DNA of 63,568 nucleotides from Miniimonas arenae (lineage in GTDB: Bacteria; Actinomycetota; Actinomycetes; Actinomycetales; Beutenbergiaceae). Position 1 is the first letter of the stretch. Each line of letters begins with the position of its first letter. The stretch lies in contig NZ_VENP01000013.1 of NCBI RefSeq assembly GCF_006351005.1, forward strand, positions 1 through 63,568, written 5' to 3'. Positions 1-63,568 of this stretch are shown piece by piece. The notes under the pieces were generated by a model. That model was given only the letters and a program-made list of their open reading frames with translations, searched no databases and was not told where the DNA came from. The position numbers and the translations under genes are program-made.

Positions 1-59
1 AGGTGGACCTGCAGCGCGGGCTCGAGCAGCTCATCGCCTGGGTGGACGCGACGCTGTAG
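1..59 (+). CDS. C-terminal end of a protein, possibly an NAD-dependent sugar epimerase/dehydratase (partial)
   Basis: Only the last 18 codons are inside the window (reading frame from base 3, stop TAG at 57-59). The residues, ending in a Gly-Leu-Glu-Gln-Leu-Ile-Ala-Trp pattern, resemble the closing helix of extended short-chain dehydrogenases such as dTDP-glucose 4,6-dehydratase or UDP-sugar epimerases. Those would fit next to rmlA in a nucleotide-sugar locus. The tail is too short to name the enzyme; the call rests mostly on the neighbourhood. Confidence 0.35.
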   Translation, partial: VDLQRGLEQLIAWVDATL

Positions 60-145
60 GGCCCGACGCTGTGTCGGGCGCTCTCCGTGTGCGTGCAGCC
101 CGCAGGCCGCGCGGCCCGAACGGGTGAGCGCGGACCGCGCGGGGC

Positions 146-1009
146 TCAGGTGGCGAGCAGCGTGAGCAGGTAGGACCCGTACCCGGATTTCACGAGCTTC
201 TCGGCGCGTTCGCGCAGCTCGTCGTCCGTGAGGAACCCGCGTCGCCAGGCGACCTCCTCGGGCGCCCCGACCTTCATCTCCTGGCGCTTCTCGATGGTGC
301 GGACGAAGTTCGACGCGTCGAGCAGCGAGTCGAACGTCCCGGTGTCCAGCCACGCAGTGCCGCGCGGGAGCACCTCGACCTGCAGGCGGCCCTGCTCGAG
401 GTAGTGGCGGTTCACGTCGGTGATCTCGTACTCCCCGCGAGGAGAGGGCTGGAGGTCACGGGCGATGGCGACGACGTCGTTGTCGTAGAAGTACAGACCC
501 GGCACGGCATAGCTCGACTTGGGCTGAGAGGGCTTCTCCTCGAGGGAGAGCGCCCGCCCCGCCTCGTCGAACTCCACGACACCGTATGCCGTCGGGTCGG
601 CCACGCGGTAGGCGAAGACTGCGGCGCCGTCGATGTCGGCGAATCGCTGGAGCCGTGAGCCAAGGCCCTGGCCGTAGAAGATGTTGTCGCCGAGCACCAG
701 CGCGGCCTTCTCCTGGCCGATGAACGGGGCGCCGAGCACGAACGCCTGGGCTAGCCCGTTCGGCTCGGCCTGGATGGCGTAGGTGAGCGAGATGCCGAAC
801 TGCGACCCGTCGCCGAGCAGGCGCTGGAACTGCGGCGCGTCGTGCGGAGTCGTGATGACCAGCACGTCCCGGATCCCCGCGAGGAGGAGCGTCGAAAGGG
901 GGTAATAGATCATCGGCTTGTCGTACACGGGGACCAGCTGCTTGCTGACGCCCATCGTGATGGGGTGAAGTCGGGTCCCGGAACCGCCTGCCAGAATGAT
1001 GCCGCGCAT
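146..1009 (-). CDS. rmlA: glucose-1-phosphate thymidylyltransferase
   Basis: 287 residues, the usual RmlA size. It joins dTTP and glucose-1-phosphate to make dTDP-glucose, the first step to dTDP-rhamnose, in the cytoplasm. The nucleotidyltransferase signature GGSGTRLHP lies at about residues 8-16, followed by the [20 protein letters not shown] block and, mid-protein, GDNIFYG and EEKP. The frame is open further upstream, but the ATG at 1009 begins directly with the conserved MRGIILAGG strand and has a -10-like CACGAT seven bases before it, so a leaderless start there is preferred. It diverges from a glycosyltransferase gene at 1078. The rhamnosyltransferase-like gene at 4492-5409 is a likely consumer of the product. 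Confidence 0.95.
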
Positions 1010-1016
1010 GGACCCC

Positions 1017-1022
1017 ATCGTG
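1017..1022 (-). promoter_or_regulatory. -10 hexamer CACGAT for rmlA, leaderless spacing
   Basis: CACGAT read on the minus strand, ending 7 nt before the rmlA ATG at 1009. It fits the window-wide leaderless pattern. No convincing -35 box is seen. Confidence 0.5.
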
Positions 1023-1077
1023 GCATGAACCCCGTGCGACGGTGTGACCATACCCTGCCGAGACCTCGAGGAGTCCT

Positions 1078-2211
1078 GTGTCCCGCGACCCGCGCGTGCT
1101 GCTCGACGCGACAGCGATCCCCGCCAACCGCGCAGGCGTCGGTCGCTACGTCGAAGAGCTCGTGCGGGCGCTGTCGGCACGGCACTACCCCCTCGCGGTG
1201 GTGACCCAGGCGCGCGACGCGGAGCGCTTCGCGGTCCTGGCGCCGCACGCCCGGATCGAGTCCGCGCCGGCCGCGATCGAGCCGACCGCGCGCCGGCTGG
1301 TGTGGGAGCAGACCGGGCTGCCGAGCCTGGCGCGGCGCCTGAGGGCCGACGTCGTGCACTCCCCGCACTACACGATGCCGCTGGCCTCGCCCGTGCCGGT
1401 GGTCGTCACGCTCCACGACGCCACGTTCTTCTCCGACCCGGGCGTCCACGTGCCCGCGAAGCGGCACTTCTTCCGGACCTGGACGCGGCTCTCGCTGCGC
1501 CGCGCCGCGGCGTGCGTCGTGGTCTCGCAGGCCTCCGCCGACGAGCTCGTGACGTGGGCCGGCGCGGACCGCCGGCGGCTCACGGTGGCGCCGCTCGGCG
1601 TCGACCACGCGCGGTTCCGTCCGCCCACCGAGCGCGAGAGGCACGACGCCGCCGCGCACCTCGGCCTGTCGGGTCGCCCATACGTGGCGTTCCTCGCCAC
1701 GCTCGAGCCGCGCAAGAACGTCCCCGCCCTGGTCCGGGGGTTCGTGGCGGCGGCCGGGCGGATGAGCGACCCCCCGGCACTCGTCCTCGCCGGACCGCCC
1801 GGCTGGGACGACCAGGTCGGACCGGCGGTCGCGGCGGTGCCGGACGGGCTGCAGGTGCTGGCGCCCGGCTACCTGCCGATCGAGGACCTGGCCGGCTACC
1901 TCGGCGGCGCGGAGCTCGTGGCCTACCCGAGCCTCGGGGAAGGGTTCGGGCTGCCGGTGCTGGAGGCCATGGCGTGCGGGGCGGCGGTGCTCACCACGCG
2001 CAGGTTGTCGCTGCCCGAGGTCGGGGGCGACGCGGTGGCCTACACCGGGACGAGCGACGAGGAGATCGCCGGCAGCCTCGAGGCGCTCCTCGGCGACGCC
2101 GAGCGCCTGGCCGAGCTGCGCCGTCGGGCACCGCTTCGCGCGGCGACGTTCGACTGGGACCGGACCGCCGACGGGTGCGTCGCGGCCTACCGGGCGGCCG
2201 CGGGAGCCTGA
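1078..2211 (+). CDS. glycosyltransferase family 4 (GT-B fold)
   Basis: 377 residues starting at GTG 1078 with a GAGGAG-type ribosome-binding site a few bases upstream. The N-terminal half carries the donor-side [11 protein letters not shown]-like opening; the C-terminal half has the GT4 signature around [14 protein letters not shown] (about residues 285-298) and the LATLEPRKN strand at about 205, typical of retaining mannosyl/glucosyl transferases. No signal peptide or membrane segment is seen, so it probably works at the inner face of the membrane on a lipid-linked glycan. It is similar in architecture to the GT4 encoded at 3237-4340, suggesting that the two add successive sugars to the same polymer. 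Donor and acceptor cannot be read from the sequence. Confidence 0.88.
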
Positions 2212-2281
2212 CCGACCCGTGCGACCTGGTCGAGAACGCGTGGTCGGCCGGCGTCGCGGGCGAAGCCGGGGCTCGAGGGGG

Positions 2282-3085
2282 TCAGCGGGTCGGCTCGTTC
2301 TCGGTGCCAGTGCCGGAGCTCGCCCCGGAGACGCGGGGGCGGCCCCGACCCACGAGGCGAGCAAGTCCCCATCCGGTCACCTTGACGACCGCCTCGGCAA
2401 CGATCGAGCCGCTCATCTTGGACTCGCCGTTCTCGCGCTCGCGGAACTCGATCGGGACCTCGACGAGCTCGTAGCCGGCGGCGTAGGCGCGGCGGGTGAG
2501 GTCGATCTGGAAGCAGTAGCCGCGCGAGTCGACCGCGCCGTCGATCATCTGCTCAAGCACGGCGGCGCGGTACACGCGGTACCCGGCCGTCACGTCCCGC
2601 ACCGGAAGCCCGAGCATCGTGCGCGCGTACCAGCTGCCGCCGCGGCTGATGAACTCGCGCGATCGCGGCCAGTTGACGACGGACCCACCCGGCACCCATC
2701 GTGACCCGACGGCGCCACCGACCCGGCCGGTCTCGTCGCCCGTGACCGCGGCGATGAGTGCGGGGAGGCGCTCCGGCGGGTGCGAGCCGTCGGCGTCCAT
2801 CTCGATCAGCAGGTCGTAGCCGCGCTCGAGGCCCCACGCGAAGCCCGCGAGGTACGCGGCGCCGAGGCCGTTCTTCTCGGTGCGGTGCATGACGTGGACC
2901 CGTTCGTTCGCAGCGCTCAGCGCGTCAGCGATCTCACCGGTGCCGTCCGGACTGCCGTCATCCACGATCAGCACGTCCACCGACGCGGTCCCGAGCGCGC
3001 GGGACACGATCGACTCGATGTTCTCCCGCTCGTTGTACGTCGGGATGATGACGAGCGCAGAGGCAGGGTCGGAGCTGCGTGACAC
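2282..3085 (-). CDS. polyprenol monophosphomannose synthase-like GT2 (DPM1 family)
   Basis: 267 residues. Family members transfer mannose from GDP-mannose to polyprenyl phosphate, supplying a lipid-linked donor for extracellular mannosylation. Visible motifs are VIIPTYNERENI at about 11-22, IVDDGSPDGTG at about 39-49, and MDADGSHPPE near 95, carrying the metal-binding DxD. There are no transmembrane helices, so this is the soluble Ppm/DPM1 type and is not fused to an apolipoprotein N-acyltransferase as in some actinobacteria. The GTG start at 3085 has GAGG five bases upstream. It lies downstream of the minus-strand glycan genes but 151 bases apart, so it may be transcribed separately. Confidence 0.88.
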   Translation of the reverse strand: MSRSSDPASALVIIPTYNERENIESIVSRALGTASVDVLIVDDGSPDGTGEIADALSAANERVHVMHRTEKNGLGAAYLAGFAWGLERGYDLLIEMDADGSHPPERLPALIAAVTGDETGRVGGAVGSRWVPGGSVVNWPRSREFISRGGSWYARTMLGLPVRDVTAGYRVYRAAVLEQMIDGAVDSRGYCFQIDLTRRAYAAGYELVEVPIEFRERENGESKMSGSIVAEAVVKVTGWGLARLVGRGRPRVSGASSGTGTENEPTR

Positions 3086-3236
3086 GGTGACCTCGATGGC
3101 GTGCGGGATCGACGAGCGATCGGCGGAGACCTCAGAGTAACGGTGGGCCCGCGCCGTCCCGCGCTGCTTTCCACCGCGTCAGCGGTCGGCGCCGATCATG
3201 CCCGAGCCGCGCGGGAGCACGCGCGGCGTGGTGGCG

Positions 3237-4340
3237 TCACGTGCCGAACGACGCGGTGAGGTCGGCGTACAACGACCACAGACGCGCGGCCGTGTCCTCC
3301 CAGCGATGGCGGGTCGCCACGGTCCGGCCCGCGGCGACCGCTGCGACCCGATCGGCGGGCGAGGAGAGCAGCCGGCTCGCCTCGGCGGCGAGCCCGGCTG
3401 CGTCGTCGACGGCGAAGGTCGCGCCCGCGTGCTCGGCGACTTCGCCGAACACCGGGATGTCGGAGTGCAGCACCGGGGTGCCGACGGCCATCGCCTCGAC
3501 GAGCGGCAGGCCGAAGCCCTCCTCCCGGCTCGCGTGCACCGACACGGCGGCACCCGCGACCACTGCTGCCAGGTCCGCGTCGCTGAGGCGGCCGAGCAGG
3601 TGGACCCGCTCGGAAGCGCGCGGGGCGGCGTCGCCCCAGCCCGACGGGCCCACGACGGCGAGGTGGACGTCCTGGGGGAGCAGGGGGAGCGCCTCGATGA
3701 TCGTCGAGAGGCCCTTGCGCGGCTCCAGCGTTCCCACCGCCACGAGGTAGCGCTCGGGGAGGCCGAGCCTGTCGCGCACGCGGCTCACGGAGCGCGGCGT
3801 GACCGGCTCGAGGAAGGCTTCGGCGACCCCCTCGCCGATCACCGCGACGCGGGTGTCCAGGTCGACGAACGAGCTGAGGACGCGTCGCACTGCCTCGGTC
3901 GGCACGACGACCGCGTCGGCTGTCCGGGCGGCCCGGGCGATCATCCGGCGGTGCCACGCGGCGCCGCGTGCGGTGAGCAGCTCGGGATGGGTGAAGGGCA
4001 CCGCGTCGTGCACGGTGACGACGAGCGCGCCGCGGCGCAGGTGTCGAGCGGTCGGTGCGAGGGGGGTTGTCGCATGCACGACGTCACCCGGCACCCTCGG
4101 TGGGAGACCCCATTCCCACAGCGCCGTCAGGGCACGTCGTGGTACGGGAACTCGTCGCGGTCCTGCGATGCCGCTGATTCGTGCCGGGCCGATGTTCCGG
4201 TGCCAGGCTGACAGCCCACGGATCTGCCAGTCCGCGGGGGCGGACCGCGCCAGCGCGCGGCCCACTTCGACCGTGTAGCGGCCGGTGCCGCCGGGTACCG
4301 GCGCGACGGTCTGCTCGGTGACGAGGGTCAGGACGGGCAC
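3237..4340 (-). CDS. glycosyltransferase family 4 (GT-B fold)
   Basis: 367 residues. The opening VPGGTGRYTVEVGRAL glycine-rich loop (about residues 13-28), the LVAVGTLEPRKGL strand near 205 and EEGFGLPLVEAMAVG near 285 place it in GT4, like the gene at 1078. The GTG at 4340 was chosen because TAGCGT on the minus strand ends exactly seven bases before it (leaderless pattern); an in-frame GTG at 4349 overlaps that box and is less likely. Cytoplasmic, presumably adding a hexose to a lipid-linked intermediate. The exact sugar is unknown. Confidence 0.88.
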   Translation of the reverse strand: MPVLTLVTEQTVAPVPGGTGRYTVEVGRALARSAPADWQIRGLSAWHRNIGPARISGIAGPRRVPVPRRALTALWEWGLPPRVPGDVVHATTPLAPTARHLRRGALVVTVHDAVPFTHPELLTARGAAWHRRMIARAARTADAVVVPTEAVRRVLSSFVDLDTRVAVIGEGVAEAFLEPVTPRSVSRVRDRLGLPERYLVAVGTLEPRKGLSTIIEALPLLPQDVHLAVVGPSGWGDAAPRASERVHLLGRLSDADLAAVVAGAAVSVHASREEGFGLPLVEAMAVGTPVLHSDIPVFGEVAEHAGATFAVDDAAGLAAEASRLLSSPADRVAAVAAGRTVATRHRWEDTAARLWSLYADLTASFGT

Positions 4341-4347
4341 GAGGGCC

Positions 4348-4353
4348 ACGCTA
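4348..4353 (-). promoter_or_regulatory. -10 hexamer TAGCGT, leaderless spacing
   Basis: Seven bases separate this hexamer from the GTG at 4340. It decides the start of the GT4 gene. Confidence 0.55.
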
Positions 4354-4491
4354 GTCGCGGGCGAGCAAGGGCAGGGGCGCCAAGAGCGATTGCTCCGTAC
4401 GGCACGCGCTCCGATTCCAGCGGTCAGCGTCGCGCAAGGCGTGGCAACCTCGCTCGTCGATCCACGGCGAATGTGTCGGGTGCCCACATCG

Positions 4492-5409
4492 TCATCGCTG
4501 CGACCACGAGGTCTGGACGCGGACGCGAGCGGCGAGTCCGACGCGCAAGGCGAGCCGGACGGGAGCGTGGTACCAGCGCGGGTAGCGGCGGCTGAGGTAG
4601 AGGTAGGCGCTGACGTGATGGGCGCGCAGCATGGCCGCGGGCTTCGCACGCCACGAGTGGCCCTGGTCGTGCCGGATCCGCGCCGCGGGCACGTAGACGC
4701 TGGACCAGCCGCTCGCCGCGAGCCGGGCGCAGAGGTCGACGTCCTCGAAGAACATGAAGTAGTCCTCGTCGAAACCACCGACCTCCGCGAGCGCCTCCCG
4801 GCGCAGCACGAGGCACGAGCCCGACAGCCAGTCCGTGGTGCGGTCGGCCGTCGAGTCGCCCCCCTCCTGACGGTAGGCGCGCGTCCATGGGTTGGTCGGC
4901 CACACACGGGACAGCAGGGCATGGCCTACGCCAGTCGCGATCGAGGGAAAGCGGCGGGCCGAGGGGTAGGCGGAGCCGTCCGGCTCGAGCACGGTCGGTC
5001 CGAACGCGCCGGCGCGCGGCCACGCGGCCGCGTGCGCGAGGACGGTGTCGAGCGAACCCGGCTCCCACACCACGTCGGGGTTCGCCACGACGACCCACTC
5101 GCCACGGGCGTCGGCCAGACCAAGATTCGCGCCGCCCCCGTACCCGAGGTTCGACGGAGCGCGGACCAGGCGCACGCCGTCGGGCAGCTCGTCGTGCCGG
5201 AGCGGAACCCGCGACGCGTTGTCGACGACGACGACCTCGAGCTGCCGGGTGGAGGCGGTGCGGACCGACTCGAGGAAGGCCGGCAGCGCCTCGCGCGAGT
5301 CGAAGAAGACGGTCACGACCCGGACGTCCGGTGGCGCGGAGCCGGTCGCCGCCGGGTCGGTCGACTCGAGATCCGGCGACTCGATGTCAGGCATGGCGGG
5401 GTCCGGCAC
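4492..5409 (-). CDS. GT2 glycosyltransferase, WbbL/rhamnosyltransferase-like
   Basis: 305 residues from GTG 5409, chosen because TAGGCT ends seven bases upstream; ATG 5394 is the alternative. GT-A fold: VVTVFFDSREAL near 30, VVVVDNAS near 59, then NLGYGGGANLGLADARGEW (about 86-104) and the ANPDV metal site. Later WLSGSCLVLRREAL and GFDEDYFMFFEDVDLCARL match the mycobacterial WbbL type, which adds rhamnose to decaprenyl-PP-GlcNAc. With rmlA nearby, a dTDP-rhamnose donor is a reasonable inference but not proven. It lies between the LCP and GT4 genes on the same strand. Confidence 0.87.
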   Translation of the reverse strand: MPDPAMPDIESPDLESTDPAATGSAPPDVRVVTVFFDSREALPAFLESVRTASTRQLEVVVVDNASRVPLRHDELPDGVRLVRAPSNLGYGGGANLGLADARGEWVVVANPDVVWEPGSLDTVLAHAAAWPRAGAFGPTVLEPDGSAYPSARRFPSIATGVGHALLSRVWPTNPWTRAYRQEGGDSTADRTTDWLSGSCLVLRREALAEVGGFDEDYFMFFEDVDLCARLAASGWSSVYVPAARIRHDQGHSWRAKPAAMLRAHHVSAYLYLSRRYPRWYHAPVRLALRVGLAARVRVQTSWSQR

Positions 5410-5416
5410 GGCAGGG

Positions 5417-5422
5417 AGCCTA
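5417..5422 (-). promoter_or_regulatory. -10 hexamer TAGGCT, leaderless spacing
   Basis: Minus-strand TAGGCT ends seven bases before GTG 5409 of the GT2 gene. Confidence 0.55.
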
Positions 5423-5447
5423 TCGAGCGCGCGCGGGTGACGTCGGG

Positions 5448-6743
5448 TCAACAGGTCGCGGTGATGGTCTTGGGCGTTGCGTCCTGAGTCGGCTGCGGCG
5501 CGTCGCTCGTAGCCGGAGCGGCCGGGTCCGAGGCACCCGAGCCGTCCGACGTCGCCACCTCGCCCTCGGGCGCCGGGTCGCTCGTGGCCGGGTCCCCGGC
5601 GGGAGCCTCCTGGGTGGCGGTGGGGGCCGGTGCGAGCTCGGGCAGCGCGGTGTAGAGGGGCTGGTCGGCCGCGAGGGCCGCCCACACGTCGTCGGCCGTC
5701 GCCGTCGCTCGGACCCGGGCGCCCTCGTAGACGAACGGCACGGTGGCGAACGTGACGTCGCTGAGCGACAGGTTGTCGAGCGACATGCCGAGGCCGACGA
5801 GCGACGTGATCTGCGACAGCCCCGGGCTGGTGGTGAGCGACTGCGTCGCCGCCGAGAGGAACTGGTAGAGCTCGCGGGAGTTCGTCAGCAGGTTCTTCGA
5901 CATGAGCTCGTCGATCATGGCCGTGAGGAGCTGCTGCTGGCGGTCGATCCGGTTGATGTCCGAGCCGTCGCCGATGTTGTGTCGGGCGCGCGCCAGCTGG
6001 AGCGCCTGCACGCCGTCGAGCGTCTGCTGGCCGGCGGGCAGGTCCAGGCCGGTGTAGTCGTCCTGGAGCGGTTCGGCCAGGCACACGTCGACCCCGCCGA
6101 CCGCGTCCACCATGCGCTGGAACCCGGCGAAGTCCACGAGGGCGAACTCGTCGACGGTAAGGCCCGTCATCTGCTGGACGGTGAGGATCGTGCAGGCCGC
6201 GCCGTACTGGCGGGCCTCGTCCGACCCCGTGTCGGACTGCGAGGAGCCCTGGGAGAACGCCGAGTTGAACATCGCGTCGTCCTGCGCCCACGTCGACGAC
6301 CCGTCGGGGAGGGGGCAGGCGGGGATCGGCGTGAGGAGGTCGCGCGGGATGGAGACGGCGTCGATCCGGCTGCGGTCCGCCGAGATGTGGAACAGCAGCG
6401 TGGTGTCCGAGCGCATGCCCGCGTCGTTGCCCCCGATCTCAGCGTTCTCGCCGCTGCGATCGTCGGTCCCCATGACGAGGATGTTCATCGGCTGACCCGT
6501 CTTCGGGTCGTCGTACGTCGCCTCCGCGGAGGCCGACTGCGTGGCGCTCGTCGCGATGGCCCCGTTGACGAGGTCCTCGACGTCGAGCGACGTGATGTTG
6601 TTCTGGATGTCGGCGTAGGCGAAGGTGACGCCGCCGACGACGAAGGCGATGATCCCGACCCCAGACGTGAGCACACCGCGCAGCAGGGATCGCGACGGGT
6701 TGCGGCGGGCATGCCGCCAGCGAGCCATGGGGGAAGAGGTCAC
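5448..6743 (-). CDS. LytR-CpsA-Psr (LCP) family cell-wall glycopolymer ligase
   Basis: 431 residues from GTG 6743. A short basic cytoplasmic N-terminus (ARWRHARRNPSRSL) is followed by one membrane helix at about residues 23-45, then the extracellular LCP domain with NILVMGTDDRSG, RSDTTLLFHIS, AVSIPRDL and a GSDINRIDRQQQLL stretch; the conserved Asp/Arg residues that bind the pyrophosphate lipid are present. LCP enzymes attach wall glycopolymers from undecaprenyl-PP carriers to peptidoglycan, so this is the natural last step for the adjacent glycosyltransferases. The C-terminal 60 residues are a low-complexity Ala/Pro/Thr/Ser tail ending in Cys. TACGAT lies six bases before the GTG, favouring it over the ATG at 6728. 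Confidence 0.92.
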   Translation of the reverse strand: MTSSPMARWRHARRNPSRSLLRGVLTSGVGIIAFVVGGVTFAYADIQNNITSLDVEDLVNGAIATSATQSASAEATYDDPKTGQPMNILVMGTDDRSGENAEIGGNDAGMRSDTTLLFHISADRSRIDAVSIPRDLLTPIPACPLPDGSSTWAQDDAMFNSAFSQGSSQSDTGSDEARQYGAACTILTVQQMTGLTVDEFALVDFAGFQRMVDAVGGVDVCLAEPLQDDYTGLDLPAGQQTLDGVQALQLARARHNIGDGSDINRIDRQQQLLTAMIDELMSKNLLTNSRELYQFLSAATQSLTTSPGLSQITSLVGLGMSLDNLSLSDVTFATVPFVYEGARVRATATADDVWAALAADQPLYTALPELAPAPTATQEAPAGDPATSDPAPEGEVATSDGSGASDPAAPATSDAPQPTQDATPKTITATC

Positions 6744-6749
6744 GCCCTG

Positions 6750-6755
6750 ATCGTA
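6750..6755 (-). promoter_or_regulatory. -10 hexamer TACGAT, leaderless spacing
   Basis: Six bases before GTG 6743 of the LCP gene. It matches the consensus TANNNT -10 of actinobacteria. Confidence 0.6.
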
Positions 6756-6861
6756 TGGGGACGGGCAGGAGGGCACCGGTCGAGCGCGGGAGCGGCCTGC
6801 GGGGCGCCCGTGGAAGTGTTGTGAACGTCGGTCACCGAGCCGGGCGACGCGGCCGGCGACC

Positions 6862-7524
6862 TCAGCGAGGCCCGCGCACGTCGGCGGACGCGCCGGCCGC
6901 CAGCGCGAGCACCTCGGCCACGGGGGTGACGCGTGCCGCCCGCGTGACGTCGGCGAACGGCGCGTGCCAGCCCGCACCGGCCAGCGCGACGGCGTCGGGC
7001 CGGAAGGCGGCGACCGGGCCGAGCGCGTCGGGCTGCGCCGCGACGTCGACCGCACCGTCGAGCCAGCCCGACGCCAGGTCGCCCGGCCAGCGCATCGCGA
7101 ACGACGGCAGCGGGACGGCGACGGCGAGCTCCGGCCGCGCACGGCCCGCGGCCCACGTCTCCTCCCACGGGCCCGGGCGCGAGGTGACCACGACGTCGAG
7201 GGGAGCCGACGCGACCGGCCGAGGCTCGCCGTCGGGCCCCGGCGTCGCGTCGGCGCCGTCGTCCGGAAGGACGAGGCAGGACCCGGTCAACCACGCGCCG
7301 AGCGCCCACACGACCGTTCGCCAGTGCGGCGGGAGATCGAGGTGGACCCGCGTGTTCGGCCCGGCGTCGATCTCCTCGACGAGGAGGTTGGCGACCTTGG
7401 CCGCCCAGGTGGCGCACACGCGGCCGGACAGCTCGAGCTGCTCACCGCCGCCCGACCAGGTCAGACGCGGGCGGGGACCGCTCGCCAGCAGGGACGAGAA
7501 CGCGGCATGGGGATCGAGCATCAT
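6862..7524 (-). CDS. TIGR03089 family protein
   Basis: 220 residues. It resembles the actinobacterial TIGR03089 family, which looks like an isolated N-terminal piece of acyl-CoA synthetase/AMP-binding proteins: an RLTWSGGGEQLELSG opening, WAAKVANLLVEE, and VHLDLPPHWRTVVWALGAWLTG. The AMP-binding signature and C-terminal domain are absent, so adenylation activity is not expected. The function is unknown. The ATG at 7524 (or 7521) is chosen because TAGGTT lies seven bases upstream; the frame is open further 5' without a plausible start. It diverges from whiB2. Confidence 0.8.
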   Translation of the reverse strand: MMLDPHAAFSSLLASGPRPRLTWSGGGEQLELSGRVCATWAAKVANLLVEEIDAGPNTRVHLDLPPHWRTVVWALGAWLTGSCLVLPDDGADATPGPDGEPRPVASAPLDVVVTSRPGPWEETWAAGRARPELAVAVPLPSFAMRWPGDLASGWLDGAVDVAAQPDALGPVAAFRPDAVALAGAGWHAPFADVTRAARVTPVAEVLALAAGASADVRGPR

Positions 7525-7531
7525 GCTCCCG

Positions 7532-7537
7532 AACCTA
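7532..7537 (-). promoter_or_regulatory. -10 hexamer TAGGTT, leaderless spacing
   Basis: Seven bases before ATG 7524 of the TIGR03089 gene. Confidence 0.5.
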
Positions 7538-7590
7538 CGGCGATCCCCCGGCGACACGCCGAGGAGCCGAGGCGGATACCACGCATCGGC

Positions 7591-7620
7591 TTGACTACGA
7601 GGGGATGACACGCGTGTAAT
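7591..7620 (+). promoter_or_regulatory. sigma-70-type promoter of whiB2 with a palindrome in the spacer
   Basis: TTGACT (7591-7596) and TGTAAT (7615-7620) are separated by 18 bases, the strongest housekeeping-type promoter seen in the window. The perfect 10-bp palindrome ACACGCGTGT (7608-7617) overlaps the spacer and the -10 box, the usual place for a repressor operator. About 60 bases separate it from the start codon. Confidence 0.6.
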
Positions 7621-7682
7621 TCACATACCGCCGCAGCGCTGCGGTGGACCTGACCAGCGAGCGAGACCTTCGGAGGCAGCGG

Positions 7683-7985
7683 ATGTGGAACATCCTGGGC
7701 GAGGGACCTCTCGCCTCACCGACCGCATGGTCAGCGCTCAACTCGGGGCCCTTCCTCGGTGAGGGCGCCCTGGAGTGGCAGGAGCGCGCACTGTGCGCCC
7801 AGACGGACCCCGAGGCGTTCTTCCCGGAGAAGGGCGGCTCCACCCGCGAGGCCAAGAAGGTGTGCGCCTCGTGCGAGGTGCGCGCCGAGTGCCTCGACTA
7901 CGCGCTCGCGAACGACGAGCGGTTCGGCATCTGGGGCGGGCTCTCCGAGCGGGAGCGGCGCCGGCTGAAGCGCCGAGCAGTCTGA
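7683..7985 (+). CDS. whiB2: WhiB-family iron-sulfur regulator, WhiB2/WhmD type
   Basis: 100 residues from ATG 7683. GGAGG lies six bases before this ATG, so it is preferred over an upstream GTG at 7644. Four cysteines (ALCAQTD, then KVCASCEVRAEC) form the [4Fe-4S] site, followed by the G-I-W-G-G turn and a basic C-terminus (ERRRLKRRAV) for DNA binding. The FFPEKGGSTREAKKVC block and a place upstream of a GT2 gene match WhiB2, a regulator required for septation in actinobacteria. WhiB proteins act together with the primary sigma factor. The 13-base gap to the next gene suggests co-transcription. Confidence 0.93.
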   Translation: MWNILGEGPLASPTAWSALNSGPFLGEGALEWQERALCAQTDPEAFFPEKGGSTREAKKVCASCEVRAECLDYALANDERFGIWGGLSERERRRLKRRAV

Positions 7986-7998
7986 GGCGCCGCACGTC

Positions 7999-10900
7999 GT
8001 GAGTTCCGCTGCGCCGCTGCGCGAGCCCGTGTCGGTGCTCGCCGTCGTGGCGACCCGGAATGTCACTCCCTGGCTCGAAGGCACGCTGTCCGCGATCCTG
8101 CGGCAGTCCACCCCACCCGACCGCGTCCTCGTCGCGGTGTGGGACCCCACCGCGCTCGCCGCGGTCCGGGACGCCGCGGAGGCGGCCGGCCTCGCGGGGG
8201 CCGACGTGCTGCCGGCCGCGAACGCCGCCACGTTCGGCGCTGCCGTGCGCGCGGTGCTGCGCGACCGACCCGGCGCGCGCGGGCAGTGGCTCTGGCTCCT
8301 GCACGACGACAGCGCCCCTGAGCCCGACGCGCTCACGCAGCTGCGTCGCGCGGCCGAGCAGGGCTCCTCGGTCGCCGTCGTGGGCGCCAAGCAGGTCGAG
8401 TGGACGGCCCCGGACGAGCTGATCTCGGTCGGCGTCGGGATGACCCGGTCCGGTCGCCGCTTCACGGCGCTGGAGGAGCACGAGATCGACCAGGGCCAGT
8501 ACGACGACCGGTCGGACGTGCTCGCCGTCGGGACCGCCGGCGCACTCGTGCGCCGCGACGTGTGGGACGCCCTGAGCGGGACCGATCCGGCGCTCGGTCC
8601 GTTCGGCGACGGCGCCGATCTCGCCCGGCGCGCACGCCTGGCCGGGCACCGCGTCGTCATCGCGCCCGGAGCGACCGTCCGGCACGCCCGCGCGAGCTAC
8701 TTCGCGCTGCGCGCCCCGCGGCACGGCGAACCGGCGGTGGACGCGGCCCCCGAGCCCGAGCGGTCCTGGCCGGCGCGGCGCCAGGCGGTGCTGCACGCGC
8801 GGCTCGCCGGTGCGACCCCGATCGGTGCCGTGCTCGCGTTCCTCGGGATGTACCTGCTCGCGCCGGTCCGCGCGCTCGGACGGCTCGTGACCAAGGAGTT
8901 CCACCTCGTCGGGGCGGAGCTGCGCGCGCCGTTCGCGGCCACGGCCGGCCTCTCCGCGGTGAGCCGGGCGCGGCGCCAGGCGCGGCGCACGAGCGTGCTG
9001 CCGCGTCGCGTGCTGCGTCCGCTGCAGGTCGGGCTCGGCGAGCGCCTCGCGACGTGGCGCGACCAGCGACTGCAGCGGGCCGCGCTGCGCCGCGCCGCGC
9101 GAGCGCGCTCCGAGCTGGAGATCCGCGAGGCCGCGGCGCTCGCCCGGCGCCGCCGCACCACGCTCTCGCTCGTCGTGCTCGCGACGGTGGCGGTCGCGCT
9201 CGTCACCGTCGGTTCCTGGATCCTCGCCGGTCCGCTCGTCGGCGGTGCGCTGCTGCCCGTCGACGGCGACGTGCGCTCGCTCTGGACGCTGGCGACGTCG
9301 CCGTGGCTCGCCGTCGGGGACGGCCATGCCGTGCTCGCCGAACCCCTCCTCCTGGTCCTGGCCGCGCTGACGACCCTGGTCGGCGGGCTGTGGGGGACCC
9401 CCGTCACGGTGGTCCTGACCGCGCTCCTGGTCGGCGCGCTGCCGCTCGCGGCGATCGGCGCGTGGTTCGCCGCCGGTGCCGCCACGCGCAGCGTCGGGGT
9501 CCGCGCCTGGGTCGCGGGGGCCTGGGCGCTCATGCCCCCGCTCCTCACGGCCGTCGCGGACGGCCGGGTCGGAGCCGTGGTCGCGCACCTCGCGCTGCCC
9601 TGGGTCGCGCTCGGCGTGGCGCGCGGGCTCGGCGTCCAGCGGCGCGACGTCGTGCTGTCTGGCATGGTCGGGGCGCAGCGTGTCCACCGTTCCGCGGTCG
9701 ACGACGCCGAAACAGCGCCCGCCCTGGCGCTCACCTCCGGGCGACGTTCCCCCGGGCCGATCGGCTCGATCGGCGCGTGCGCGGCCGCCGGGCTCGCCTT
9801 CGCCGTGGCCTGCGCGGGGGCGCCCCTGCTGCTCCCGCTCGGGCTCGTGCTGCTCGCGGTGCTCGCGCTGGCGCTGCCGCGTCGGGCGCGTCGCCTGCAC
9901 GCCGGTCGCGGGCGCCTCGTGCTCGTGGCGGTGCCGGCGCTCGCGCTGCTCGGACCGTGGCTCACCGCACCGTTCACGTCGGCTGCGGGCGCGGACGGCG
10001 GCGCCGACCAGCTCGTCCGGCTCCTGCTGTCCGAGCCTGGCGCCGTCGAGGCCTTCACCGTGGCGTCGCCGTGGCAGTCGGCCCTGCTCTGGCCCCTGGA
10101 TCCGGCACCCGTCACCTGGCTGCCGTCGGCGCTCGCCTGGCTCCCGCTCGCCCTCGCGGCGCCTGTGGTGCTCGCCGCACTCGCCGCGCTGCTGCGCGGC
10201 GGCGCGCAGGCGGTGACCGTCCGGATCGGCTGGCTGCTGGCGGTGCTCGCGCTCGCCGCCGCGGTGACCCTCCCGCTCGTGGGCGTGGGCACCGACGTCG
10301 ACGGCGGGGTCGAGTCGAGCGTCGGCACCTGGCCCGGTCCCGCACTCTCCCTCGCGCTGCTCGGTGCGCTGCTCGCCGCAGCCGTCGCGGGGGAGGGCAT
10401 GCGCCGTCGCCTCGGCGGCGCGACCTTCGGCTGGCGGCAGTCCGCCTCGGCGGTGCTCGTGGCGCTGGCCGCGCTCGGGCCCGCCGCGGGCGCGGTCACG
10501 TGGGTGCTCGCGGTGCGCAGCGACCCCGGCGTCGTCGAGGTAGCCGCGCGTGGCGCCGACCCCGTTCCGGCCCTCGGGCGCCAGGTGCAGGTCTCGGCCG
10601 CCTCGGCTCGTGTGCTCTCGCTCACGCCGACCGCGGACGGGCTCGACGTCCAGCTCTGGCGCGCCGACGGACCCCAGCTCGTCGACGGTGCGCTGACGAC
10701 GCTCGCGCTCACGGGCTCACCCCTGAGCCCCGAGATCGCCGCGCCGGACGCCGCGGACGCCGACCTCGCGGTCGCGGTGTCGCGCCTGACCGTCGCCGCC
10801 GACGAGGCCGTGCCCGCGCTCCTGACGCACGGCGTCGCCGTCGTGGTCGTCGCGAACCCGGACTCGACCGCGCGACCGGGTGCGGACCCGTCGGCCGCGG

Positions 10901-11379
10901 CGGCCCTGGCGGCCGAGCTCGACGCGACCGCGGGCCTGGAGAAGGTGACCACGAACGCGTCCGGCTCGATCTGGCGCGTCGTCGCGGACGTCGCGGCGCG
11001 CGCCCGGGTGCTCGAGGCCGACGGCACCGGGTCCCCGAACGTCGTGGTGACCAGCCGCGACCTGCCGGTGGGCGGCCTGACGTCCGGCGTCGTCCAGGCC
11101 GGGGGCGAGATCCTCTCCGGCGAGGCCGACCGCACGGTCGTGCTGGCGGAGCGAGCCGATCCCGGCTGGGTGGCGCGCCTGGACGGCGTCACGCTCGAGC
11201 CCGTGACCACGGACTGGCGTCAGGCGTGGACCCTGCCCGCGGGCGCGTCCGGGCAGCTCGAGATCAGCTACGTGGACCCGGTGCGGACCCCGTGGGTCGT
11301 CGTGCAGATCGTGGTGCTGGGCCTCACGCTCCTGCTCGCGCTCCCGGCCCGACGGCGCACCCCCGAGGAGGTCGTATGA
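7999..11379 (+). CDS. large membrane protein with N-terminal GT2 glycosyltransferase domain
   Basis: 1126 residues from GTG 7999. Residues about 10-240 form a GT2 GT-A domain (VSVLAVVATRN, LLHDDSAPEPDAL with the DD metal site, VGTAGALVRRDVWD). The rest is a multi-pass membrane protein: hydrophobic segments cluster between about 385 and 830, followed by a long extracytoplasmic Ala/Val-rich region and a final helix (WVVVQIVVLGLTLLLAL) near 1100. It looks like the large membrane glycosyltransferase encoded beside whiB2 and the DUF5719 gene in many actinobacteria. Its product is unknown; export of a surface glycan coupled to division is inference. Its stop overlaps the next gene's ATG (ATGA), so the two proteins are translationally coupled. 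Confidence 0.88.
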   Translation: MSSAAPLREPVSVLAVVATRNVTPWLEGTLSAILRQSTPPDRVLVAVWDPTALAAVRDAAEAAGLAGADVLPAANAATFGAAVRAVLRDRPGARGQWLWLLHDDSAPEPDALTQLRRAAEQGSSVAVVGAKQVEWTAPDELISVGVGMTRSGRRFTALEEHEIDQGQYDDRSDVLAVGTAGALVRRDVWDALSGTDPALGPFGDGADLARRARLAGHRVVIAPGATVRHARASYFALRAPRHGEPAVDAAPEPERSWPARRQAVLHARLAGATPIGAVLAFLGMYLLAPVRALGRLVTKEFHLVGAELRAPFAATAGLSAVSRARRQARRTSVLPRRVLRPLQVGLGERLATWRDQRLQRAALRRAARARSELEIREAAALARRRRTTLSLVVLATVAVALVTVGSWILAGPLVGGALLPVDGDVRSLWTLATSPWLAVGDGHAVLAEPLLLVLAALTTLVGGLWGTPVTVVLTALLVGALPLAAIGAWFAAGAATRSVGVRAWVAGAWALMPPLLTAVADGRVGAVVAHLALPWVALGVARGLGVQRRDVVLSGMVGAQRVHRSAVDDAETAPALALTSGRRSPGPIGSIGACAAAGLAFAVACAGAPLLLPLGLVLLAVLALALPRRARRLHAGRGRLVLVAVPALALLGPWLTAPFTSAAGADGGADQLVRLLLSEPGAVEAFTVASPWQSALLWPLDPAPVTWLPSALAWLPLALAAPVVLAALAALLRGGAQAVTVRIGWLLAVLALAAAVTLPLVGVGTDVDGGVESSVGTWPGPALSLALLGALLAAAVAGEGMRRRLGGATFGWRQSASAVLVALAALGPAAGAVTWVLAVRSDPGVVEVAARGADPVPALGRQVQVSAASARVLSLTPTADGLDVQLWRADGPQLVDGALTTLALTGSPLSPEIAAPDAADADLAVAVSRLTVAADEAVPALLTHGVAVVVVANPDSTARPGADPSAAAALAAELDATAGLEKVTTNASGSIWRVVADVAARARVLEADGTGSPNVVVTSRDLPVGGLTSGVVQAGGEILSGEADRTVVLAERADPGWVARLDGVTLEPVTTDWRQAWTLPAGASGQLEISYVDPVRTPWVVVQIVVLGLTLLLALPARRRTPEEVV

Positions 11380-13037
11380 GCACGTCCGAGACCGACTCCG
11401 GGCTCGACGCCGGCCGCGAGCGCGAGGTGAGCACGACCGGCGACGAGGCCACGGCGCCCGAGCGTGCCGAGGCGACGAAGGCGCCCCGGCAGGGTGGGAA
11501 GCGCCGGCCTCGCTCGATCCACCCGGGCCGCGAGGGCCTCACCCGCACGCTGCGGATCGTGTCCGCGCTCGGGGTGCTCGCGCTCGGCGCCGGGGTCGTG
11601 GTCGGCGCGAGTGCGCTGCCGACGGCGCAGGTCGCGCAGGCGCAGCCGCTCGCCGTGGCCGTGCCGCCGACGGGGGTGGCCCTGACCTGCCCGACGGCGC
11701 CCGCCGCGACGTCCGGTGCGGCTACCGACTCCGAGCTCTCCGGCGCCTCGACGACCACGACGCAGGTGCTCGGCGCCGTGCTCGCGCGCGGCGGAGCGCT
11801 CCCGAGCGCCACCCTCGGGACGCTCACCGCGGCCGGCACGGCCCTCACCCCCGGCCCTGACGGCGCGATCGGGACGCTCGCTGACCCGGCCGAGCCGAGC
11901 GTGCTGCGCGCCGACCCCGCCGGGGGTGCGGCCGCGTTCGCCGTCGCCGCGACGGCGTCGCGGGCGGACTCCGGCGACCTGCGGGGCCTGTCCGCGGCCT
12001 CGTGCCCGGCCGGGTCGTCGACGCTCTGGTTCGCGGGCGGTCGTACGACCATCGGCTCCTCGGCAACGCTGAGCCTGCGCAACGCCGGGTCCACGGCCGC
12101 CACCGTCACGCTCGCCGCCTGGGGCGCGACCGGACCCGTGGCGCTCACCTCGACCGCCGTCGTGGTGCCGCCGGGGTCGCAGCAGACGGTCTCCCTCGAG
12201 GCCGTCGCCCCGGACCAGGACCGGCTCGCGCTGCAGCTGACCGCCGCGGGCGGCCTGGTCAGCGCCACGATCGCGACGAACCAGCTCGACGGCCTGACCC
12301 CCGCGGGCACCGACGTCGTGTCGGCGACCGCGGCGCCCGGCGTCGAGGCGCTCGTGCCCGGCGTCGTCCTGGGCAGCAGCACGATCGACGACGAGGACAC
12401 CGCCCTCGTCCGCGTGCTCAACCCCGGCGAGACGCCCGCGACCGTCTCGATCGAGCTCCTCGGCTCCGACGGCGTCGTCCCGATCAGTGGCTTGAACGGG
12501 CTCGTGGTCGAGGCGGGCGCGGTGACGGACGTGACCCTCGGCGGAGCGCCGCCGGGGACCTACACGGTGCGCGTCTCCTCCGACCTGCCCGTCGTGACCG
12601 GTGCGTCCCTGGTCCGCGTCGGTCAGCCCGCGCCCGAGGACCCCGACGTCCCGGTCGTCGACCGTGCCTGGTTGTCCTCGGTCGCCTCGGGGACGTCGCA
12701 GGCGGTCGCGCTGCCCGGCCTCGGGTCGGTGGTCGAGCGGGGAGAGCTCGTGATCGGCGCGGTCGAGGACGCCACCGTGACGGCCACGGCGCTCGACGCC
12801 ACGGGCACCGTGGTGGGCACCGTCGAGGTCGACGTGCCCGCCGGTCGGAGCGTCGCGCTGGACGTCTCGCAGCTCGGCTCGTCGCCCGCCCTCGTACGGC
12901 TCACGTCTGACGCGCCCGTCGCCGCGGGCGCCGTCCTCACCTACACCGACCCGCTGGGGGAGCTCGTCAGCGTGATCGGCGCGCAGCAGGACCCGCAGGT
13001 GGAGCGGTCCGCCGCCATCCGCGTGTCGCTGGGCTGA
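11376..13037 (+). CDS. DUF5719 family exported/membrane-anchored protein
   Basis: 553 residues. A charged 55-residue cytoplasmic N-terminus is followed by one hydrophobic segment (TLRIVSALGVLALGAGVVVGASAL, about 58-82) acting as signal anchor, then a beta-rich, Ala/Val/Thr-rich extracytoplasmic region with repeated immunoglobulin-like strands (LSLRNAGSTAATVTLAAW, VRVLNPGETPATVSIELL). DUF5719 proteins are known only by position beside this GT2. The ATGA overlap implies stoichiometric production with the glycosyltransferase, so a shared complex is likely by inference. No catalytic motif is visible. Confidence 0.85.
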   Translation: MSTSETDSGLDAGREREVSTTGDEATAPERAEATKAPRQGGKRRPRSIHPGREGLTRTLRIVSALGVLALGAGVVVGASALPTAQVAQAQPLAVAVPPTGVALTCPTAPAATSGAATDSELSGASTTTTQVLGAVLARGGALPSATLGTLTAAGTALTPGPDGAIGTLADPAEPSVLRADPAGGAAAFAVAATASRADSGDLRGLSAASCPAGSSTLWFAGGRTTIGSSATLSLRNAGSTAATVTLAAWGATGPVALTSTAVVVPPGSQQTVSLEAVAPDQDRLALQLTAAGGLVSATIATNQLDGLTPAGTDVVSATAAPGVEALVPGVVLGSSTIDDEDTALVRVLNPGETPATVSIELLGSDGVVPISGLNGLVVEAGAVTDVTLGGAPPGTYTVRVSSDLPVVTGASLVRVGQPAPEDPDVPVVDRAWLSSVASGTSQAVALPGLGSVVERGELVIGAVEDATVTATALDATGTVVGTVEVDVPAGRSVALDVSQLGSSPALVRLTSDAPVAAGAVLTYTDPLGELVSVIGAQQDPQVERSAAIRVSLG

Positions 13038-13039
13038 CC

Positions 13040-13166
13040 TCTCGTCCTGCTCGGATCCTGCTCGGACCGGGCCCTCGGCTCAGGCCAGCACGGCTTCGGC
13101 GGCCACCGACCAGCGCTCCTGCCACGGCCCGATCGGCTCGAGCCCGGCGGCGCGCACCGGTTCAGG
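13040..13166. other. intergenic stretch with a coding-like minus-strand tail
   Basis: Between two convergent genes. On the minus strand, in the same frame as the metallopeptidase-family gene and directly after its TGA, 28 codons run to a second TGA near 13078-13080 and read like real protein (AAGLEPIGPWQERW). It could be a remnant of a lost gene end or a former C-terminal extension. No clear terminator hairpin was found. Confidence 0.3.
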
Positions 13167-13631
13167 TCAGTCCGGTCGGTAGCCCGGGTCGACGGCCTCG
13201 GGCGGCTGCCCGATCAGCTCGGCGACCTGCTCCACGACGACGGCCCGCACCAGTGCGCGGACCTCCTCCTCGCCGTCGCACCGCTCCTCGACCACCCGGC
13301 GGTAGAGCACGATCCGCGCGCTGAGGCCGGCGACGGCGTCCGCCGCGAACGCCCGGCCGAGCGCGGGGCCGTGCTCCCAGGGCGCCGGATCGGACGGCGG
13401 AACGTCCTCGACGGCGAACTCGACGTCGCGCAGCTGGCGTGACCAGCGCTGCTCGAGGAGCTCGACCGCGTCGAGCACCGCGTCCTCGAAGCGCTCCGCG
13501 CGGGTCCGGCTCGCGGGCATCCCGGGGGGCAGCAACGGGCCCCGCAGGCCGCGACCGCGGCGGTCACGCCGACGCGCGCCGCGGCGCGACGGGATCGTGA
13601 GCGGGTCGAGCGCGCGGGGGGTGCGGGACAC
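13167..13631 (-). CDS. metallopeptidase-family (zincin-like) protein with degenerate active site
   Basis: 154 residues from GTG 13631. It resembles the small DUF1025-type zincin family, positional equivalent of mycobacterial Rv3259: RGPLLPPGMPASRTRAERFEDAVLDAVELLE, then ARIVLYRR and the C-terminal VDPGY. At the position of the HExxH zinc motif it reads VVVEQVAEL, so zinc ligands are missing and protease activity is not expected. As I recall, the mycobacterial homologue is degenerate there too. It has a leaderless start (TAGGCT six bases upstream) and diverges from the DUF3499 gene, with both -10 boxes inside 50 bases. Confidence 0.82.
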   Translation of the reverse strand: MSRTPRALDPLTIPSRRGARRRDRRGRGLRGPLLPPGMPASRTRAERFEDAVLDAVELLEQRWSRQLRDVEFAVEDVPPSDPAPWEHGPALGRAFAADAVAGLSARIVLYRRVVEERCDGEEEVRALVRAVVVEQVAELIGQPPEAVDPGYRPD

Positions 13632-13637
13632 CGTCCG

Positions 13638-13643
13638 AGCCTA
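13638..13643 (-). promoter_or_regulatory. -10 hexamer TAGGCT, leaderless spacing
   Basis: Six bases before GTG 13631 of the metallopeptidase-family gene. Confidence 0.55.
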
Positions 13644-13667
13644 ACGTCGGGGGCTCGGGTGAGCGGG

Positions 13668-13673
13668 TAGCGT
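13668..13673 (+). promoter_or_regulatory. -10 hexamer TAGCGT, leaderless spacing
   Basis: Six bases before GTG 13680 of the DUF3499 gene. Confidence 0.55.
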
Positions 13674-13679
13674 GGCGGG

Positions 13680-14039
13680 GTGAGGATCCGCCAGTGCACG
13701 CGCGCCACGTGCGTTCGCCCCGCCGTCGCGACCCTGACGTACGTGTACGCCGACTCCACGGCGGTCCTCGGCCCGCTCGCCACGCAGGCCGAGCCGCACT
13801 CCTACGACCTGTGCGCGGAGCACGCCGGGCGCCTGACGGTGCCGCGAGGGTGGGAGGTGGTGCGCCTCGCGGTCGACCTCGATCACGCAGCGCCGGCGCC
13901 CACCCCCGACGACCTCGTCGCCCTCGCGGACGCCGTGCGCGAGGCCTCGCGCGCGCCCGCGCCCACGGCACCCCCGCCGCCGTCGGCTGCCTCGGGCTCG
14001 CGCCGCGGACACCTTCGCGTGCTCGACGGCGGGGAGTGA
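13680..14039 (+). CDS. DUF3499 family protein
   Basis: 119 residues from GTG 13680. It matches the actinobacterial DUF3499 family (like Rv3258c) in both sequence and place after the metallopeptidase-family gene. Visible: RQCTRATCVRPAVATLTYVYADSTAVLGPL, then DLCAEHAGRLTVPRGWEVVRL; the CxxxxC and CxxH pairs would make a compact zinc ribbon (inference). The C-terminal 45 residues are Ala/Pro-rich and probably disordered. In mycobacteria manB follows at this point; here the next gene is the Trm112-like one. The function is unknown. Confidence 0.85.
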   Translation: MRIRQCTRATCVRPAVATLTYVYADSTAVLGPLATQAEPHSYDLCAEHAGRLTVPRGWEVVRLAVDLDHAAPAPTPDDLVALADAVREASRAPAPTAPPPPSAASGSRRGHLRVLDGGE

Positions 14040-14157
14040 CGAGGGCGCGACGGCGCACCGTGCGCTTGGCGCGCCTCGTGCGCTTCGTGCACAGGGCGTC
14101 AGCCACCCAGGAACCCGAGAACCCGGGCACCGAGACCACCAGCGAGGAGCGACGACG

Positions 14158-14364
14158 ATGACCACACCCGATCTCGGAGCGGGCGATGCGCAGTGGGTGC
14201 GCGACGCGCTGCGCTGCCCCGTGACGCGCACGCCCCTGCGCGAGGGCACCGGACCCGACGGCGAGCCCGAGCTGCACAACACAAGCCCCGACGAGCCGCT
14301 GGCCTACCCCGTCCGGAACGGCGTCCCCGTGCTGCTGCCTGACGAGGCTCGACCGCTGGGCTGA
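14158..14364 (+). CDS. Trm112-like / UPF0434 family protein
   Basis: 68 residues from ATG 14158, with a GAGGAG-like site (cgaggagcgacg) upstream. It has the CPVTRTPLREG opening and the YPVRNGVPVLLPDEAR ending of the Trm112/UPF0434 family. Only one cysteine remains, so the zinc site of eukaryotic Trm112 is incomplete. In eukaryotes Trm112 activates methyltransferases; the bacterial role is not established. Its mycobacterial neighbours manB and manA are absent here. Confidence 0.8.
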   Translation: MTTPDLGAGDAQWVRDALRCPVTRTPLREGTGPDGEPELHNTSPDEPLAYPVRNGVPVLLPDEARPLG

Positions 14365-14504
14365 GGCACCGCGGGCGCCCTCGCTCGCGTCCGTCCCGGC
14401 GGGGCAGCCGGCGACGGGGGAGCGGCCGGTGGGCGCCCGTCCGACCGCGGTCGCGAGGGACGCTCGCCGCGACCGCCGCGTGGACCGCCGTGGGCGGCGC
14501 CCGA

Positions 14505-14543
14505 CGTGGGCGCCCGTCGTGGGCGCCCGCCGTGGGCGCCGGT
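14505..14543 (+). repeat. 13-bp tandem repeat, three copies
   Basis: Three consecutive units of the pattern CGTGGGCGCC(C/G)G(T/C), with a fourth degenerate unit just upstream, in the leader region before the CDF transporter promoter. Each unit is partly self-complementary (GGGCGCCC). Purpose unknown. Confidence 0.7.
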
Positions 14544-14565
14544 ACGACGCCCGATGCCACGTCGT

Positions 14566-14571
14566 TACGAT
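14566..14571 (+). promoter_or_regulatory. -10 hexamer TACGAT for the CDF transporter
   Basis: Consensus-like -10 about 30 bases before ATG 14601. It gives a short leader that includes the ribosome-binding site. Confidence 0.45.
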
Positions 14572-14600
14572 GCGATCCGCAACCCGGTCGAGAGGCGGAC

Positions 14601-15539
14601 ATGTCAGCGCAGCACGGCACCAAGGCGATCCTCGCGGCGCTCGCCGCCAATCTCGGCATCGCCGTCACCAAGTTCGTCGCGTACGTGCTGACCGGCTCCT
14701 CCTCGATGCTCGCGGAGGCCGTGCACTCGGTCGCCGACTCGGGCAACCAGCTCCTCCTGCTCCTGGGCGGACGCCGTGCGGTGCGCGCGGCCGACGCCGA
14801 GCACCCGTTCGGCTACGGCCGCGCCCGGTACTTCTACGCGTTCGTCGTGTCGATCGTGCTCTTCACGCTTGGTGGCGTGTTCGCCCTCTACGAGGCGTAC
14901 GAGAAGTTCCGCCACCCCCACCCGATCGAGGGGCAGTGGTGGTGGGTGCCGCTCGTCGTGCTGGCCGCCGCGATCGGGATGGAGGGCTTCTCGTTCCGCA
15001 CCGCCATCCACGAGTCGCGGCCGCACAAGGGCTCCGGGTCGTGGTGGCAGTTCATCCGGCGCTCGAAGTCGCCCGAGCTGCCCGTCATTCTGCTCGAGGA
15101 CTTCGGCGCCCTGATCGGGCTCGCGTTCGCGCTCGTCGGGGTCTCTGCCACGCTCCTCACGCACGACGGGCGCTGGGACGCCCTCGGCTCGGCCGCCATC
15201 GGCGCGCTGCTCGTCTGCATCGCGTTCGTGCTGGCCCGGGAGACCAAGTCGTTGCTGCTCGGCGAGGGCGCCGAGCCCGACGTCGTGGACGCGGTCCTCG
15301 CCGCCGCAGCCGGCGACGGCGTGACCTCCGTCATCCACCTCAAGACCCTTCACCTCGGGCCCGAGGAGCTGCTCGTCGCGGCGAAGATCGAGGTCCCGAG
15401 CGCGTCGACCGCCGCGGACGTGGCGGCGGCGATCGACTCGGCCGAGGGTCGGATCCGCGCCGCGGTGCCGATCGCCCGCGTGATCTACCTCGAGCCGGAC
15501 CTGCGCCGCGCCGTGAGTCAGGACACCGCGACCGACTGA
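14601..15539 (+). CDS. cation diffusion facilitator (CDF) family transporter
   Basis: 312 residues from ATG 14601, with GAGAGG about five bases upstream. Six membrane helices are expected. The metal-site motif HSVADSGNQ in helix 2 (about residues 42-50) and an LLEDFGALIG block in helix 5 carry the conserved His/Asp positions. The C-terminal cytoplasmic domain (about 215-312) has the ferredoxin-like CDF fold, with VIHLKTLHLGPEELLVAAKIEV. CDF proteins export Zn2+, Fe2+, Mn2+ or Co2+ using the proton gradient; the metal cannot be assigned here. It occupies the position where manA lies in related genomes. Confidence 0.92.
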   Translation: MSAQHGTKAILAALAANLGIAVTKFVAYVLTGSSSMLAEAVHSVADSGNQLLLLLGGRRAVRAADAEHPFGYGRARYFYAFVVSIVLFTLGGVFALYEAYEKFRHPHPIEGQWWWVPLVVLAAAIGMEGFSFRTAIHESRPHKGSGSWWQFIRRSKSPELPVILLEDFGALIGLAFALVGVSATLLTHDGRWDALGSAAIGALLVCIAFVLARETKSLLLGEGAEPDVVDAVLAAAAGDGVTSVIHLKTLHLGPEELLVAAKIEVPSASTAADVAAAIDSAEGRIRAAVPIARVIYLEPDLRRAVSQDTATD

Positions 15540-15579
15540 GTCGCGCCCCCTCGAGTGCCGCAGCGTCGCATCCGCCGTC

Positions 15580-15758
15580 GAGAACGGCCCATGGCGACGA
15601 GAACGGCCCTCTGAGCACGTTCGCGAGGGCACCCGGGCGTGCGCGTGTCGTTGAGAACGGCCCGTGGCGTCGAGAACGGCCCTCTGAGCACGTTCGCGAG
15701 GGCACCCGGGCGTGCGCGTGTCGTTGAGAACGGCCCGTGGAGTCGAGAACGGCCCTGG
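15580..15758 (+). repeat. 73-bp tandem repeats (two full, one partial copy)
   Basis: Units start at 15580, 15653 and 15726, an exact 73-base period. Each begins with an arm of the palindromic element (GAGAACGGCCC, eight bases, then CGAGAACGGCC); the rest of the unit (CTCTGAGCACGTTCGCGAGG onward) is identical in the two full copies. The third copy stops after the arm. Confidence 0.9.
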
Positions 15759-15785
15759 GGGTCTCCACCGCGGCGCCACCTTCGT

Positions 15786-15852
15786 CGAGAACGGCCTGTG
15801 GCGACGAGAACGGTCCGCTGCGGGCCGGTCTCGTCGCCACGGGCCGTTCTGG
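15786..15852 (+). repeat. 67-bp palindromic element, copy 1
   Basis: Two 28-base arms (15786-15813 and 15825-15852) match at 25 of 28 positions as an inverted repeat around an 11-base loop. The core is ACGGCC(C/T)GTGGCGACGAG. A second copy with the same arm and loop lengths lies at 27299-27365. Confidence 0.9.
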
Positions 15853-15936
15853 GCGGTGCGGCAAGCTCCGGGCTACCCGCGCGGCGGGCGGCCGCGCGGT
15901 CGAGGGGGCTTCTCCGGCCGACGGAAGGTCCGGCGG

Positions 15937-16063
15937 CGCGCACCGACCGCGACACCGACCGCAATACCGTCGGCGCGCGCCGACTGCGACACCGACCGCA
16001 ATACCGTCGGCGCGCACCGACTGCGACACCGACCGCAATACCGACGCCGCGCACCGACTGCGG
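15937..16063 (+). repeat. 37-bp tandem array, three full units and one partial
   Basis: Units begin at 15937, 15974, 16011 and 16048; the shared core is ACACCGACCGCAATACCG. They are nearly identical, with no unique spacers between them, so this is not CRISPR. The array ends about 30 bases before the ahcY start. Confidence 0.9.
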
Positions 16064-16078
16064 CGCACCCCGGGCGCG

Positions 16079-16084
16079 TACGCT
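16079..16084 (+). promoter_or_regulatory. -10 hexamer TACGCT for ahcY, leaderless spacing
   Basis: Eight bases separate it from GTG 16093, implying a leaderless or nearly leaderless transcript. It sits directly after the 37-bp repeat array. Confidence 0.55.
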
Positions 16085-16092
16085 GTGCGACC

Positions 16093-17754
<1,662 letters not shown>

Positions 17755-17825
17755 GCCGGAGGCGCCGGCCGGTGCGTCCCACCACGGGCGCGGCAGGGCG
17801 CGGGCACGCTCCGCGGCAGGGTCGG

Positions 17826-17831
17826 TAGAGT
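17826..17831 (+). promoter_or_regulatory. -10 hexamer TAGAGT for nhaA
   Basis: TANNNT-type -10 about 58 bases before ATG 17889. Confidence 0.4.
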
Positions 17832-17888
17832 TTCTCGCGGAGCGCCGGGAAGACTGGTCGGCACCGTCTCGTCGACCCCGGAGCCGCC

Positions 17889-19172
17889 ATGACCGTCCCA
17901 CGCACGCCCCTGTTCAGCCGGCTCACCCCCGGCGCCGAGCGCAACCTCGCCGACACGCTCCGAGGTGAGCGCACCGGCGGCGTCCTGCTCATCATCGGTG
18001 CCGTGCTCGGCCTCGTGCTCGCGAACGGACCCACGTCGGACGCGTTCGAGCGGCTCTCCCACCACCATCTCGCCGTCGGTCCCGTCGACCTCTCGGTCGC
18101 GCACTGGGCCTCCGACGGGCTGCTGGCGGTCTTCTTCTTCGTGGTCGGACTCGAGCTCACCCGCGAGATTCAGGTGGGCGAGCTGCGACACGCACGTACC
18201 GCCGTCGTGCCCATGGTCGGGGCGCTCGGCGGGATGCTGGCGCCGGCCGCGATCTACGTCGCGATCAACGCGGCCGCTGCGGGCGGGGACGTGTCCGGCT
18301 GGGCAGTGCCCACCGCGACCGACATCGCGTTCGCGATCGCCGTGCTGGGGCTCGTCGCGCGTTCGCTCCCGACGGCGGTGCGCGCCTTCCTGCTCACGCT
18401 CGCCGTCGTCGACGACCTCCTCGCGATCCTCGTCATCGCGGTCTTCTACTCCGACGGCCTTCGGTTCGGCTGGCTCGGCATGGCCGCGCTGGCCGTCGCG
18501 GCCTTCGCCCTCGTGGTCCGCACGCGCCTCGCGGACGGCCGCTGGCTCGCCGTCGTCGCCGTGCCGCTCGGGCTGCTCGCGTGGTACGCGACGCTGGAGG
18601 CCGGGGTGCACGCCACCATCGCGGGCGTCGCGCTCGGGCTCGTCGTGCCGGCGGTGGCTCGTCGGAGCAGCCGACCCCGACCCGAAGCGTCGGCGCCGTC
18701 GGCCCCCGAGCGCACGGACGACGGTCGCGACAGCCTCGCCGAGCGCCTCGAGCACGGCTGGCGGCCGGTCTCGGCGGGAGTCGCCGTACCCGTGTTCGCG
18801 CTGTTCACGGCCGGCGTCGTGATCGACCCGAGCCTGTTCGGCTCGACGCTCGTCGACCCGGTGGCGTGGGGCATCTTCCTCGGTCTCGTGCTCGGCAAGC
18901 CGCTCGGGATCACCGGCGCCACGTGGCTGCTGTGCCGATTCACCCGCGCGACGCTCGCCCCGGGCGTGCGCTGGCGCGAGATCGGGGCCGTCGCCACACT
19001 CGGCGGCATCGGGTTCACGGTGTCGCTGCTCATCGGGTCGCTCGCCTTCGAGGGCACCCACCGTGCGGAGGAGGTCGTGCTCGTGGTGCTGCTCGCCTCG
19101 GTGGTGGCGGCCGCGATCGGGGCCGTGGCGCTCCGGCTGGTCCGGACCGGGCGCGGGACGTCCGCGCAGTAG
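17889..19172 (+). CDS. nhaA: Na+/H+ antiporter NhaA
   Basis: 427 residues, about 40 more than E. coli NhaA; the extra length lies in a basic/Pro-rich cytoplasmic loop around residues 255-300 (SSRPRPEASAPSAPERTDD). Family hallmarks: FFFVVGLELTREI near 80-92, VPTATDIAFAIAVLGLVARSLP (about 140-160) with the ion-binding Asp of TDIAF, and LAVVDDLLAILVIAVFY (about 175-191) with the paired Asp-Asp. Twelve membrane helices are expected. It exports Na+ in exchange for protons. No mycobacterial counterpart sits between sahH and mtrA, so this is a local addition. Confidence 0.94.
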   Translation: MTVPRTPLFSRLTPGAERNLADTLRGERTGGVLLIIGAVLGLVLANGPTSDAFERLSHHHLAVGPVDLSVAHWASDGLLAVFFFVVGLELTREIQVGELRHARTAVVPMVGALGGMLAPAAIYVAINAAAAGGDVSGWAVPTATDIAFAIAVLGLVARSLPTAVRAFLLTLAVVDDLLAILVIAVFYSDGLRFGWLGMAALAVAAFALVVRTRLADGRWLAVVAVPLGLLAWYATLEAGVHATIAGVALGLVVPAVARRSSRPRPEASAPSAPERTDDGRDSLAERLEHGWRPVSAGVAVPVFALFTAGVVIDPSLFGSTLVDPVAWGIFLGLVLGKPLGITGATWLLCRFTRATLAPGVRWREIGAVATLGGIGFTVSLLIGSLAFEGTHRAEEVVLVVLLASVVAAAIGAVALRLVRTGRGTSAQ

Positions 19173-19173
19173 C

Positions 19174-19204
19174 AGCCCGGGCCGCGCGGCCGGCGGCCCG
19201 GGCT
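19174..19204. terminator. bidirectional hairpin terminator between nhaA and the minus-strand membrane gene
   Basis: 11-bp perfect stem (19174-19184 with 19194-19204) around a 9-base loop. It begins just after the nhaA stop and overlaps the stop codon of the convergent gene. No U-tract, as is common in high-GC actinobacteria. Confidence 0.6.
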
Positions 19205-20417
19205 AGAGGCTCGGGCGCCCCGGGTGCGGCGGGTCCGCTGGGGTCGTGGGCGCTCCTGGCGCAGCCGCGGGCGGGGTGTGCGGAGGGGCCGTGGGCGCGG
19301 TCGACCTCGACCCGGCAGCGTGCGCGGAGTCGACCGGGGTGGCGGCGCCCGAGCGTGCCCCGGCGCCGAGCCCCGCGACCTCGGCGAGGTCGGCGTGCAC
19401 GACGGCGAGCACCAGTGCGCCGATCGGTGCGGTGAGGGCGGCGGCCACGGTTCCGCCGAGCACCGCGACGACCCAGCCCGAGACCGGCCCGGAGGTCGCC
19501 GGGAGCAGCGATGCGACGAACGCGACGGGCGAGCTCACCACGCCCGCGGCGATGTGCAGCGTGATCGTCGTGAGCAGCCAGATGCCGATCAGCCGCCAGC
19601 GCGTCCCACGCGCCAGGACCGTCGCGGCACGCAGGGCGGCAGCCACGCCCGGTGCGGGCGAGACGCCGAGCTGCGGCGCGGCGAGCGCGAGCACGGGCAG
19701 CACCCGGGCGGCGGCGACGAGCGCGGCGGTCGTGGCGAGCACGCCGGCACCGACGGCCACGAGGACCCCGCCCAGCGCGCCCGCGAGCACCACGGCACCC
19801 GCGACCGCGGCCACCAGCGCGGTGAGGAGCACGACGACGAGCGCCGCGATCGCCAGCACGCCCGGCACCCGGGGGCGCACCGCGCGCCACACCCCACGCA
19901 CGTCGGCCCGGCCGCGGGTCGCGACCTGCCGCAGGGTCACCGCGGCGACCGCGCCGAGCAGTGCCGTCCCGAGGACCGACGTGAGGGCGCCGAGGGTCGA
20001 GACGAGCGCCTGCGAGAGCATCGCGTCGATCTCGGCTCCGGCGTCCGGCGGGACGGCCACGTCCAGGCCGTGCTCGATCTGGGCCGCGAACCGCGAGTGC
20101 GCCGAGAGCAGCGCGGCCAGCACCCCCAGCGGCACGACGACCAGCGCGCCGAACGTCCACATCACGCGTGGCGCGGCGCGGATCGCCGCGATGGTGGCGT
20201 CGACGAGGTCGCCGACGGCGAGCGGACGTCGGTCCGCGGGCGGAGGGCCCGCGGGGGCCGGCGGGGGAAGGACGGGCGGGGCGGCGCTGTCGTCGTCGCC
20301 GCCGGCGCCCGCGGCGCGTCCGGGAGCGCCCGCGCGGCGGCCGGTGGTGGGCCGTGGCGGGGGCGTGAGGTCGGGGGGCTGCCACCGCCCGTCGTCCCAG
20401 CCCCGGCCAGTGGTCAC
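19203..20417 (-). CDS. multi-pass membrane protein of unknown function
   Basis: 404 residues from GTG 20417. A Pro/Gly-rich cytoplasmic N-terminus of about 65 residues is followed by five or six hydrophobic segments (MWTFGALVVVPLGVLAALL, VLAIAALVVVLLTALVAAVAGAVVLAGAL and others) and a Thr/Pro/Ala-rich C-terminal tail. The DLVDATIAAIRAAPRVMWTFGALV start and the internal LRQVATRGRADVRGVWRAVRPRVPGVL repeat-like region resemble actinobacterial glycerophosphoryl-diester-phosphodiesterase-type membrane domains, but no catalytic motif is present. Transcription is likely leaderless from a -10 box that overlaps that of mtrA. Confidence 0.8.
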   Translation of the reverse strand: MTTGRGWDDGRWQPPDLTPPPRPTTGRRAGAPGRAAGAGGDDDSAAPPVLPPPAPAGPPPADRRPLAVGDLVDATIAAIRAAPRVMWTFGALVVVPLGVLAALLSAHSRFAAQIEHGLDVAVPPDAGAEIDAMLSQALVSTLGALTSVLGTALLGAVAAVTLRQVATRGRADVRGVWRAVRPRVPGVLAIAALVVVLLTALVAAVAGAVVLAGALGGVLVAVGAGVLATTAALVAAARVLPVLALAAPQLGVSPAPGVAAALRAATVLARGTRWRLIGIWLLTTITLHIAAGVVSSPVAFVASLLPATSGPVSGWVVAVLGGTVAAALTAPIGALVLAVVHADLAEVAGLGAGARSGAATPVDSAHAAGSRSTAPTAPPHTPPAAAPGAPTTPADPPHPGRPSL

Positions 20418-20424
20418 GGAATGA

Positions 20425-20431
20425 CACGATA
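20425..20431. promoter_or_regulatory. overlapping divergent -10 boxes for mtrA and the 19203-20417 gene
   Basis: Plus strand CACGAT (20425-20430) ends six bases before the mtrA ATG; minus strand TATCGT (20431-20426) ends eight bases before GTG 20417. They share five base pairs, so RNA polymerase could open only one direction at a time. Confidence 0.55.
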
Positions 20432-20436
20432 GGCCC

Positions 20437-21120
20437 ATGAGCTCACGCATCCTCGTGGTCGACGACGACCCCGCCATCTCCGAGATGATCGGCATCGTGC
20501 TGGCCTCGGAGGGGTTCGAGGCGGCCTTCTGTCCCGACGGCGAGCACGCGCTCGAGGTGTTCAGCGAGGTCGGCCCCGACCTCGTGCTGCTGGACCTCAT
20601 GCTGCCGGGCAAGGACGGGATCGAGGTGTGCCGCGACATCCGCCGCCTGGCCGACACGCCGGTGGTGATGCTGACTGCGCGCAGCGACACGCTCGACGTC
20701 GTGCGCGGGCTCGAGGCGGGCGCGGACGACTACATGGTCAAGCCGTTCAAGCCCCAGGAGCTCGTCGCGCGGGTCAAGGCGCGCCTGCGCCGCCAGGACC
20801 ACGACTCCACCGAGCGCCTGCACATCGGCGACCTCGTGATCGACGTCGCGGGCCACCGCGTGCTGCGCGGCGGGGAGCAGATCGCGCTCACCCCGCTGGA
20901 GTTCGACCTCGTCGTGGCCCTCGCGCGCAAGCCGTGGCAGGTGTTCAGCCGCGAGGCGCTGCTCGAGCAGGTCTGGGGCTACCGGCACCAGGCCGACACC
21001 CGCCTCGTGAACGTGCACGTCCAGCGCCTGCGGGCGAAGATCGAGCGGGACCCCGAGCACCCCGAGGTGGTCGTCACGGTGCGCGGCGTGGGCTACCGCG
21101 CCGGGACGCCGACCACCTGA
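20437..21120 (+). CDS. mtrA: two-component response regulator MtrA (OmpR family)
   Basis: 227 residues. The receiver domain (1-120) has the acidic pair Asp10/Asp11, phosphoacceptor Asp53 in LVLLDLMLPGKDG, Thr in VMLTARSD and Lys in MVKPFKPQELVARV. The winged-helix effector (about 130-225) contains RGGEQIALTPLEFDLV and the recognition region WGYRHQADTRLVNVHVQRLRAKIE. It is followed by mtrB and lpqB in the standard order. MtrA is an essential regulator of wall hydrolases, division and replication in mycobacteria. tmk, which precedes it in mycobacteria, is not here. Confidence 0.97.
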   Translation: MSSRILVVDDDPAISEMIGIVLASEGFEAAFCPDGEHALEVFSEVGPDLVLLDLMLPGKDGIEVCRDIRRLADTPVVMLTARSDTLDVVRGLEAGADDYMVKPFKPQELVARVKARLRRQDHDSTERLHIGDLVIDVAGHRVLRGGEQIALTPLEFDLVVALARKPWQVFSREALLEQVWGYRHQADTRLVNVHVQRLRAKIERDPEHPEVVVTVRGVGYRAGTPTT

Positions 21121-21213
21121 GCGACCGAGCCTCGAGCCACCGCGACCCGCGACCTCCCAGACGGCCCAGCACCGTGAGCCCGCCGAGACCCCCGAGCAGT
21201 CCGTGAGCAGCCC

Positions 21214-22908
21214 GTGAGCACTGTCGCCTCCCCGACGGACGCCCGCCCGCGCCCCCGCTGGCGCGGCCTGCGCCCGCGCCGACGCATCGCCATCGCGCTG
21301 GCGCAGGCGCGCAGCGCGTGGCGGCGCTCGCTGCGCCTGCGGGTGCTGGCCGTCACGACCGTGGTGGGCATCGTCGCGCTCGCGCTGGTCTCGGCCTACC
21401 TCTCCGACCGGGTGCGGGACGCCCTGTACGACCAGCGCGTGGCCGAGGCGCTCGCGGACGCGTCCTCGCGCACCGCGCAGATCCAGGCTCAGTTGGATGC
21501 CGCGACGGCGACCACACCCGCCCAGGTGCAGTCCGTGGCGTTCGAGATCGTGCGGGCCGCGCAGAGCCCGGGATCCGGCGCGATCGGCACGATGCTGCGC
21601 CGCAGCCCGTCGGACACGGGGATCAGCCCGATCGACTTCTCGGTGGGTTCGCCGGTGGCCCTGAGCGAGGACCTGCGCAGCGCCGTGCAGGACTCCACGA
21701 CGCAGCAGTGGCAGGCGGTCACGGTGGACACCGCCGACGGCACGGGCCCGGGCGTGGTGGTCGGCGCCCGCGTCTTCCCGCCGGAGGTGGGCGCGTACGA
21801 GCTGTACTTCGTCTACAGCCTCATCCCCGAGCAGAGCACGCTCACGCTCATCCAGCAGACCCTCGCGCTCGCGGCGTTCGCGCTGCTCGGGCTGCTCGCC
21901 GCGATGGCGCTGTACCTCACCCGGCAGGTGCTCGGCCCGGTGCAGCAGGCGGCCCGGACGGCGGAGAGGCTCGCCGCGGGGCACCTCGACGAGCGCATGA
22001 CGGAGCACGGCCGCGACGAGCTGGCCCTGCTCGGCCGCAGCTTCAACGAGATGGCCGAGAGCCTGCAGGACCAGATCGAGCGGCTCGCGGGCCTCTCGCG
22101 CGTGCAGCAGCAGTTCGTCTCGGACGTGTCGCACGAGCTGCGCACGCCGCTCACCACCATCCGGATGGCCAGCGAGCTCCTCTACGACGCGCGCGGGGAC
22201 TTCGACGCGACCACGCGCCGGTCCGCCGAGCTGCTGCACGCCCAGGTCGACCGGTTCGAGGCGCTGCTGGCCGACCTGCTCGAGATCTCGCGGTTCGACG
22301 CGGGGGCGGCCGTGCTCGACGTCGAGCACCTCGACGTGCGCACCGTGGTGCGCCGCGCCGTCGACCTCGCCGCGCCGCTCGCGGAGCGGATGGGCACCTC
22401 GTTCGTGCTCGAGGAGCCGGGCCAGGCGTGCCGCGCGGACCTGGACCCGCGACGTGTGGAGCGCGTGCTGCGCAACCTGCTCGCGAACGCGATCGAGCAC
22501 GCCGAGGGGAGGCCCATCGAGGTGGTCGTGGCGGCGGACGACCGCGCGGTGGCCGTGAGCGTCGTCGACCACGGGGTCGGCATGACCGCCCGGCAGACCG
22601 AGCAGGTGTTCGACCGCTTCTGGCGCGGGGACCCCTCCCGTGCCCGCACCATCGGCGGCACGGGCCTGGGGCTCGCGATCTCGCTCGAGGACGCGCGGCT
22701 GCACGGCGGCCGGCTGGAGGCGTGGGGCAGGCCCGGCGTCGGCGCGTCGTTCCGCCTCACGCTGCCGCGTCGCGCGGGCGTCGTGGTGACGAGCTCGCCC
22801 GGGCCGCTCGAGCGCACGACGGCGGATCCCGAGCCCACACGCGTGAGCACCGGTCCGTCGCCGGCGGCGCTGCCGGAGCTCGGCGAGACCAGAGAGGTGG
22901 GGCCATGA
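21214..22908 (+). CDS. mtrB: sensor histidine kinase MtrB
   Basis: 564 residues from GTG 21214. It has a basic N-terminus, a membrane helix at about 45-67, an extracellular sensor region, a second helix at about 213-236, then HAMP (GPVQQAARTAERLAAGHLDERM), the phosphoacceptor block FVSDVSHELRTPLTTIRM with His near 307, and the ATPase boxes N (NLLANAIEHAEGRP), G1 (VVDHGVGMTARQ) and G2 (GGTGLGLAISLEDARLHGG). It phosphorylates MtrA. Its stop overlaps the lpqB start (ATGA), so the lipoprotein partner is translationally coupled. Confidence 0.96.
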   Translation: MSTVASPTDARPRPRWRGLRPRRRIAIALAQARSAWRRSLRLRVLAVTTVVGIVALALVSAYLSDRVRDALYDQRVAEALADASSRTAQIQAQLDAATATTPAQVQSVAFEIVRAAQSPGSGAIGTMLRRSPSDTGISPIDFSVGSPVALSEDLRSAVQDSTTQQWQAVTVDTADGTGPGVVVGARVFPPEVGAYELYFVYSLIPEQSTLTLIQQTLALAAFALLGLLAAMALYLTRQVLGPVQQAARTAERLAAGHLDERMTEHGRDELALLGRSFNEMAESLQDQIERLAGLSRVQQQFVSDVSHELRTPLTTIRMASELLYDARGDFDATTRRSAELLHAQVDRFEALLADLLEISRFDAGAAVLDVEHLDVRTVVRRAVDLAAPLAERMGTSFVLEEPGQACRADLDPRRVERVLRNLLANAIEHAEGRPIEVVVAADDRAVAVSVVDHGVGMTARQTEQVFDRFWRGDPSRARTIGGTGLGLAISLEDARLHGGRLEAWGRPGVGASFRLTLPRRAGVVVTSSPGPLERTTADPEPTRVSTGPSPAALPELGETREVGP

Positions 22909-24941
22909 CCGCCGTCGCGGAGCGAGCGGGTCGCCCGACCGGCCGGGCGACCGGCCCAGGGACCGGCAGTGGTGTTGCCCGGGGGACCGGCCCAGGGAGC
23001 GACCGCAGGACGAGGCGCGCGGCGGTGCTCGCCGTCGTGCTGGCGCTCGCGGGCCTCGTCGCGGGCTGCGCGCAGCTGCCCGTGTCCGGCCCGGTGCACC
23101 AGGGCCGCACGGCGGCGCCCGCCGCCGACGCGATCCGCATCGAGGCGAGCCGCCCCGGCCCGGGGGACGGGCCGCAGGAGATCGTCCAGGGCTTCCTCGC
23201 CGCCGGACCGGCCGGGCTGTCGGCCGACGGGGACTTCGAGGTTGCCCGCTCCTACCTCACGACGTCGGCCGGCGCGCAGTGGTCGCCCCTCGCGGAGGTG
23301 GTGATCGCGCGCAACGACGAGCCGCAGAGCTTCCGGGTGGACGACCAGGACGCAGCGATTGAGGACGCGACCGACTCCGCGACGGACGACGTCGACAATG
23401 ACGGTGACGGTGACGTCGACGGTGCCGGTGCCGCCACGAGCGCGACCGGCAGCGGGACGGACGGCACGGACGACGGCGAGCCCGCCCCCGTCACGCCGGC
23501 ACCGGACACCGACGGCACGGGCGCGCCCGGCGGCGGGGGTGCGGACGGCGCGGGCAGTGCCGCTACCGCGGGCGATCGCGTGACGGTCACGCTCGCCGTC
23601 GTCGCGGCGGGCGACCTCGACCCGGGCGGGGTGTACTCGGTCTCGGAGTCGCCCGGGACCTCCGAGCTCGCGTTCGGGCTGGTCCGGGTCGAGGGGGAGT
23701 GGCGCATCGAGACCCTCCCGCAGGGCCTCCTGCTCACCGAGTTCCAGTTCTCCCAGGTGTTCCGGGCCGTCCCGCTGCAGTTCCTCACGCCCGATGCCGC
23801 CTCGTTCGTGCCGGACGTGCGCTACGTGCCGGTGCGCAACTCCGCCTCGTACGCGGTGACGCTGCTGCTCGGCGGGCCGGCGCCGTGGCTTGCGCCCGCC
23901 GTCGTGACGCGGATCCCCACCGAGGCGAGCCTCGAGCAGGGCCGCAGCGTCGCGGTGGCGGACGACGGCAGCGTCGAGGTGCACCTCGCGCAGTCGGCCG
24001 CGGACGTCCCGGCGGCGTCGCGCGACCTGGCGGTGGCCCAGATCGAGGAGACCCTGCTCGGGGTGCCCGGCGTGCGGGACGTGACGGTGTGGCTCGCGGG
24101 CACGCCCTACGAGCCCGCGGCCGACGCCCCCACGCCGAGCCTCGGCGCCGACGTCGGCGACGTGCTCGTCGGCGTCGGCGAGGAGGGGCTCGTCGTCGTG
24201 ACCGACGACGACGTGGTGCCGTGGGTCGCGTGGGCCTCGGGCGTCGCGGCGGACGACGCGCCCGCGGTGACGGGACTGACCGACCCGGCGCCCGCGTACG
24301 ACCCGGCGGCGGGGCTCGCCGCGCTCGCAGGGTCCTCGCTCGTCCACGTCGCTCCCGACGGCGCGGTGACGGAGCTTCTGGCCCTCACCGATCCGCTCCC
24401 GCCCTCCCAGGACCCCCTCGGCTGGGTCTGGACAGGGGATCGCGGCGCCGCGGACCTGCGGGCGGTGGGCCCGGACGGCCAGGTGGTCACGGTCGCGGCC
24501 GACGGCCTCGCCCAGCTGAGCCCTCGTCAGGTGCGGCTGTCCCGGGAGGGGGCGCGCGCCGTCGTGCTCGGGGAGAGCGACGGGCGTGCGGTGCTGGTGG
24601 CCGCGTCGGTGGTGCGCGGGGGCGACGGCGAGCCGACGCGTCTCGTGCTCGGGCCCACGCTCGCCGCGTTCGCGGGCGGGCTCGACGTCGCGTGGGCCGA
24701 CCCCACGACGGTGGCCGCGCTCGTGACCCAGGACGCCTCGGCGGCCCCGCTGGTCCGGTCCGTCACGGTGGGTGGGCCGTCCGCCGTGGTGTCCTCCACG
24801 CCCCAGGCCGTCACCCTCGCGGCGGGCGAGGGGGTCTCGCACCTCTTCGTCGGGACGGCGGACGGTCGGCTGCTCGTGCGGGTCTCGCTGCGCTGGGACG
24901 AGGTCACCACGGGCGTGGGGGAGCCCGCCTTCCCGGGCTGA
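22905..24941 (+). CDS. lpqB: lipoprotein LpqB (MtrAB accessory)
   Basis: 678 residues. An Arg-rich N-region and hydrophobic stretch end in the lipobox LVAGC (Cys near 50), so it is an exported lipoprotein. An N-terminal LpqB domain (PVSGPVHQGR, IVQGFLAAGP) is followed by the GerMN domain (RYVPVRNSASYAVTLLLGGPAPWL onward) and a C-terminal propeller-like region. LpqB interacts with MtrB outside the membrane. An 80-residue acidic insertion (about 145-225) splits the N-terminal domain and contains a DVDNDGDGDVDG stretch resembling a calcium-binding loop. It overlaps mtrB by four bases. Confidence 0.95.
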   Translation: MTAVAERAGRPTGRATGPGTGSGVARGTGPGSDRRTRRAAVLAVVLALAGLVAGCAQLPVSGPVHQGRTAAPAADAIRIEASRPGPGDGPQEIVQGFLAAGPAGLSADGDFEVARSYLTTSAGAQWSPLAEVVIARNDEPQSFRVDDQDAAIEDATDSATDDVDNDGDGDVDGAGAATSATGSGTDGTDDGEPAPVTPAPDTDGTGAPGGGGADGAGSAATAGDRVTVTLAVVAAGDLDPGGVYSVSESPGTSELAFGLVRVEGEWRIETLPQGLLLTEFQFSQVFRAVPLQFLTPDAASFVPDVRYVPVRNSASYAVTLLLGGPAPWLAPAVVTRIPTEASLEQGRSVAVADDGSVEVHLAQSAADVPAASRDLAVAQIEETLLGVPGVRDVTVWLAGTPYEPAADAPTPSLGADVGDVLVGVGEEGLVVVTDDDVVPWVAWASGVAADDAPAVTGLTDPAPAYDPAAGLAALAGSSLVHVAPDGAVTELLALTDPLPPSQDPLGWVWTGDRGAADLRAVGPDGQVVTVAADGLAQLSPRQVRLSREGARAVVLGESDGRAVLVAASVVRGGDGEPTRLVLGPTLAAFAGGLDVAWADPTTVAALVTQDASAAPLVRSVTVGGPSAVVSSTPQAVTLAAGEGVSHLFVGTADGRLLVRVSLRWDEVTTGVGEPAFPG

Positions 24942-24993
24942 CGCCGTCCACAGGCTCGGCGCGGCCGCGGGGCGCGCCTGCCAGCATCGAGGG

Positions 24994-25737
24994 ATGGCAC
25001 GGCTCCCGCGACCGCCTCGGCTCGCCGCCCTCGTGCGCGACGTCGCCGCGGAGGCGACGCGCCTCGCGGTGCCGCTGGAGTGCGCCGGCTGCGGTCGCTG
25101 GGACGTCGTGCTGTGCGCCGCGTGCCTCGAGCTCCTGCGACCCGAGCGCGTCGACGGCGGCGCGCCCGCGCTCGAACCCGGCCTGCCGGTGTGGGGCTGC
25201 GGGTGGTACGAGCGCGAGGTGCGCCGGATCGTGCTGGGCTGGAAGACCCGGGGCAGGCTCGACGTCGAGCCGCACCTCGCGCGGGTGCTCGCCGCGTGCG
25301 GAACCCGGGTCGCGGGTGGTCCCGACGCACCCGGCGGCGCCGAGGTGTGGGTGGTGCCCGCGCCGTCGGGCCCGCACCGCCGCCTGCGCGGCCGCCCTCC
25401 CGTGACGCGGCTCGCCCTCGCCGTCGCCCGCGGCCTGGCCGAGGCGGGCCGGCCCGCGCGCGTGGTCGTCGCGCTCGGCGGAGGCGGGCGGCGCACCCAC
25501 CGGGGCGCGGGAGCGCGTGCCCGACGGCGGCACGCGCCCGTGCGCACCCGGCTCGCCCTGGACGGGACGGCCGTCGTGCTCGTCGACGACGTGCTCACCA
25601 CGGGCGGAACGCTCCAGGCCTGCCGGACGGCCGTGACGGCGGCCGGGGGCACGGTGCTGGGCGCCGTCGTGCTCGCCGCTGCCCGCCCTCCGGGACGCGC
25701 CGTCCACGGACTGTCACGCTCGGTCATGGTCGAGTAA
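24994..25737 (+). CDS. comF: ComF family phosphoribosyltransferase-like protein
   Basis: 247 residues from ATG 24994, with GAGGG just upstream. The N-terminal zinc ribbon CAGCG...CAAC (about 28-46) is followed by the phosphoribosyltransferase fold, with the PRPP loop VVLVDDVLTTGGTL near 200-213. In naturally competent bacteria ComF helps DNA uptake; in actinobacteria it is a constant neighbour of lpqB and hpf and its role is less certain. Cytoplasmic. Confidence 0.92.
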   Translation: MARLPRPPRLAALVRDVAAEATRLAVPLECAGCGRWDVVLCAACLELLRPERVDGGAPALEPGLPVWGCGWYEREVRRIVLGWKTRGRLDVEPHLARVLAACGTRVAGGPDAPGGAEVWVVPAPSGPHRRLRGRPPVTRLALAVARGLAEAGRPARVVVALGGGGRRTHRGAGARARRRHAPVRTRLALDGTAVVLVDDVLTTGGTLQACRTAVTAAGGTVLGAVVLAAARPPGRAVHGLSRSVMVE

Positions 25738-25740
25738 CGT
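25735..25740 (+). promoter_or_regulatory. -10 hexamer TAACGT upstream of hpf
   Basis: Overlaps the comF stop codon; TATGGA a few bases further on is an alternative. It would give an hpf leader of about 150 bases. Confidence 0.35.
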
Positions 25741-25891
25741 CCCTGTATGGAGCGCGTCCCGAACCCGATGGCGGGGACACGTGGGGCGGCGCTCACCGAG
25801 GGGGTGGTGCCCTGATCGCGCCACCCGGCACGGGTGGACCGCCCCACTCAGCCCAGACCGGCACTAGCCGGTCACTCTCCTGGAGGTGGAC

Positions 25892-26533
25892 ATGGAAATC
25901 GTCGTCGTCGGACGGCACACCGAGGTCCCGGCCCGGTTCCGCAGGCACGTCGAGGACAAGCTCGGCAAGGTCACGCAGCTCGCACCGTACGCGCAGCGCG
26001 TGGACGTCGAGGTCACGCACGAGCCCAACCCGAGGCAGGCCGCCTCGTCCGAGCGCATCGAGCTGACGGTGCGTGACCGCGGACCGGTGGTCCGCGCCGA
26101 GGCCAGCGCATCCGACGCCTACGCCGCGCTCGACGTGGCGACCACCAAGCTCCTCGAACGCCTGCGCCGCGCGCACGACCGCAAGAAGGACCGGTCGCAC
26201 CGGCGCGAGGCGAAGGCGCTGCCCGTCCTCGAGCCCGACGGCCTGGTCACCGGGTCCACGGAGCCGGACCACGAGTCCCGCATCACGCCTCCCACCGAGC
26301 CGGACGTCGCGGTCGAGAGCCAGCTGGGCGACTCGCCCGTGATCGTGCGGCAGAAGGTCCACAAGACCTCACCGGTCACCGTCGAGGACGCCATCGACGA
26401 GATGGAGCTCGCCGGGCACCCCTTCTACCTCTTCATCGAGGCCGAGACGCGACAGCCCGCGGTGGTCTACCACCGGCACGGCTGGACGTACGGCGTGATC
26501 CGGCTGGACGCGCAGGCCGAGACGCGCGACTGA
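25892..26533 (+). CDS. hpf: long-form ribosome hibernation promoting factor
   Basis: 213 residues. GGAGG five bases before ATG 25892 fixes the start (GTG 25886 is also in frame). The N-terminal HPF domain (about 1-105, MEIVVVGRHTEVPARFRRHVEDKL) binds in the 30S decoding region. The C-terminal dimerisation domain (about 150-213, VIVRQKVHKTSPVTVEDAIDEMELAGHPFYLF) pairs ribosomes into 100S particles. It acts in stationary phase or hypoxia, and sits after comF as usual. Confidence 0.95.
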   Translation: MEIVVVGRHTEVPARFRRHVEDKLGKVTQLAPYAQRVDVEVTHEPNPRQAASSERIELTVRDRGPVVRAEASASDAYAALDVATTKLLERLRRAHDRKKDRSHRREAKALPVLEPDGLVTGSTEPDHESRITPPTEPDVAVESQLGDSPVIVRQKVHKTSPVTVEDAIDEMELAGHPFYLFIEAETRQPAVVYHRHGWTYGVIRLDAQAETRD

Positions 26534-26569
26534 GGCGCCGCGGTCGACCGCCCGCCGCCACGTTGGTCC

Positions 26570-26599
26570 GGGGCCGGCACCCGCACGGGTGCCGGCCCC
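26570..26599 (+). terminator. hairpin terminator after hpf
   Basis: Perfect 13-bp stem (26570-26582 with 26587-26599) and 4-base loop, 36 bases after the hpf stop. No U-tract. Confidence 0.75.
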
Positions 26600-26709
26600 G
26601 CCGCGTGCCGGGTCGCTGGCCCTCCGGTGCGTCTCGGGGCGCTCCCGCCGCTGCAGGCAGGACCGCTGACCGCCTGGCGCCTGCCGGCGGCGGTGTCGGT
26701 GGTGGGTGG

Positions 26710-26715
26710 CACGAT
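26710..26715 (+). promoter_or_regulatory. -10 hexamer CACGAT, leaderless spacing
   Basis: Six bases before ATG 26722 of the truncated ycaQ-like gene, so the broken gene may still be transcribed. Confidence 0.5.
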
Positions 26716-27240
26716 GCCCGCATGACCGCCGCCGGCCCGCCCGTCATGTCCCTGCCGCAGGCGCGCCGGGTCGCGGTCGCAGCGCAGCAGCTCACCGGCC
26801 GTCGGCACGCGCGGGTGACCCGCGCGAACCTCGCCCGGATGACCGAGCACGTTGGGGTGCTCCAGATCGACTCGGTGTCCGTGCTCGCGCGCGCCCACCT
26901 CCTGCCCGTCCTCGCGCGGCTGGGCCCCTACGACCTCGCGGTCCTGGACCGCGCGACCGCGCGCGCCCCGCGGCTGCTCGTCGAGGAGATCGCGCACGAG
27001 GCGGCCTACGTGCCGCCCGAGGTGTACGCGCTCCTCGCGCACCGGCGCGCCGCCCGGCGGGAGGGCTCGTGGGCGCTCTCGTTCGGGGCGGAGCGGGCGG
27101 ACCTCCTGACGAGGATCCAGGCCGTGATCGGCGAGCGCGGCGCCCTCACGAGCCGCGAGGTCGAGCGCGTGCTCGAGAGCCCGGGCGGCCGCGCGGGCTG
27201 GTGGGAGTGGAGCGAGGTGAAGACCGCGCTGGAGCTGCTC

Positions 27241-27298
27241 GGCCGCCGCAGCCGCGGCCGCCTGAGGGCCCGACGCGCCGCACGCCGTCGTGCCCGAC
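27241..27298 (+). repeat. 58-bp direct repeat, left copy
   Basis: 53 of 58 bases are identical to 27368-27425. It begins GGCCGCCGCAGCCGCGG and lies immediately left of the palindromic element. Confidence 0.85.
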
Positions 27299-27365
27299 CC
27301 AGAACGGCCCGTGGCGACGAGCACGGCCCGCTGGGGACCGTTCTCGTCGCCACGGGCCGTTCTGG
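27299..27365 (+). repeat. 67-bp palindromic element, copy 2
   Basis: 28-base arms 27299-27326 and 27338-27365 match at 27 of 28 positions as an inverted repeat, with an 11-base loop. Arms begin CCAGAACGGCCCGTGGCGAC. Same architecture as 15786-15852, more than 11 kb away. Confidence 0.92.
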
Positions 27366-27367
27366 CC

Positions 27368-27425
27368 GGCCGCCGCAGCCGCGGCTGCCTGAGTGCCCGA
27401 CGCGAGGCAGGCCGTCGTGCCCGAC
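27368..27425 (+). repeat. 58-bp direct repeat, right copy
   Basis: Right-hand partner of 27241-27298; five mismatches. Far longer than a normal target-site duplication. Confidence 0.85.
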
Positions 27426-27491
27426 GGCGACGCCGCGCGGGTCGTGACCATCGTCCTGCCGCACACCGACCGGAGGTGGAATGCTGGCGCG

Positions 27492-28778
27492 GTGAGCACG
27501 AACCCGCTGCACGGCTGGGCGGCGCGTGAGGCTCTCGACGACGAGATGGACCTCGTGCGTCGCTCCGGCCTCGTGCTCCGCGTGGGCCGGATGAGCCTCG
27601 CGTCCGGGACCGGCAGCTACCGGGTGAAGTCCTCGATGGCGGCGGTCGCCGCGGCGCTCGGGATCGAGCGGCACCAGGCGCACGTCACCCTCACCGAGAT
27701 CACGACGACGTCCCACCGCGGGCGCTCGTTCCGCACCGAGGTGACCGAGAGCCGCGACATCGGCGTCAACGCGGACCGGCTCACCAGGCTGCAGCTGCTC
27801 GTGTCCTCCCTCCGCGGCCGCTCGATCACCCCGGCGGAGCTCGAGGAGCGGCTCGACGAGATCGAACGACGTCGTCCGCTGTGGTCCCCCCTGCTGTCCG
27901 GGATGTGGGCCGGCATCGCGTGCGGCGCGTTCGCGTTCCTGCTCGGGGAGGGCTGGGCGGAGATGCTCGGCGCCGCCCTGGGCGCCTTCGCGGGCCAGGT
28001 GGTGCGCCGCCTGCTGCTCGCGCGCCGGTACAACCAGCTCGGCGTCACGATGCTCGCGGCGCTGACGGCCACCCTCGTCTTCCTCGGCGCCGTCACGCTG
28101 CTCACGCTCGCGGGGGTGGCCGCCGGCGGTCCGCAGTCGGGCTTCATCGCCTCGGTCCTGTTCCTCGTGCCCGGGTTCGCGATCGTCACGGCCGCGCTCG
28201 ACCTCGCGCGCCTGGACCTGTCGGCGGGGCTCGCGCGACTGACCTACGCCGTCGTCATCGTGTGCTCGGCCGCGATCGTGATCTGGGCCGTCTCGCACAC
28301 GTTCGGCGCGACGCCGAGCCCGCCGCCGGCCGTCACGGGCACCGTGCTCCTGCGGCTCGCGCAGCTCGCCGCGAGCTTCGTCGGCGTGCTGGGCTTCGCG
28401 CTCATGTTCAACTCCCCGGTCCGCACCGCGCTCGCCGCGGCCGCCGTCGGGGCGCTGCCCAACGTCGGGCGCATCGCGATGATCGAGGTGGGCGCGTCGG
28501 CGGCGGTGGCCGCCGCGGCGGCCGCGCTCGTCGTCGGCGTCGTCGCCGCCTACGTCGCGCCGACCCTGAAGATCCCCCGGATCACGGTCTCGGTGCCCGC
28601 CGTCGTGATCATGGTGCCGGGCTCGGCGACCTATCTCGCCGTCTCGGGGCTGGGCGACGGCGCGACGTCGCAGACCGTCGCCTACGCGGTGCAGGCCGTC
28701 GTGGTCGTGCTCGGCATCTCGGTCGGGCTCGCCGTCGCGCGCATGCTGACCGACCGCGAGTGGGCGTTCGAGCGCTGA
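27492..28778 (+). CDS. thrE: threonine/serine exporter (ThrE family)
   Basis: 428 residues from GTG 27492; a GGAGG lies somewhat far upstream. The cytoplasmic N-terminal domain (about 1-140) has the family's [22 protein letters not shown] block, which in these proteins contains a hydrolase-like fold, and is followed by about ten membrane helices ([45 protein letters not shown] and others). ThrE exports threonine and serine in Corynebacterium. Both N-terminal (DUF1212-like) and C-terminal (DUF3815-like) halves are present in one chain. It starts 45 bases after the broken ycaQ-like frame. Confidence 0.88.
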
Positions 28779-28816
28779 GCCGAGCCGCGTCGGGACCGTA
28801 CGCCCGCGGGGGCGCC

Positions 28817-28822
28817 TACGAT
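28817..28822 (+). promoter_or_regulatory. -10 hexamer TACGAT for secA
   Basis: Consensus-like -10 between thrE and secA, about 78 bases before GTG 28900. Confidence 0.5.
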
Positions 28823-28899
28823 GGACGGGCAGCGCGTCCGGGTTCCGGGCGCCCGTGGTGCTCGCACGAGCGCCGCCGCGACGACTCCGGGAGCACAGG

Positions 28900-31887
<2,988 letters not shown>

Positions 31888-31904
31888 CCCGGCTCGTCGG
31901 CTCG

Positions 31905-32510
31905 TCAGCCGACGACGAGCGCGTCCACGCGCCAGCGGCCGCCGAACGGGGCGACGCGCAGGGCGACGGCCCGGACGCGGGTGCCGTCGTGCACGGCCGC
32001 GGACACCTCGTGGCTGCCCGACGGCGTGGCGCACGAGCGCAGGGCCACGAGGTGCGCGTGCACCCGCCGGGCCGGCCGTCCGTGCAGCCGCACCACGAGC
32101 CCCGCGCGCCGCACGATCGCGGCGTAGACCTCCTGCGCGTACCAGCGGCTCAGCTGCTGCGGCGGCCGCGACCCCACGAGGACCTCGGTCGTCGCGACGG
32201 CGAGCGCGCCCGCCCACCGCTCGACCTCGACCGGTGGCGGCACCGCGTCCGCGACGTCCGCGACGGCGGCCCGGGTCGACGCGCGCGCCCCGGTGCGCGC
32301 GCCCTCGCCCACGGGCGAGGCGGCACGCACCGCCGCCGTCGGCGTGGCCGCACCGGAGGAGCCGTCGACGGCGACCATGAGCGCCGGTGACGTCCGTGGC
32401 CGGGCGGTGCTCGCCGTCGCGGGCCGGGTGGTGGGCCGCGCCGGGGTGAGGGGCGAGCCGACGTCCGGGGCTCGCCGGCACATCGGGCAGTTCTCGGGCA
32501 GGGCGGCCAT
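31905..32510 (-). CDS. Rv3235 family protein
   Basis: 201 residues. ATG 32510 is set by the GAGGAG five bases upstream, which lies inside the end of the LysM gene; the two genes are two bases apart. The N-terminus has a CPMC pair and a disordered Thr/Pro/Arg segment to about residue 80. The conserved C-terminal domain (about 95-201) includes LAVATTEVLVGSRPPQQLSRWYAQEVYAAIVRR and RVRAVALRVAPFGGRWRVDALVVG, as in actinobacterial Rv3235-like proteins. The function is unknown. It converges on secA, with 17 bases between the stops. Confidence 0.8.
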   Translation of the reverse strand: MAALPENCPMCRRAPDVGSPLTPARPTTRPATASTARPRTSPALMVAVDGSSGAATPTAAVRAASPVGEGARTGARASTRAAVADVADAVPPPVEVERWAGALAVATTEVLVGSRPPQQLSRWYAQEVYAAIVRRAGLVVRLHGRPARRVHAHLVALRSCATPSGSHEVSAAVHDGTRVRAVALRVAPFGGRWRVDALVVG

Positions 32511-32512
32511 CG

Positions 32513-33673
32513 TCACTCCTCGGGGTGAGCGGGTTCCCGGAGCAGCTGCCCCGGGAAGATCAGGTCGGGGTCGTCGCCGACCACCTCGCGGTTGAGCTGC
32601 CACCACTCGCGCCACGCCGCGTCGGCCTCGGCGGCGCTCGCCGCGCCGTGCGTGACGGCGATCGACCAGAGGCTGTCGCCGGACTGGACCTCGTACCGGA
32701 TCTCCGGCGTGGGGTCGACGGAGTCGGCGGTGGGCGGGGCTGATGGGACGGCGGTGGGTGCGCTGGTGGGCGCTGAGGCGAGCACTGAGGTGGGTGTGGG
32801 GGAGACGGCGGGCGGCGCCATCGGGACGACGGCCCGCGCTGAGTCTGCCGCGAGGCTCGCGGGCATGGCGGCGGGCGCCTTGGGTCGCTTGGTGACGGCG
32901 GGACCGGTGGTCGACGTGGACGTCGGCGCCGCGACCGGCGTCGGCAACGCCGAGGCGATCGCCGACGGCTCCGTCGCGGCCGTCGTGGGCGACCCGGTGG
33001 TCGGTGCCTCGCTGGTGGGCGACCCGGTGGTCGGCGCCTCGCTGGTGGGAGACTCGCTGGTGGGCGCCTCGCTGGTGGGCGTCGTGCCGGACCCCGCGGG
33101 AGGGGCGGTCGCGGCCGGCGCCGCGGAGGACGGCGCCGGGTCGGTGGCCGAGCCGGGGGGACCGGCGGACGCCGACGCGACGCTGGTCGGTCCGTGCGAG
33201 GGTGCCGCCGGTGCGCCGTATCCGAGGTCGGCGGGCAACGGGCCGGCCACCGCCGTCGCGGCGAGGGCCATCGCGGCGCCGCCCGCGCTCGCCCCGAGCA
33301 CGATCCGCCGCACGAGGCGCGGAGCGAGCGCGAGGGCACGACCGCCTGCACGAGCGCCTGCACGAGCGTCGGGACGAGCGCCTGGCCGCGAGTCGGCACG
33401 GAAGGCCGGGGGGTTCTGGCGGCGGCCCGACAGCGCCAGCACCGCCGCAGCCACGAGCGCCGTGAGGGCGTACCAGGCGGCCGCGAGCGCGCCCGCGCCG
33501 CACACGACCCGGGTGACGAGGTCGGACAGTCGGACCGGCTCGAGCCCCGGCTGGCCGGCGACCGCCGTCAGCAGCACCGCGAGCACGCCGGTGCCCAGCC
33601 CGAGGGCGACCAGGCGCGCCACGGCCGTGCGGCGCGGGTTGCGGCGCGGTGTGTGGCGGTGGGAGAGCTCCAT
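32513..33673 (-). CDS. LysM-domain membrane protein
   Basis: 386 residues; GAGGAC precedes the ATG at 33673. Hydrophobic helices lie at about 17-37 and 56-80, and a third near 123-145. A long Ala/Pro/Thr/Ser region contains near-repeats of SEAPTTGSPT between about 200 and 240. The C-terminal LysM domain (about 330-386) reads RYEVQSGDSLWSIA through IFPGQLL and should bind peptidoglycan. It is operonic with the Rv3235-family gene. Role unknown; it resembles XhlA/LysM anchors found near secA in actinobacteria. Confidence 0.88.
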   Translation of the reverse strand: MELSHRHTPRRNPRRTAVARLVALGLGTGVLAVLLTAVAGQPGLEPVRLSDLVTRVVCGAGALAAAWYALTALVAAAVLALSGRRQNPPAFRADSRPGARPDARAGARAGGRALALAPRLVRRIVLGASAGGAAMALAATAVAGPLPADLGYGAPAAPSHGPTSVASASAGPPGSATDPAPSSAAPAATAPPAGSGTTPTSEAPTSESPTSEAPTTGSPTSEAPTTGSPTTAATEPSAIASALPTPVAAPTSTSTTGPAVTKRPKAPAAMPASLAADSARAVVPMAPPAVSPTPTSVLASAPTSAPTAVPSAPPTADSVDPTPEIRYEVQSGDSLWSIAVTHGAASAAEADAAWREWWQLNREVVGDDPDLIFPGQLLREPAHPEE

Positions 33674-33764
33674 AGCACGTCCTCGGTGGTTAGAGGCGAT
33701 ATGACATGCCGAAATGCTGGCAGGGGCCGTGCGAGAGTGTCAAGGGATGTGGAAGCATGCCGGT

Positions 33765-34277
33765 GTGCGCTGGGAGGAGCTGTTCGCGGACCTGGAGCGG
33801 CAGGCCGAGGCCGAGCTCGCCGGCGAGCTCGATGCGGAGGTCGCCGACCTGGCCGTGGCCGAGGACTCGCAGGTCGAGCTCGCGGATCGGGTGCGTGCCC
33901 GCCTGGCCACTCCAGTCGTGCTGGGCGCGCGCGGCGGCGAACGGGTCGCGGGCGAGCTGCTGGACGCGGGGTCGACGTGGTTCCTGCTCGGTCAGGGCCG
34001 TCGGCGCGTCGTGGTGCCGTTGCACGCCGTCGAGTGGGTGGAGGCGCTCGCCCACGCGGCGCCCGAGCAGGGGCGCGCGGCGCGGCGGCTTGACCTCGGG
34101 CACGTGCTGCGTGCGCTCGCCGAGCTCGAGGGGGACGTCGCGGTGACGACGCGCGGACGCGTCGTGGTCGGTGAGCTCACGAAGGTCGGCCGCGACCACG
34201 TCGACGTGGTCGAACGGCCCGGCGGGTCACGCGTGACGATCCCGTTCCACGCGATCACGTCGGTGGCTGAGCGCTGA
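33765..34277 (+). CDS. conserved actinobacterial protein of unknown function
   Basis: 170 residues if started at GTG 33765 (RWEELFADLERQAEAEL), with GGAAG nine bases upstream; ATG 33747 in the same frame would add six residues. The N-terminus is an acidic amphipathic helix (EAELAGELDAEVADL). The rest is beta-rich and contains two similar strands, ERVAGELLDAGSTWFLL and GRVVVGELTKVGRDHVDVV, suggesting a duplicated Sm/SH3-like barrel. No membrane segment or known motif. It lies between the LysM gene and the BldC-like regulator, transcribed away from the former. Confidence 0.75.
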   Translation: MRWEELFADLERQAEAELAGELDAEVADLAVAEDSQVELADRVRARLATPVVLGARGGERVAGELLDAGSTWFLLGQGRRRVVVPLHAVEWVEALAHAAPEQGRAARRLDLGHVLRALAELEGDVAVTTRGRVVVGELTKVGRDHVDVVERPGGSRVTIPFHAITSVAER

Positions 34278-34378
34278 CCTCCGCGCGCGCGGGCGAGCGT
34301 CCGGGCGAGCACGTGTGCGGGCGTCCAGGTGGCCGAGGCGGTGACGCCGAGTGGCGGCCTCCGCCCCGACGGGCGGGC

Positions 34379-34594
34379 TCAGTCGCGGCCAGCGCGGTGC
34401 GCGGCGGCGGCCTTCTCGCGCTCGATGTAGGCGTCGAGGTCGCGGCGCTCGATCCGCCAGATGCCGCGCCCGCCCACCTGGAACCCGGGGATGTCGCCCC
34501 GCTTGACGAGAGACCGGGCGGTGGGCACCGTGACGCCGAGAACCTGCGCGACGTCGGACAGCGCCAGCATGGGCTCGGGCTTGGAGTCGGCCAT
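34379..34594 (-). CDS. BldC-like MerR-type/excisionase helix-turn-helix protein
   Basis: 71 residues. Short single-domain winged helix: LALSDVAQVLGVTVPTARSLVKRGDIPGFQVGGRGIWRIERRDLDAYI. It resembles the BldC/AlpA-like DNA-binding family used as developmental regulators in actinobacteria, and plasmid excisionase domains. No integrase or phage genes are nearby, so a chromosomal regulator is favoured. The start has CACACT six bases upstream. Confidence 0.85.
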   Translation of the reverse strand: MADSKPEPMLALSDVAQVLGVTVPTARSLVKRGDIPGFQVGGRGIWRIERRDLDAYIEREKAAAAHRAGRD

Positions 34595-34600
34595 GGCGCA

Positions 34601-34606
34601 AGTGTG
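34601..34606 (-). promoter_or_regulatory. -10-like CACACT, leaderless spacing
   Basis: Six bases before ATG 34594 of the BldC-like gene. A weak hexamer in the standard position. Confidence 0.4.
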
Positions 34607-34741
34607 GCATCCCGACGTGGTTCGGCGCGATCTGACACCGGTTCTGTGGATATGTCGCCCTGAGGCCCTCGGACTGGCACGATGGCGCAGATCGAGGCGG
34701 GCCGTCCCCGGCGCACCGGCCGGGCGAGAGAGCGGGTGGCG

Positions 34742-35386
34742 ATGAGCGTGGACGAGGCCTCCAGGTCCGGCGAGCTGCGGGGTCCGCGGGCCCCCACCGT
34801 GACGGTGCGCCCGTTCTGGCGCACCCCGCGGTTCGCGCTGGGGCTCGCGCTCGTGGCCGCCGCCGTCGCCCTGGGGAGCTGGGCCGTGGAACGCGCGAGC
34901 TCGGGCGAGCAGGCCTGGGTGGCCACGACCGACCTCGCGCCCGGGGACCGCCTCACCGCAGACGTCGTGACCGCGGTCCGGCTGAGCTGGGACGGCGCGA
35001 GCGGGACCTACCTCGCCGGTGACGCGCTGCCGCAGGACGGCGTGGTGACGAGCTTCGTCGGCGCCGGCGAGCTCGTGCCCTCCTCCGCGGTCGGCACGGC
35101 CGCGGACGTGACCGGTCGTCCGGTCCCGGTACCCGTTCCCGCCGGCGCGCAGGTCCGCCCGGGCGCGGTGGTCGACCTGTGGTCGGTGCCCGACGGCGAC
35201 GACGGCGAGGCCACCGTGCTCGCCGAGGGCGTCACCGTGCTCGGGGTCGAGGAGGACAGCGGGCTCTTCCGCTCCGCGTCGGGCGAGGTGGCGCGCGTGC
35301 TGGTCCCGGCCGACGTGGTCGGAGCCGTGCTCCAGGCACAGGCCGACGGTGCCACGGTCACCCTCGTGGAGCACCCGGGTGGCTGA
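34742..35386 (+). CDS. SAF-domain protein (CpaB/Flp pilus assembly-like)
   Basis: 214 residues from ATG 34742 (an in-frame ATG at 34682 is less likely). A membrane helix at about 34-54 (FALGLALVAAAVALGSWAV) is followed by the SAF domain (about 65-130): TTDLAPGDRLTADVVTAVRLSW ... GELVPSSAVG. The remainder resembles the CpaB ring domain (VPVPAGAQVRPGAVVDLWSVP). It overlaps the CpaE-like gene by eight bases. No TadA, TadB or pilin gene is in the window, so the pair stands apart from a full Tad locus. Confidence 0.82.
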   Translation: MSVDEASRSGELRGPRAPTVTVRPFWRTPRFALGLALVAAAVALGSWAVERASSGEQAWVATTDLAPGDRLTADVVTAVRLSWDGASGTYLAGDALPQDGVVTSFVGAGELVPSSAVGTAADVTGRPVPVPVPAGAQVRPGAVVDLWSVPDGDDGEATVLAEGVTVLGVEEDSGLFRSASGEVARVLVPADVVGAVLQAQADGATVTLVEHPGG

Positions 35387-36776
35387 GCACGGCGTCCTGG
35401 TCTGGCTCCCGGGCCCGCACGAGCCCGATGTCGTCGCGGCGCTCGGTCAGGAGGACGGGCTCGTCGTCACGCGGCGCTGCGCCGACCTCGCGGAGCTGCT
35501 CGCGGCCGCAGCCGCGGGAGCCGGCCAGATCGCCGTGCTCGCCCTCGAGCGCGGCGTGGACCGCACCCGGATCGTCCCGCTCGCGCGCGGCGGGGTCCTC
35601 ACCGTGCTCGTCGTCGGTCCGGAGGACCTGCACCGGGCCGGCGCCCTCGGCGCCGACGTCGTGGTGCCGGACGGGACCGACGTCGCCGCCTCGGTCGCGC
35701 GCGAGGTGCGCTCGCTGGTCGAGCGCACCGGCCTCGCGCCGGAGTCCTCGCCCTGGGCGTGGCGGCCGGGTGCCGACTGGGACGTCGACCCGGGCGGTGA
35801 GCGCGGTGGCGCCTCGGGGCACGACCACGACTCCGGGCAGGGGAGCGACTCCGATCGCGGCGGGGACGGGGCGACGCGTGGCGCGGCCGCGCCTCGCCGC
35901 GCGCCGCACCGGCCCGGCCGCGTCCTCGCGGTCTGGAGCGGGGCCGGAGCGCCCGGGCGCACGACGATCGCCGCCGGCCTGGCGGCGGAGCTCGTCCGGC
36001 TCGGGCAGCGCACCGCGCTCGTGGACGCGGACACCGTCGCGCCGGCGATGGCGCAGGTCCTCGGGGTGCTCGAGGAGACCGCAGGCCTGGCGGCGCTGTG
36101 CCGCGCCGCGGCCGACGGCACCCTCGACCCCGACACCCTGCGCCGTCGCGTGCGCACGATGCCCGACGGCGTCGCGTTCGTCTCGGGCCTCACGCGCGCC
36201 GACCGGTGGCGGGAGATCGCGCCCGAGGCGCTGGAGGTCGTGCTCGGCGCGCTGCGCTCGCGGACCGACTGGACCGTCGTCGACGTCGCGGCCGGACCCG
36301 AGGCCGCGCCCGTGCGCGGCGCCGACCGGCACGCGGCCACCCGAAGCGTGCTGAGTGTCGCGGACGTGCTGCTCGCCGTCGTGCCCGTGGACCCGGTGGG
36401 CGTCCGACGCGCGGTGCAGGCGCTCACGGACCTGCCCGAGCTCGACGCGCCCGGCGAGCTGCGGATCGTCGTCAACGCCACCCGGCCCGGACCGGCCCGC
36501 TCCGCGGACGCCGTCGCGGACGCCCTGGTCCGGTTCGTCGGCCGCGCGCCGTCCTGGAGCGTGCCGTACGACGACGCGGTCGGCGCCGCGCTGCTGGCCG
36601 GCGGCACGCTCGCGCAGCACGCCCCGCGGGCGCCCGCGCGCCGTGCGCTCGCGGGGATCGCCCGGGCGCTCGTCGCCGCCGGGACGACGCAGGCCGACGG
36701 CGAGCCCGCCCCGGTGGGCCGTCGGCGGGCGCCGTGGGGGCGCCGTCGGGTGTCGAGCGCGAGCCTGCGAGACTGA
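35379..36776 (+). CDS. CpaE-like MinD/ParA-family ATPase
   Basis: 465 residues from GTG 35379. An N-terminal receiver-like domain (about 1-125) is followed by a His/Asp/Gly-rich linker and the P-loop domain (about 185-440): VLAVWSGAGAPGRTTIAAGLAAEL, ALVDADTVAPAMAQVLG, WTVVDVAAGPE. The Walker A lacks the usual signature lysines (GAPGRTT), so nucleotide binding may be weak. CpaE localises Tad pilus machinery in other bacteria; here only the SAF partner is nearby. The last 30 residues are basic. Confidence 0.82.
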   Translation: MAEHGVLVWLPGPHEPDVVAALGQEDGLVVTRRCADLAELLAAAAAGAGQIAVLALERGVDRTRIVPLARGGVLTVLVVGPEDLHRAGALGADVVVPDGTDVAASVAREVRSLVERTGLAPESSPWAWRPGADWDVDPGGERGGASGHDHDSGQGSDSDRGGDGATRGAAAPRRAPHRPGRVLAVWSGAGAPGRTTIAAGLAAELVRLGQRTALVDADTVAPAMAQVLGVLEETAGLAALCRAAADGTLDPDTLRRRVRTMPDGVAFVSGLTRADRWREIAPEALEVVLGALRSRTDWTVVDVAAGPEAAPVRGADRHAATRSVLSVADVLLAVVPVDPVGVRRAVQALTDLPELDAPGELRIVVNATRPGPARSADAVADALVRFVGRAPSWSVPYDDAVGAALLAGGTLAQHAPRAPARRALAGIARALVAAGTTQADGEPAPVGRRRAPWGRRRVSSASLRD

Positions 36777-36780
36777 GCCC

Positions 36781-37245
36781 GTGCGCCTCTACCTGCCCGC
36801 GACCGCCGCCGACCTCGCCGACCCCGACGGCGTGCGCGCCGTCGCCTCCGCCGTCACCCCCGCGCTGCGTGCCGCGCTGTCGGAGGAGGACGAGGAGGGC
36901 CTGGAGCTGTCGGCGTTCCTCACCGCGGCCGACGCGTCCGTCCTGCGGGTGGCTCGGCTCGGCGCGCGGCCCCGGCGGGTGGTGCTCGCCGTCGAGGTCG
37001 ACGACGTGCGCCCCGACGAGGCGGCTCCGGAGGAGCTGCGCGGGCTGCCCAGCGTGCTGGGGGTTGTGGCGGTGCCCTGGTCGCACGTCGTGGCGGTGCA
37101 CGTCGACGACGCCGAGGCCGAGGAGCTCGTGGCTGCGGCGGTCGGCGGCGACGAGGAGGCGTTCGACGCGCTCGTGGAGATCGACCTGCTGTGGTTCGAC
37201 CCGAGCGAGCTGGCGGACGTGCGGGCCGAGCTCGGCGTCGGCTGA
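36781..37245 (+). CDS. DUF6912-like protein
   Basis: 154 residues from GTG 36781, four bases after the CpaE-like stop. RLYLPATAADLADPDGVRAVASAVTPALR at the N-terminus is typical of a small actinobacterial family I take to be DUF6912. The rest is acidic (EEDEEGLELSAFL, VDDAEAEELVAAAVGGDEEAF). No catalytic motif is seen. Function unknown. Confidence 0.7.
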   Translation: MRLYLPATAADLADPDGVRAVASAVTPALRAALSEEDEEGLELSAFLTAADASVLRVARLGARPRRVVLAVEVDDVRPDEAAPEELRGLPSVLGVVAVPWSHVVAVHVDDAEAEELVAAAVGGDEEAFDALVEIDLLWFDPSELADVRAELGVG

Positions 37246-37268
37246 GCTCGGCGCCGGGTGAGCCGCCG

Positions 37269-38174
37269 TCAGCCCCGCAGGCGCGCGAGCACCTCGGCGT
37301 GCAGCAGGCCGTTGGTGGCCAGTGCGTCCCCGCCGAACGGCCCGTCCACGCCGGCCAGCGACGTGAACCGCCCGCCCGCCTCCTGCACGATCGGCACGAG
37401 CGCGGCCATGTCGTGCAGCGCGAGCTCGGGCTCGGTCGCGACGTCGACCGAGCCCTCGGCCAGCAGCACGTAGGACCAGAAGTCGCCGAACGCGCGCGTG
37501 CGCCACACCGAGCCGAGCAGGTCGAGGAACACCGGCAGGAGGTCGCGGTCGCGCCAGCCGTCGAGGCTGGCGTACGACACGGACGCGTCGGCGAGGTCGG
37601 CGACGGCGGACACCGCCAGGCGCTGCGGCGCACCCCCGGCGACGCTGCGCCACGCGCCGGACCCGTGCGCCGCCCACCAGCGGCGCCCCAGTGCCGGTGC
37701 GCTGACGACCCCGACCCGGGCCACGCCGTCGTCGACGAGCGCGACGAGGCTCGCCCAGACCGGCACGCCACGGACGAAGTTCTTGGTGCCGTCGATCGGG
37801 TCGATCACCCACTGGCGCCCGGTCCGGGCGACCTCGCCGCCGTACTCCTCCCCGAGCAGCGAGTCGGCCGGGCGGGCGACGGCGAGGTGCTCGCGCGCGA
37901 TCCGCTCGGCCGCCGTGTCGGCGTCGGAGACGGGCGTCGCGTCCGGCTTGGCCTCGACGCGCAGGTCGAGCGCGCCGAAGCGGGCCGACGTGAGGGCGTC
38001 GAGCGCGTCCGCGACCTCGAGCGCGAGCGCGAGGTCGCCGTCGTAGGCGCCGGCCGGCGCGGCGGTGGGCGCTGCGCTGCCGCCCGGGGCGCCGGGCTGC
38101 GTCGCGCCCGCGGCCGTCCGTGTCGCTCCTGCGTCCGGCGAGGCGTCCGGCGTGGCGTCGGTCGGGCTGGTCAT
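37269..38174 (-). CDS. hisN: inositol-monophosphatase-family enzyme, probably histidinol-phosphatase
   Basis: 301 residues. An Ala/Pro-rich N-terminal extension of about 45 residues precedes the Li+-sensitive phosphatase fold: [14 protein letters not shown], the metal motif [28 protein letters not shown], and C-terminal [23 protein letters not shown]. HisN dephosphorylates histidinol-phosphate; the same fold also serves inositol phosphates, but HisN next to aroA/rsgA is the common actinobacterial arrangement. It overlaps rsgA by four bases (ATGA). Confidence 0.85.
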
Positions 38175-39217
38175 GCGGTTCCCTCGGGTCGTCGGGCGGG
38201 CTCGTCCTCGCCGAGCCGGGAGGACAGCAGGCGGCGCAGCGACTCCACGCGTGCTGCGAGGCGGGGGTCGGCCGGACGGGCGAGCGCGACGTCCAGCGCG
38301 CACCCCGGCGCCCCGGCCAGGTGGGTGCACCCGCGGGGGCACGCCGTCGTGATCTCGGCGAGGTCGGGGAAGGCGGCGATGACGTCGGCGACGTCGACGT
38401 GACCCAGGCCCAGCGAGCGCACGCCCGGGGTGTCGATGACCCAGCCGCCGCCGGGGAGCGCGAGGGCGACGGCGGAGGTCGAGGTGTGCCGTCCGCGCCC
38501 GGTCACCGCGTTGACGTGGCCGACGGCGCGCTGCGCGTGCGGGACGAGGGCGTTGACGAGCGTGGACTTGCCGACGCCCGAGTGCCCCATGAGCACCGAG
38601 ATCCGGCCCGCGAGGAGCTCGCGCAGGCCGCCCTCGCCGTCGAGCCCGACGATCTGCGACTCGGTGCGCTGCGTCACGACGGCGGGCACGTCGAGGGGGT
38701 CGTAGCCGGCGAGGAACGGCTCGGCCGGGGCGAGGTCGGACTTGGTGAGGCACAGGAGGGTGTCCATCCCGGCGTCGAAGGCTGCCACGAGGCAGCGGTC
38801 GACCATGCGTGTGCGGGGCTCGGGGTCGGCGAGCGCGGTCACCACGACGAGCTGGTCGGCGTTGGCGACCAGGGCGCGCTCCACCCCGCCGGTGTCCTCG
38901 GACGAGCGGCGCAGCAGCGTCTCGCGCTCGGCCACCGACACGATGCGCGCGAGCGTGTCCCGGGCCCCGGAGAGGTCCCCGACCAGCCGGACGCGGTCGC
39001 CCACGACGACGCCGCCGCGACCGAGCTCGCGTGCCGTGACGGCGATGACGGCGCGCCCCTCGGCCAGCACGTCGTAGCGGCCCCGGTTCACGCCCGTGAC
39101 GAAGCCCTCGACGGCGCCGGCGTAGGCGGGCCGCTGCTTGGTCCGCGGACGGCTGCCGCCCCGGCGGGGTCGGACCCGGACGTCGGACTCGTCGAGGTCG
39201 GTGCCGCGCGACCTCAC
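38171..39217 (-). CDS. rsgA: ribosome small-subunit-dependent GTPase A
   Basis: 348 residues from GTG 39217. An N-terminal OB-like domain (about 30-105) leads into the circularly permuted GTPase, with LTKSDL (G4) before [14 protein letters not shown] (G1), then the TSTS switch and [13 protein letters not shown] (G3). A C-terminal zinc domain has CPRGCTH followed by a final Cys. RsgA checks and releases factors during late 30S assembly. It is seven bases downstream of aroA. Confidence 0.95.
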
Positions 39218-39224
39218 CGGCGCC

Positions 39225-40652
39225 TCACGCGGGGCTCGCGGGGCTCACGGGACTCGCAGGGCCCGGCGTGTCCACCGGGTCGGCGGGGTCCGTCCCGCCC
39301 TCGTCAGCCACCTGGGCGTCGGCGACGGACGTCAGCATGCGGTCCCACATGCCCGGGAAGTCCGGCAGCGTCTTCGCGGTCGTCGCGACGTCGACGACGC
39401 GCACGTCGGGCACGGCGAGCCCGACGACGGCGCCGAAGGTGGCCATCCGGTGGTCGTGGTAGCTCTCCACCGCGGCGCCGTGCAGGCGACCCGGCTCGAT
39501 CTCGATGCCGTCCGGCAGCTCGCGCGCCACGCCGCCCAGCCGCGTGATCTCGGCGACCAGCGCGGCCAGGCGGTCGGTCTCGTGCCCGCGCAGGTGCGCG
39601 ATCCCGGTCAGGCGCGACGGCGAGGACGCCACGGTCGCGAGCGCTGCGATGGTCGGGGCGAGCTCGCCCGCCGCGGACAGGTCGTGGTCGATGCCGCGGA
39701 CCTGTCCGGTACCGCGCACGACGAGCGCGTCGCCGTCGTGGTGCACCTGCGCGCCCATCGCGGTGAGGATGTCCGGCAGGAGGCCGCCGGGCTGCGTCGT
39801 GCGGGTCGGCCAGTGCGGCACGGTCACGCTTCCGCCGGCCACGAGCGCGGCCGCGAGGAACGGCGCGGCGTTGGACAGGTCCGGCTCGACGACCACCTCG
39901 CCGCCCGCGACCGGACCCGGCTCGACGCGCCAGCGGGCGGGACCCACCGCCTGCGCGTCCACCCCGAGCTGGCGCAGCACGGCGAGCGTCATCTCGATGT
40001 GCGGCAGGCTCGGCACCCGCTCGCCGACGTGGCGCAGGTCCAGACCGTGGTGGAACCGTGGGGCCACGAGCAGCAGCGCCGAGACGAACTGGCTCGACGC
40101 GGAGGCGTCGATCTCGAGCTCGCCGCCGAGGACGTGGCCGGTGCCGCGCACCGTGAAGGGGAGCGTGCTGAGCTCGGCTTCGGCGTCGGCGTCGGCGTCG
40201 GCCTCGGGCTCGGTGTCGGTCTGGCCGGCTCCTGCCCGCTCGACGGCGACGCCGAGCGCCCGCAGGCCGTCGATGACGCCCGACATGGGGCGTTCGCGGG
40301 CGCGGGGGTCGCCGTCGAACGTCACGGGTCCGTCCGCGAGCGCGGCGAGCGGCGGGACGAACCGCATGACGGTCCCCGCGAGCCCGCAGTCCACCGCGCC
40401 ACCGCCGACCAGGGGGCCGGGGGTGACGGTGACGTCGCCGTCGTCGGCGACCTCGACCCGGGCACCGAGCGTGCGCAGCGCCTGGATCATGAGCGCCGAG
40501 TCCCGCGAGTGCAGGGGTGCGACCAGGTGCGTCGGCTCCTGGGCGAGCGCCGCGAGCAGGAGGTAGCGGTTGGTCAGCGACTTCGAGCCGGGAACGGGCA
40601 CGACGGCGTCGACGGGCCTCGTCGCGAGGGGGGCGGGCCAGGCGGTGGTCAC
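39225..40652 (-). CDS. aroA: 3-phosphoshikimate 1-carboxyvinyltransferase (EPSP synthase)
   Basis: 475 residues from GTG 40652. It condenses shikimate-3-phosphate with PEP in the aromatic pathway. Motifs: [19 protein letters not shown] (17-35), [11 protein letters not shown], the [10 protein letters not shown] strand, and [42 protein letters not shown] near the C-terminus. It is longer than the usual ~430 residues through an acidic linker ([15 protein letters not shown], about 145-165) and a Pro/Ala tail. Leaderless start, with TACCCT six bases upstream; also only 13 bases from the DoxX gene. Confidence 0.96.
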
Positions 40653-40658
40653 CCCGCC

Positions 40659-40664
40659 AGGGTA
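40659..40664 (-). promoter_or_regulatory. -10 hexamer TACCCT for aroA, leaderless spacing
   Basis: Six bases before GTG 40652. It lies between the DoxX stop and aroA. Confidence 0.55.
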
Positions 40665-40665
40665 G

Positions 40666-41352
40666 TCAGGAGCCGACGGCGGCGCGGACGTCCTTGCGGA
40701 CCTTGTGCACGGTGCCCTCGACGCCGGCCGCGACCTGGGAGGTCGCCGCGTCCACCGACTTCTCCAGCGCCCGCGCACGCTTGCGGAGCTCCTTCTCGAC
40801 CTTGCTCTCGGCGCGGCTGACCGAGCGCTCGACCTCGCCGACCTTGTGCTCGACCGTGCGCCTGGCCTTCGACCCGGCCTTCCTGGTGGCCTTCTTCGTG
40901 GCCTTGGCGCCGCGCGTCGAGGCGGCGTTCACGCGCCACGCGATCGACGGCTTGCCCTCGGTGTCGGAGGCCGCCAGGAGCAGGCCGCCCAGCACGGCGC
41001 CGTCCTGCAGCAGTCCTGCGAGGTGCTCCTTGCGCTGGTCGGCCGGGACGGCCCAGACCGGGTGGTTGGCCACCATCGTCGGTACCTGCAGCACTGCGAG
41101 CACGGTGGCGGCGACCCGCGGGGCGACGCCGAGCCCGAGGAGCACGCCCGCGCCGATCTTCACGACGCCGATCCCGCGCACGAGCAGGGCCGCGTCGGCC
41201 GGCACGTACGGCACCTTGGTGGCCAGCGACTCCAGCTGCTCGTCCGCGCCGGGGAGGTTCTCGATCTCGGCGACCGGTCTCCGCAGCGCGCGCAGTCCGT
41301 CCGCGACGAACACGGCGGCGAGCAGGGGGCGGGCGACGCGGCGCAGGATCAT
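40666..41352 (-). CDS. DoxX-family membrane protein with basic coiled-coil tail
   Basis: 228 residues from ATG 41352. The N-terminal 140 residues are DoxX-like, with four hydrophobic helices ([60 protein letters not shown]). The C-terminal ~80 residues are unlike DoxX: a Lys/Arg/Glu-rich, strongly helical stretch ([16 protein letters not shown] ... [17 protein letters not shown]) that looks like a coiled coil or a histone-like tail. DoxX proteins are linked to redox homeostasis, which fits the adjacent divergent sigH. Confidence 0.85.
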
Positions 41353-41425
41353 GCCTCATGCCTACCACCGCGCGCGCGTCGTCGTCACCCCCGCCCGGGT
41401 GAGCGACCCGGTCCGGTGCCGTCCT

Positions 41426-41452
41426 GGGAATGCCGGACGTCGGCGGGGCGTT
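41426..41452 (+). promoter_or_regulatory. SigH/SigR-type promoter upstream of sigH
   Basis: GGGAAT (41426-41431), 18 bases, then GTT (41450-41452). This is the GGAAT-N18-GTT consensus of the thiol-stress sigma factor SigR/SigH, implying autoregulation. Confidence 0.7.
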
Positions 41453-41521
41453 CTCCCCGACGTGACAGCAGCACTGACCGCACCGGCGTCCCCGGACGCG
41501 CTCGCCGTAGGCTGGTGGGTG

Positions 41522-42259
41522 ATGAGCACACCTGAGGACGCGGTCACCAAGCCGCGCGAGGGCGCGAACCCCTCACCCGCCGTCGAGGCGCCCGCCGCAG
41601 ACGCGCCCGCGCCCGCCGTCGAGGCGTCTGACGCGCCCGCCGTCGACGCGCAGGACGGGGCGGCCGAGGAGGTCGACGTCCGGGAGACCGAGACCGAGGC
41701 CGAGCGCACCGCCCGGTTCGAGGAGGGCGCTCTGCCGCTGCTGGACCAGCTATACAGTGCGGCGCTGCGGATGACCCGCAACCCTGCCGACGCCGAGGAC
41801 CTCGTGCAGGAGGCCTACGCCAAGGCGTACGGCTCGTTCCAGCAGTTCCGCCCGGGCACGAACCTCAAGGCCTGGCTGTACCGGATCCTCACCAACACGT
41901 ACATCAACTCCTACCGCAAGAAGCAGCGCGAGCCGCTCCAGTCCGACTCCGGCGACGTGGAGGACTGGGAGATCGCGCGTGCGGCGTCGCACTCCTCCGC
42001 GGGACTGCGCTCGGCCGAGGTCGAGGCGCTGGACCGGCTGGGGGACAGCGTGGTGCGCGACGCGCTCGCCGAGCTCTCGGACGACTTCCGCCTCGTGGTG
42101 TACCTCGCCGACGTCGAGGGCTTCGCGTACAAGGAGATCGCCGAGATCATGGGCACGCCGATCGGGACCGTGATGTCGCGCCTGCACCGGGGCCGTGCGC
42201 AGCTGCGCGCGCTGCTGGCCGACCACGCGCGCGAGCTCGGGATGAAGGTGCCGTCATGA
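41522..42259 (+). CDS. sigH: ECF RNA polymerase sigma factor SigH/SigR
   Basis: 245 residues from ATG 41522. A Pro/Ala/Glu-rich N-terminal extension (about 1-60) precedes region 2 ([42 protein letters not shown], then [22 protein letters not shown]) and region 4 ([45 protein letters not shown]). It directs the oxidative and heat thiol-stress regulon. It overlaps the anti-sigma gene by four bases, and a SigH-type promoter precedes it. Confidence 0.95.
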
Positions 42260-42552
42260 CCGCCGAGCCGACCGGCGCGCCGCGCGAGCCGCGTGCCGAG
42301 GCCGACGAGCGCGAGGTCTCGCAGGAGTGCCGCGCCGCCCTCGAGCACCTCGCGGAGCTGCTCGACCACGCGATGGCCGACTCCGACGCCGACGTGCTGC
42401 GTGCCCACATCGAGGCGTGCGACCCGTGCACCGAGGCCGCCGACGCCGAGGAGCACGTGCGTGCCCTCATCCGCCGCGCGTGCGTGGAGAAGGCGCCCTC
42501 GCAGCTGCGCGTGCGGATCGTCTCCCAGCTGGTGGTGCGAACCAGCCGCTGA
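42256..42552 (+). CDS. rsrA: mycothiol-system zinc anti-sigma factor (RsrA/RshA)
   Basis: 98 residues. The HxxxCxxC zinc-binding motif (His51, Cys55, Cys58) with an extra Cys25 gives the redox switch: oxidation forms a disulfide and frees the sigma factor. Helical residues 25-48 and 63-98 clamp SigH. ATGA overlap with sigH. The pairing implies that the organism uses mycothiol, as actinobacteria do. Confidence 0.93.
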
Positions 42553-42602
42553 TCGTGTGGGACGATGGGGGGTCCCCACGAACGACGATGCGAGGAGCAC
42601 CC

Positions 42603-42677
42603 ATGAGCAAGCGCGGTCGCAAGCGCAAGTCTCGTCGCGGGAACGCCGCCAACCACGGCAAGCGTCCCAACGCCTGA
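42603..42677 (+). CDS. 50S ribosomal protein bL37 (24 residues)
   Basis: A 24-codon gene with GAGGAG a few bases before its ATG. The product is almost entirely Lys/Arg/Asn/Gly, begins MSKRGRKRKSRR and ends ANHGKRPNA, the same ending as mycobacterial bL37. It follows sigH-rsrA. It is easily missed because of its length. bL37 is a small actinobacterial 50S subunit protein. Confidence 0.85.
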   Translation: MSKRGRKRKSRRGNAANHGKRPNA

Positions 42678-42691
42678 CAGCAGGATCACCG

Positions 42692-42713
42692 ACGGCCACC
42701 TCCGGGTGGCCGT
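42692..42713 (+). terminator. hairpin terminator after bL37
   Basis: 9-bp perfect stem (42692-42700 with 42705-42713), TCCG loop, followed by a short T-containing tract (TCGTGTCTCT). Confidence 0.7.
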
Positions 42714-42847
42714 TCGTGTCTCTGCGTGCGGCAACCCCGCCCGGTCGACCTCCGCGCGACTCGTCGACCCCTCGACCGCCGCGCGTGCCCGGCCGGGTGT
42801 CAGGGGCCGGGCGCCCGGACACGCACCGAGCAGCGGTCTGCGGCGCG

Positions 42848-42853
42848 TAGCGT
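42848..42853 (+). promoter_or_regulatory. -10 hexamer TAGCGT, leaderless spacing
   Basis: Seven bases before ATG 42861 of the quinone oxidoreductase gene. Confidence 0.55.
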
Positions 42854-42860
42854 GACGGGC

Positions 42861-43841
42861 ATGCGAGCCGCCGTCGTCACCGCCTTCTCACCCACCGATC
42901 CCGCCGCCGGCGTCGAGGTCGTCGACCTCGAGCCGGCCGAGCCCCCCGCGGGCTGGGTGCGCGTCCGCGTCGAGGCGGCCTCGCTCAACCACCACGACGT
43001 CTGGTCCGCCAAGGGCGTGGGCCTGCGCGCCGAGCAGCTCCCGATGGTGCTGGGCACGGACGCGACCGGCCTGCTCGACGACGGCACCCCGGTTCTCGTG
43101 CACGGCGTGATCTCCGACCCGGACTGGCGCGGCGACGAGACCCTGGACCCGCGTCGCTCGCTGCTCTCCGAGCGCCACCCGGGCACGCTCGCGGAGGAGG
43201 TCTGGGTGCCGGCAGGGAACGTCGTCGCGCGTCCGGACGAGCTCGGCCCGCAGGACGCCGCGTGCCTGCCTACGGCCTACCTCACCGCCTACCGCCTGCT
43301 GTTCACCGCAGCCGACCTGAGGCCGGGGCAGACGGTGCTGGTCCAGGGCGCGGGCGGGGGCGTGGCCACCGCGGCGGTGCTCCTCGCACGGGCCGCCGGC
43401 CTGCGGGTGTGGGTGACCAGCCGCGACGAGGCGCGCGGCGCGCGCGCCGTCGCGCTCGGCGCCCACGCGGCGTTCGGCTCGGGGGAGCGGCTGCCGGAGC
43501 AGGTGGACGCCGTGGTCGAGACGGTCGGCGCGGCGACCTGGGCCCACTCGCTGCGCGCGCTGCGTCCCGGGGGAGTCATCGCCGTCGCCGGCGCCACCAC
43601 GGGCGGCGACGCCGACGCCGACCTCAACCGGGTCTTCTTCCGCGGCCTGCGCGTGGTCGGGTCCACGATGGGCACGCGCACCGAGCTGACCCGCCTCGTC
43701 CAGCTCCTCGTGACCACCGGGGTGCGCCCGGTCGTCGACCGCGTGGTCGACCTCGACGGCGTCCCGGACGCCCTGCGCGACCTCGCCGACGGCCGGGGGT
43801 ACGGGAAGATGGTCGTGCTGCCGGGCACCCAGCCCGCCTGA
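42861..43841 (+). CDS. medium-chain quinone oxidoreductase / zinc-free alcohol dehydrogenase
   Basis: 326 residues. It has the MDR fold: GroES-like N-domain with EAASLNHHDVWSAKG and VLGTDATG, then Rossmann loop VLVQGAGGGVATAAVLLARAAG (about 160-181) for NADPH. Catalytic-zinc cysteines are absent, as in the quinone oxidoreductase branch. The substrate is unknown. Its product may be translated in tandem with the DUF4097 gene that begins 14 bases downstream. Confidence 0.88.
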   Translation: MRAAVVTAFSPTDPAAGVEVVDLEPAEPPAGWVRVRVEAASLNHHDVWSAKGVGLRAEQLPMVLGTDATGLLDDGTPVLVHGVISDPDWRGDETLDPRRSLLSERHPGTLAEEVWVPAGNVVARPDELGPQDAACLPTAYLTAYRLLFTAADLRPGQTVLVQGAGGGVATAAVLLARAAGLRVWVTSRDEARGARAVALGAHAAFGSGERLPEQVDAVVETVGAATWAHSLRALRPGGVIAVAGATTGGDADADLNRVFFRGLRVVGSTMGTRTELTRLVQLLVTTGVRPVVDRVVDLDGVPDALRDLADGRGYGKMVVLPGTQPA

Positions 43842-43855
43842 TCCCGGAGGTCACC

Positions 43856-44791
43856 GTGCCCACCCAGAGCTGGATCGTGCCCGCCGCCCTCACCACCGAG
43901 ATCGGCCCCGTGCCGCAGGTGCGCGTGCAGCTCGTGGGCGGAGCCGTCCGGGTGACCGGACGCGCCGAGCCGGGCGTGCACCTGGCGGTGAGCGACGTCG
44001 TCGGCTCACCCGTCGAGGTGACCGCGGACGACGCCGAGCTCACCGTCGTCACGACGAGCGCGGGCTGGGAGGGCTGGCTCAAGCGCCTCGGCAGCCACCG
44101 CAGCGCCGACGCCGCCCAGGTCACGCTCGCCGTCGGGCCTGGTGCACGCGTGCGCATCGGCACGGTCGGCGCGAGCGTGGAGGTGAGCGACGTCGTCGCC
44201 GACGTGCAGCTCGCGAGCGCCTCCGGCGCCCTGACGGCCGCGCGCACCACCGGCTCGCTCACGGTGCGCTCGGTGTCGGGCGCCCTGACCGTCACCGAGC
44301 AGGACGGGCCGCTGCGCGCACAGACCGTCTCGGGGGTCTGCGACCTCGCGGGTGACGTCGGCCGCGTCGACGTCGCCTCGGTGAGCGGGCGCGTGCACCT
44401 CGTCACGACGCGCGCGAGCAGCGCCGTGCGCGTGCAGACCGTCTCGGGCGACGTCGCCGTCGCGGTCCCGCCGGGCTCCGGCGTCGTGCTCACGGCGCGC
44501 ACCGTGAGCGGCGCGGTGTCGCTCGACGGCGTGGACCGGCGCACCTCGACGCTTCCGCTCTCCGTGGTGGTGGACGAGCGGGGCGACGGCGACGCCGCGT
44601 TCGTCGAGATCGTCACCGTGACCGGCGCCGTGGCGGTGACCCGCGGCGACGGGATGCCCGACGAGGGTGCGGCCGACGGTGCGACCGAGGGCGCGACCGA
44701 GCACGGGTCGCGCGAGGCGTCGCACGGCAACGGACCGGACGCGACGTCGGGCGCGGTCACCCCCGACGAGCCGGGACCTGCCTCCGCCTGA
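43856..44791 (+). CDS. DUF4097-family beta-helical protein
   Basis: 311 residues from GTG 43856, with GGAGG five bases upstream. The central region (about 95-230) is a chain of short imperfect repeats of the type TVSGxxxLxxxxG, ASVSGRVHL, VQTVSGDVAV, as in DUF4097/putative adhesin beta-helices. No signal peptide or helix is evident, so it is probably cytoplasmic or exported unconventionally. The C-terminal 50 residues are Asp/Gly/Thr-rich. It may be in an operon with the oxidoreductase. Function unknown. Confidence 0.82.
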   Translation: MPTQSWIVPAALTTEIGPVPQVRVQLVGGAVRVTGRAEPGVHLAVSDVVGSPVEVTADDAELTVVTTSAGWEGWLKRLGSHRSADAAQVTLAVGPGARVRIGTVGASVEVSDVVADVQLASASGALTAARTTGSLTVRSVSGALTVTEQDGPLRAQTVSGVCDLAGDVGRVDVASVSGRVHLVTTRASSAVRVQTVSGDVAVAVPPGSGVVLTARTVSGAVSLDGVDRRTSTLPLSVVVDERGDGDAAFVEIVTVTGAVAVTRGDGMPDEGAADGATEGATEHGSREASHGNGPDATSGAVTPDEPGPASA

Positions 44792-44794
44792 GCG

Positions 44795-45409
44795 TCAGGC
44801 CGGCTCGGGCACGCCGAGCCAGGCGTGCCAGCCGTGGTGCAGCACGAGCCACGCGAGCAGCCCGTGCCCGGCCTGCGCGGGGTGGATGCCGTCGCCGGCG
44901 GCGAGGTCGGCGAGCCACTGCTCGTGCGCCGCGAGCGGGGCGTAGGTCTCGACGTACGGCACCCGGCGCCGGTCGCACACGTCGCCGAAGGCGGTGGAGA
45001 GCTCGGCCAGCGCGTCGGGATCGAGGTCCTGCCGCGGCGGAGGCCCGACGACGAGCGTCGGCAGGTGCACCGACGACGTCGCGTCGAGCACGTTCGCGAG
45101 ATTGAGCCGGCTGCGGGCGAGCGAGATCCCCGCGGTGAGGTCGTGCGCGCCGAGGCCGATGACGACGAAGCTGCGCTCGGGTGAGGTCACGCGCAGCGAC
45201 AGCTCGCGCTCCCAGCGGGCGCCGAGCGCGGTGGTCGTCTCGCCCGGCACCGGCAGCGTGATCGCGAGGACGGAGTCGGCCGGGTCGGCGGTCTGGGAGC
45301 GCGCGAGGACACGGCCGACCCAACCGAGGGCGCGTGGGTCGCCGAAGCCGGCCACGAGCTCGTCCCCGAGCACGACGACGCGGCGGGCGGTGCTGACGAG
45401 ATCCGGCAC
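44795..45409 (-). CDS. SGNH-hydrolase-fold protein with altered nucleophile
   Basis: 204 residues from GTG 45409 (GGAG seven bases upstream). SGNH blocks are visible: block I VVLGDELVAGFGD, block III-like IGLGAHDLTAG, and block V GDGIHPAQAGH with the catalytic Asp/His. In block I the serine of GDS is replaced by Glu (GDE), so ordinary esterase chemistry would not work. The stop codon is three bases from that of the convergent DUF4097 gene. Confidence 0.8.
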   Translation of the reverse strand: MPDLVSTARRVVVLGDELVAGFGDPRALGWVGRVLARSQTADPADSVLAITLPVPGETTTALGARWERELSLRVTSPERSFVVIGLGAHDLTAGISLARSRLNLANVLDATSSVHLPTLVVGPPPRQDLDPDALAELSTAFGDVCDRRRVPYVETYAPLAAHEQWLADLAAGDGIHPAQAGHGLLAWLVLHHGWHAWLGVPEPA

Positions 45410-45504
45410 GGTGGGACTCCCTGTCCAGGCGGCGCGGCACGCCCGAGGGCGTGCGATGGCCGTCCCATCGTGCCACCGCGGGAGCACCGGGGAGTCACGG
45501 GTGA

Positions 45505-45651
45505 CTACGCCGGGTCGTTCCACGCGTGGTGCGAGCGCGGCGCCGGGCGGGTGCCGTACCCGTCGCGAGTCACCTCACGGTGCAGGCCGACGGCGAGCAG
45601 CGCCACGAGCAGCGCGGTGAGCAGGAGCACGGGAGCAATGATCAGGGTCAT
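45505..45651 (-). CDS. small single-pass membrane protein
   Basis: 48 residues from ATG 45651. One strong helix (LIIAPVLLLTALLVALLAVGL, residues 3-23) is followed by a basic/polar tail with RDGYGTRP and a HHAW ending. AGGA lies about eight bases before the start. It is divergent from the GlxA-like regulator remnant, whose -10 is 80 bases away. No family is recognised; the hydrophobic helix with a polar tail argues that it is real. Confidence 0.55.
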   Translation of the reverse strand: MTLIIAPVLLLTALLVALLAVGLHREVTRDGYGTRPAPRSHHAWNDPA

Positions 45652-45733
45652 GGCAGAGATCCTGCTCTCGCGCGAATCCTGCCACGAGTGGCGGAACGGA
45701 CCACCTTCGATGGAAATCCGCCACGGTCGGTGG

Positions 45734-45739
45734 CACAGT
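45734..45739 (+). promoter_or_regulatory. -10-like CACAGT, leaderless spacing
   Basis: Six bases before ATG 45746 of the GlxA-like pseudogene. Confidence 0.4.
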
Positions 45740-45745
45740 GGCCGG

Positions 45746-46593
45746 ATGGTGCTGCACACCGTCCGCGCGATCGTCCTGCCCGACGTCGCGCCCTTCGAGC
45801 TCGGCATCGCCGCCGAGGTGTTCGGTATCGACCGGCGCGACACGGGCGGCCCGGTGTTCGACTTCGCCGTCGTCACCCCCGAGCCGGGCCGCGTGCCCAC
45901 CCGAGCCGGGTTCGACCTCGTGATCGAGCGCGGCCTCGAGGACGCGGCCGACGCCGACGTGCTCGTGGTGACCCCGCTGCGCGTCGACGCCGAGGCGCCT
46001 GCGGCGATGCTCGAGGCGTTGCGGGCCGCGCACGAGCGGGGAGCCTGGGTGGTGAGCCTGTGCAGCGGCGCCTTCGCGCTCGCGCAGGCCGGGCTGCTGG
46101 ACGGGCGCCGCGCGACGACGCACTGGATGCACGCCGCCGCGCTCGCGGAGCGCTACCCCGCCGTCACCGTCGACCCGGGCGTCCTGTACGTCCAGGAGGG
46201 GCGCCTCCTCACCTCGGCGGGCACCGCGGCGGGCATCGACGCGTGCCTGCACCTCGTGCGCACGGAGTTCGGCGCCGAGCAGGCGATGAACGTCGCGCGC
46301 CGGATGGTCGTGCCTCCGCACCGGGACGGCGGCCAGGCCCAGTTCGTCGACGCGCCGATGCCCGAGTGCGCGGACGACTCGCTCAGCGGCGTCCTGGACT
46401 GGGCCGCCGCCCACCCGCGAGAGGACCTGTCCGTGCGTGCGCTCGCCCACGCGGCGCTCACCTCGGAGCGCACGTTCGCGCGCCGGTTCCGCGCCGTGAC
46501 CGGCACGACGCCGGCCGCCTGCTGCGCCAGCACTTCGCCCGGACGCTCGGCACGTCGCCGCGCGCCTACCGCGAGCGTTTCCGCGCCGCCTGA
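45746..46593 (+). pseudogene. GlxA-family AraC-type regulator, frameshifted by internal deletion
   Basis: Frame one (45746 to about 46519) encodes a complete DJ-1/PfpI-like domain (VRAIVLPDVAPFELGIAAEVFG; VVSLCSGAFALAQAGLLDGRRATTHW) and the first AraC helix-turn-helix (LSVRALAHAALTSERTFARRFRAVTGTTPAA). Instead of the expected linker helix and second helix-turn-helix, the sequence jumps to another frame at 46522, which gives the normal C-terminus LRQHFARTLGTSPRAYRERF and a stop at 46593. About 38-40 residues are missing and the reading frame is shifted. In frame one translation continues with nonsense to 46885. DNA binding should be lost unless this is an assembly error. Confidence 0.85.
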
Positions 46594-46675
46594 GCCGAGC
46601 GGATCGAGGCGCCCGACGGCGCACCTGGCCTGTGCGACCACGCTCGCCCGCGCGTCCCACGCCACGCCCGAGGAC

Positions 46676-46717
46676 GACGAAGCGCCCGACGGCGGGCTCG
46701 CCGTCGGGCGCTTCGTC
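46676..46717. terminator. bidirectional terminator between the GlxA remnant and kgd
   Basis: Perfect 17-bp stem (46676-46692 with 46701-46717), 8-base loop, 34 bases before the kgd stop codon on the opposite strand. Confidence 0.8.
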
Positions 46718-46751
46718 ACGTCGGGAGCGGCGCCGGGGTGGTGCAGCGCGC

Positions 46752-49700
46752 TCAGCGCGCGAACGCCTCCCGGACGATGTCCTCGGCCTCGGCCTTGCTC
46801 ACCTTGGCCGACCCCGTGGACGGAGCCGCGGAGGAGGGCCGCGAGACGCGACGCACGGGCACGCCGTCGAGCTTGCGCGCCGTGATCCCGGCGAGGTAGG
46901 GCCACGCGCCCTGGTTCGCCGGCTCGTCCTGCACCCAGAGCAGCTCGGCGCCCTCGTAGGGCGCGAGCGCCGCGCGGAACTCGCGCTCGGGCAGCGGGTA
47001 GAGCTGCTCGAGCCGCACGATGGCGGTGCGCTCGTCCGCACCGTGCTCGCCCTTGGTGCGGGCGGCCAGCAGGTCGTAGTAGACGCGGCCCGAGCACAGC
47101 AGCACGCGGTCGACGTTGCTCGGGTCCACCGTGTCGCCGATCACGCCCTGGAACGTGCCCGTGGTGAAGTCCTCGACGCCCGAGGTCGCCGCCCGCAGCC
47201 GGAGCAGCTGCTTGGGCGTGAAGACGACCAGGGGCGTGCGCGGGCGGTCGTACGCCTGGCGGCGCAGCAGGTGGAAGTAGTTCGCGGGCGTCGAGGGCTG
47301 CGCGACCGTCATGTTGTGCTCGGCGCACAGCTGCAGGAACCGCTCGATGCGGGCCGAGGAGTGGTCCGGGCCCTGGTGCTCGTAGCCGTGCGGCAGCAGC
47401 AGCACCACCGAGCTGCGCTGACCCCACTTCTGCTCCGAGGCCGAGATGAACTCGTCCACGATGGTCTGGGCGCCGTTGACGAAGTCGCCGAACTGGGCCT
47501 CCCAGAGGACCAGCGCGTCCGGCCGCTCCACGGAGTAGCCGTACTCGAAGCCGAGGGCGGCGAACTCCGAGAGCGAGGAGTCGTAGACCCAGAACTTGGC
47601 CTGGTCCTGCGAGAGATAGCTCAGCGGCGTCCACTCGGCACCCGAGCGGTGGTCGTGCAGCACGGCGTGGCGCTGGACGAACGTGCCCCGGCGCGAGTCC
47701 TGGCCCGCGAGCCGGACCGGCGTGCCCTCCAGGACCAGCGACCCGAACGCGATGAGCTCGCCGAAGCCCCAGTCGATGCCACCCTCGCGCGAGGCGACCG
47801 CGCGCCGCTCGAGCAGCTGGGCCAGCTTGGGGTGCACCGAGAAGCCCTCGGGCGGGGCGAGGTGGGCGTCGCCGATGCGGGCGAGCACGGACGCGGGCAC
47901 CGCGGTCTGCCAGCCGACCATCGTCCCGGCGTCCTCGCGCTGGGACTCCGGGCGCTCGAGGCCGGAGTGGTGCTCGCCGGTGGTCCGAGCGTCGTCCTTC
48001 GTCTCGCGGAACGCCCGCTCGAGCTCGGCCTGGTAGTCGGCCAGCGCGTGCTCGGCCTCCTCGCTCGAGAGGTCCCCGCGACCGATCAGCGCCTGCGTGT
48101 ACAGCGTGCGCACGCTCTGCTTGCCCTCGATGAGGGAGTACATGACGGGCTGCGTCATTGACGGGTCGTCGCCCTCGTTGTGCCCGCGACGGCGGTAGCA
48201 GACGACGTCGATCACGACGTCCTTGTGGAACTCCTCGCGGAAGTCGAACGCGAGCTGCGCCACCCGGGCCACGGCCTCGGGGTCGTCCCCGTTGACGTGG
48301 AAGACGGGGATCTGCAGGCCCTTGGCGACGTCCGTGGGGTACAGCGTCGAGCGCGAGCTCGACGCCCCGGTGGTGAAGCCGACCTGGTTGTTCACGATGA
48401 CGTGCACGGTGCCGCCGGTGCGGTAGCCGCGCAGCTGGCTGAGGTTGAGCGTCTCCACGACGACGCCCTGGCCCGCGAAGGCCGAGTCGCCGTGGATGAG
48501 CACGGGGAGCCAGGAGAAGCCGTCGCCGCCGAGGTCGAGCCGGTCCTGCTTGGCCCGCACGATGCCCTCGAGCACGGCGTTGACGGCCTCGAGGTGGGAG
48601 GGGTTGGCCGCGAGGTAGACCTGTGCGGTCGAGCCGGACGGCGAGGTGTAGTGGCCGACGGTGCCGAGGTGGTACTTCACGTCGCCCGAGCCCTGGACGG
48701 TCTTGGGGTCGACGTTGCCCTCGAACTCGTTGAAGATCTGCGCGTAGGACTTCCCGGCGATGTTGGCGAGCACGTTGAGGCGGCCGCGGTGGGCCATCCC
48801 GATGCCGACGCCCTCGAGCCCCGAGTCGGCCGCGGACCCGATGAGCACGTCGAGGAGCGGGATCAGCGACTCCCCGCCCTCGAGGGAGAACCGCTTCTGG
48901 CCGACGTACTTGGTCTGCAGGAAGGTCTCGAACGCCTCGGCCTGGTTGAGCTTGTGGATGATCCGGCGCACCGTCTCCCGGGAGGGTTTGGTGTAGCCCG
49001 CCTCGAGCCGCTCCTGCAGCCAGCGGCGCTGCCGCGGGTCGTGCAGGTGCATGTACTCCGAGCCGACCGTGCGGCAGTAGGCGTCCCGCAGCCGGGACAG
49101 GATGTCGCGCAGCGTCGCCTGCGGCGTGCCGCCGAACCCGCCGGTGGGGAACGTGCGGTCCAGGTCCCACAGGCTCAGGGCGTGGTTGGCCACGTCGAGG
49201 TCGGGGTGGCGACGCTGGCGGTAGGCCAGCGGGTCGGTGTCGGCCATGAGGTGGCCGCGCGAGCGGTAGGAGTGGATGAGCTCGGCGATCCGTGCGGGCT
49301 TGCCGAGCGCCGTCGTGGGGTCCTCGACGATGTCGGTGCGCCAGCGCACCGGCTCGTATGGGATCCGCAGCGCCGCGAACACGCGGTCGTAGAAGCCGTC
49401 CTCGCCGATCAGCTTGGTGTGGATGATCCGCAGGAAGTCGCCGCTCTGGGCGCCCTGGATGATCCGGTGGTCGTACGTCGAGGTGATCGTGAGGACCTTG
49501 GAGATGCCGAGGTTGGCGAGCGTGTCCGGAGACGCGCCCTGGAACTCGGCGGGGTAGTCCATCGCGCCGACGCCGATGATCGTGCCCTGGCCCTGCATGA
49601 GGCGCGGCACCGAGTGCACCGTGCCGATCGTGCCGGGGTTGGTGAGCGAGATCGTGGTGCCGGCGAAGTCGTCGGCGGTGAGCTTGCCGCCCCGGGCGCG

Positions 49701-50741
49701 GCGCACGAGCGTCTCGTACGTGGCCCAGAACTCGCCGAAGTCCATGCCCTCGGCGCCCTTGATCGAGGGCACGAGGAGCTGGCGGGTGCCGTCCGGCTTG
49801 GCGAGGTCGATCGCCAGGCCGAGGTTGACGTGCTCGGGACGCTCGACGGCGGGCTTGCCGTTGACCTCGCGGTAACCCGCGTTCATCTCCGGCATCTCGG
49901 CGAGGGCCTCGACGACCGCGAAGCCGATGAGGTGGGTGAAGGACACCTTGCCGCCGCGGGTGCGGGCGAGGTGGTTGTTCACGACGATGCGGTTGTCCAC
50001 GAGCAGCTTGGCCGGGATCGCGCGCACGCTCGTCGCGGTCGGGACGGACAGCGAGGTCTCCATGTTGACCACGACGCGAGCGGCCGGGCCCTTGAGGGGA
50101 GTCACGCCGGCGGCCTGGCCGGCCGTCTCGCGCTGCTCGGCCGTGAGCTCCGCGGCGTAGGCGGCCGTGGGCGGCTGCGGCACGGCCGGGGGGAGGTCGG
50201 CGCGCACGTGCGACTCGGTGGCGAGCTCGCCGCGCGGGTCGGTGTGCGGCGACGTGGCGCGCGCGGCAGGCGGCGCCGACTGGGCCGTCTTGGCCGCCTG
50301 TGCTGACGGCGCTGCCTGCTGCCGGGCGGGGCCCTCCGGGGCCTCGGGGCGCGGGGCGGGTGCCGGTGCGGCGGGTGCGGCCTTCGGGGGCGTCGCCGCC
50401 GCGCGGGCGGCCTGCCCGTTCGCGCTCGACCCGTTCGACGTCGGCGCGGGCCGTGCGGCCGGCGGGGCGGTGGGGGCCTCGGTCGCGGCGGGAGCCGCGC
50501 CGGGGGCGGCGGTTTCGCTGGGTGCGGCGGGCGCGCTCGACGGCGCGGGGCCGGCGGCGGCCGAGCCCCCCGTGGGCGTCGCACCGTTGCCCTGCGCCTC
50601 GAAGAAGGCTCGCCACTCACGGGTGACGGACGCCGGGTCCGCCTGCCACTCGAGTCGCATCTCGTCGATGAGCCACTCGTTCGCCCCGAACGTCTCCGTC
50701 AGGGAGGTGGACCTGGCACTGGTTTCCGACACGCTGCTCAC
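46752..50741 (-). CDS. kgd: multifunctional 2-oxoglutarate decarboxylase/dehydrogenase E1-E2 (Kgd)
   Basis: 1329 residues, the size of actinobacterial Kgd/SucA fusions. The N-terminal helix ([32 protein letters not shown]), an Ala/Pro-rich linker (about 48-180), then an E2-type succinyltransferase domain (about 190-420) with [18 protein letters not shown] carrying the catalytic His; the ThDP-dependent E1 part follows ([48 protein letters not shown]) to the C-terminal [12 protein letters not shown]. No lipoyl domain, as expected. It feeds the TCA cycle. GTG 50741 is the longest start; GTG 50732 has a better-spaced GGAG. Confidence 0.96.
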
Positions 50742-51030
50742 TCCGTCGTCCTCGTCTGTCCGAGCGGTCCCAGCCTAGGCCCTTGTACCCAGGTCGGCGA
50801 ACGGCGCGGCACCCCGAAATGGCCACTGATCAGCGCAAACGTCCCCACGCGGCCATCGGTTGACCAAACCCCGATCATGTGGACGCCCGGGGGCGGCAAA
50901 GCCACCGCGCCGCGGTACCGCAGCGCGGACGCGCCGCGGACGCCGCGCGGAGGCGAGCCGGCCGCCTCGGCCGGCGCTCGCCGTCGGGCCGCCGGGCGAC
51001 GCACACCGTGCCAGAGGTGGGCCGACCGCC
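50742..51030. other. intergenic region upstream of kgd, promoter and small direct repeat
   Basis: 289 bases between kgd and the histidine kinase gene (both minus). A -10 TAGGCT for kgd is at 50772-50777. A 38-base imperfect direct repeat (from 50957 and from 51021, period 64, core CCGGCGCTCGCCGTCG) duplicates DNA from the 3' end of the kinase gene. Nothing else is seen. Confidence 0.6.
50772..50777 (-). promoter_or_regulatory. -10 hexamer TAGGCT for kgd
   Basis: Minus-strand TAGGCT about 30 bases before GTG 50741, giving a short leader. Confidence 0.45.
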
Positions 51031-52182
51031 TCAGCCGGCGCTCGCCGTCGTGCCGCCGGAGGAGGGCCCACCCGTGCCCGGGCCGCCGGCCGGAAGGGTG
51101 AGGCGGAAGACCGCACCGGTGCGCACCCCGGCGGCGGCCGGCTCGACGGCCTCGAGGCGGCCGCCGTGCAGGTCGGCGGCCCAGCGGGCGATCGCGAGGC
51201 CGAGCCCGGTGCCGCCGCTGGTGGTGCCGTCGAGCGCCGGACCCGCGGTGCCGCGCTCGAACCGCTCGAAGATCCGGCTGCGCTCCTGGGCAGGGATGCC
51301 GGACCCGGCGTCGACGACGTCGAGCCGGACGTGCGTCGGGTCGGGCGCGCTGCCCACCACCCGGACCGTGCCGCCCGTGGGGGAGTGACGGCTCGCGTTC
51401 GACAGGAGGTTGAGCAGGATCTGGTGCAGACGCTCGGTGTCGACGCGGAACATGAGGTCGGACGGCACGTCGATGCGCCACTCCACCTCGCGGCCGTTGG
51501 CGCGTGCGGCGTGCGCGGCGGCGTCCACCACCTCCTCCACGACGTCGCGGACGGGGACGTCCTGCAGGTGCAGGCCCGCGGCCCCCGCCTCGAGCCGGGA
51601 CAGGTCGAGCAGGTAGGTCACGAGTCTCGTGAGCCGCTCGGTCTGGGCGAGGGCGGACTCGAGGGCCTCGTGGTCGGGCTCGGTCACGCCGTCGACCATG
51701 TTCTCCAGCTGCGCCATGAGCGCGGCGATCGGCGTGCGCAGCTCGTGCGACACGTTGGCGACGATGGCGCGCTGCGCCTCGGCGAGGCTGGCGAGGTCGG
51801 CGGCCATGGCGTTGAACGCGTGCCCCAGCTGGCCCACCTCGTCGCGGCTGGTGGTGCGCACCCGGATCGAGTAGTCCCCGCCCGACATCGCGCGCGCGGC
51901 GGCCGTCATCTCGCGCAGGGGTGACGTCATCCCGCGCGCGAGGACCTGGGTGACGAGCAGGGCCAGCGCGATCGCGAACGGGAACGTCATGTACCAGCGC
52001 GCGTCGAGGTTGCGTCCGGTCCAGACGATGATCGAGGACACGGTGACCGACGCCGCGACGAGCACGCCGAGCTTCATCCGGATGGTGCGCAGCCGGTCCA
52101 GGGGGCGGACGTCGACGGCGTACCGCAGCGTCTCGGTCGGGGTGCGCCGCGCGTGCCGGGCACCCGCAGAGGTCGCGCGCAC
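51031..52182 (-). CDS. sensor histidine kinase
   Basis: 383 residues from GTG 52182. Two membrane helices (about 37-54 and 66-82) with a very short external loop suggest that it senses membrane or intracellular signals. HAMP (SPLREMTAAARAMSGGDYSIRV), His146 in VANVSHELRTPIAALMAQLENM, and ATPase boxes LLNLLSNASRHSP, DVVDAGSGIPAQER and GGTGLGLAIARW follow. Partner of the adjacent response regulator (12-base gap). Lying next to kgd may be coincidence. Confidence 0.92.
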   Translation of the reverse strand: MRATSAGARHARRTPTETLRYAVDVRPLDRLRTIRMKLGVLVAASVTVSSIIVWTGRNLDARWYMTFPFAIALALLVTQVLARGMTSPLREMTAAARAMSGGDYSIRVRTTSRDEVGQLGHAFNAMAADLASLAEAQRAIVANVSHELRTPIAALMAQLENMVDGVTEPDHEALESALAQTERLTRLVTYLLDLSRLEAGAAGLHLQDVPVRDVVEEVVDAAAHAARANGREVEWRIDVPSDLMFRVDTERLHQILLNLLSNASRHSPTGGTVRVVGSAPDPTHVRLDVVDAGSGIPAQERSRIFERFERGTAGPALDGTTSGGTGLGLAIARWAADLHGGRLEAVEPAAAGVRTGAVFRLTLPAGGPGTGGPSSGGTTASAG

Positions 52183-52194
52183 GTCGCGGCGCCG

Positions 52195-52971
52195 CTAGAC
52201 GGTGGGCGGCTCGAGCGAGTACCCGACGCCGTGCACCGTGCGGATGAGGTCGGAGCCCAGCTTGCGGCGCAGCGCCTTGATGTGGGAGTCGACGGTGCGC
52301 GTGCCGCTCGCGTCGATCCAGTCCCACACCTCCTCGAGCAGCCGCTCGCGCGTGAGGACGGTGCGCGGGGACGAGGCGAGGCAGACGAGCAGGTCGAACT
52401 CGGTCGGCGTGAGGTGGGCCTCCTCGCCCGCGCGGCTCACGCGGCGCTGCGCGCGATCGATGAAGAGGTCGCCGAGCTCGATCGGCGGAGGGCCCGACGG
52501 CGAGCTCACGTCCGCGACGGCGACGCGCGAGGTGCGCTCGTGGCGGCGCAGCAGCGCCTTGACCCGGGCGACGAGCTCGCGCATCGAGAACGGCTTGGTC
52601 ATGTAGTCGTCGGCGCCGACACCGAGCCCGACGAGGAGGTCGGTCTCGTCGTCGCGCGCGGTGAGCATGAGGATGGGGATCGCACGCGCGTCGTCGGCCT
52701 GGATGCGCCGGCACACCTCGAGGCCGTCGAAGCCCGGCAGCATGACGTCGAGCACGATGACGTGCGGGGAGTAGCTGCGCGCGTTCTCGACGCCGGACGG
52801 CCCGTCGGTCGCGACCCGCACCTCCCAGCCCTCCGCGGCGAACCGCCGGGAGACCTGGGTCGCGATCTCGGGGGAGTCCTCCACGACGAGGACCCGGGTG
52901 GTGGGTTCGCCGCCCTGGCCGGCCGGGCCGACAGGGCCGGACACCGTCGCCCGCTGTGCACCAGAGGTCAT
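52195..52971 (-). CDS. OmpR-family response regulator
   Basis: 258 residues from ATG 52971. A disordered N-terminal stretch of about 24 residues precedes the receiver domain (VLVVEDSPEIATQV; phosphoacceptor Asp75 in VIVLDVMLPGFDG; MLTARDDETD; MTKPFSMRELVARV). The winged-helix DNA-binding domain follows (about 165-258: HLTPTEFDLLVCLASSPRTVLTRERLLEEVWDW). TTRVLVVED may be the true beginning if a later start is used. CACCCT lies six bases before the ATG. First gene of the two-component operon. Confidence 0.93.
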   Translation of the reverse strand: MTSGAQRATVSGPVGPAGQGGEPTTRVLVVEDSPEIATQVSRRFAAEGWEVRVATDGPSGVENARSYSPHVIVLDVMLPGFDGLEVCRRIQADDARAIPILMLTARDDETDLLVGLGVGADDYMTKPFSMRELVARVKALLRRHERTSRVAVADVSSPSGPPPIELGDLFIDRAQRRVSRAGEEAHLTPTEFDLLVCLASSPRTVLTRERLLEEVWDWIDASGTRTVDSHIKALRRKLGSDLIRTVHGVGYSLEPPTV

Positions 52972-52977
52972 GGCCCC

Positions 52978-52983
52978 AGGGTG
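52978..52983 (-). promoter_or_regulatory. -10-like CACCCT, leaderless spacing
   Basis: Six bases before ATG 52971 of the response regulator. Confidence 0.4.
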
Positions 52984-53044
52984 CCACGATCCACAGGGCG
53001 TGTGACGGTGCTCGCACCGCGTGGCGGCGCTCGGACGGGTGCGT

Positions 53045-53050
53045 TACAGT
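53045..53050 (+). promoter_or_regulatory. -10 hexamer TACAGT for the M23 peptidase gene
   Basis: Located 88 bases before GTG 53139, giving a moderately long leader. The leader was checked for a c-di-AMP riboswitch and none was recognised. Confidence 0.45.
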
Positions 53051-53138
53051 TTCGTGATCTCGCCACCCCCTGTTCGGAACGCGTTCACGCGAGCCCGAAA
53101 CTTGCGGGGCGGCCCTCACCCGAGACCTCGGAGGACGT

Positions 53139-55073
53139 GTGAGCGTGCTGTCGACCGACGCCACGGTGCCCGCTCCCGGCACCCGCCGCGCCCGACGACT
53201 CGCCGCTGTCGCCGCTCCGCACGCTCGTCACGCAGCACTGGCCGTCACCGTCGATGACGCGGTCACCGGTGCTCGGTTCGACGCCCAGGCCGTTCCGACC
53301 CGCCGCGAGCTGCGCGCCGCGCGGGAGCGCTCGTCACTCGAGGTCGACCGCGCCGCGATGCCGACAGGCGGCGTCTCGAGGCCGGTAGTTTCGACCCCGG
53401 TCGCGACCGTGTCGGCTCCCGAGGCTCCGTCCACTCCTGCTGCGACCGCCGCTCCGGTGACCGCCGCTCCGGTGACTGCTGCTCCGGTGACCGCCGCCGA
53501 GCTCGTCTCCGCGGCCCTCGCCCTCGCTCCGGTGACCCCCGCGCCGCTCACGCGCCGCGCGATGCGGGCGACCGCCGCGGCGTCGGCGCCGGCGTCCTCT
53601 GCGGGGGCTGTGCCAGCCGCTTCTCCCGTCGCCGTGCTGGCTCCGCCGGTGCAGCCGGTCGTGACCGCGACGGCGCCCGTCGAGACCGCTGCTCCCGCGG
53701 CGATCGCGGCTGCTGCCGTCGCGCCGGCCGAGTCGGTCGCGACGGCCGCGCCGGTCGAGGCGGCCGCCACGACGGCAGCACCCGTCCAGTCGCCGACCGC
53801 TGACGTGACCCACGACGTGGCGCGCCTCGCCGCCACCGCCGCCATGCCGGCGGCCCCCGACACGCCGACCGTCGCCGTGGAGGCCGCTGACGCCGTCGCC
53901 GTCGCCGCCGTGGAGGCCGCCGACGCAGCGGGGGCCGGCGGCTGCCTCGACGCTGTCGCGTCGACGGTCGAGCCGGACGCCTCGGGCACCCAGGCCGAGC
54001 TCGCCTCGGTCGCCGTGACCCTCAGCCGCATCGCGATCGCCGCCACCGCGTTCAGCGCGTCGGTGCCACCGGCCGAGAGGTCGGTCGCCCAGCGTGACGA
54101 CGACACCGTCGTGCTGCGCCGCATCCGTGCGCGCGAGCGGCGCGGCGGGCACCCGCCCGTGCCGCCCACGCCGCCCGTGCCGCCGACCCCGGCAAGCCCG
54201 GCGATGCCCTCGGTTCCGCAGGAGCCCGCGCGCGCCGGTCACCGGTTCACGCACTGGGCGCCCCGCGTCGCGGTGCTGACCGCCCTCGGCGCTGCCACGG
54301 TGCTCACGCCGTTCCTGTCGGCGCAGCAGCGGCAGGCGAACGAGGCCTCCGCCACCCCGCTGGCCGACGCGAGCGCCCTCGACACCCTCACCGCCACCCC
54401 CGCAGCCGCGGCGCAGGCCGCGACGGACGCCGGTGCGTCGAGCGCCGCCGGCAGCGAGGACACCGCCGCGCTGCTGGCCGCGGACCAGCTGGCGGAGGCG
54501 CGCAGCGAGATCACCGCCTCCCGGTCCGAGGAGCGTTCGACGCTCCCGACGTGCGGCGCGCCCGACGAGGCCGCCGCGAACGGCGCGCTCGCCGCGATGG
54601 ACTCCAGCGAGTACCTCACGCTCTCGATGCCGGTCCAGGACGGGGTCTACCGTCTGACGTCCGCCTTCGGTCCGCGGTGGGGCTCGGAGCACCTCGGCCA
54701 GGACTTCGCGGCCCCGCTCGGCACGCCGATCCACGCGATCGCCGACGGCACCGTCATCTACGCCGGCGCCGGCAAGGAGGGCCGCTCGGGGATGCTCGTC
54801 ATCATCGAGCACGAGATCGACGGCCAGAAGGTCGAGTCGTGGTACATCCACATGTACCCGGACGGCGTGTTCGTGAACGTCGGCGACAAGGTCAGCGTCG
54901 GCGACGTGATCGGCGAGGCCGGCAGCTACGGGAACTCGACGGGGCCGCACCTGCACCTCGAGATCCACGTCGGCGACACGTCGGACTCCGTCGCGAGCGC
55001 CGTCGACCCTCTGGCGTGGCTGCAGTCGCACGACGCGACGCCGATCACCACCTCGGGCGCCGTCTGCGCCTGA
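53139..55073 (+). CDS. M23-family peptidoglycan DD-metallopeptidase
   Basis: 644 residues from GTG 53139; GGAGG lies four bases upstream, and GTG 53145 is also possible. The first ~350 residues are Ala/Val/Pro/Thr low-complexity, including APVTAAPVTAAPVTAAELV. A membrane helix or signal anchor follows near 370-390 (VAVLTALGAATVLTPFL), and the C-terminal peptidase domain (about 500-640) has HLGQDFAAPLGTPIHAIADGTVIYAG with the zinc His/Asp, and GPHLHLEIHVG with the second HxH. It cuts peptidoglycan peptides outside the membrane. Such hydrolases are typical MtrA targets. Confidence 0.92.
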   Translation: MSVLSTDATVPAPGTRRARRLAAVAAPHARHAALAVTVDDAVTGARFDAQAVPTRRELRAARERSSLEVDRAAMPTGGVSRPVVSTPVATVSAPEAPSTPAATAAPVTAAPVTAAPVTAAELVSAALALAPVTPAPLTRRAMRATAAASAPASSAGAVPAASPVAVLAPPVQPVVTATAPVETAAPAAIAAAAVAPAESVATAAPVEAAATTAAPVQSPTADVTHDVARLAATAAMPAAPDTPTVAVEAADAVAVAAVEAADAAGAGGCLDAVASTVEPDASGTQAELASVAVTLSRIAIAATAFSASVPPAERSVAQRDDDTVVLRRIRARERRGGHPPVPPTPPVPPTPASPAMPSVPQEPARAGHRFTHWAPRVAVLTALGAATVLTPFLSAQQRQANEASATPLADASALDTLTATPAAAAQAATDAGASSAAGSEDTAALLAADQLAEARSEITASRSEERSTLPTCGAPDEAAANGALAAMDSSEYLTLSMPVQDGVYRLTSAFGPRWGSEHLGQDFAAPLGTPIHAIADGTVIYAGAGKEGRSGMLVIIEHEIDGQKVESWYIHMYPDGVFVNVGDKVSVGDVIGEAGSYGNSTGPHLHLEIHVGDTSDSVASAVDPLAWLQSHDATPITTSGAVCA

Positions 55074-55190
55074 CGCGCCGCGTTCGCCGGGGCCACCCGG
55101 ACCACTCCTCGCCCGCCGGGGCCGCTTCGGCGTCGGAGCCTCGTGCCCGACGGCGCAGCTCACCTCACGCGGCGACCTCGCGCCCGCGGG

Positions 55191-55236
55191 GCGCCACCGT
55201 CGGCCCGTCACCTGAGCGACGGGCCGACGGTGGCGC
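55191..55236. terminator. bidirectional terminator between the M23 gene and galM
   Basis: Perfect 19-bp stem (55191-55209 with 55218-55236) and 8-base loop; the galM stop codon begins at the next base. Confidence 0.85.
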
Positions 55237-56151
55237 TCACCGCAGCGACAGTCCCCAGCGCACGCTCGCCGTCGCGCCCGGTTCGAGCCGGACCAGGCGG
55301 TCCTCGCTGTTGAAGGCGTCCGCGATGCAGCTCATCGGCTCGGCGGCGAGGCCTGCGCGACGGTAGGGAACGGCGCCGATGTGGTCGCCGGAGCACACCT
55401 GCCAGGTGTCCATCGAGTCGTCCATCCAGACCGCCGCCGTGCGGCCGTCGTCACCGGTGAGCCGGATCCACGACAGCCCGTCGGCGTCCCGGGTGACGCC
55501 GACGAACGCGTCGTCGAGGTCCGTCGTGCCGTAGGCGCGCTCGGTGCGGAAGTCGAAGTCCGCCGGGAGGTCCTCGACGCCTGCCGGGAGCAGGCGCTCG
55601 TCCGGGCGGACCCACTGCGTCGCGTCGAGGCGAAGGCTCGCGGCGTTCAGGCCGCCCGGTCCCGGGTGCAGCCACGGGTGGAAGCCGATGCCGTAGGGCG
55701 CCGCCGTGGCGGAGGCGTTCGTCGCGTCGACCTCGATGACCAGGTCGGCGCCGTGCAGCGTGTACGTCGCGAGCATCTCCAGCTGCCACGGGTAGCCGCC
55801 GACGGGCACCGTGTCGACGGCGAGGACGAGCTGCGTCGTCGTGGCGTCCACGAGGGACCAGCGCACGTGCTGCACGAGGCCGTGCAGGGCGGTGGACCGC
55901 TCCACCTCGGTGATCGGGACCTGGTAGGTCTCGCCGTCCCACGTGTAGCGGCCGTGGTCGAGGCGGTTCGGCCACGGGGCGAGGATCGCGCCGTGACCTG
56001 CGGGGGAGAGGTCGGACTCCGGGTAGCTCACCACGACGTCGCGGCCGGCCACGGCGAACGAGCGCAGCGACGCCCCCACCTCGGTGACGACGGCCGTGGC
56101 GTTGGAGTCGGCGTCGTGCAGGACGAACTGGGATCCGGTGGGGGAGGGCAT
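55237..56151 (-). CDS. galM: aldose 1-epimerase family protein
   Basis: 304 residues from ATG 56151. GalM-like beta-sandwich: the ILAPWPNRLDHGRYTWDG block with the catalytic Arg region, ALHGLVQHVRW with the catalytic His, the second substrate His in IGFHPWLHPG, and the DLDDAFVG strand near 200. It interconverts alpha and beta anomers of hexoses; family members also act on phosphorylated sugars, so the symbol is provisional. Leaderless start (TAGGCT six bases upstream). Confidence 0.88.
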   Translation of the reverse strand: MPSPTGSQFVLHDADSNATAVVTEVGASLRSFAVAGRDVVVSYPESDLSPAGHGAILAPWPNRLDHGRYTWDGETYQVPITEVERSTALHGLVQHVRWSLVDATTTQLVLAVDTVPVGGYPWQLEMLATYTLHGADLVIEVDATNASATAAPYGIGFHPWLHPGPGGLNAASLRLDATQWVRPDERLLPAGVEDLPADFDFRTERAYGTTDLDDAFVGVTRDADGLSWIRLTGDDGRTAAVWMDDSMDTWQVCSGDHIGAVPYRRAGLAAEPMSCIADAFNSEDRLVRLEPGATASVRWGLSLR

Positions 56152-56157
56152 GACGGC

Positions 56158-56163
56158 AGCCTA
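56158..56163 (-). promoter_or_regulatory. -10 hexamer TAGGCT for galM, leaderless spacing
   Basis: Six bases before ATG 56151. Confidence 0.55.
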
Positions 56164-56311
56164 CTGAGTCGATCAGCCGTCCGCGCCGGCTCGGTGCCGC
56201 CGTGCCGGGCACTCCCCGGGTGGCCGCTGAGCGCGTCTCGACACCGTCCCGAGAAGGGTGCAGGGCCTCCAAAGCCGGGACGTCGTCCCAGGTCAGAGGC
56301 CCTGTGCGGAG

Positions 56312-56384
56312 TACACCCGACTGGATTCGAACCAGCGACCTTCTGCTCCGGAGGCAGACGCTCTATCCACTGAGCTACGGGTGC
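56312..56384 (-). tRNA. tRNA-Arg, anticodon CCG
   Basis: 73 nt on the minus strand. The acceptor stem GCACCCG pairs with CGGGTGT (one G-U), the D-arm contains AGCTCAGTGGATAGAGC, the anticodon stem TCTGC/GCAGA encloses loop CTCCGGA (anticodon CCG, reading CGG), and the T-arm has GGTTCGAATCC. Discriminator A; no encoded CCA. In other actinobacteria a tRNA-Arg gene lies just before argS-lysA; here it lies before lysA without argS. A -10-like TACTCT is at 56420-56425. Confidence 0.97.
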
Positions 56385-56458
56385 CTGTGCGCCTCGCCGA
56401 CGGCGGGATGCGACACACGAGAGTACCAGTCCGGTGAGAGCGCCTGCGCATTTGTGTC

Positions 56459-56464
56459 TAGGGT
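56459..56464 (+). promoter_or_regulatory. -10 hexamer TAGGGT
   Basis: About 20 bases before TTG 56485. It would leave a very short leader containing the strong GGAGG site. Confidence 0.45.
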
Positions 56465-56484
56465 GACCCGTGAGGAGGGGACCC

Positions 56485-57654
56485 TTGAGCGACCAGCACA
56501 GGACACCCGGCCGAGGCGCCGGCGCAGAGCCGTCCGACCCGTACGCGTACCTGCGTGCGGGCGAGGACGAGCTGTCCACCTCCTACCTGCCGCAGGACGA
56601 CGACGCGTCCGAGGGCGGGGGCGCGGGCTCCTCGTCACCGTCGGTGCCGACGATTCCCGGCCCCGTTCCCGCCGTGCAGGTTCCGGCCGCGCCCACGCCG
56701 CCGCTGCCCGCGGAGCCCGACGTCCTCGTCGGGATGACGCGGCGCCAGCTGCGGGAGGCGCGCGCCGCGCGGGCCGCCGGCGGTGCGGTCGGTGCCGGCG
56801 CGGGAGCCTCCACCCGTGCGAGCGGGGTCGCGGTCGGCCCGTCCGCCGGCGGCGCGCCGCCGGGGGAGCCCGCGGCCTCGGCGCCGCCGTCCGGCTCGAC
56901 ACCACTAGCCCCCGACGGCGCGGCACCGGTCCTCGGTGCACCGACCGTGAGCGTGGGCACGGCGGGCGACGGGCACGCCCCGGGCGAGGCCCCCGTGTCG
57001 GGCGGCCGGCGTGAGCGGACGCGCTCGGGACAGGGCGCCGAGCCTGCGCGAGGTCGGAGCGCCCGGGGGGCGCTCGGGACGCGGACCCGGGCCCTCGTGG
57101 CCGCCGCGGTCGTCGCCGTCGTCGTGCTCATCGGTGTGGTGATCTGGTTCAACCGCTCGGACGACGGGACCGGTGCGACCGCCGGTCCGACGGCGTCGGG
57201 CGACGTCGGCACCGCCGCCACCGCGGGCGGGCCGCTGCTCGCCGCGCTACCCACCGAGGTCACCGGCGGAGAGTTCGGCTCCGACGGCCCCTCGGGCACC
57301 ACGTTCACGCTCGGGGCCCCCGGGTACGTGACGAACCCGGTGCCGCCCGCGGGGTCGACCGAGTCCTACGTCGGCGTGTTCGCCGGCGCGGCCGTGCCGG
57401 TCACGCTGACCGCCTCCCGGTTCGGGACCTCCGAGGCGGCCGCCGCCGACGCCCAGGCGACGGCCGCGACGATCGGGACGGCCGTCGAGAGCGGCCCGGT
57501 CTTCCCCGACGACGAGGCGTCCGGCACCTACTGGATCTTCAACGAGGACGGCCTCGTCACGATCGTGTGGAACGACGAGGACCTCGGCTCCTACACGGTG
57601 GTGGCCGAGGACGCCGAGGCCGCGCTCGACTTCTACCACGGCCTCGACTTCTGA
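56485..57654 (+). CDS. single-pass membrane protein of unknown function
   Basis: 389 residues from TTG 56485; GAGGAGGGG ends six bases before this TTG, better placed than the GTG at 56470. The N-terminal ~200 residues are cytoplasmic and low-complexity (Ala/Pro/Gly), with a possible conserved motif near the start (EPSDPYAYLRAGEDELSTSYLP) and MTRRQLREARAARA near 85. One membrane helix (about 210-232, LVAAAVVAVVVLIGVVIWF) precedes an extracellular domain of about 135 residues with APGYVTNPVPPAGSTESYVGV and YWIFNEDGLVTIVWNDEDLGSYTVVAEDAEAALDFYHGL. No known family. It occupies the slot used by argS in related genomes. Confidence 0.8.
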   Translation: MSDQHRTPGRGAGAEPSDPYAYLRAGEDELSTSYLPQDDDASEGGGAGSSSPSVPTIPGPVPAVQVPAAPTPPLPAEPDVLVGMTRRQLREARAARAAGGAVGAGAGASTRASGVAVGPSAGGAPPGEPAASAPPSGSTPLAPDGAAPVLGAPTVSVGTAGDGHAPGEAPVSGGRRERTRSGQGAEPARGRSARGALGTRTRALVAAAVVAVVVLIGVVIWFNRSDDGTGATAGPTASGDVGTAATAGGPLLAALPTEVTGGEFGSDGPSGTTFTLGAPGYVTNPVPPAGSTESYVGVFAGAAVPVTLTASRFGTSEAAAADAQATAATIGTAVESGPVFPDDEASGTYWIFNEDGLVTIVWNDEDLGSYTVVAEDAEAALDFYHGLDF

Positions 57655-57836
57655 CCCCGGGTGACGACGGTCCGGCGCAGGGGTCGTGTGCGACCGTGGC
57701 ACTCCGGAGCACCCACCGGCCCGTTGACGAGGTCGGCCCACGACCGGCGACCGTCCGCGGTCGGCAGGCCGCCTCCCCGGCCACGTCGGCCGACGACGAC
57801 GCACGACTTCCCCGCACCTCCCACGATCGGAGCGAG

Positions 57837-59237
57837 ATGACCGCGAGCCTCACCGAGCCGGACGCGCGACCCGGACCCCTCGGCCTGCCGTGGCCCGCGA
57901 CGGCGAGCCGCACCGCGGAGGGTGCGCTCGCCGTCGGCGGCGTGGGCGTGCACGACCTCGCGGCGCGCTTCGGCACACCGCTGTACGTCGTGGACGAGGC
58001 GGACATGCGCGCGCGGGCGCGCGCGTTCCGCGACGCGTTCACCGCGGCGTTCGCCGACGTCGGCGCGCACGCGGAGGTGTACTACGCGGGCAAGGCCTTC
58101 CTGTGCCGCGCCGTCGCGCGCTGGATGACCCAGGAGGGGCTGCGGATCGACACCGCCACGCTCGGCGAGCTGACCACGGCGCTGTCGGCCGGCGTGCCCG
58201 GGGCCCAGATCGGGCTGCACGGGAACAACAAGTCGGACGAGGAGATCGAGCTCGCGCTGCGTTCCGGCGTCGGGCGGATCGTGCTGGACTCCGAGCCGGA
58301 GGTGACCCGCGTGGCCGACGCGGCCGCGCGGCTGGGCGGGCGTGCGCCTGTGATGGTGCGCGTGACGACGGGGGTGCACGCCGGGGGGCACGAGTTCATC
58401 TCCACCGCGCACGAGGACCAGAAGTTCGGGCTCTCGCTGCACGCGCACGACGGCGAGACCTCCCCGGCGATGCGCGCCCTCCTCGCGGTGCTCGCGCGGG
58501 AGGAGCTGGACCTGGTCGGGCTGCACTCCCACATCGGCAGCCAGATCCTCGACGCGGCCGGGTTCGACGCGGCCGCCGGGGCCGTCATGGCGCTGCGCGC
58601 CGACCTCGCCGCGCGCACCGGCGTGCTCGTCGGCGAGGTCGACCTGGGGGGTGGGTTCGGCGTCGCCTACCTGCCCGGCGAGGTCGAGCTCGAGCCCGAG
58701 CGCATCGCGAAGGAGACCGCGGGCGCCGTCGTGCGCGCCGCGCAGGAGACCGGGACGAGCGTGCCGGACGTCTCCTTCGAGCCCGGGCGGTCCATCGCCG
58801 GGCCTGCGGGCCTCACCCTTTACACGGTGGGCACCGTCAAGGAGGTCGCGCTCCCGGCGACGTCCCCGGACGGCGCGACGCGCCTGTACGTCTCGGTGGA
58901 CGGCGGCATGAGCGACAACATCCGGACCGCGCTGTACGACGCGCGCTACCACGCGGAGGTCGTCGGGCGGGCGAGCCGGGCGCCGGGCGTGCTGGCGCGG
59001 GTGGTCGGCAAGCACTGCGAGAGCGGCGACGTCGTGGTGCACGACGTGCTCCTGCCGGGCGACATGCGGGCGGGCGACCTGCTCGCCGTCGCGACGACGG
59101 GTGCCTACGGGCGCTCGATGGCGAGCCAGTACAACCTCGTGCCGCGGCCCGGCGTGGTGGCGGTGCGCGACGGCGTGGCGACGCCGATCGTGCGACGCGA
59201 GACGGTCGAGGACCTGCTCGCGCTCGACCTGGGGTGA
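57837..59237 (+). CDS. lysA: diaminopimelate decarboxylase
   Basis: 466 residues from ATG 57837. It decarboxylates meso-diaminopimelate to L-lysine, PLP-dependent. Lys86 in VYYAGKAFLC is the PLP lysine; HSHIGSQILD, DLGGGFGVAYLPGE, the substrate-binding EPGRSIAGPAG and KHCESGD carrying the conserved Cys are visible. Next in line are hom, thrC and thrB, all aspartate-family biosynthesis. The next start lies 171 bases downstream. Confidence 0.97.
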   Translation: MTASLTEPDARPGPLGLPWPATASRTAEGALAVGGVGVHDLAARFGTPLYVVDEADMRARARAFRDAFTAAFADVGAHAEVYYAGKAFLCRAVARWMTQEGLRIDTATLGELTTALSAGVPGAQIGLHGNNKSDEEIELALRSGVGRIVLDSEPEVTRVADAAARLGGRAPVMVRVTTGVHAGGHEFISTAHEDQKFGLSLHAHDGETSPAMRALLAVLAREELDLVGLHSHIGSQILDAAGFDAAAGAVMALRADLAARTGVLVGEVDLGGGFGVAYLPGEVELEPERIAKETAGAVVRAAQETGTSVPDVSFEPGRSIAGPAGLTLYTVGTVKEVALPATSPDGATRLYVSVDGGMSDNIRTALYDARYHAEVVGRASRAPGVLARVVGKHCESGDVVVHDVLLPGDMRAGDLLAVATTGAYGRSMASQYNLVPRPGVVAVRDGVATPIVRRETVEDLLALDLG

Positions 59238-59346
59238 GGAGGGTGGACGCTCGCCGTCGGGAGCGTCCCACCTGCGGGCGCTCGTCGACCGACTGGCGCT
59301 CGCCGTCGGACCCTGGACACGGCCCGGGAGCACGGGCGCCGGAGGC

Positions 59347-59352
59347 TAGGGT
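59347..59352 (+). promoter_or_regulatory. -10 hexamer TAGGGT for hom-thrC-thrB
   Basis: Between lysA and hom, about 57 bases before GTG 59409. It would allow separate transcription of the threonine genes. Confidence 0.4.
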
Positions 59353-59408
59353 GGGGGACCGACCTGTCCGCCGCCCGCACGGGCCCCCGCCAGCTCCAGG
59401 AGCGTGTC

Positions 59409-60755
59409 GTGTCCCTGCCTGCCCCGGCGTCTCCAGCGCCGTTCACCTCGGGTGCCTCGGCGGCGCCGTCCGCCGTCCGGGTGGCACTGCTCGGGTGCGG
59501 GACGGTCGGGACGCAGGTCGCTCGGGTGCTCGTGGAGCACGGCGAGGAGATCGGTGCCCGGGTGGGCGCCCCGGTCGAGCTCGTGGGCGTCGGGGTGCGC
59601 GACGCGGCGGCCGACCGCGACCCCGCCGTGCCGCGCGACCTGCTCACGGGCGACGCCGACGCGCTCGTGGCGCGTGCCGACGTCGTGGTCGAGCTCATCG
59701 GCGGCACCACCCGTGCACGCGAGCTCGTGCACGCGGCGATCCGGAACGGCGCGTCCGTCGTCACCGCGAACAAGGCGCTGCTCGCCGCGCACGGCCCCGA
59801 GCTGTACGAGGCGGCGGACGCGGCGGGCGTCGACATCCTCTACGAGGCCGCGGTGGCGGGCGCCGTCCCCGTGGTGCGCGGCGTGCGCGAGTCTCTCGCG
59901 GGCGACCGCGTCCAGCGCGTGCTCGGCATCGTCAACGGCACCACGAACTACATCCTCGACCAGATGACGACCGGCGGACTGGACTTCGCGGACGCCCTGG
60001 CGCGGGCGCAGGAGCTCGGCTACGCCGAGGCCGACCCGACCGCCGACGTCGAGGGGTACGACGCCGCGGCCAAGGCGGCGATCCTCGCGTCGCTGGCCTT
60101 CCACACCCGCGTGTCGATGGACGACGTCGCGCGCGAGGGCATCACGTCGATCACCGCGCGCGACATCGACACGGCGCGGCGGATGGGCGGCGTCATCAAG
60201 CTGCTCGCGATCGTCGAGCGGGTGGCCACGGCCGACGGCGAGGCCGTCGCGCTGCGCGTGCACCCGGCGGTCCTGCCCGCTGCGCATCCCCTCGCGGGCG
60301 TGGGCGGTGCGTTCAACGCCGTCGTGGTGGAGGCGGAGGCCGCGGGGCGGCTCATGTTCTACGGCGCCGGCGCCGGCGGGCGCCCGACGGCGAGCGCCGT
60401 GCTCGGCGACGTGGTCGCCGCCGCGCGGCACCGGGTGCAGGGCGGCCGCGCGCCCGCGGAGTCCGCGTACGCCGAGCTCCCGCTCGCGAGCCCCGACCAC
60501 GTCCGCAGCCGGATGCAGATGACGCTCGAGGCGGAGGACCGCCCGGGCGTGCTCGCGCGCATCGCCTCGCTCGTCGCCGACAACGGCGTCTCCATCGAGT
60601 CCGTGCAGCAGAGCCCGTCGACGTCGGGCACGGCGGTCCTCGTCGTCGTGACGCACGACGCCGACGAGGCCTCGCTCGCCCGCACGGTGGCCGCGCTGCG
60701 CGAGGCGCACGAGCTCACCGAGATCCTCGCCGTGCACCGCGTCGAGCGTCCCTGA
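59409..60755 (+). CDS. hom: homoserine dehydrogenase
   Basis: 448 residues from GTG 59409 (AGGAG six bases upstream). It reduces aspartate semialdehyde to homoserine. NAD(P) loop VALLGCGTVGTQVARVL (about 25-41), GGTTRARELV, VTANKALLA, the GIVNGTTNYILDQM catalytic region, LGYAEADPTADVEGYDAAAK, and a C-terminal ACT domain (about 370-448: EDRPGVLARIASLVADNGVSIESVQQ) that normally mediates threonine feedback inhibition. It precedes thrC by 108 bases. Confidence 0.97.
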   Translation: MSLPAPASPAPFTSGASAAPSAVRVALLGCGTVGTQVARVLVEHGEEIGARVGAPVELVGVGVRDAAADRDPAVPRDLLTGDADALVARADVVVELIGGTTRARELVHAAIRNGASVVTANKALLAAHGPELYEAADAAGVDILYEAAVAGAVPVVRGVRESLAGDRVQRVLGIVNGTTNYILDQMTTGGLDFADALARAQELGYAEADPTADVEGYDAAAKAAILASLAFHTRVSMDDVAREGITSITARDIDTARRMGGVIKLLAIVERVATADGEAVALRVHPAVLPAAHPLAGVGGAFNAVVVEAEAAGRLMFYGAGAGGRPTASAVLGDVVAAARHRVQGGRAPAESAYAELPLASPDHVRSRMQMTLEAEDRPGVLARIASLVADNGVSIESVQQSPSTSGTAVLVVVTHDADEASLARTVAALREAHELTEILAVHRVERP

Positions 60756-60863
60756 GTCCGGCTGACTCGCCTCTTCGACCTCCACGTCCCCGTCCGTTCA
60801 CCTCGACCCGTCTCGACCCGTCTCGACCCCCGCGCCCCGCGCGGCCCAGCAGGAGGAAGACCC

Positions 60864-61925
60864 ATGGCCCACCAGTGGCGCGGCATCATCGCCGAGTACG
60901 CCGACCACCTGCCGATCGAGCCGGGGGACCCGGTGGTCACGCTCGGCGAGGGGGGCACGCCGCTCGTCGAGGCGCCCGCGCTGTCGGAGCGCGTGGGCGG
61001 CCGGGTGTTCCTCAAGGTCGAGGGCGCGAACCCGACCGGGTCGTTCAAGGACCGCGGCATGACGGTCGCGGTCTCGAAGGTGCTCGCGACCGGGCCGGCC
61101 CTCGTGGTCTGCGCGTCGACCGGGAACACCTCGGCGAGCGCTGCGGCCTACGCCGCCCGCGCGGGCCTGGCCTGCGCCGTCGTGCTCCCCGCGGGGAAGA
61201 TCGCGGCGGGCAAGCTGGCGCAGGCGATCGTGCACGGGGCGACGCTCGTCTCCCTCGAGGGGAACTTCGACGACGGGCTGCGCGTGGTGCGCGAGCTCGG
61301 CACGCGCCCCGACGTCGCACTCGTGAACTCGGTCAACCCCTACCGCCTGCAGGGCCAGAAGACCGCGGCGTTCGAGATCGTCGACGCGCTCGGGGACGCC
61401 CCCACGATCCACGTGCTGCCGGTCGGGAACGCGGGGAACATCTCGGCGTACTGGATGGGCTACCGCGAGTACGCGGCCGAGGGACGCGCCACCCGCACCC
61501 CCGTGATGTGGGGTGTGCAGGCCGAGGGCGCCGCACCGTTCGTCAAGGGCGAGCCGGTGGAGCACCCCGAGACGATCGCGACCGCCATCCGGATCGGCAA
61601 CCCGGCGTCATGGGCGCTCGCGGTCGCCGCTCGGGACGACTCCGGCGGCCGGATCGACGCCGTGTCCGACGCCGAGATCCTCGACGCCCAGGCGCTCATC
61701 GCGAGCGAGGTCGGCGTGTTCGTGGAACCCGCCTCCGCCGCCTCCGTGGCCGGCCTGCTGGCCCGTGCCGAGGCCGGTGACGTCCCTGCCGGCGCGACGA
61801 TCGTGTGCACCGTGACGGGCAACGGGCTCAAGGACACCGCCACGGCGCTCGGCGACACCGTCATCTCGCCGGTCGTGGTCCCCCCGACGACGGCGGCCGT
61901 GGCCGACGTCCTCGGCCTCGGCTGA
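60864..61925 (+). CDS. thrC: threonine synthase
   Basis: 353 residues from ATG 60864 with GGAGG seven bases upstream. PLP-dependent: Lys62 in [11 protein letters not shown] binds [22 protein letters not shown] and [18 protein letters not shown] bind phosphate and substrate; VTGNGLKD is near the C-terminus. It converts O-phosphohomoserine to threonine. Class I short form, as in actinobacteria. Confidence 0.97.
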
Positions 61926-61934
61926 GGGCCGGCC

Positions 61935-62831
61935 GTGCGGATCGTCCGCGACGTCGTCCGGGTGCAGGTGCCCGCGACGAGCGCGAACCTGGGGCCGGGA
62001 TTCGACGCGTTCGGGCTCGCGCTCGGTCTGCACGACGTGGTCGAGGTGCGCGCCACGACGGGCGCCACGCGCACGCACGTCGAGGGCGAGGGGGCAGGAA
62101 CCGTGCCCGACGGCGAGGATCACCTCGTCGTCCAGGCCGTCCGGGCCGGGCTCGAGATCGCGCGGGCGCCGCAGGTCGGTCTCGACCTGCGCGCTCGGAA
62201 CGCGATCCCGCACGGGCGGGGCCTGGGTTCCTCGGCAGCCGCGGTGGTCGCCGGGCTCGTTGCCGCGCGTGGGCTCATCTCGGAGCCCGAGGCGCTCGGC
62301 GACGCCACGGTGCTCGAGCTGGCGAGCGAGTGGGAGGGGCATCCCGACAACGCCGCCGCGGCGGTGCTCGGTGGGGCCACGCTCGCCTGGACACCTCAGG
62401 AGGGCGAGGTCGACGCGGTTCGGCTGGCGGTCGATCCGGCACTGACCGTGACGGCGCTCGTGCCGCAGACGTCGCTGGCCACGAAGGTGGCCCGTTCGGT
62501 GCTGCCGGCGACCGTGCCGCACGCCGACGCGGCGTTCACAGGGGCGCGGACCGCGCTGCTCGTGCTCGCCCTCTCGGGCCGAGCCGACCTCTTCCTCGAG
62601 GCGACGCGGGACCGGCTGCACCAGCAATACCGGGCCGACGTGCTGCCGGCGAGCACCGCGCTCCTCGGGCGACTGCGGGCCCTCGGGCTGCCCGCCGTCA
62701 TCTCGGGTGCCGGTCCGACGGTGCTCGTGCTCGACGTCGTGCCCGCGGGCCTGCGCGCGTCGCTCGCGGGGGAGGGCTGGACGGCCCACGTGCTGGACGT
62801 GGACCAGACCGGGGCGCGGCTGCTCGACTGA
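61935..62831 (+). CDS. thrB: homoserine kinase
   Basis: 298 residues from GTG 61935, nine bases after thrC. GHMP kinase: RVQVPATSANLGPGFDAFGLALGL at the start, the ATP-binding IPHGRGLGSSAAA at about 91-103, and the C-terminal AVISGAGPTVLVL. It phosphorylates homoserine for ThrC. Last gene of the operon. rho, which follows thrB in mycobacteria, does not begin within the window. Confidence 0.96.
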   Translation: MRIVRDVVRVQVPATSANLGPGFDAFGLALGLHDVVEVRATTGATRTHVEGEGAGTVPDGEDHLVVQAVRAGLEIARAPQVGLDLRARNAIPHGRGLGSSAAAVVAGLVAARGLISEPEALGDATVLELASEWEGHPDNAAAAVLGGATLAWTPQEGEVDAVRLAVDPALTVTALVPQTSLATKVARSVLPATVPHADAAFTGARTALLVLALSGRADLFLEATRDRLHQQYRADVLPASTALLGRLRALGLPAVISGAGPTVLVLDVVPAGLRASLAGEGWTAHVLDVDQTGARLLD

Positions 62832-63367
62832 GTCGTTCGGGGAGCGGCGGCGGGCTTGGCGCGTGGTCGGTTCGCCGGGTGGTCGGTCTGTTCGGATGTT
62901 CGGCGGTCAGCTCGCTCAGCCGTCGGCAGTCAGCTGTCCGCGGTGTCATCCTCCGCCGCGCCCGCGTTCGCCGCGCGAACCGCGGGCCATCCTTGTACGC
63001 CGCGCGTGGCCGTGTGTCCCCTCGTGGGACACGTCTTCGGCCCGTCGACCAGGCTGCCGGGCTCAGGCACGCGCTGCACCTTCCAGCCTTGCGGTACGTG
63101 CGTCTGCTCGGACTTGGCGAGGAGACAGCACTCCGTTCTCCCACCCACGGCGCTGTCCTGCGCTTCTTCTCTGTGTCTCTTCTGCGTCGCTGTCGCGTCT
63201 CGGCACCCCGACGAGCCTCTCCGGAACTCTCATTCGGAGTCGTCGGCTGTCCCCAGTTTGCATCGGTGAACCTGTGTCCACAGGTCAAACTGGGGGGTGT
63301 ACTTCTGCTACTAAAGACGTACGATAGGTACACGCGTTCGATTCGCGTGGGGTTGGCTGACGAGGGG
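62832..63367. other. 536-bp intergenic region with lower GC
   Basis: No supportable gene. From about 63130 the composition becomes visibly richer in T and A than the rest of the window (TTCTTCTCTGTGTCTCTTCT). It includes the inverted-repeat structure at 63251-63295 and a possible -10 TACGAT near 63320. It looks like the upstream region of the partial gene that follows. Confidence 0.6.
63251..63295 (+). repeat. nested inverted repeat, possible operator or attenuator hairpin
   Basis: Outer perfect 10-bp arms CCCCAGTTTG and CAAACTGGGG (63251-63260, 63286-63295) enclose an inner perfect 7-bp pair ACCTGTG/CACAGGT with a 2-base gap. It can form a two-part stem or bind a dimeric regulator. Confidence 0.7.
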
Positions 63368-63568
63368 GTGAGCGGGGTGGCGGCAGAGCCGGTTGGTGTT
63401 GGTAGTGGGCCGCGCCGTTCGCCCGCGCGGGCGTCCGCGGGGGCGTCGATGTCGATGTCGATGTCGATGGTTGTGGCGCCGAGCGGTGGGCGGCCCACCG
63501 CAGTGTCGGCGTCGTCGCTCGTGCCGAGGCTGGCGAGTGCGCCTCGGCCCTCTCTCGCGCCGGAGTCG
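63368..63568 (+). CDS. N-terminal part of an unidentified protein (runs off the window)
   Basis: Open frame of 67 codons from GTG 63368 to the window end; GTG 63347 is an in-frame alternative. Only a Ser/Ala/Pro/Gly/Arg-rich disordered stretch is visible, with MSMSMSM from a hexamer repeat. A gene of this look after thrB, with a T-rich structured leader, could be an HNH/DUF222-type endonuclease, but no domain is visible to support that. Confidence 0.45.
   Translation, partial: MSGVAAEPVGVGSGPRRSPARASAGASMSMSMSMVVAPSGGRPTAVSASSLVPRLASAPRPSLAPES
63446..63469 (+). repeat. (TCGATG)4 hexamer repeat
   Basis: Four perfect tandem hexamers inside the partial gene. Because the unit is six bases, copy changes keep the frame and add or remove Ser-Met pairs. 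Confidence 0.9.

Follow-up and report, generated by a model that had tools for sequence, protein, structure and literature searches.

Taken together, our results identify the 67-nt palindromic element of Miniimonas arenae at positions 15786-15852 of the window (the whole stretch of 63,568 nucleotides analysed here, from contig NZ_VENP01000013.1 of assembly GCF_006351005.1) as a REP-like member of a repeat family that is scattered over the genome and that we name AGAACGG after its box. In our view the element is probably solo and non-autonomous, belonging to a class of REP-like palindromes that have a DUF559 nuclease as their partner. The choice of DUF559 as the partner acting in trans is based on the twin-box repeats that bracket DUF559 genes in related genomes and on the TTGACTGGTC palindromes that bracket such a gene in the element's own genome; that the element moves, including in trans, is what we infer.

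The window contains two full four-box palindromes, neither assigned to a strand: copy 1 at 15786-15852, with 85.5 bits in covariance model R1, and copy 2 at 27299-27365, with 89.5 bits. As the sequence-only reading had it, each is 67 nt long with 28-nt arms, which pair at 25 positions in copy 1 and 27 in copy 2. Every arm carries two direct boxes of about AGAACGG[C/T]CC (CSAGAACGGYCC; CSAGAACGG[C/T]CC with the flank), which lie 19 nt apart with a stretch that varies and a conserved GCG in between, and the whole element has four boxes in the order box-box-centre-box'-box'. The direct boxes of copy 1 begin at 15786 and 15805 and its inverted boxes lie in the right half; the 11-nt centres of copies 1 and 2 are TCCGCTGCGGG and CCCGCTGGGGA. 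Both palindromes exceed chance: the best inverted repeat with 28-nt arms reaches 27 pairs in the window (at 27299) and 24 in 20 shuffled versions of it that keep two-base blocks, and the folding z-scores, from -8.2 to -10.9 on both strands of both copies, indicate that a stable hairpin can form on either strand.

Upstream of copy 1, the left arms earlier described as single were recovered at 15581, 15654 and 15727; because each arm carries two boxes, these are twin-box half-elements. All three are on the + strand: that at 15579-15609, with both direct boxes, belongs to the first unit of a 73-nt tandem repeat (15576-15648), that at 15652-15682 to the second unit (15649-15721), and the third, at 15725-15755, is degenerate. 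To the left, a cation efflux family gene (14601-15539, + strand; PF01545, 5.7e-42) ends 42 nt ahead of the first arm, and to the right of copy 1 lies an S-adenosylhomocysteine hydrolase gene (16093-17754, + strand; PF05221, 3.6e-130). The window also has a tandem repeat of 37 nt closely following copy 1 (family D6, 15918-16062) and 15-nt periodic repeats that are perhaps coding (family D7, 32972-33081).

Copy 2 is enclosed by a direct duplication. A 59-nt sequence abuts it on the left (27240-27298, + strand) and is duplicated at 27367-27425 (+ strand), one base to the right of the palindrome, with a local alignment score of 93, compared with a 95th percentile of 26 and a maximum of 81 in 500 random placements. 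This duplication could be an insertion scar; among the 19 of 22 AGAACGG copies entered in the duplication test, copy 2 is the only one with a duplication abutting both sides. The open frame at 26563-27447 (+ strand), which has no Pfam match and which we take to read like a YcaQ-type protein, seems to be deprived of its C-terminal part at about 27240, the point at which duplication and palindrome begin.

The family extends far beyond the window. Allowing up to three mismatches, the arm occurs 61 times in the genome, compared with 0 for the reversed pattern, and R1 finds at least 21 full palindromes of 55 bits or more at 15 loci of the 3.4-Mb genome, besides weaker partial ones, a count that is a lower bound with 150 of 12,764 first-look candidates scored. 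Together these numbers exclude that the two copies of the window are the only ones and bear out the dispersed family that had been proposed from them. In an alignment of 22 genome copies, conservation reaches at least 90% in most box columns, whereas the spacer columns 14-16 pair in only 12, 10 and 6 of the copies, and we therefore conclude that conservation falls on the boxes to a greater extent than on the hairpin itself. As placed by a crude gene caller, the 13 clusters that have sequence to either side comprise seven between convergent genes, four between genes on the same strand (one of them copy 2, where the end of a called frame overlaps the palindrome), one between divergent genes and one inside an open frame, while four further clusters at contig ends each adjoin the 3' end of a gene; by these calls the family is mostly intergenic, with most copies at the 3' ends of genes or in gaps between convergent ones. 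Half-elements have expanded locally at several loci, and contigs C67, C107, C114 and C142 start or end in half-element arrays as if the assembly had broken there.

A partner of the classical kind was not found. The TnpA-REP (Y1 HUH) transposase that the sequence-only reading expected elsewhere in the genome did not turn up in the 99.7% complete assembly, in which PF01797 has 0 matches at E <= 0.001; as a control, the same search was applied to 14 named genomes and gave matches in 5 of them. No parental transposase emerged from the PF01797 search and the gene calls made at the loci, plasmid and phage records contain no matching element at E <= 1e-5, and Rfam at its gathering score reports tRNAs and nothing else for the window and for 11 of the loci. 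The GTAG tetranucleotide end is absent from the 22-copy alignment, in which the ends are of the CSAGAACGG...CCGTTCTSG type, and no T-run was seen by eye after the stems. The assignment to a REP/MITE-type family accordingly stands in part: the palindromes are dispersed, mostly intergenic and REP-like, but the enzyme that was to go with them was not found in the genome.

The box itself appears to be local to this genome, which is the sole member of its genus in our comparison set. At up to two mismatches the arm is found in none of the 23 other genomes of the taxonomic family, and an arm search over 396 genomes of the order returned seven others with one or two matches each, several of them by eye within coding sequence. 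The four-box architecture, by contrast, is found again in other genera, built from different boxes (for example, CGAGAnCGnnCC), among them CGAGATCGGACC in genome G012, CGAGAACGACCC in G171, CGAGACCGATCC in G006, CGAGAGCGACCC in G004 and CGAGACCGGTC in G041, with more in further genomes. A pattern for the architecture gave 54 matches in 24 of the 396 genomes and its reversed control 7 matches in 6 genomes, some of the forward matches being, by eye, coding or simple tandem sequence. Box spacing is near-constant within a genome and ranges from 19 to 22 nt over the DUF559-associated palindromes. R1 matched at least 16 other genomes of the order, a lower bound set by stricter filters and by the 12 candidates scored per genome; six of these (G006, G008, G012, G041, G171 and G256) show the twin-box architecture by eye, and the other ten looked like single-stem hairpins or coding sequence. 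The core palindrome CGAGAACGG-N-CCGTTCTCG, tried as a marker of the family, proved too common across GTDB genomes to be informative; at least 118 GTDB stretches, from a scan that may omit the window's own records, included no twin-box element, with a best arm score of 14 of 17 positions among the matches listed.

The link to DUF559 comes from these other genomes. One arm match (L053) adjoins an apparent DUF559 gene, and for this reason DUF559 (PF04480) was searched for in 26 genomes. Many DUF559 genes turned out to have gene-specific repeats on both sides, often as inverted box pairs. In runs with the first 42 and then 85 genes, and finally with genes drawn from the 127 unique DUF559-type ones in the fetched loci, we compared the two flanks of a gene. 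A word of at least 15 nt is shared between the upstream and downstream flanks of 19 of the first 42 genes, compared with 18 of 2000 random windows, and in 80 of the 116 genes with both flanks of at least 200 nt the flank alignment scores beyond the 99th percentile set by mismatched flanks (by construction, so do 14 of 1392 mismatched controls), leaving 36 of the 116 without matched flanks at this threshold. In the window genome, flank scores are 41-122 in 6 of 6 DUF559 genes and exceed 38 in 0 of 82 ordinary genes. Inverted repeats are also enriched: among 115 genes, 50 upstream and 53 downstream flanks score beyond the 95th percentile obtained with 284 control windows. A search with the family profile found DUF559-type genes in all 13 genomes examined, with 6-17 matches each, fragments included; these genomes had been picked for carrying such palindromes. 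On the coding strand upstream of 48 of the 121 genes of at least 180 aa, there is also a GTCCACAG motif (8 in the reverse orientation), which occurs downstream of none and of which examples lie at about 1820-1830 in L341 and about 809 in L054. We take this motif to be DnaA-box-like.

Over all 3160 pairs, the similarity of the repeats does not correlate with that of the proteins (Spearman -0.006); a Mantel test for co-divergence is positive (r 0.146, with 0 of 2000 permutations), a result that comes from the closest pairs. Of the 33 pairs with a relative protein similarity of 0.4-0.6, about 1 (3%) has common repeats. With flanks that are alike at a single gene, yet so seldom shared between related genes, the two flanks of one gene seem to change together, as would be expected under gene conversion or if the specificity of recognition shifts.

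Boxes paired like those of the window element occur in one part of the DUF559 family. Six genes, L341 (G171), L316 (G041), L367 (G006), L385 (G004), L388 (G008) and L395 (G007), have twin-box flanks of the CGAGAnCG or TGAGATCG type; by eye, the palindromes to either side of five of them are full, if partly degenerate, while a pair of direct boxes precedes L316 and three inverted ones follow it. In a tree of 119 proteins of at least 200 aa, all six fall in one clade of 24 rows (SH-aLRT 96), in whose other 18 rows paired boxes of this type were not seen; the clade also includes the decayed gene L370 (G012), which has a single GTCCGATCTCG box on each side, and it includes no DUF559 gene of the window genome. 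Among 13 genomes, the scattered palindromes of the gene's own genome are the best match to the flanks for four of the six twin-box genes and rank second for L388 and tenth for L395, in a comparison of small sets of 1-5 arms per genome. L341 and L316 do not match the Pfam DUF559 model and were assigned to the family through profiles built from its other members.

The window genome itself provides a case of gene and scattered repeat together. The Pfam DUF559 model finds one gene there and family profile A2 seven matches, six of them good and one, on contig C46, weak and not recovered by HMM. On contig C108, four-box TTGACTGGTC palindromes, with mismatches in some boxes, lie on either side of the DUF559 gene. 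The 10-mer TTGACTGGTC is found at 41 places in the genome, six of them at this gene, compared with 0 for the reverse control, and 16 of 17 other TTGACTGGTC loci, inspected with the places on C109, C116 and C138 left out, are four-box palindromes with at most two mismatches per box. These palindromes have a box spacing of 21 nt and a longer centre, and duplications abut both sides in 0 of 16 copies. None of the seven A2 matches in the 99.7% complete draft is a DUF559-type gene with AGAACGG flanks. The AGAACGG element has the box-N-box-centre-box'-N-box' architecture of the DUF559-associated palindrome class as we define it here, and the genome holds one family, TTGACTGGTC, together with its cognate same-box enzyme gene and another, AGAACGG, with none found in the assembly. 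The centres of the TTGACTGGTC palindromes (L401-L428) often contain GCAGGTCA or its complement TGACCTGC, and similar centre words are seen beside the DUF559 genes L322, L324 and L329, which carry other boxes. Two further DUF559 genes, L321 (C82) and L323 (C60), are bracketed by tandem arrays of the CGTGTGACGCTC and TTTCGCGAGAGGAAGTCC types in place of single palindromes.

The candidate partner consists of a Vsr-like domain joined to an AbiEi-like N-terminal part, the latter indicated by weak Pfam matches. Profile A2 matches PDB chain 3hrl (1.8e-9) and, weakly, PDB 3r3p, annotated 'Mobile intron protein' (0.015), which we take to be I-Bth0305I. Residues E180, D207 and D233 are invariant in A2 (19 aligned proteins), and E, D and ExDG are visible by eye in L341 and L316; by analogy, these acidic residues are predicted to be catalytic. 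NCBIfam gave no match to four DUF559-type proteins, and a phmmer search of PDB with L341 alone returned nothing meaningful.

In our model, the DUF559 protein would recognise the paired boxes and would nick or cut the palindrome, or the hairpin that may form when the palindrome is single-stranded. Repair, or copying from another palindrome, would then convert existing copies and spread new ones, and such conversion would preserve the likeness between the flanks of a given gene even as related loci drift apart. In this model the AGAACGG repeats would represent an orphan population, the cognate nuclease gene having been lost or being absent from the assembly.

Several of these observations can be read without copying by a nuclease. 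The palindromes might be binding sites of DUF559-type proteins, such as operators, decoys or nucleoid sites, with their boxes at a fixed helical spacing, that were dispersed by site selection and ordinary duplication. Conserved boxes around a variable and seldom pairing spacer, the near-constant spacing of the boxes within a genome, the weakly indicated AbiEi-like part and the restriction of GTCCACAG to the upstream side of DUF559 genes all fit such a role; however, the solo copies are mostly found at 3' ends and in convergent gaps, as called by the crude gene caller, and not at promoters, their local tandem expansion and their similarity over the whole element resemble copies by descent, and repeats occur on both sides of DUF559 genes, so that we consider pure binding sites unlikely. 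Still other functions could be exerted at the RNA level, with the palindromes acting as bidirectional terminators or 3' RNA hairpins that were multiplied by chance recombination and whose association with DUF559 is incidental. To this possibility we give little credence: while a hairpin that is stable on both strands, the location of 7 of the 13 two-sided clusters between convergent genes by the same crude calls and the single-stem, terminator-like GAACGGCC hairpins among the matches in other genomes speak for it, the stems lack a T-run by eye, the boxes are genome-specific and copy-like, and DUF559 genes have matched flanks far more often than do the ordinary genes of the window genome.

Movement by an unsampled HUH enzyme or an ordinary insertion-sequence transposase, as in a classical REP or MITE, would account for the REP-like size, palindromy and location of the element and for the 59-nt direct duplication flanking one copy. 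It is nevertheless a most improbable explanation given a genome with no Y1_Tnp match, mobile-element records (plasmid and phage, E <= 1e-5) with no matching element, and abutting duplications in 1 of 19 AGAACGG and 0 of 16 TTGACTGGTC copies. We retain the DUF559-associated palindrome as the preferred reading.

How does such an element compare with known systems? MITEs are short, non-coding and dispersed and have inverted ends, features that the present elements share, but we find here neither a consistent target duplication nor, by PF01797 and the gene calls at the loci, a parental transposase. The EDxHD homing endonucleases resemble the DUF559 system in the weak match of the nuclease domain (E 0.015) and in having the gene beside a possible site; they differ in that no intron or intein was seen here and that full palindromes flank several genes with no split site. 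The closest likeness is to REP/REPIN/BIME-RAYT systems ('REPtrons'), with their short, dispersed, extragenic and genome-specific palindromes, their arrays and their enzyme gene accompanied by cognate repeats. RAYT genes are reported to be always flanked by two inverted REPs with which they co-evolve, and REPs usually to number '>100 copies/genome' (Nunvar et al. 2010, PMC2817692). In the TTGACTGGTC and twin-box families, DUF559 takes the place of RAYT as the enzyme flanked on both sides, which was not seen for AGAACGG; the partner is a DUF559/Vsr-like nuclease in place of an HUH enzyme, the Y1_Tnp search having given no match, the architecture has four boxes, and at least 21 full copies stand against the more than 100 given in PMC2817692. 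A GTAG at one end is described as a REP feature in PMC3733652, whereas the AGAACGG alignment has no GTAG end tag; with both the HUH and the GTAG features lacking, we do not file the element as REP/RAYT. PMC3733652 also describes CGTC-tagged REPs for which no dedicated transposase was found, and these are similar to the AGAACGG family as REP-like repeats and differ from it in their CGTC end tag. On the protein side, Caulobacter VsrA has a DUF559 domain of the PD-(D/E)XK superfamily and a proposed DNA-cutting role, and is linked to cytosine methylation and mismatch repair in the available part of PMC12907096, which mentions no flanking palindromes; the DUF559 genes described here share the domain and superfamily and differ in often having such repeats. 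Among the open-licence papers listed, judged by titles and the openings of abstracts, none joined DUF559 or AbiEi-type genes with flanking palindromes, at least under these protein names.

There is about as much to be said for as against the broader idea that these genes make up a second, independently evolved REP-like system, in which DUF559 lineages of high-GC actinobacterium-like bacteria would each be bracketed by, and propagate, their own fast-changing palindrome by nuclease action and repair, with no HUH transposase, and in which solo copies would sometimes outlive their enzyme. If true, short palindromes would be spread by at least two unrelated types of enzyme. The model would give a role to a 'protein of unknown function', present in several copies in the 13 searched genomes, and an origin to palindromic repeat families without RAYT, such as those left without an explanation in PMC3733652, and it predicts that each DUF559 protein recognises the boxes flanking its own gene. 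Finally, we note that a separate DUF559 clade (L365, L381 and L383) is accompanied by palindromes of about 56 nt with one CGAGAACG-type box per arm, making it a candidate alternative cognate lineage for the box of the window element.
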